A stretch of 22,351 bases of DNA from Candidatus Dadabacteria bacterium (GTDB taxonomy: Bacteria > Desulfobacterota_D > UBA1144 > Nemesobacterales > JADFKM01). Numbering within the stretch: the stretch's first letter is position 1; every line of letters starts with the position of its first letter. Made by a program: the position numbers and the translations under genes. The notes beneath the pieces are model-generated. The model saw only the letters and a program-made list of their open reading frames with translations, searched no databases and had not been told where the DNA came from. The stretch is taken from the NCBI GenBank assembly GCA_022564935.1, contig JADFKM010000033.1:1-22351 (forward strand), written 5' to 3'. This document shows positions 1-22,351 of the stretch, one piece after another.

Positions 1-1
1 C

Positions 2-508
2 CAGGAGATTTTTGATGCCCTGAAGAAAAAGATTGGCATGGTCCCCAATCTTTATGCGACGGCCGCCAATTCGCCGGCTGCTCTAAAAGGGATTTTAGCC
101 TTTGGCGATTCCCTGCGAAGGGGCGAATTCAGCAAAAAGGAGATAGAGGCTGTAGCGCTGGCCATATCCCAGGAAAACGGCTGTGAATACTGCTTGGCCG
201 CTCATACCGCCGTAGGGAAAATGGTCGGCTTCAGCGAAGATGAAACCCTTGCCTTAAGGGACGGCTCGATCGGAGACACTAAGTTAAATGCGTTAACCAA
301 GCTTGCTAAGAACATTACCGTCACCGCAGGTTATCCGTCTCAAGAGTTGATCGCCGGTTTCTTTGAAGTGGGCTACACCAAGGCGGCGCTTGTTGAATTG
401 ATCGGGCATGTGGCGTTAAACGTGTTCAATAACTATCTGAACCATATAGCCGATACCCCCATCGATTTTCCTGAGGCGAAAAAATTGATCCAAAAACAAT
501 CCGCTTAA
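2..508 (+). CDS. AhpD-like / carboxymuconolactone decarboxylase family protein, 5'-truncated
   Basis: The reading frame is open from base 2, so the gene begins outside the window and the first methionine at 38 is probably internal. The visible part (about 168 residues) has the family's GMVPNLY stretch near the start. It also carries CEYCLAAH, the C-x-x-C plus downstream His of AhpD-type alkylhydroperoxidases, where the cysteine pair is the redox centre and the His is part of the proton relay. Such cytoplasmic proteins either reduce peroxides or act as uncharacterised 'peroxidase-related' enzymes. The CxxCxxxH motif favours the redox role over a true carboxymuconolactone decarboxylase. The gene converges on the sigma-54 regulator with about 110 bp between the two stops, so no functional link is implied. 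The family call is firm; the substrate is unknown. Confidence 0.85.
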   Translation, partial: QEIFDALKKKIGMVPNLYATAANSPAALKGILAFGDSLRRGEFSKKEIEAVALAISQENGCEYCLAAHTAVGKMVGFSEDETLALRDGSIGDTKLNALTKLAKNITVTAGYPSQELIAGFFEVGYTKAALVELIGHVALNVFNNYLNHIADTPIDFPEAKKLIQKQSA

Positions 509-618
509 TTGGAAGCATAAGTTGCTTCTACGGAAGTGAATTTGCCCGATAAAAGATGTCAAAGCAAAAACATTGAGTGATATTTTTTAAAATCTGAGAA
601 TTATTTTACAAAACCTTA

Positions 619-2649
619 TCAAAGAAGCTCGTATCCCTTGAGCTTCCTGTAAAGCGTCTTGCGCGTGATGCCCAGGATGCCCGCGGCGCGCTTCTTATCG
701 CCGGTTGTGTATTTAAGGGTTTCTGCAATCAGGTGCTTTTCCATCTCATCTATCGAGGAGCCTATCTCTACAGTAACCGTTTTGTTGTTCTCGGCGCTGG
801 GGTGCCCGACTATCTGCTCGGGCAGGTCGTCCACGGTGATTACCCTCCTCGTGCATGTGATGACGGCGCGCTCTATTACGTTTTCAAGCTCACGGATGTT
901 ACCCGCCCACGTGTAGCTTTTAAGGAGTCCCATCGCTTCGTCGGATATCCCGATTATAAGTTTCTTGAGCTTCTTCTTAGAGGTGTCCAGGAAGTGTATA
1001 ACCAGCAGCGGTATGTCCTCGGCCCTTTCCCGCAGAGGCGGGATGTGTATGGGGAACACATTGAGGCGGTAGAAGAGGTCGGAGCGGAACCGGTTGTTTT
1101 TAACCGACTCCTCCAGGTCGATGTTCGTAGCGGCGATTACTCTGAGGTCAACGTTGACGGGGTGTGAGCCCCCGATCCTGTACAGCTCCCCGTTCTGCAG
1201 AACTCTCAGCATCTTTACCTGCGCATTCAGACTGAGCTCTCCTATTTCGTCCAGAAAAATAGTTCCGCCGCTTGCAAGCTCGAATTTGCCGATGTTCCGG
1301 GATTCGGCCCCCGTGAAGGCGCCCTTCTCATATCCGAATAGATCCGATTCAATGAGGGTCTCGGGTATGGCGCCGCAGTTTATTTTTATGTACGGTTTGT
1401 CTCTTCTGTCCCCGTTTCTGTGCAGGAAGTCGGCAATAAGCTCCTTGCCCGTGCCGGTCTCGCCCTGGAGCAGGATTGTTGCGTTGCTGTTTATCACGCT
1501 GTGAGCAAGCTCGACGCACTTCTCGAACTTCTTGCTTATACCCACCATCTTCATTTCGCCCTCGCCCTCTTCGTTCAGCTCGCTCTTTAGGGATATGAGC
1601 TCCGAGTACAGCCTGTTTTTCTCAAGCACAAGGGCCAACTGGTTGGTAATCCCGGTCAGGAGCTCGATTTCATGCGCTTTGAACGTCCCCCTGTCGTGCT
1701 CCCATACCAGGTTGAGCGTCCCGTACGCGGCGCCGTCGAGAATGATGGGGGACAGGATGGCAGAGCCCTTGCCGTCCGAGAAGAAGCTCGGGACGGCGGT
1801 GTAGGTACTATTTTGCTCTCCAGAGTCTATGCAAACGACCTTTTTATCGAGCAGTGTCTTTAGTGACGCTTTGTCGAGACTTGGGGTAGTATTGATGTCG
1901 CGTCGAGAGAGCAGGTCTTCGGGGTAAGCGCCCGCCGTTTTCAGAGTTTTTTCGTCAGCGTCGAGGATTCCGATCGTGCCGTAAGAAGCCCCGAGCAACT
2001 CGACGGCCTTTTTGAGCACAAAAGAGGTGACGTCTGTAAAATCGGCTTTGGAGTTTATCTCGTTTGTGATCTCGAGGAGGGTCTGGGTGATCTCGGCACC
2101 TTTTTCCATGCGCGAGTACAGCCTCGTATACTGAAGCGCCATAGAGGTTTGCTGAGCGAGCGAGGACAGGAACTTGATCTCGTGCTCAGACCAGCTATGA
2201 AATCTGCTGCAGTAGTGGAACACCAAAATCCCCAGCAGCTCTTCCCTGAACATCACCGGTATGCTCAGGACCGACAGCGTGCCGCTTCGTTGCAGCACCT
2301 CGCGTAGTTTCTCATCGAACTCGTCACGGGTCGTATCGTTGATCACGAGGGTGCTGAGCTGGCTCATCTCCCACCCGTTTTCCTTCATGGAAAGCGTGAG
2401 GTGCAGTGTCGAGGGTATAGAGGGGTCTTTGATGTATTCGTACTCGACCCTCAGGTGCTCCTCGTCGTGCATCACAATGAAGTCGCACTTATCGACGGCC
2501 ATCATTTTCCCAAGCTCCTGCACTGTGGCATCTAGGAACTTGTCTATATCGATGACGCTGTTAAGCTCAGGGTGTATCTTGTTAAGAAGGCGCTCCCTGG
2601 CCTCGTGCCATTTAAGCTTTTCCCGTATCTCACTGATCCCTGCACTCAT
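619..2649 (-). CDS. Sigma-54-dependent transcriptional activator, GAF-GAF-AAA+-Fis
   Basis: This 676-aa enhancer-binding protein activates sigma-54 RNA polymerase. Two GAF-type sensor domains (about residues 35-175 and 205-345) precede the AAA+ domain (about 370-600). The AAA+ domain has Walker A GETGTGKE (396-403), the sigma-54-contacting loop GAFTGA (443-448) and Walker B GGTIFLDEIGEL (461-472). A Fis-type helix-turn-helix ends the protein (about 635-672, GDKKRAAGILGITRKTLYRKL). There is no receiver domain, so activity is probably set by a ligand or redox signal bound in the GAF domains rather than by phosphorylation. I chose the ATG at 2649 because AGGGGTG lies just upstream; an in-frame start at 2697 would add 16 residues without a good ribosome site. 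The gene is divergent from the 2979-8333 unit, which has a sigma-54-like promoter, so that unit is its likely target. No symbol is assigned because this architecture is shared by many regulators. Confidence 0.95.
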   Translation of the reverse strand: MSAGISEIREKLKWHEARERLLNKIHPELNSVIDIDKFLDATVQELGKMMAVDKCDFIVMHDEEHLRVEYEYIKDPSIPSTLHLTLSMKENGWEMSQLSTLVINDTTRDEFDEKLREVLQRSGTLSVLSIPVMFREELLGILVFHYCSRFHSWSEHEIKFLSSLAQQTSMALQYTRLYSRMEKGAEITQTLLEITNEINSKADFTDVTSFVLKKAVELLGASYGTIGILDADEKTLKTAGAYPEDLLSRRDINTTPSLDKASLKTLLDKKVVCIDSGEQNSTYTAVPSFFSDGKGSAILSPIILDGAAYGTLNLVWEHDRGTFKAHEIELLTGITNQLALVLEKNRLYSELISLKSELNEEGEGEMKMVGISKKFEKCVELAHSVINSNATILLQGETGTGKELIADFLHRNGDRRDKPYIKINCGAIPETLIESDLFGYEKGAFTGAESRNIGKFELASGGTIFLDEIGELSLNAQVKMLRVLQNGELYRIGGSHPVNVDLRVIAATNIDLEESVKNNRFRSDLFYRLNVFPIHIPPLRERAEDIPLLVIHFLDTSKKKLKKLIIGISDEAMGLLKSYTWAGNIRELENVIERAVITCTRRVITVDDLPEQIVGHPSAENNKTVTVEIGSSIDEMEKHLIAETLKYTTGDKKRAAGILGITRKTLYRKLKGYELL

Positions 2650-2725
2650 TTTTTCACCCCTTCTTATTACCCCCGTTCGCCCCAAAAAGCGGGGCAAATC
2701 CGGTTTTTTTCAGTTTGGTAACCTA

Positions 2726-2734
2726 ATTATAGCA
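2726..2734 (-). promoter_or_regulatory. Extended -10 sigma-70 promoter of the sigma-54 regulator gene
   Basis: On the minus strand the sequence reads TGCTATAAT, a perfect extended -10 (TGn-TATAAT). No good -35 sits at 17 bp, which is tolerable with an extended -10. Transcription would start near 2719 and give a leader of about 70 nt to the ATG at 2649. Confidence 0.55.
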
Positions 2735-2755
2735 AATTTGAGTCAATAGTATACA

Positions 2756-2783
2756 CATTTTTTCAAATAAGTGTGAAAAAATG
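2756..2783. promoter_or_regulatory. Dyad CATTTTTTCA-N8-TGAAAAAATG, candidate activator-binding site
   Basis: The perfect 10-bp inverted repeat has an 8-bp spacer. It is centred about 180 bp upstream of the inferred start of the 2979 operon and about 50 bp upstream of the regulator's own start. Those are suitable distances for an upstream activating sequence and for autoregulation. A second, smaller dyad (TGTAT-N7-ATACA, 2822-2838) lies about 120 bp upstream of the same start. Which dyad the Fis-type domain binds cannot be told from sequence. Confidence 0.4.
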
Positions 2784-2922
2784 CCGGAGTGTTTACTTTT
2801 GGAATGTATTTCCAGGGGTTGTGTATCGTTTTTATACAAATGCGGCCCCCAGTGCTTTGTCAAGAAACTCGTCGTTAAAAAAGATTCATGAATTTCTAGT
2901 ACTTAGAGAGATAATGAGTTAT

Positions 2923-2938
2923 TGGCACAGTTCTTGGA
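2923..2938 (+). promoter_or_regulatory. Sigma-54-like (-24/-12) promoter for the activase operon
   Basis: TGGCAC, five bases, then TTGG matches the sigma-54 consensus TGGCAC-N5-TTGC with correct spacing. The single mismatch is the last base of the -12 element, which normally ends in GC. The start would fall near 2949, about 30 nt before the ATG at 2979. The divergent gene encoding a sigma-54 activator supports the call. Confidence 0.6.
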
Positions 2939-2978
2939 CGTATAAATTTATAAAAAATTCTTTCAGGGGGCAGGCAAT

Positions 2979-4748
2979 ATGACGCATTTAAGTACAGAAA
3001 CAATAAACGGCTCTTCTAAAGATGGAATCATCAATAACGATATAGAGAGCTTGATTGAAATCAGGCTCAAGGAAGAGAGAGCCAAGCTTGAAGAGGAGCT
3101 CGGCCTGGTACTACAGAAGGAGCCTGAACACTTCAAAAAGCCCGTGGAGCGCACCTTCACCAAATCCCAGAGGGAAAGCACCACCATCCTGTTCGGAGGT
3201 CTTACGTGGAAGCACGAGCATCTGGTGCACGGCGCCCTTGAGGGATTTGGCTACAAGTCTCAGTACATACCCACGCCTGACAAGAAGGCGTTTCAGCTTG
3301 GAAAGGAGTACGGCAACAACGGACAGTGCAACCCCACTTATTTTACGGTGGGGAACCTCATACAATTCCTGCAGGGTCTCGAAGAGAGCGGAATGTCGAA
3401 GGAAGAGATTCTGGATAAATACCTGTTCCTTACCGCAGGGGCTTGCGGCCCGTGCAGGTTCGGCATGTACGAGGCCGAATACAGGCTCGCTTTGAGGAAC
3501 TCCGGCTTCGGCGGCTTCAGGGTCATGCTATTCCAGCAGACCGGCGGACTCGACCAGGGGGAGGAATCAGAAGAAGGGATTGATCTGAACATGGATTTCT
3601 TCTTCGGCCTCCTCAACGCCCTCAACATGGGAGACCTGCTGGGTGACCTCGCGTACCAGCTCAGGCCGTTCGAGGTGAATGAGGGAGAGACCGACAGGGT
3701 GCTTACCGAAAGCATTAATTACCTGCACGACGTGCTGAGAGACCACAAGCCGTTTGAGCTTGAAGGAGGCTTATTAGATGTAGTGCGCAGGATACCGAAG
3801 CTTTCCGCTACTTCCAAGTACATAGGGAAGTTCCTGAACCAGCTCTATAGCGAAGAATACACCTCGGCGCTTAAAGTAGTCGGGGACAAGTTCAACGCAA
3901 TAGAGGTGGACCGCGCTAGGATTAGGCCGATAGTCAAGATAACAGGGGAGTTCTGGGCCCAGACCACGGAGGGGGACGGGAACTTCAACATGTTCAAGTT
4001 CCTCGAGACAGAAGGCGCGCAGGTGCTCGTCGAGCCGATAGGCACATGGATCATGTACATGATTCATCAGGCCAAGCAGAGCATAAAGGACAGGAAGGGA
4101 ATTCCTGAGGGCGGCGAAGCAGCCCCGAGCTGGTGGAGACTCGACCTTGCCCTATCCAGTTACAAAGACTATAAAATGAAATACGGCATGCTGTCTGCGG
4201 CCGAGGCGATTTTTAAGCGCGAGTGGAACAAGTTCAGGGATGCGCTGGGAGGCCTTCCCCACGACCTCACCGACCAGTACGAGCTGCAGAGGATAGGCCA
4301 CCCCTTCTACAACTCGAGGGCCGGGGGGGGAGAAGGACACCTCGAGGTTGCAAAGAACATCTACTACAGCAACAAAGACCTGTGTCATATGGTGTTGTCG
4401 TTGAAACCTTTTGGCTGCATGCCGAGCACACAGAGCGACGGAGCGCAGTCAGCCGTGGTCAACCTGTACAAGGATATGATCTATCTTCCCATAGAGACCT
4501 CTGGAGAGGGCGACGTCAACGCCCACAGCAGGGTGCAGATGGCCCTTGGCGAGGCGAAGTCGAAGGCCAAAAAGGAATTCAAACTGGCGCTTTCTGAGAC
4601 CGACTGCACGCTGGATGAGATAAAGGCATACGTTGATGACCACCCCGAGCTCAAGCGCCCCTTCTACCACGTTCCCCATTATAAAGGGGTTATTGGGGTA
4701 GGACCGAGCTTCGTTCGTCATGTGGGCGAGCTTATCAACGCAGGTTAG
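2979..4748 (+). CDS. 2-hydroxyglutaryl-CoA dehydratase-like Fe-S protein (activase-associated)
   Basis: This 589-aa protein belongs to the family that forms the C-terminal part of very long 'CoA-substrate-specific enzyme activase' proteins and is related to the 2-hydroxyglutaryl-CoA dehydratase D component. Visible marks are GNNGQCNPTYFTVGN (about 112-126) and ACGPCRFGMYEAEYR (155-169), with C117, C156 and C159. Another is KPFGCMPSTQSDG around C480. These cysteines are plausible [4Fe-4S] ligands. The first 60 residues are charged and probably helical. The start is supported by AGGGGG 8 nt upstream. It lies 60 bp before the double-ATPase gene, in the same direction and presumably cotranscribed. 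An inferred role is to accept ATP-driven low-potential electrons from that partner; the substrate is unknown. A run of eight G (4323-4330) lies inside the gene. Confidence 0.8.
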   Translation: MTHLSTETINGSSKDGIINNDIESLIEIRLKEERAKLEEELGLVLQKEPEHFKKPVERTFTKSQRESTTILFGGLTWKHEHLVHGALEGFGYKSQYIPTPDKKAFQLGKEYGNNGQCNPTYFTVGNLIQFLQGLEESGMSKEEILDKYLFLTAGACGPCRFGMYEAEYRLALRNSGFGGFRVMLFQQTGGLDQGEESEEGIDLNMDFFFGLLNALNMGDLLGDLAYQLRPFEVNEGETDRVLTESINYLHDVLRDHKPFELEGGLLDVVRRIPKLSATSKYIGKFLNQLYSEEYTSALKVVGDKFNAIEVDRARIRPIVKITGEFWAQTTEGDGNFNMFKFLETEGAQVLVEPIGTWIMYMIHQAKQSIKDRKGIPEGGEAAPSWWRLDLALSSYKDYKMKYGMLSAAEAIFKREWNKFRDALGGLPHDLTDQYELQRIGHPFYNSRAGGGEGHLEVAKNIYYSNKDLCHMVLSLKPFGCMPSTQSDGAQSAVVNLYKDMIYLPIETSGEGDVNAHSRVQMALGEAKSKAKKEFKLALSETDCTLDEIKAYVDDHPELKRPFYHVPHYKGVIGVGPSFVRHVGELINAG

Positions 4749-4808
4749 GTTGGTTGGATATTTGAGCGATCGGAACACTTAGTACGGTAATACAGTGGAG
4801 GTGCTTGA

Positions 4809-7800
4809 ATGGGTCAGCTGCTTAAAGAGCCGTTGTTTGTGGGATTAGATGTAGGGTCGACTACCGTAAAAGCGGTGGTAGTGGACACTACAACAGATGA
4901 AATTCTCTGGAAGGACTACCAGAGGCACGATACGAAACAACCAGAGAAGTCCTTTGAAATGCTGCAGCAAATCGAGAGCGACCTCGACGTTGCGCCCGAG
5001 GACCTCCGTATATTCATTACCGGAAGCGGCGGAGGCAATATAACTGCGCTTATCGGGGCCAAGTTCGTCCAGGAGGTAAACGCAGTCTCCCTTGCCGTGG
5101 AGAAGCTCCACCCCGAGGTCGGCTCAGTCGTAGAGCTTGGCGGCCAGGACGCAAAGATAATCATATTCAAAGAAGACCCTGAGACGGGGAACAAGAAAAA
5201 GATCCCCAGCATGAACGACAAGTGCGCCGGAGGCACAGGCGCCGTCATCGACAAGGTAAACGCAAAACTGAAAATCCCCTCGGACGAGCTCAGCAACATG
5301 GGCTACAATGGGTTGAAGCTCCACCCGGTTGCGGGCAAATGCGGCGTTTTTGCCGAGACCGACATCAACGGACTGCAGAAAATGGGGGTGCCCAGCGACG
5401 AGCTGATGGCTTCGCTGTTCGAGGCCATTGTGGGGCAGAATCTGGCCGTGCTTACCCGCGGGAACACACTCAGGCCGGTTGTGCTGCTGCTCGGAGGGCC
5501 GAACTGCTACGTTAAGGGAATGAAGGAAGCCTGGAAGTTCAACATTCCCAAGGTTTGGGAGGAGAGGAAATTTCCGCTTCCAGAGGGGGTCGACCCTGCG
5601 GACTTGATAAGGGTGCCTGATAACGCCCAGTACTTCGCCGCAATAGGCGCTGTCGAGTTCGGCAAGCAGGAAGAGCCCGGCATGGGTATCTACAAGGGAA
5701 CCAAGGACCTCGAGTACTACATAAACTACGGTAGGGCAGAGGAGAAGAAAGATAGCGGCTCGAGAGGGTTGAGCAAAGACCCCGAAGATCTCGAAGCGTT
5801 CAGGGAGAAGTATAAACCGAAGCCGTTTATCCCCGCCCGGTTCAAGAAGGGTGAAGTTATCGAGGGGTTCATAGGCCTCGACGGGGGCTCGACCTCCACA
5901 AAAGCCGTGCTTTTAAACAAGAATAGAGAGGTGCTCTTAAAGGTTTACCAGCTCTCCAAGGGCAACCCAATCGAAGACACGAAGGACATGTTCAATGCCC
6001 TGAGCGCCGAGGTTGAGGAGCAGGGAGCCACCCTCGAGGTTCTAGGCGTGGGCACCACGGGCTACGCAAAGGACATACTCGGGGACGTGCTGACGGCAGA
6101 TGTCGCACTCGTGGAGACGGTGGCCCACACCGAAGCCGGACTCCATTTCTACAAGAACGTGGACGTCATATGCGATGTGGGCGGACAGGACATCAAGATA
6201 ATGATCCTGAAGAACAGGCAGGTCAAGGACTTCAAGCTCAACACCCAGTGCTCTGCAGGCAACGGCTATTTCCTCCAGTCCACGGCCGAGGGCTTCGGTT
6301 TCGACGTTAAGGAGTATGCAGACCTTGCCTTTAAGGCCGAGTCCATGCCCAGTTTCGGCTACGGATGCGCCGTGTTCATGCAGTCCGACATAGTGGATTT
6401 TCAGCGACAGGGGTGGAAGGCCGAAGAGATCATGGCAGGACTAGCGGACGTGCTGCCCAAGAACATCTGGCTGTACGTCTCCCAGATACCGAACATTGCG
6501 AAGCTAGGGACCGACTTCCTGCTCCAGGGCGGCACGCAGCACAACCTGGCTGCGGTGAAGGCCCAGGTGGATTTTATCGAGTCCAGGTTCAGGGGCTCGG
6601 ATCTCAAGCCCCGGGTTGTGGTGCACGAGCACTGCGGCGAGAGCGGCGCAATAGGGGCTGGAATCGAGGCTGTCCGTCTTTGGGAAAACGGCAAAGTGAC
6701 GCAGTTCATCGGGCTGGACGCGGTTGAGCACATCACCTACGAAACACACAGGAGTGAAGACACCAGGTGCTACTTCTGCAAGAACAAGTGTTTAAGAACG
6801 TTTATAGACGTCAATGTCAAAGGGGACGAAGAGGTTCACGTGAACGCCAAATCCAAAATACCCGCCCCCGCCGGCATCAAGCGTCTCATAATTGGAAACA
6901 GCTGCGATAGAGGGCTGGTGGAAGACATTGAGTCCATGAAGGTGATAAAGAAGGGGATGGACGCACAGAAGAAGGAAAGCCCGAATTTAGTCGAGCTGGC
7001 CGCAAAAGCCGTCTGGAGGTCATTCAACCCTCCGGACGTCTCTGAGCCTCTCCCGTCTTACGCCATTACCGGAGCCCAGAAGAGGCGCCGGGAGCTTATG
7101 AGCAAGAGGGCCTCCATAAGGATAGGCATACCGAAGGTACTGAACATGTATTCGCTGAACCCGGTTTTCAGCGCCTACTTCGAGAGCCTGGGAGTTCAGC
7201 CCGAGAACCTCGTGTACTCGGATTTCACCACGGAGGAGCTTTACAAAGAGGGCGCTAAAAGGGGCGCCATCGACCCCTGCTTCCCGTCCAAGGTGGCAAT
7301 ACCCCACGTCCACAACCTGATTTACCGCCACCACAAGAAAAGGCCTCTGGACATCATCTTCTTCCCCATGATAGACAGTCTCACGACCGACTTGGTCAAT
7401 ACCCAGGACTGCAGGGCATGCCCGACCGTGACGGCCACCCCTGAGTCGGTAAAAGCTGCTTTTACCAAGGAGGGGAACGTGTTTGCCGAGCACGGCATCA
7501 GGTTCCTCGTCACGTTCCTGAATATAAACGACTACCCGCTCCTCGAAGTTCAGATGTACAACGAGTTCAAAGACATATTAGGCGTTTCTAAAAAGGAGAA
7601 CGAACTGGCGCTCAAGGAAGGGTTCAAGGCCCTTGACAAATACGAGAACGAGATCCTCAGGGGCAGTGCGCGCGAAGTAATAACCAAGCTTGAAGAGGAG
7701 CAAAAGCTCGGCATCGTCCTTCTGGGACGCCCCTACCATAACGACCCGGGCATCAACCACGAGATATTCGACGAGTTCCAGAAGCTCGGATATCCCGTTA

Positions 7801-8333
7801 TACCTCAGGACGCCCTCCCAATCGACGAAGACATTCTCGACAGGCTGTTCGGAGACGAGGTGAGGCAGGGAGTCATCTCTCACCCGATGGATATCACCGA
7901 CGTGTGGAAGAACTCTTACAGCGAGAACACAAGCCGCAAGGTATGGGCGGCAAAATACATCGCCAGGCATCCTAACCTGGTGGCCCTGGAGCTGTCGAAC
8001 TTCAAGTGCGGACACGACGCCCCGATATACACTGTCGTCGAAGAGATAGTGGAGGACGCAGGCACCCCGTACTTCTGCTTCAAGGACATCGACGAGAACA
8101 AGCCCACGGGCTCGATCAAGATAAGGGTCCAGACGATAGACTACTTCCTGAGAAGATTCAGAGAGGACATGGTAAAAGACAACGACAAGCGGGCGGAGAT
8201 CGACCGTAGGCTCGCCGAGCTCGAAGAAAAGCTCCGGGATGAGCTCACCTCAGAGCTCCAACCCCCGGACAGGGGCCCAAGCGGCGGAGGCTTAGGCGAA
8301 GAGCAGAGGGTGGTCTTTAAGCCGAGCGAGTGA
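4809..8333 (+). CDS. Double BadF/HgdC-type ATPase, CoA-dehydratase activase family (with DUF2229)
   Basis: The 1174-aa protein contains two tandem BadF/BadG/BcrA/BcrD-type ATPase modules. Module one (about 8-285) has DVGSTTVK, ELGGQDAK and NDKCAGGTGA. Module two (about 352-625) has DGGSTSTK, DVGGQDIK and TQCSAGNG. Each carries a cysteine pair 39 residues apart (C139/C178 and C481/C520), the spacing of the Fe-S ligands in the dimeric activator HgdC. One chain could therefore act as a pseudo-dimer holding one [4Fe-4S] cluster. A cysteine-rich linker (CYFCKNKC 654-661, GNSCDRG 697-702) leads into a DUF2229-like domain (about 770-960) with DPCFPSK and DCRACPT. A further conserved part (about 965-1120) has GRPYHNDPG and KCGHDAP. 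GGAGG lies 7 nt before the ATG. Family members couple ATP hydrolysis to low-potential electron transfer; the actual client here is not known. Confidence 0.88.
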   Translation: MGQLLKEPLFVGLDVGSTTVKAVVVDTTTDEILWKDYQRHDTKQPEKSFEMLQQIESDLDVAPEDLRIFITGSGGGNITALIGAKFVQEVNAVSLAVEKLHPEVGSVVELGGQDAKIIIFKEDPETGNKKKIPSMNDKCAGGTGAVIDKVNAKLKIPSDELSNMGYNGLKLHPVAGKCGVFAETDINGLQKMGVPSDELMASLFEAIVGQNLAVLTRGNTLRPVVLLLGGPNCYVKGMKEAWKFNIPKVWEERKFPLPEGVDPADLIRVPDNAQYFAAIGAVEFGKQEEPGMGIYKGTKDLEYYINYGRAEEKKDSGSRGLSKDPEDLEAFREKYKPKPFIPARFKKGEVIEGFIGLDGGSTSTKAVLLNKNREVLLKVYQLSKGNPIEDTKDMFNALSAEVEEQGATLEVLGVGTTGYAKDILGDVLTADVALVETVAHTEAGLHFYKNVDVICDVGGQDIKIMILKNRQVKDFKLNTQCSAGNGYFLQSTAEGFGFDVKEYADLAFKAESMPSFGYGCAVFMQSDIVDFQRQGWKAEEIMAGLADVLPKNIWLYVSQIPNIAKLGTDFLLQGGTQHNLAAVKAQVDFIESRFRGSDLKPRVVVHEHCGESGAIGAGIEAVRLWENGKVTQFIGLDAVEHITYETHRSEDTRCYFCKNKCLRTFIDVNVKGDEEVHVNAKSKIPAPAGIKRLIIGNSCDRGLVEDIESMKVIKKGMDAQKKESPNLVELAAKAVWRSFNPPDVSEPLPSYAITGAQKRRRELMSKRASIRIGIPKVLNMYSLNPVFSAYFESLGVQPENLVYSDFTTEELYKEGAKRGAIDPCFPSKVAIPHVHNLIYRHHKKRPLDIIFFPMIDSLTTDLVNTQDCRACPTVTATPESVKAAFTKEGNVFAEHGIRFLVTFLNINDYPLLEVQMYNEFKDILGVSKKENELALKEGFKALDKYENEILRGSAREVITKLEEEQKLGIVLLGRPYHNDPGINHEIFDEFQKLGYPVIPQDALPIDEDILDRLFGDEVRQGVISHPMDITDVWKNSYSENTSRKVWAAKYIARHPNLVALELSNFKCGHDAPIYTVVEEIVEDAGTPYFCFKDIDENKPTGSIKIRVQTIDYFLRRFREDMVKDNDKRAEIDRRLAELEEKLRDELTSELQPPDRGPSGGGLGEEQRVVFKPSE

Positions 8334-8363
8334 GGTGTGACGAAGCGGAAGCGGGACATGTTT

Positions 8364-8373
8364 GGGGGGGGGG
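8364..8373. repeat. Run of ten G in the spacer
   Basis: Ten consecutive G residues lie 31 bp downstream of the activase stop and about 90 bp before the small gene at 8463. It is a slippage-prone homopolymer outside any gene, and its length may also be a sequencing artefact. Confidence 0.8.
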
Positions 8374-8412
8374 ACACGGTTTAGCTCGGAGAGCCTATTA
8401 AATTCACCTACA

Positions 8413-8426
8413 TATAATGTTATAAT
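8413..8426 (+). promoter_or_regulatory. Possible promoter of the 8463 gene (overlapping TATAAT boxes)
   Basis: Two TATAAT hexamers (8413-8418 and 8421-8426) precede the small gene by about 40 bp. Neither has a recognisable -35 at the usual distance, so the call rests on the -10 sequences alone. Confidence 0.35.
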
Positions 8427-8462
8427 ATAAGGCATAGTAATGTTTGCGCGGGGGTGCATAGG

Positions 8463-8744
8463 ATGCAGACACAATCGGAAAGAACGATGTTCATGATTTA
8501 CAAGGACGTTACCTACACCGATAAGTACATGGTCTGCTACTTCACCGAGCTAGGCGAGCACAACAAGGAAAAGGAGTTCAACAAGGCCCTTGCAGGGGGG
8601 CATTACTACGACGGGTTTCTTAACATCACCGATAAGAGGTCGGCGAAGAAAATAATCTCCCGGTTCGTCGACAGGCTCAATAGCGGCGAGGACATAGACC
8701 CCAGCGAGCTTGAAGGCGCCCTCGGCGAGTTCATCGTAAGGTGA
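8463..8744 (+). CDS. Small hypothetical protein (93 aa)
   Basis: I do not recognise this protein. It is a short soluble polypeptide with no signal peptide and no membrane segment. The N-terminal half is rich in aromatic residues (IYKDVTYTDKYMVCYF) and looks like beta strands. The C-terminal half is helical and charged, ending with an acidic stretch around GEDIDPSELEGALGEF. I prefer the ATG at 8463, which has a GGGGG run about 8 nt upstream. A GTG at 8454 would add three residues, and an ATG at 8487 is also possible. Codon use looks like that of the upstream activase. It lies 129 bp after the activase and has TATAAT boxes of its own, so it may be a separate unit or a distal member of that operon. 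One cysteine gives no clear metal site. Confidence 0.65.
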   Translation: MQTQSERTMFMIYKDVTYTDKYMVCYFTELGEHNKEKEFNKALAGGHYYDGFLNITDKRSAKKIISRFVDRLNSGEDIDPSELEGALGEFIVR

Positions 8745-8947
8745 ATGTTACTATGGTAATCCATCCCTGGGCCCGTATTATTGCTTCTGAGACCTGATAT
8801 TCCCTATAGTAATCAGAACCGTTTGCAGCGGCTTTACCTTGTATTTGAAGATATTATATAAACGGGGTTTGTACAAACACACTGCTGCCTGGGGGTATTT
8901 CAAGTTAGGGTATTTGTTAGCGCTTTAGTTAATTTAGGCGTTGCTAT

Positions 8948-10270
8948 TCAGGCTTTAATGATTTTGTCCCTTCGGGTTTTCACGTCTCTCGTAGCGTTTC
9001 TAGTGTCCACTATCAACTGGCTGTTTTCTACAATCTCATCCCAATTGTAGCTCGAATGATCGGTCACAATCACTACGCAATCGTATTTTCCCGGAGTGTC
9101 TACCCTCAACGGCACCGATTCCATTTGTATGCTTTCGTTGTTTAGGGCAATAGCGGCGGATGGAACATAAGGATCATTATATTCCACGTCCGCATGATCT
9201 GCCTTCAGTAGGGATATAATTTTTAAGGCGGGAGATTCTCTAACATCATTTATATCCTTTTTGTATGATACGCCGAGAACGAGTATTTTCGATCCGTTTA
9301 AGCTTTTGCCGGCAACATTTAAGCCTTCACTTATTTTCCTTAACACATAGTATGGCAAATTCCTATTAATCTCTCCCGCAAGCTCTATGAAGCGCGTTCT
9401 GATTTCGTAGCGCCTTGCCTTCCATGTGAGATAGAAAGGGTCTATCGGTATGCAATGTCCACCCAATCCGGGGCCGGGATAAAATGGTACGAACCCAAAG
9501 GGTTTGGTGGAAGCGGCATCAATTACTTCCCAGATATCGATTCCCATTCGGTCAAAGATCAACTTTAATTCGTTTACGAGGGCAATGTTGACGGCCCTGT
9601 AGATATTTTCATAGATCTTTGCCGCTTCGGCCACATCCGTGGAAGATACCGACACCGTTTTAAATGAACCTTTATTATAAAGCGCTTCCGCCAGAAGCGC
9701 GCAGTTTGGAGTTACGCCCCCTAATAATTTGGGTATTTTCGAGGGGCTGAAGTTGGGGCTGCCCGGGTCTATCCTCTCAGGAGAATACGCGACGAAAAGG
9801 TCCTTGCCGACTTTAAGCCCTCGAGACTCCAATATCGGCACCAGCACTTCTCTTGTGGTTCCCGGATATGTCGTGCTTTCGAGTATGACGAGCTGGCCCT
9901 TCCTGCTATACTTAGAAATCGTATGGGCAGTGTCGGTAATGAACGAAAGGTTTGGCACCTGGTATTCGGTTAATGGAGTGGGAACACATATCAATACAAC
10001 ATTCACCCCTGAGAGGAGCGAAAAATCTGCGGTAGGCTGAAACCCATGTTTTAAAAGGGCTTTGACAGTCGAATTCTCTATATAGTTTATATAACTCTTC
10101 CCGCTCTTTAACTCGTCTATAATGCTTTGTTTGATATCAAAACCGACGACGGCAAAACCGGCTTTTGAGAACTCGATTGAGACTCCAAGTCCCACGTAGC
10201 CTAGTCCTATCACACCGATTTTCGCCTTTTTGGTGTTGATCTTTTGTAGTAAATCCTCTACTACCTTCAT
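8948..10270 (-). CDS. UDP-N-acetylglucosamine 6-dehydrogenase-like nucleotide-sugar dehydrogenase
   Basis: The 440-aa enzyme belongs to the UDP-glucose/GDP-mannose dehydrogenase family, which oxidises the C6 hydroxyl of a nucleotide sugar to a uronic acid using two NAD+. It has the Rossmann motif GLGYVG (22-27), a conserved ESTTYPGT (131-138) and SPERIDPG (163-170). The catalytic cysteine lies in GGHCIPIDP (C273), and the C-terminal domain carries LGVSYKKDINDVRESP. The stretch after the active site (PFYLTWKARRYEIRTRFIELAGEIN) resembles WbpA/TviB enzymes that act on UDP-GlcNAc more than UDP-glucose dehydrogenases. GGGAG precedes the ATG. It is last in the minus-strand polysaccharide operon, 38 bp after the exporter gene, and probably supplies the UDP-hexosaminuronic acid precursor. 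The family is certain; the UDP-GlcNAc substrate is an inference from resemblance. Confidence 0.9.
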   Translation of the reverse strand: MKVVEDLLQKINTKKAKIGVIGLGYVGLGVSIEFSKAGFAVVGFDIKQSIIDELKSGKSYINYIENSTVKALLKHGFQPTADFSLLSGVNVVLICVPTPLTEYQVPNLSFITDTAHTISKYSRKGQLVILESTTYPGTTREVLVPILESRGLKVGKDLFVAYSPERIDPGSPNFSPSKIPKLLGGVTPNCALLAEALYNKGSFKTVSVSSTDVAEAAKIYENIYRAVNIALVNELKLIFDRMGIDIWEVIDAASTKPFGFVPFYPGPGLGGHCIPIDPFYLTWKARRYEIRTRFIELAGEINRNLPYYVLRKISEGLNVAGKSLNGSKILVLGVSYKKDINDVRESPALKIISLLKADHADVEYNDPYVPSAAIALNNESIQMESVPLRVDTPGKYDCVVIVTDHSSYNWDEIVENSQLIVDTRNATRDVKTRRDKIIKA

Positions 10271-10308
10271 ATTCTCCCTTTAATTTTACATCTCAAGATC
10301 GATGCAGA

Positions 10309-12636
10309 CTAGAAACGTCGTTTAAGACTTCCCTGAACTGAGTAGGCATGGAACGCCCCGGTCTGCAGACGTGTATTGAAGATGCTTCCGCCCAGCACAA
10401 ACAACCAGTCGTCGTATATTCCGAAGAACGCTTCAGCCGCTCCGTTTCCGCTAAAACCGAAATTACCCTGTCTATCATCCTTTTGAACCCCCAGACCTCC
10501 GGACATGCTGATTCCGTTGTCGTCGTTGATCTTATAATACCCGAAGAGGGTGCCTAGATATCGCTGGTAAAATTCCGGATCGTAATAGCCGTTATCCAAA
10601 TCATCGCTGAACCCAAAAAGCATGGCGCTTGCTCCGATGTCAAGATTGAATCTCTGCCTGCGAAGGACTTCCTTTCGTGGGGAGAGGGTAAGTTCCCAAC
10701 GCCTGTTTTTATCAGAAAAGTGATCATACCTGAAACCGGCATCCGCATGATATCCAACCACCGGGTTCCAACGAAGCTGAATCAGGTTGGAGGCGCGCTT
10801 AACGCCGATGTCGATAGAGCGTGTGGAAATGAGATAGAAGCCGAATGAGCTGATAACTGAGACTCCTAAATCATCTCGAGGCTGGAAATTCAAATCCAGG
10901 AGATAAGTGGTTATATCGTCGTCCTCTGCGCTTGCTGAACCAATGCGGCCTTCGACATTTACCCTGGGATCGAGGAGGAAGCTCAGCCCTACCCACGCGT
11001 GGTAGTGCTGGGTATCCTCTTTGCCGTCCAGACCTTCAAGGCCGCTACCCCTTTCGGCATGCAGCTGGTCGGCCTCGACTCCAGCGAGCAGGCGTGTCTC
11101 GGGCCCAAAAAAGAATTCACCTTCTATGGCCTCGTGGATGATTATCATTTCATCGGAATCGAAATAAGCCCATGCCGACGGAGTTATGCTCGAGCGCATA
11201 GGCGTCATTACGAACCTCGTTATATCTGCTGTTCTGGGGCTGTCTGGCTGCATCTGTTTTAGTATTTCGAGGCTGTCTTTGGCCTCTCTGGGACGTCGGG
11301 CGGCGGCCAAAGCTAGGGACTTGGTGACGTGTAATTCATATTCGTCGGGGTATTTTTCAAGCTGCTCTTCCGTGATTTCAAGAGCGGCAGTGGGTCGATG
11401 CGCCGATGCCAAAACCCGGGCCAAGTCTTTAAAGTAATCGTCGGATTCACCAAAGTCCTCTCTATATCCTTCCAGTATTTTGAGCGCTCTGGGGGAGTTG
11501 CCTCGCCAGAATTCACTTCTTGCGTAATCAAGCCGCGCCTGTGAGTCAGCGGGGTTGGCCTCGACGTATTTCTTGTAATAGCCTGTGGCTTTATCGGTTT
11601 TCCCGGCCCATGTCATGATCCGCGCCATGCCGAGAAGCGATGGAGCATCGGCGGGCCTCTGGGCAAGTATGCGCTCGTAGCTGTCTTTTGCAATTTCGAA
11701 GATCCCGTTCCAGTTGGCTAAAACGGCCCGGGCCCTCAGATACTCTATATTGTCGGGGTCGATTTCGGTTGCCCGCTCAATCGCCTCCAGTGCAAGCGCC
11801 TTCTTATCGGCAACGCTGTAAGCTTGGGACAGTGTGTAGTAGAGAACAGGGTCATTTGGAGATGCAACAGTGGCTTGTCTCAGGGCGTCGGCCGCCGCAC
11901 CGGACCGTCCCAGCTTTGCCTCAATATCGGCGATTCGAATCCATAGGTCCACCCTGTGAGGCTCACGCTTGAGTGCAGATTTGTAATTCTCTATCGCATC
12001 CTCCCATCGCCCTTCCATCTCGGCCTTAAGGCCCTCGGCAACTTCATAGGAGCCCTCTCCGGGGGTATCATCATCTTTCACATAGAAAGTCCCCTCATAC
12101 CTCTTTGCATCACCTGCCGGATTTTCCGTTTCGTTTGAAGCCCTGTAGTTACCCGCTTTCTCCGCATTTTTAGTTGTGGTGAGGGGAGAATTTCCTATCG
12201 ATATAATTAGGTAATTCCCCTTGGTATATATGTTGTAACTTGCCACATAGTTGTCAAAATCTATTGCTATTCTCGTACCGTCTCCCGAGCTTAACTCTCT
12301 GAGGCGTACATTTTTTACGTTTTCAGAGTGAATACTTATGGTTTTGTTACCGATTATATTGCTAACACCCATGACGTCTACGAAAATTGTTGGCGGATCC
12401 CTTCTTACGTAGACGTTAAATTGAGCCACACCGTCGGTCTCAATGTAGACCTTGATATCATCGGAAAAAGCAATGTTTACCGAACTAATCCTTGTTGCAA
12501 AATTTGGTCTGTCTGGACGGGTATTACGTACACCGGTATTTGAAGCTCTAGCTACTGAAGGCTCCATATACATCAGCGCAAACACAAAAACAAACATTAT
12601 CAAGGAAAATAATATTTTCTTCACCGCACTGTCCAC
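10309..12636 (-). CDS. AMIN-TPR-beta-barrel outer-membrane polysaccharide export protein
   Basis: The 775-aa protein starts with a signal peptide (hydrophobic 9-23, cleavage near ARA 29-31). It continues with an AMIN-like domain (about 45-148, opening RISSVNIAFSDDIKVYIETD). A helical TPR region follows (about 198-465, with motifs such as WEDAIENYKSALKREP and ALEAIERATEIDPDN). The C-terminal 300 residues alternate polar and hydrophobic like a beta-barrel and end in Phe, as outer-membrane barrels do. TPR plus barrel is the plan of PgaA- and PelB-type exporters, which guide polymer through the periplasm and out. The AMIN domain at the front may bind peptidoglycan or polymer. The annotated start is GTG; an in-frame GTG at 12624 would give a more typical MKKILF leader. 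It lies between the glycosyltransferase and dehydrogenase genes, consistent with the export role. Confidence 0.82.
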   Translation of the reverse strand: MDSAVKKILFSLIMFVFVFALMYMEPSVARASNTGVRNTRPDRPNFATRISSVNIAFSDDIKVYIETDGVAQFNVYVRRDPPTIFVDVMGVSNIIGNKTISIHSENVKNVRLRELSSGDGTRIAIDFDNYVASYNIYTKGNYLIISIGNSPLTTTKNAEKAGNYRASNETENPAGDAKRYEGTFYVKDDDTPGEGSYEVAEGLKAEMEGRWEDAIENYKSALKREPHRVDLWIRIADIEAKLGRSGAAADALRQATVASPNDPVLYYTLSQAYSVADKKALALEAIERATEIDPDNIEYLRARAVLANWNGIFEIAKDSYERILAQRPADAPSLLGMARIMTWAGKTDKATGYYKKYVEANPADSQARLDYARSEFWRGNSPRALKILEGYREDFGESDDYFKDLARVLASAHRPTAALEITEEQLEKYPDEYELHVTKSLALAAARRPREAKDSLEILKQMQPDSPRTADITRFVMTPMRSSITPSAWAYFDSDEMIIIHEAIEGEFFFGPETRLLAGVEADQLHAERGSGLEGLDGKEDTQHYHAWVGLSFLLDPRVNVEGRIGSASAEDDDITTYLLDLNFQPRDDLGVSVISSFGFYLISTRSIDIGVKRASNLIQLRWNPVVGYHADAGFRYDHFSDKNRRWELTLSPRKEVLRRQRFNLDIGASAMLFGFSDDLDNGYYDPEFYQRYLGTLFGYYKINDDNGISMSGGLGVQKDDRQGNFGFSGNGAAEAFFGIYDDWLFVLGGSIFNTRLQTGAFHAYSVQGSLKRRF

Positions 12637-12702
12637 TCCACTGGTTATTCTAGCCTAGTAATTAGTATCAAAGCGCTAATTCTCCCTCGGCAATACTCGC
12701 CT

Positions 12703-14157
12703 CTACTTCCTCCAATCCCTTTTTCTAAGAATCCATAACTGGAAAGCGAAATGAAACATTGTATACAGGTCGAACATCAAGCTGAGATACCGTATAGGAA
12801 TTACCAAAATTCCCTTAACTAAATATTCCAAACGTCCGCCTTTTTCACTTCTTAAACGTAGTATTTTCTTATTCGAACCGCCCGCGGGCACATAACTTTC
12901 AAAACTGTACTTCTTTGATATAATTAAAATGGCTAGGAGTGATAAAACGCTTTCGGCTGCAACAGTGATGAGCAGAGCTTCCCACCACCTTAACAGAATC
13001 ATGACGAGCAGAGCGAGTGGGAAAAGAATCTTTTCAATCAGGGAAGTTAACATTATCCAGCCCATCGGACGGCCGAACTTTTTTGTATATTCCGCGCCGA
13101 AGGCTTGTCTGTACGGCTCCTGTATTTTTCTCTTTTCCTGTATTGATTTATCCGATTCTATTCTTTTTCTTTGCCGATATCGTTTAATTGCCTTAAATGG
13201 GCTCATTAACAGGTCGTTGAAGTAGTAACAACATTGAAAAAACGAAGACGACCACATGTAAATTTGTTTGGGCAAGCGTCGCACCTCGGGCTCTACTGAG
13301 CGGGCGAAAACGTCGTTGAGCTGGATGTTGCGATAGCCTTGGTTTATCATTGCAAACCCTATAAAAATGTCTTCAGAGTTTGTCAGGTCATCGCCTAAGA
13401 GCGGTTCATAGTGATCAAAAAGATCCTTTACGTATTTTCGTCTATAGGCCACTGCGCAGCCTATCGGATTTGTGATAGATCCGAAGAAAGCCATCTGACC
13501 GCGATAAATAAAACGCTCCAAGAAGTTGTATAAAGCATCACGATAGAGGTTTGTTATTCCCCCCTGAATACGGTCGAACCATCCAAGGGGAGGGTGAATT
13601 GAAGCGGTGGGCTCATGGGCGAGGAATTTTCTCAGAGGCGGCGAGGCGAGCAAATTGTTTCTATCCCCATCGTACAGGGGCAATATTACCCCACAGGCGC
13701 TTGCGATCCCCACGGCCTGATAGAGCTCCTGGACTGTTCGCTCAATGTAATTTTCGGACTCTAGAACGGTGTCGGCATCAAGAATAAACTCCACATCGGA
13801 ATCAAATTCCCTGGACTGGCGTTTTATTGTCGGAGTTTTACCGATTGGTGCGCTACGGCGAATCGTGAGTAAATCCATACCGTTGAGCTTACAGAAATGT
13901 TCTGCGAATTTGGCCGTATTATCTGTGCTTCCATCGTCAACAAGTATTATATTTTTCGGCTTTATTGTTTGGCGGGCAAGGGAAGCTAGGCACAGAGGGA
14001 TGTTATTTTCCTCATTTAGGGCGGGAATTACCACGTCAACAGTCGCATCACGCCAATCTTCAGCAGGAGTCGGCACCGTTTTGTCCGGCCCTTTGATTAA
14101 ACCTATTATACTCATAAGGGTGCTTGGGCCGAAAACAAAATATGGAAGGACAGCCAT
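12703..14157 (-). CDS. Membrane glycosyltransferase family 2 (processive polysaccharide synthase candidate)
   Basis: This 484-aa protein has a GT-A fold glycosyltransferase domain. It opens DVVIPALNEENN (41-52), then VDDGSTDNT (73-81), the metal-binding DAD (127-129) and the catalytic-type ED in NSEDIFIGF (260-268). The usual synthase motif Q-x-x-R-W is replaced by RRLPKQIYMWSSS (293-305). A short N-terminal hydrophobic segment (about 3-22) and at least three C-terminal ones (about 380-425 and 455-475) anchor it in the inner membrane, as in PgaC-like synthases. I use the ATG at 14157 (AGGTG 4-5 nt upstream), 7 nt after the stop of the preceding epimerase gene, which implies translational coupling; an in-frame start at 14211 would overlap that gene. 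In this operon it would polymerise and translocate the nucleotide-sugar product. The linkage and sugar are unknown. Confidence 0.87.
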   Translation of the reverse strand: MAVLPYFVFGPSTLMSIIGLIKGPDKTVPTPAEDWRDATVDVVIPALNEENNIPLCLASLARQTIKPKNIILVDDGSTDNTAKFAEHFCKLNGMDLLTIRRSAPIGKTPTIKRQSREFDSDVEFILDADTVLESENYIERTVQELYQAVGIASACGVILPLYDGDRNNLLASPPLRKFLAHEPTASIHPPLGWFDRIQGGITNLYRDALYNFLERFIYRGQMAFFGSITNPIGCAVAYRRKYVKDLFDHYEPLLGDDLTNSEDIFIGFAMINQGYRNIQLNDVFARSVEPEVRRLPKQIYMWSSSFFQCCYYFNDLLMSPFKAIKRYRQRKRIESDKSIQEKRKIQEPYRQAFGAEYTKKFGRPMGWIMLTSLIEKILFPLALLVMILLRWWEALLITVAAESVLSLLAILIISKKYSFESYVPAGGSNKKILRLRSEKGGRLEYLVKGILVIPIRYLSLMFDLYTMFHFAFQLWILRKRDWRK

Positions 14158-14164
14158 ATTACAC

Positions 14165-15157
14165 CTAACCCTCTTTCTTTCCCTCGCTTGATTTAGCCCT
14201 TTGCTCGGCAATTAAGTCATCTATCGTCCGCTCCAGGGACCACTGGAGTTTATATTTTATCAGTTTAAACAGCTTCTTGAGGTCCGGCTTACGCCTTCTC
14301 ACATCAACAAATCCCTCCCCGTATGCGTCTTCATAGGATACATGAACGATTTTCGAACTACTGTTAGCCCTTTCTATTATTAGCTCAGCCAGAGCCTGGA
14401 TACTGATTTCCTCATCTTTACCTACGTTGACGATCTGGCCGTTTGCAGAGGGATTTTCAGCAAGTTTGTCAAACATTACTACGGCATCTCTTACATCACA
14501 GAAAGATCGTGTCTGGGTGCCGTCCCCGTACACCGTAACCGGCTCTGAAGAGACTGCCTGTTGAATGAATCTCGGAACCACCATTCCATATTGCCCCATT
14601 TGTCTACTGCCGATGACGTTGAAGATTCGTAGGATAGAAATCCTTAAACCATACTTCTGGACGAATGAAAGCCCCAATGCTTCATCCGCCATCTTGCTTA
14701 TCGCGTAATTCCAACGAGAATTCACGTCGGGTGTTACGACAAGTGTTCTTTCTTCGTCCAGTGTAGACCTTCCACTTGTTCCGTAAACCTCAGAGCTTGA
14801 GGCCATAAGAATCACAGGGTTCCAGCCGCTGTCACGGACAAAACGAAGCACTCGTTCGCTGCCCGCAATGTTTGTGGCCAAGACCCTTGTGGGCTCTTCT
14901 ATAACCTTGAATATACCCACGACCCCGGCCATGTGGTAGATTCTATCTGCCCATGAAACGGCTTTGTCCAGGTCCGGCCAGATGAGGATATCGGCTTCGT
15001 CAAATCGAAAATTGGAGTTATCCGAATATTGGGCAATATTGTCGAGGGAGCCTGTTAATAAGTTGTCCACAACATGAACATTGTCTCCCCTGTCCATATG
15101 GTAGGTTACTATATGAGAACCTATGAATCCTGCTCCACCCGTAACTAAAACGTGCAT
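14165..15157 (-). CDS. NAD-dependent nucleotide-sugar epimerase/dehydratase (extended SDR)
   Basis: The 330-aa enzyme is an extended short-chain dehydrogenase/reductase. It has the N-terminal NAD motif GGAGFIGS (7-14), the catalytic serine region MASSSEVYG (118-126) and the YxxxK pair Y151/K155 in NYAISK. Substrate-binding signatures follow: RIFNVIG (177-183), MVVPRF (192-197) and VYGDGTQTRSFCDVRD (209-224). This pattern covers UDP-hexose 4-epimerases and UDP-glucuronate decarboxylases. With a UDP-GlcNAc 6-dehydrogenase-like gene in the same operon, a UDP-GlcNAcA 4-epimerase (TviC-like) role is attractive but unproved. The ATG at 15157 is chosen because GAGG lies 5 nt upstream; a GTG two codons earlier would overlap that ribosome site. 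It is the first gene of the four-gene minus-strand operon. Confidence 0.88.
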   Translation of the reverse strand: MHVLVTGGAGFIGSHIVTYHMDRGDNVHVVDNLLTGSLDNIAQYSDNSNFRFDEADILIWPDLDKAVSWADRIYHMAGVVGIFKVIEEPTRVLATNIAGSERVLRFVRDSGWNPVILMASSSEVYGTSGRSTLDEERTLVVTPDVNSRWNYAISKMADEALGLSFVQKYGLRISILRIFNVIGSRQMGQYGMVVPRFIQQAVSSEPVTVYGDGTQTRSFCDVRDAVVMFDKLAENPSANGQIVNVGKDEEISIQALAELIIERANSSSKIVHVSYEDAYGEGFVDVRRRKPDLKKLFKLIKYKLQWSLERTIDDLIAEQRAKSSEGKKEG

Positions 15158-15175
15158 AAACACCTCAGTTGATTA

Positions 15176-15181
15176 ATTATA
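15176..15181 (-). promoter_or_regulatory. Possible -10 box of the polysaccharide operon
   Basis: TATAAT occurs on the minus strand about 20 bp before the first start codon, in very AT-rich DNA. There is no clear -35, and the leader would be only about a dozen bases, so this is weak. Confidence 0.3.
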
Positions 15182-15609
15182 TTATTATCGAATATTTTGG
15201 GAATAATACGAGTAAAACTTAATTATATACTTTATCATTCAATATATCTAGTATCTTTGTTTATTTTTAAAGAGGGAGTGGGGATAATTGCGTTCAGCGT
15301 GCCCGAGTATATGACCCCCTTGGGCGGCGAGGAGGCCGAGGGTCTTTATAGGAGCTACCTAGGAGAGCCTTCTAAAAATACCGAGTGACTCTTGTTTTTC
15401 GGTTTTCATGATGCGCTTTGAATGTGTAAAAACGACTGGGAAGTTGAGTGTTTTCACGCTTTAAGGCGGGCGTGATAATTTATTGGAATAGCATTGTTGA
15501 AATTGCTGGAGAAAACCATGCTCTCTCATGAGCATATCTCTTTGGGTACCAGTATAGGGAATCACTAGCTCCTTATTTAGCATAACTAACTATTATCGTA
15601 AATTTTCTA

Positions 15610-15638
15610 TTGACGCACACATTGAATTATGCTATAAG
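15610..15638 (+). promoter_or_regulatory. Strong sigma-70 promoter, TTGACG-17-TATAAG with extended -10
   Basis: The -35 TTGACG and -10 TATAAG are separated by exactly 17 bp, and TGC precedes the -10. It is the clearest sigma-70 promoter in the window. The start would fall near 15645, leaving a leader of about 310 nt before the beta-helix gene at 15956. Confidence 0.7.
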
Positions 15639-15657
15639 CACTATGAGAGGTGAGTGA

Positions 15658-15717
15658 ATGAATAATGGGTCGGGGTCACCATACCAATCTAAATACTGGG
15701 TTGCCACACTTATTTAA
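15658..15717 (+). CDS. Possible 19-codon leader peptide
   Basis: MNNGSGSPYQSKYWVATLI is encoded immediately after the strong promoter and is preceded by GAGGTGA at 4-5 nt, a good ribosome site. It has no recognised homologue and is too short to judge by composition. It could be a regulatory leader peptide, a small protein, or chance. The case rests on promoter and ribosome site only. Confidence 0.35.
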   Translation: MNNGSGSPYQSKYWVATLI

Positions 15718-15869
15718 GGTAGAAGAGCGGGTTCTAACTTTCACTTTCAACTAATCCTCTAACGGTATCTCACTAGCAGACAAAACCTCTTGAGAAATCA
15801 TAATAGGTCGAGCTTCGTGTAAAAGCTTGGGTTGTTATTTTATCCACCTATCTCACACCTATTTTCGAG

Positions 15870-15918
15870 TAAGGAGGTGATGCCTATTGAAGTAGATAAT
15901 ATTCGACATTTTTTTTAA
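15870..15918 (+). promoter_or_regulatory. Perfect anti-16S-complementary Shine-Dalgarno with 12-codon micro-ORF
   Basis: TAAGGAGGTGAT (15870-15881) is a 12-base perfect complement of the 3' end of 16S rRNA. The only start nearby is the ATG at 15880, which overlaps the element (too close for normal initiation) and would encode MPIEVDNIRHFF. The element sits 75 bp before the true beta-helix start, so it may hold ribosomes in the leader rather than initiate a protein. Confidence 0.4.
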
Positions 15919-15955
15919 TTGTGTGAATAAGAAAACAAAAGAGGAGAAACTTATC

Positions 15956-17116
15956 ATGAAAAGGTTAGTAATTTTGCAAGCGATAGTAATAATGCTGATT
16001 CTCATGGCATTTGGCAGTGAACAGGCGGTAGCGGCTAAATTGGTTGTCGATGACGATTCTGTCGAATGTCCTACGGCGGGATTCGCCACCATCGGCGCAG
16101 CACTGGCTGCTGCAAGTTCCAATGACACAATCGAAGTCTGTCCCGGCACCTACTTCGAGGCGGTGGTCATCATCTTGAACGGCATTACCCTCAAAGGTAA
16201 ACCAGCGCCAGGGGCCATCCTGGATGGCACCGGACAGCTACCAGCTGATAACTGCATAACGATAGCGCCCGGCGTGAGCGGCGTCACCATCAAGGACCTT
16301 GAGATTCAGAATTGCAATAACCGGGGGATCCGCGGCCCCGGGACCGTTGCTTTGCCCCTTTCCCACATCAAGCTGAAGGATCTCGACATCCACGCTGTTT
16401 CCCAGGTGGCGGGCGATGGCCATGCTATCGATTTCGTGCACGCCGCCCATGTGAAAATTAAAGACGTCGCCGTCGCCGTTGGTCCCTTAGCCGGGTTTTT
16501 TGCAGAAGCCATCCGGCTTCAAAGTGTTAGCCCCGTAACGGTGGACAATGTCCATATAGTCGGCGGCTTCGTCGGCGTGAACTTTGCCTGCAGCGATCCT
16601 TGCGGCGATCCAGTTCCAGAACCGCCCACAAACGGGATCATTAAACACAGTACCATCTCTGGCACCACCGATAATGGCGTGCTGCTCGCGAACACCACCC
16701 ACGCAATAATCGACGGGAACGTGATTGCCGGTGCTGGATTTGCGGGCATCCAGGTTGGATTTAGAGCTGTCAATCCGGTAACGGGCGTTCAGATTTTCAA
16801 TAACGTGGTAACGGGTACGGTTCTAGCACCTATTGGTCACGGTATTGCGCTGGCCAGAGGCTCAAGCGGCAGCACGGTCAAGAATAACATCGTAACAGGT
16901 AACGGTACGGACGGTATTTTTGCCGGGACTATAGTAGGGACTGGCGGGAGCACTGGCGGGAATACCATTGACCATAACGTCTCTAACGGCAACACAGGAT
17001 TCGGGTACGTTGACGACGGAACGGGATTTGCGGTCAACGTTTTCTTCCAGAATGAGTGCAAGGCAAACACTGCCGGTGGGTCTGACCCCACTGGGTTGTG
17101 CGTGCCACAAACATAA
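15956..17116 (+). CDS. Secreted right-handed parallel beta-helix repeat protein
   Basis: The 386-aa protein begins with a signal peptide (hydrophobic 4-19, cleavage near AVAA 24-27). Its opening DDDSVECPTAGFATIGAALA, followed by NDTIEVCPGTY (56-66), is the usual entry of pectate-lyase-like/NosD-type beta-helix proteins. Repeats rich in NNxVTGNxxDGI-like turns follow (for example VKNNIVTGNGTDGIF and GNTIDHNVSNGN), each forming one rung. No lyase catalytic residues stand out, so a surface or polysaccharide-binding role is as likely as an enzyme. The ATG at 15956 is chosen for GAGGAG 9 nt upstream and because it begins the signal peptide; an earlier in-frame GTG adds 11 charged residues. It stands alone, between a strong promoter and a strong terminator, next to the polysaccharide operon but on the opposite strand. 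Confidence 0.85.
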   Translation: MKRLVILQAIVIMLILMAFGSEQAVAAKLVVDDDSVECPTAGFATIGAALAAASSNDTIEVCPGTYFEAVVIILNGITLKGKPAPGAILDGTGQLPADNCITIAPGVSGVTIKDLEIQNCNNRGIRGPGTVALPLSHIKLKDLDIHAVSQVAGDGHAIDFVHAAHVKIKDVAVAVGPLAGFFAEAIRLQSVSPVTVDNVHIVGGFVGVNFACSDPCGDPVPEPPTNGIIKHSTISGTTDNGVLLANTTHAIIDGNVIAGAGFAGIQVGFRAVNPVTGVQIFNNVVTGTVLAPIGHGIALARGSSGSTVKNNIVTGNGTDGIFAGTIVGTGGSTGGNTIDHNVSNGNTGFGYVDDGTGFAVNVFFQNECKANTAGGSDPTGLCVPQT

Positions 17117-17138
17117 GCTTGCAGTTCCCAAGGAAACC

Positions 17139-17177
17139 AGACAAAAAGGGGGGGCCTCTCAGCCCCCCTTTTTGTCT
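17139..17177 (+). terminator. Rho-independent terminator after the beta-helix gene
   Basis: Perfect 15-bp inverted repeat, AGACAAAAAGGGGGG / CCCCCCTTTTTGTCT, with a 9-nt loop. Read on either strand it gives a GC stem followed by five T, so it can stop transcription in both directions. It begins 22 bp after the stop codon. Confidence 0.8.
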
Positions 17178-17242
17178 CCCTTGCCCGCGGCGGCTTGAAC
17201 AACAATCGGCACCGGTAAATTCTCGGGCGCCACGGGCAAGGG
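17178..17242. repeat. Imperfect inverted repeat, 15-nt arms
   Basis: CCCTTGCCCGcGGCG (17178-17192) faces CGCCaCGGGCAAGGG (17228-17242) with one mismatch and a 35-nt loop. It abuts the terminator and runs into the gene remnant. It may be a second hairpin or a recombination scar. Confidence 0.55.
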
Positions 17243-17318
17243 AGTTCTGCAGTTCGTGTACGACACCGCGGAGCCACACAACCTGCTAGAGGCCGGCATC
17301 ATCCTGAATCTCGACTGA
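17199..17318 (+). pseudogene. 3' remnant of a secreted-protein gene (39 codons)
   Basis: The frame is open from 17199 to the TGA at 17316-17318 with a GC-rich, gene-like codon pattern and no start codon or ribosome site. The peptide contains TGKFSGATGKG, a turn typical of small secreted beta-barrel or beta-sandwich proteins with repeated 'GTGxFxGATGxG', and ends in EAGIILNLD. A TGA directly upstream (17196) and the adjacent inverted repeat indicate that the 5' part is missing. I infer a truncated gene rather than an expressed one. Confidence 0.5.
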
Positions 17319-17351
17319 AGTTAAGCGCTGTCATCGCCCGATCTATAAATT

Positions 17352-17386
17352 CTGCGGCGGGATTTACATTACAAGCCCCGCCGCAG
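17352..17386 (+). promoter_or_regulatory. Hairpin CTGCGGCGGG / CCCGCCGCAG abutting a ribosome site
   Basis: Perfect 10-bp inverted repeat with a 15-nt loop. The last two bases of the stem are the first two of AGGAGG (17385-17390), so folding could partly hide that ribosome site. No T run follows, which argues against a terminator. Confidence 0.5.
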
Positions 17387-17400
17387 GAGGATGTGTAGTG

Positions 17401-17481
17401 ATGGGTCTGCACGATGAACCATATCTTGATGCGGTTTGTTTGCAGAAGCCCTTCGTCTTCAATCAAAGTGTCGAAGGGTAG
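17401..17481 (+). CDS. Possible 26-aa micro-ORF
   Basis: It begins MGLHDEPYLDAVCLQ and ends at TAG (17479-17481). AGGAGG lies 10 nt upstream, at the long end of normal spacing, and is partly inside the hairpin at 17352-17386. No homologue is recognised and no promoter is obvious. Confidence 0.25.
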   Translation: MGLHDEPYLDAVCLQKPFVFNQSVEG

Positions 17482-17663
17482 GAGATTCGAGTGCTTATTT
17501 GATATTGAGCGTTTTTGCGGCCTTGCTCGATCTTGCATACTAAAGACAAATAATCAGCTAGTTTTCCAAGATGTCTTTTGTTGGGTTTGCTGTTCTTATT
17601 CCGCTTCCTTAGCGTTGTGTATACTGGTTTACACTGCCGTTCATGACAACCTGTAAGTAAGCG

Positions 17664-17701
17664 TTGCCGCTCGTTTCCCAAAAAATTATATGTGTTATAA
17701 T
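17664..17701 (+). promoter_or_regulatory. Candidate leuA promoter
   Basis: TATAAT at 17696-17701 lies 38 bp before the leuA ATG. An overlapping alternative is TTGCCG (17664-17669), 17 bp, TATATG (17687-17692). Either gives a short leader, so no long attenuator precedes leuA unless transcription begins further upstream. Confidence 0.45.
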
Positions 17702-17739
17702 TACAAATTGGATTTTTCTATCCTGCGGAGGCTAGAGTC

Positions 17740-19287
17740 ATGAGCGGTGATGTAGTCAAGATCTTCGATACGACCCTTCGGGACGGCGAGCAGGCGCCCG
17801 GATGCGGTATGACCGTCGAAGAGAAGCTGAGGGTTGCCGCGCAGCTCGAAAAGCTGGGTGTCGATGTGATAGAGGCAGGCTTTCCGATATCTTCGGAGGG
17901 GGATTTCCAATCGGTAAAGCTCGTTGCCGAGCAGATCCGGGGCTGCGAGGTCGCGGGGCTGTCCCGCGCGAATAAGATGGACATAGACAGGGCTTGGGAA
18001 GCGGTCAAAGATGGCGAGAGCCCCAGGATTCACACGTTCATTGCCACCTCCGACATCCACCTTAAACACAAGCTCCGCAAGACTCAGGATGAAGTGCTCG
18101 AGATAATCAGCTCGGCTGTGAAGCACGCCTGCCGTTACACGTCCAACGTGGAGTTCTCATGCGAGGACGCTACCCGCACCCCCGTTGATTTCCTTTGCCA
18201 AGCCGTCGATGTGGCCGTGAGGGCCGGGGCTGCGACCATAAACATCCCCGACACCGTGGGCTACACCGTGCCCGAGGAGTTCGCGGGCATCATCAGGACG
18301 CTTAAGCAAACGGTCAAGGGTCTCGATAACATTACCCTTAGCATTCACTGCCACAACGACCTGGGCCTTGCCGTGGCCAACTCCATCGCGGCGATAGCCG
18401 AAGGCGCCAGGCAGGTAGAGTGCACAATAAACGGCCTAGGAGAGAGGGCGGGGAACGCATCGCTTGAAGAAATAGTTATGACCCTGAAGGTGCGAAACGA
18501 CAAGAACCCCTACGGCACCGGCATCATCACCGAGCAGATATACCCCACAAGCAGGCTCGTGTCTCAGGTCACCGGGGTGGCCGTCCAGCCGAACAAAGCC
18601 ATAGTGGGGGCGAACGCCTTTGCCCACGAGGCGGGCATTCACCAGGACGGCGTTCTCAAGGAGCGTATCACCTACGAGATCATGAAGCCCGAAGAGGTGG
18701 GAATCCCTTCGAACAAGATCATCCTCGGCAAGCACTCCGGAAGGCACGCTTTTAAGAACCGCCTTGAGGAGTTCGGCTACTTCCTAGGCGAAGGGGATTT
18801 CGAGATTGCTTTCAAGCGGTTTAAAGACCTTTCCGATAAGAAGAAATACGTGTTTGACGAGGACATAGAAGCCCTTATAAGCGAAGAGTTCGTGCGCTCC
18901 TCCGACTACTACAAGCTCGTGTCCGCAAACTTTACCTCAGGCACCGATATGCGCCCCGTGGCGACGGTTAAGCTGCTCATAGACGGAGAGGAGGTCACGG
19001 CATCTGAGTATGGCGACGGCCCTGTGGATGCGGCGTATAAGGCGATAGAAAAGGCTACCGGCGAGAGTCCAAGCCTTCATAGCTACGTCGTCTCCGCCAT
19101 CACCGGCGGCACGGATGCCCAGGGGGAGGTGCATGTGAGGATCGAGGACGACGGGGTGTTCTCCCAGGGCCAGGGGGCCCACACCGATATAGTCGTAGCG
19201 AGCGCAAAGGCCTATATCAACGCCCTCAGCAAGCTCCGCTGGAGACGTCAGCACCCGAAGGTCGCCTCTGCAAACGAGGGGGTCTAG
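17740..19287 (+). CDS. leuA: 2-isopropylmalate synthase
   Basis: LeuA condenses acetyl-CoA with 2-oxoisovalerate, the first committed step of leucine synthesis, in the cytoplasm. The 515 residues match the bacterial enzyme's usual length. The catalytic TIM-barrel opens with [10 protein letters not shown] (9-18, with R14 and D15). The metal-binding SIHCHND has H203 and H205. GLGERAGNA (232-240) is followed by [10 protein letters not shown] and [11 protein letters not shown]. The C-terminal part (about 385-510) is the LeuA allosteric domain that senses leucine. GGAGG sits 8 nt before the ATG. Homocitrate and citramalate synthases share the fold, but the length, the [10 protein letters not shown] stretch and the bacterial-type regulatory domain favour LeuA. 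No other leu gene lies in the window. A 7-bp GC hairpin (19287-19309) directly follows the stop, without a T run. Confidence 0.93.
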
Positions 19288-19403
19288 AGCCGCCTGAACA
19301 GAGCGGCTCGGCTATGGCCGCCGATCGTGTGACGGAAGCACTGCAACGAGGGGGATCGTGAGGAAGAGCATTGAGTAAAAACGAATCTGTCGTCCGCTGA
19401 GTT

Positions 19404-20903
19404 ATGGCATTTCCTACTAAACAGATAGCAAGACTTGTGGCCTCGGGATACCCTCTGATATACCTGGTGTCATGGGAAGAGGAGCGGGTTGAGAAAGCCC
19501 TCAGGCAGATCAGCCAAAAGCTGTACAAAAACCCGATACATTTTCTTACATGGTCGTGTACGGACGGTTTGGAGGGAGAGGGGGGAAACCTGACTGAGGG
19601 GCCTGAGCTGACGGAGGCGCTCGACCGCGTGATCGGTTATAACGAAAAGGCCTTTTTTTTGTTCAAAGACCTCCAGTTTTTTCAGAATGAACCGCAGGTC
19701 ATTAGGAAGCTCAAGGATGTATACCGGAAAATCCGGGGCACTAATAAAACCGTTTTCATTCTTTCGCATACGCTCGAGTCCATCCCTGAGCAGCTTGAAA
19801 AAGAATTGACGGTGCTGGACATCGGACTCCCGGACATCGAAGAAGCCTCGTCAATTCTGGGTGCGGTCTTGAATTCAAATAAAAATTACCAGCCGATTAA
19901 GGATTCTCTTTCGAACGAAGACAGGGACAGGTGCATCAGGGTGCTATTGGGTCTCGGGGCGCTTGAGATGGAGCTTGCCCTAAAACGGAGCTTCTTAGGC
20001 AAGAGTGCAGTCGATGATGAACTGATAGAGCTGATACTGGAAGAAAAGGGGCAAATGGTTAAGAAATCCGGCGCCTTGGAACTGTTCACCGCCAATTCCA
20101 ACATTGATGAGATAGGAGGTCTCGACAACCTCAAGGAATGGCTCAGGATTAGAGCCGTGGCATTCACGTCGAAAGCCAAGGAGTTTGGCCTCGACCAGCC
20201 CCGCGGAGTACTGGTCATGGGGGTAAGCGGATGTGGGAAGAGCCTATGCGCCAAGGCGATAGCCACGGCATGGAACCTGCCGCTTTTGAGACTGGATTTG
20301 AACCAGATCTACAGCGGCTCGCTCGGAGGCCCGGAAGAATCGTTCAGAAAGGCCATAAAAACCGTTGAAGCGGTTTCCCCGTGTATATTGTGGATTGACG
20401 AGATCGAAGCGGGGATCACCAGAAGCGGGGAGAAAAGCGGAGACAGCCCGGCCGCTAGGATTTTCGGGTACTTTCTCACGTGGATGCAGGAAAAAACCCA
20501 CTCGGTTTTCATAGCCGCTACGGCGAATCAGATAGACCTGCTGCCCCCCGAGATACTGAGGAAGGGGAGGTTTGACGAAATATTCTTCGTATCCCTTCCT
20601 ACTGAGAGCGAGAGGAGGGAGATATTCAAGATCCATCTTGACAGGAGGGGTAAGGATCATTTCTTGTTTGACATCAAGAACCTGGCAAAAAACACCGACG
20701 GCCTCAGCGGAGCAGAAATTGAGCAGGTGGTGATCTCGGCATTGTACGAGTCGCTTGCCATGAACAAAGAGCTTGACGACAGAGAGCTCGTGATTGCGTC
20801 TTCCTCGATCGTGCCGCTTTCCACTACTATGAGAGAAGAAATATCGAAGCTCGAGCGCTGGGCGGGAAACCGCGCAGTAAAGGCCTCAAAAACTAGTACA
20901 TAA
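19404..20903 (+). CDS. Ycf46-like AAA+ ATPase
   Basis: The 499-aa cytoplasmic protein has an N-terminal half (about 1-225) of the kind found in Ycf46/slr0374-like proteins, starting ARLVASGYPLIYLVSWEEER. The AAA+ module has Walker A GVSGCGKS (273-280), Walker B CILWIDEIE (327-335), the AATAN sensor (371-375) and the RKGRFDE arginine-finger region (386-392). A C-terminal lid domain carries GLSGAEIEQVV. No membrane helix or zinc-protease motif is present, so it is not FtsH. The family's role is poorly defined; in cyanobacteria relatives are linked to inorganic-carbon or stress responses. An in-frame TGA two codons before the ATG fixes the 5' limit, but the ribosome site is weak (only GAG). It lies 116 bp after leuA on the same strand and may be cotranscribed. 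Confidence 0.88.
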   Translation: MAFPTKQIARLVASGYPLIYLVSWEEERVEKALRQISQKLYKNPIHFLTWSCTDGLEGEGGNLTEGPELTEALDRVIGYNEKAFFLFKDLQFFQNEPQVIRKLKDVYRKIRGTNKTVFILSHTLESIPEQLEKELTVLDIGLPDIEEASSILGAVLNSNKNYQPIKDSLSNEDRDRCIRVLLGLGALEMELALKRSFLGKSAVDDELIELILEEKGQMVKKSGALELFTANSNIDEIGGLDNLKEWLRIRAVAFTSKAKEFGLDQPRGVLVMGVSGCGKSLCAKAIATAWNLPLLRLDLNQIYSGSLGGPEESFRKAIKTVEAVSPCILWIDEIEAGITRSGEKSGDSPAARIFGYFLTWMQEKTHSVFIAATANQIDLLPPEILRKGRFDEIFFVSLPTESERREIFKIHLDRRGKDHFLFDIKNLAKNTDGLSGAEIEQVVISALYESLAMNKELDDRELVIASSSIVPLSTTMREEISKLERWAGNRAVKASKTST

Positions 20904-20939
20904 CCGCTCAAGGCGTTAGGGAGTTATAGGACGGTGAGC

Positions 20940-20968
20940 TTGAAGCCCGCCCAAAACAGTGTTATAAA
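20940..20968 (+). promoter_or_regulatory. Sigma-70 promoter of the tRNA-Ala gene
   Basis: TTGAAG (20940-20945), exactly 17 bp, then TATAAA (20963-20968). The start would be near 20975, about 34 nt before the mature tRNA. Confidence 0.6.
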
Positions 20969-21008
20969 TCTAGGGTTGTAAAGCAACAACGCTCCGAAAA
21001 ATGTCTGT

Positions 21009-21085
21009 GGGGATGTAGCTCAGCCCGGGAGAGCGCCGCCTTCGCAAGGCGGAGGTCGGGGGTTCGATTCCCCTCATCTCCACCA
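21009..21085 (+). tRNA. tRNA-Ala (anticodon CGC), CCA encoded
   Basis: The cloverleaf is complete. Acceptor GGGGATG pairs with CATCTCC and includes a G3-U70 pair, the alanine identity element; the discriminator base is A73. The D stem is GCTC/GAGC and the anticodon stem is CCGCC/GGCGG, with loop TTCGCAA and anticodon CGC at 21043-21045 (reads GCG). The T arm is GGGGG-TTCGATT-CCCCT. CCA is encoded at 21083-21085. It is the likely attachment site for the adjacent integrase element. Confidence 0.95.
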
Positions 21086-21109
21086 ATGATTACAGGTACT
21101 TACGCAACA

Positions 21110-22201
21110 TCAAACTTCCTCTGGATTTTCACTGGTACGGTTTTCGGGACGGTTTGTGTTGAATTTTTCTAAAACCAGCACCGCTTCATTGACGCTCTGC
21201 TCTGGGTGAGAGTACCTCTCAGTTATCCTGACGGTAGAATGGCCCAAGAGCTTTGCCACGGCGTGAAGGGGGACTCCCCCCTCTACCATCCGGGTTGCCG
21301 CGGTGTGTCTCAAGTCGTGAAACCTTAGCCCCTCGATACCTGCATTTTTACAGGCCGTCCTAAAAGAGTGCTTAACCCAGTTCAGATGATGCTCTATCCC
21401 TTTAGGGCTTGGGAACACATAATCGCTCCCCCCGGATGCGAGCTTGCGCTCTAACAGCACCGTTCTTATAACCGAGTTAATTGGCACTCTCCTCATCTTC
21501 TTAGCCTTAGTGTTGGTCTGGGGCAGGCTGATAAGGCCAAGCGTTAAGTCTATCCACTCCCACTTGAGACCCAAAATTTCACCTTGACGCATGCCGGTAT
21601 GCAGGGCAATGATTACGGCATCTCTCAAGTGCCTAGGACATGCTGCTAAAAGCTTCGGCTCCTCTTCTGGGCTAAGGATGCGCTCCTTTAGGTCATTTAC
21701 CTCAGGCATACCTGACGAGCTCACGGGGTTATCCCCATAGAAACGCCTCCACTTACGGGCCTGGTTAAACAGGTGGCGGATTGAATTTAGTTCTCTCTTA
21801 ATAGTCCCGAGCTTTACACCCTCCTCAAGCCTTCTTTGCTTGTATATATCCACGTCCTCTGGGGTTATCTCGTTAAGCTTTTTCTCTACATAGAACCGCT
21901 TAAAATGATTCACCGCCTCTTTAGTCCTACTATGAGAGCGAATCTGCTTTACGTCTCTCTGATAGGCTACGTACTCCTCTGCAAACTCGCCGAGCGTAGG
22001 GATGACGTCAATGATGTCGAACTCCCCTAACCGAAGCCGCCTCTTGGTCTCCTCAAGCACAGCCCGGGCCTGCGTCTTGGTTACGGGCCCCGCAGGGCCA
22101 ATAGACCGCTTTATCTCCCTGCCGTTGTGCCACAGCCTGTAGTACCAGTAGGGGGTCTTAGAGCCGTCCTTACTCTCGTGGTATCTTTTGAAAACTCCCA
22201 T
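21110..22201 (-). CDS. Tyrosine-type site-specific recombinase (phage-like integrase)
   Basis: The 363-aa protein has an N-terminal DNA-binding arm (about 1-60, with YWYYRLWHNGREIKRSIG). A SAM-like core-binding domain (about 68-160) and a C-terminal catalytic domain (about 175-345) follow. Catalytic residues are R205 (HTGMRQGE), H295 and R298 in HDLRH, H321 (LLGHST) and nucleophile Y330 (ITERYSH). All the usual R-H-R-H-Y positions are present, so it should be active. GGAGG is 9 nt before the ATG, and the upstream small gene ends 6 bp earlier, so the two are probably coupled. It integrates and excises the element by recombining attachment sites, here most likely the adjacent tRNA-Ala 3' end. 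The C-terminal tail (345-363) is polar and non-catalytic. Confidence 0.93.
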   Translation of the reverse strand: MGVFKRYHESKDGSKTPYWYYRLWHNGREIKRSIGPAGPVTKTQARAVLEETKRRLRLGEFDIIDVIPTLGEFAEEYVAYQRDVKQIRSHSRTKEAVNHFKRFYVEKKLNEITPEDVDIYKQRRLEEGVKLGTIKRELNSIRHLFNQARKWRRFYGDNPVSSSGMPEVNDLKERILSPEEEPKLLAACPRHLRDAVIIALHTGMRQGEILGLKWEWIDLTLGLISLPQTNTKAKKMRRVPINSVIRTVLLERKLASGGSDYVFPSPKGIEHHLNWVKHSFRTACKNAGIEGLRFHDLRHTAATRMVEGGVPLHAVAKLLGHSTVRITERYSHPEQSVNEAVLVLEKFNTNRPENRTSENPEEV

Positions 22202-22207
22202 AACCGT

Positions 22208-22351
22208 TTACCTCCGTTTTTTTGTTTCAGGTAACAAAGGCTCTTTAATCTCATAGCCTTTCCTTCCCATTAATTGGTGAATCAATGCACGTATTATCTC
22301 TGATGCTGTAGCCATATTCTCTTCAGCATAATTATTTAAGAATTCAAGTTC
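22208..22351 (-). CDS. Partial small protein, ribbon-helix-helix-like
   Basis: The reading frame enters from the right edge of the window and ends at TAA (22208-22210). The 47 visible residues include NNYAEENMATASEIIRALIH, which resembles the helix-turn-helix part of Arc/CopG-type ribbon-helix-helix proteins. A basic tail KKRR follows. It lies just before the integrase gene and its stop codon touches the integrase ribosome site, so the two are likely cotranscribed. A regulator or excision-control role is plausible by position. The beginning of the gene is missing, so the family call is tentative. Confidence 0.5.
   Translation of the reverse strand, partial: ELEFLNNYAEENMATASEIIRALIHQLMGRKGYEIKEPLLPETKKRR

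Follow-up and report, generated by a model that had tools for sequence, protein, structure and literature searches.

A compact gene cluster whose core is found in four phyla is a candidate locus for synthase-dependent export of an amino-pentose polymer

Four adjacent genes in a Candidatus Dadabacteria MAG (2.0 Mb, 89% complete) very probably form a polysaccharide export locus of the synthase-dependent type. They lie on contig C29 (JADFKM010000033.1), whose 22,351 nucleotides are called the window here, and three of them make up a core that keeps its order across four phyla. We propose that this compact machine makes a polymer of a UDP-XylNAc-type pentosamine and exports it through a PgaA-like barrel, a model whose chances, taken as a whole, we consider evenly divided.

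In the proposed pathway, the dehydrogenase would turn UDP-GlcNAc, or an epimer of it at C4 or C2, into the uronate by oxidation, and the SDR would decarboxylate this UDP-uronate to a UDP-2-acetamido-2-deoxy-pentose, either UDP-N-acetylxylosamine or a stereoisomer. Bacillus cereus NVH 391-98 is known to run both steps, from UDP-GlcNAc through UDP-GlcNAcA to UDP-XylNAc (PMC5078965). The inner-membrane GT2 would polymerize the acetamido-pentose, alone or with GlcNAc, and feed the chain to the periplasm, where the TPR part of the exporter would guide it through the PgaA-like barrel. Most relatives have, in addition, a CE4 enzyme that would remove part of the acetyl groups in the periplasm and a GH10 enzyme that would trim the chain, the jobs of PgaB or PelA. 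Gene content and order, the cross-phylum core, the kinship of the barrel with PgaA, the decarboxylase-type residues of the SDR, and the dehydrogenases in or beside many loci are observed here; the substrate, the decarboxylation, the processivity, and the export of an amino-pentose polymer are inferred. That the polymer contains a 2-acetamido-pentose is a claim we would back and doubt in equal measure; that it is a homopolymer or near-homopolymer of this sugar is a tentative suggestion.

Four minus-strand genes form a compact operon

The genes occupy positions 8948-15157 on the minus strand and are separated by 7, 66, and 38 bases, so we read them as one operon. The first encodes an extended SDR (14165-15157; Epimerase, PF01370, E = 6e-50) whose signature residues resemble those of UXS/ArnA-type NDP-sugar decarboxylases; position 15157, the end coordinate given in the earlier note, is its ATG. 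It is followed by a membrane-attached GT2, the proposed polymerase (12703-14157; PF00535, E = 4e-21), recognized also by its motifs and hydrophobic segments, by an AMIN-TPR-barrel exporter with a GTG start (10309-12636), and by a UDP-HexNAc-type 6-dehydrogenase (8948-10270) with all three UDPG_MGDP_dh domains. Upstream of the operon is a divergent, AT-rich intergenic region (15164-15922; 38% GC), in which sigma-70-like promoter matches, by consensus only, point toward the SDR at 15176-15250. GC content at third codon positions is 0.48 to 0.54 in the operon versus 0.58 to 0.75 in neighboring genes, and the lower value is compatible with acquisition from elsewhere.

No Wzx, Wzy, ABC transporter, deacetylase, or glycoside hydrolase was found among the window genes scanned, which bears out the earlier description of the locus as free of Wzx/Wzy and ABC export, and none of the four genes has a c-di-GMP receptor Pfam domain. 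The flanking genes, which encode a BadF/DUF2229 activase, a beta-helix protein, and LeuA, have no clear tie to polysaccharide synthesis. The beta-helix protein (15923-17116, plus strand; NosD-like, right-handed, secreted) diverges from the operon and may be a lyase or else an unrelated surface protein, and no such gene was noticed at the relatives' loci. On the other side, the plus-strand pair at 2979-8333 encodes a 589-amino-acid protein without a Pfam match and then a 1,174-amino-acid double BadF/BcrA ATPase with DUF2229; the pair is acyl-CoA dehydratase activase-like and adjoins a GAF-sigma54 regulator (619-2697). At 21009-22201, a minus-strand gene for a phage-type integrase (PF00589) lies 24 bases after a tRNA-Ala(CGC) gene, as in integrative elements that use a tRNA gene.

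The SDR-GT2-exporter core is sparse and conserved in order

The phylum of the window is small, and among its 57 genomes searched no close GT2 or exporter homolog was found beyond the window's own genome. A scan of species genomes matched one contig, from a Thiobacillus MAG (L033), in which the SDR, GT2, and exporter are 55%, 60%, and 38% identical to those of the window and keep their order. Nine of 399 genomes of the order Burkholderiales carry a GT2 at 76 to 100% identity to that of L033, and all eight Burkholderiales loci examined (L033 and L068-L074) contain the core. Among 398 genomes surveyed from the whole phylum of L033, only the reference genome itself gave a GT2 match, indicating that the core is rare. 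The three genes also occur in the same order in 1 of 395 Desulfobacterota-type and 1 of 395 Nitrospirota-type genomes; these two phylum names, like the order name Burkholderiales, are taken from the titles of the loci at the center of each search and from general taxonomy. Sparse presence in four phyla, together with GT2 identities of 53 to 63% across them, argues for horizontal spread, and the core looks like a sparse, horizontally spread system of synthase-dependent type. A plasmid search with the GT2 gave no match.

Chance clustering was rejected because gene order is the same in four phyla, and a Wzx/Wzy or ABC type of locus because such genes are absent from the loci examined. The compact synthase-dependent locus type that had been described from the window alone (precursor enzymes, GT2, and TPR-barrel exporter) holds up, with its gene order kept across phyla, and in no relative examined does the GT2 belong to a larger Wzy-type locus. 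As a set, the four genes are not strictly conserved: the unit that is kept consists of the SDR, GT2, and exporter in fixed order, and the dehydrogenase in many cases lies at a different place or belongs to a different subfamily.

The dehydrogenase is no fixed member, and different subfamilies stand in or beside several core loci. In L072-L074, the operon order is SDR, GT2, exporter, CE4 polysaccharide deacetylase, GH10, and, last, a TviB-type UDP-GlcNAc dehydrogenase. L068-L070 have the order SDR-GT2-exporter-CE4-GH10 and lack a dehydrogenase beside the core, as does L033. Convergent genes for a TviB-type dehydrogenase and a CE4 enzyme adjoin the Nitrospirota locus; the Desulfobacterota locus has a divergent nucleotide-sugar dehydrogenase gene downstream of the exporter, with an ambiguous active-site motif (GGYCLPKD). 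The Thiobacillus MAG carries a TviB-type gene on another contig, adjoining a gene for a TviC-like epimerase (SSSTYG, GDVRHS) that served as a C4-epimerase contrast below.

The accessory enzymes are likewise variable: the CE4 deacetylase is found in seven of the eight Burkholderiales loci and the GH10 hydrolase in six, with CE4 but no GH10 found in L071 and neither beside the core in L033. The window genome, at 89% completeness, gave no CE4 match in a search that was positive in 11 of 14 control genomes; a GH10 query, run both times without a positive control, matched neither this genome nor the Thiobacillus MAG. The periplasmic modification enzymes of synthase-dependent systems (PMC7112194) were accordingly not seen in the window genome, and most relatives have them as CE4 and GH10. 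The absence of an accessory deacetylase and hydrolase, pointed out in the earlier note, is true of the window copy and is no hallmark of the family, since most relatives' operons include both.

The SDR carries decarboxylase-type residues

The best equivalog matches of the window dehydrogenase are UDP-HexNAc dehydrogenases (269, 229, and 224 bits, versus 147 and 125 for UDP-glucose dehydrogenases). It is nearer the WecC/TviB/WbpA type than UDP-glucose dehydrogenase, and its catalytic Cys is present in the active-site motif GGHCIPIDP.

The window SDR has the motifs SSSEVYG, RWNYAISK, and RRRKPD. A profile built from nine operon SDRs and searched against the PDB scored 180 bits with human UXS1, a UDP-glucuronate decarboxylase, and 178 bits with 8vr2, whose entry title is Pcryo_0617 oxidoreductase/decarboxylase; UDP-GlcNAc C4-epimerases scored 121 to 139 bits (WbpP, 121). 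When aligned with controls, every operon SDR shows Tyr-x3-Lys, an S[ST]SEVYG motif that contains the catalytic Glu, and R-x-P where ArnA has R619, a residue that mutagenesis has targeted (entry 1z74). UXS, ArnA, and 8vr2 share the latter two features, 8vr2 with the variant SEVFG. The positions of ArnA E434 and R619 are both kept throughout, and the GalE, RmlB, Gmd, and TviC-like controls lack this Glu and Arg pair. AlphaFold models made from nine-row alignments were poor (pLDDT 43 for the SDR and 45 for the GT2), and fold comparisons therefore carry little weight.

In a tree, the operon SDRs fall in one clade (support 95/97) with one Legionella and one Streptomyces protein, separate from UXS. 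These two proteins are more distant, and both adjoin a UDP-HexNAc-type dehydrogenase. The strongest argument for UDP-HexNAcA as the substrate is that this SDR clade is linked to UDP-HexNAc dehydrogenases from more than one subfamily. We consider the SDR probably a decarboxylase and propose that it is a UDP-N-acetylhexosaminuronate decarboxylase. The family assignments first made for the four genes thus stand except for "epimerase," since the signature residues are those of decarboxylases and not of C4-epimerases. The prediction that went with it, a polymer containing an N-acetyl-hexosaminuronic acid, gives way to N-acetyl-pentosamine as the likelier constituent because the SDR is probably a decarboxylase.

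The same machine could nonetheless polymerize an N-acetylhexosaminuronic acid if the SDR were a C4-epimerase giving UDP-GalNAcA, as for Vi antigen, or stood off the main line. The UDP-HexNAc type of the dehydrogenase favors this, as do the TviB-type enzymes in relatives, a type known to pair with TviC, and a match of the TviC model to the window SDR (82 of 760 bits, below the cut-off). The operon SDRs, however, have the decarboxylase pair and lack the C4-epimerase signature of the Thiobacillus TviC-like protein, and the GH10 partner points to a pentosyl chain, on which, to our knowledge, GH10 enzymes act in nearly all characterized cases. We regard the uronic acid polymer as unlikely. Likeness to the Vi antigen locus (tviBCDE, vexABCDE) extends to a UDP-GlcNAc 6-dehydrogenase with an extended SDR; the window differs in its glycosyltransferase, in an SDR without the TviC-like signature, and in having no ABC exporter of VexABCD type among the genes scanned, and its dehydrogenase also falls below the TviB cut-off (229 of 592 bits).

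GH10 partners have lost a conserved Asn

GH10 with CE4 is the classic xylan pair, and the operon GH10 match is strong (E = 2e-101). Together with UDP-glucuronate decarboxylase as the top match of the SDR profile, this raises the prospect of a true xylan-like polymer, made from UDP-glucose through UDP-GlcA and UDP-xylose, with the GH10 an ordinary xylanase and the CE4 an acetylxylan esterase. An Asn precedes the acid/base Glu in clan GH-A and contacts the C2-OH of the sugar at subsite -1. This Asn is Ser or Ala in all six operon GH10s (L068-L070 and L072-L074), which keep both catalytic Glu residues, but is retained in 11 of 12 control GH10s and changed in one unrelated control. Loss of the residue contacting the C2-OH speaks against xylan, as do the dehydrogenases in or beside the loci, which score as UDP-HexNAc and not UDP-Glc enzymes, and the separation of the SDR clade from the UXS clade; we hold a xylan-like product to be quite improbable. 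The Asn loss would fit a C2-modified substrate and the GH10 itself a pentose chain, both in agreement with the amino-pentose polymer without proving it. SE or AE in place of Asn-Glu may mark GH10 enzymes that are specific for something other than xylan.

A GT2 and a PgaA-like barrel suggest polymerization with export

The listed TTG start of the GT2 overlaps the SDR; the conserved start is the ATG at 14157. The protein has one N-terminal and several C-terminal hydrophobic segments, the GT-A acidic motifs DDGS and DADT, and the motifs SED and QIYMW. Processive synthases carry QxxRW, and Q-x-x-M/L-W stands at this place in the GT2; neither form was found in the Desulfobacterota copy. The better family matches of the GT2s are NodC and PgaC, both of which use UDP-GlcNAc, and these cover the GT-A half only. 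Against the PDB, too, the GT-A half alone matches, to assorted transferases, and no solved synthase is homologous over the full length.

The exporter consists of an N-terminal hydrophobic signal or anchor, an AMIN domain (residues 60-133; 12238-12459; E = 8e-7), a TPR region (about residues 203-470; 11227-12030; E = 1e-24), and a C-terminal PgaA-like beta-barrel (residues 483-775; 10312-11190) that ends in RRF, all encoded on the minus strand. Among the exporters scanned, only that of the window has an AMIN domain. The window barrel matches PgaA weakly (20 bits), and one homolog passes the Pfam PgaA_barrel cut-off. When a barrel profile from nine sequences was searched against all PDB chains, PgaA (4y25; E = 6e-4) was the sole match up to E = 1. 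Outer-membrane barrels end in an aromatic residue, and the C terminus is aromatic (RRF or WRF) in all exporters examined. The exporter thus appears to combine the periplasmic TPR domain and outer-membrane pore of synthase-dependent systems (PMC7112194).

From this genomic context, the GT2 is likely processive. That it is instead a non-processive enzyme decorating a lipid or surface glycan, beside a TPR-barrel protein that exports no glycan, would suit the atypical QxxM/LW motif and the PDB matches, which fall on the GT-A half of a mixed set of transferases, but is very doubtful given its constant linkage to the PgaA-like TPR-barrel, the CE4 and GH10 of most relatives, and the fact that no Wzx, Wzy, ligase, or lipid-carrier genes were noticed in the loci examined.

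Comparison with described systems

The locus resembles the Pga system (PNAG, pgaABCD) in its PgaC-related GT2, its TPR and PgaA-like barrel protein, and, in relatives, a CE4 deacetylase and a glycoside hydrolase. It differs in that no PgaD was seen, the deacetylase and hydrolase are separate genes missing from the window, the hydrolase is a GH10, and a dedicated dehydrogenase and decarboxylase-like SDR are present; the Pga equivalog cut-offs are missed by far (exporter to PgaA, 91 of 367 bits; GT2 to PgaC, 41 of 422 bits). Pel loci (PelA/PelB/PelF, some with the PelX epimerase) share synthase-type export through a TPR-barrel, a deacetylase and hydrolase, and in some cases an SDR acting on UDP-GlcNAc, but here the transferase is a GT2 and not the GT4 PelF, the SDR is nearer decarboxylases than PelX-type epimerases, and no c-di-GMP receptor was seen. 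The UDP-GlcNAc 6-DH/UXNAcS pair of B. cereus NVH 391-98, likened by its described pathway, performs the same two steps as our proposed route, whereas no polymerase or exporter is described with it (PMC5078965).

A 2020 survey lists five synthase-dependent polymers: cellulose, acetylated cellulose, PNAG, alginate, and Pel (PMC7112194). Our literature search returned nothing relevant on N-acetylxylosamine polymers, bacterial xylan synthase loci, YaiO polysaccharide systems, or Pcryo_0617, and as far as we found an amino-pentose polymer is undescribed. The small, apparently horizontally spread locus is a candidate for a further synthase-dependent polymer. It would be speculative to name a sixth kind, namely poly-N-acetylxylosamine (in effect, chitin or PNAG minus C6) or a related 2-acetamido-pentose polymer, that leaves the cell through a PgaA-like barrel and is trimmed in relatives by a GH10 re-tuned from xylanase to a C2-amino pentose. 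UDP-N-acetylxylosamine, for which the literature searched gave no polymer, may have its physiological role at such a locus, and the model predicts GH10 activity outside xylan breakdown. Hosts of the locus are uncultured lineages and Thiobacillaceae-type bacteria, some of them culturable.

The two more distant members of the SDR clade lie in other settings. In Legionella adelaidensis, a plasmid (L094; NZ_LR134418.1, 5768-12155) bears an analogous operon that shares a UDP-HexNAc-type dehydrogenase, an SDR of the same clade, a GT2, and an outer-membrane barrel; unlike the core family, it has a YaiO barrel and a HEAT protein in place of the TPR-PgaA barrel, a different GT2 with canonical QxxRW, and an additional TviC-like SDR. 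On a Streptomyces sp. NBC_01001 plasmid (L095, 2566-8963), an SDR of this clade is accompanied by a UDP-HexNAc-type dehydrogenase, itself divergent, by transferases of the MraY and TagA types, and by an LCP protein, a locus that possibly places the same sugar in a wall polymer.
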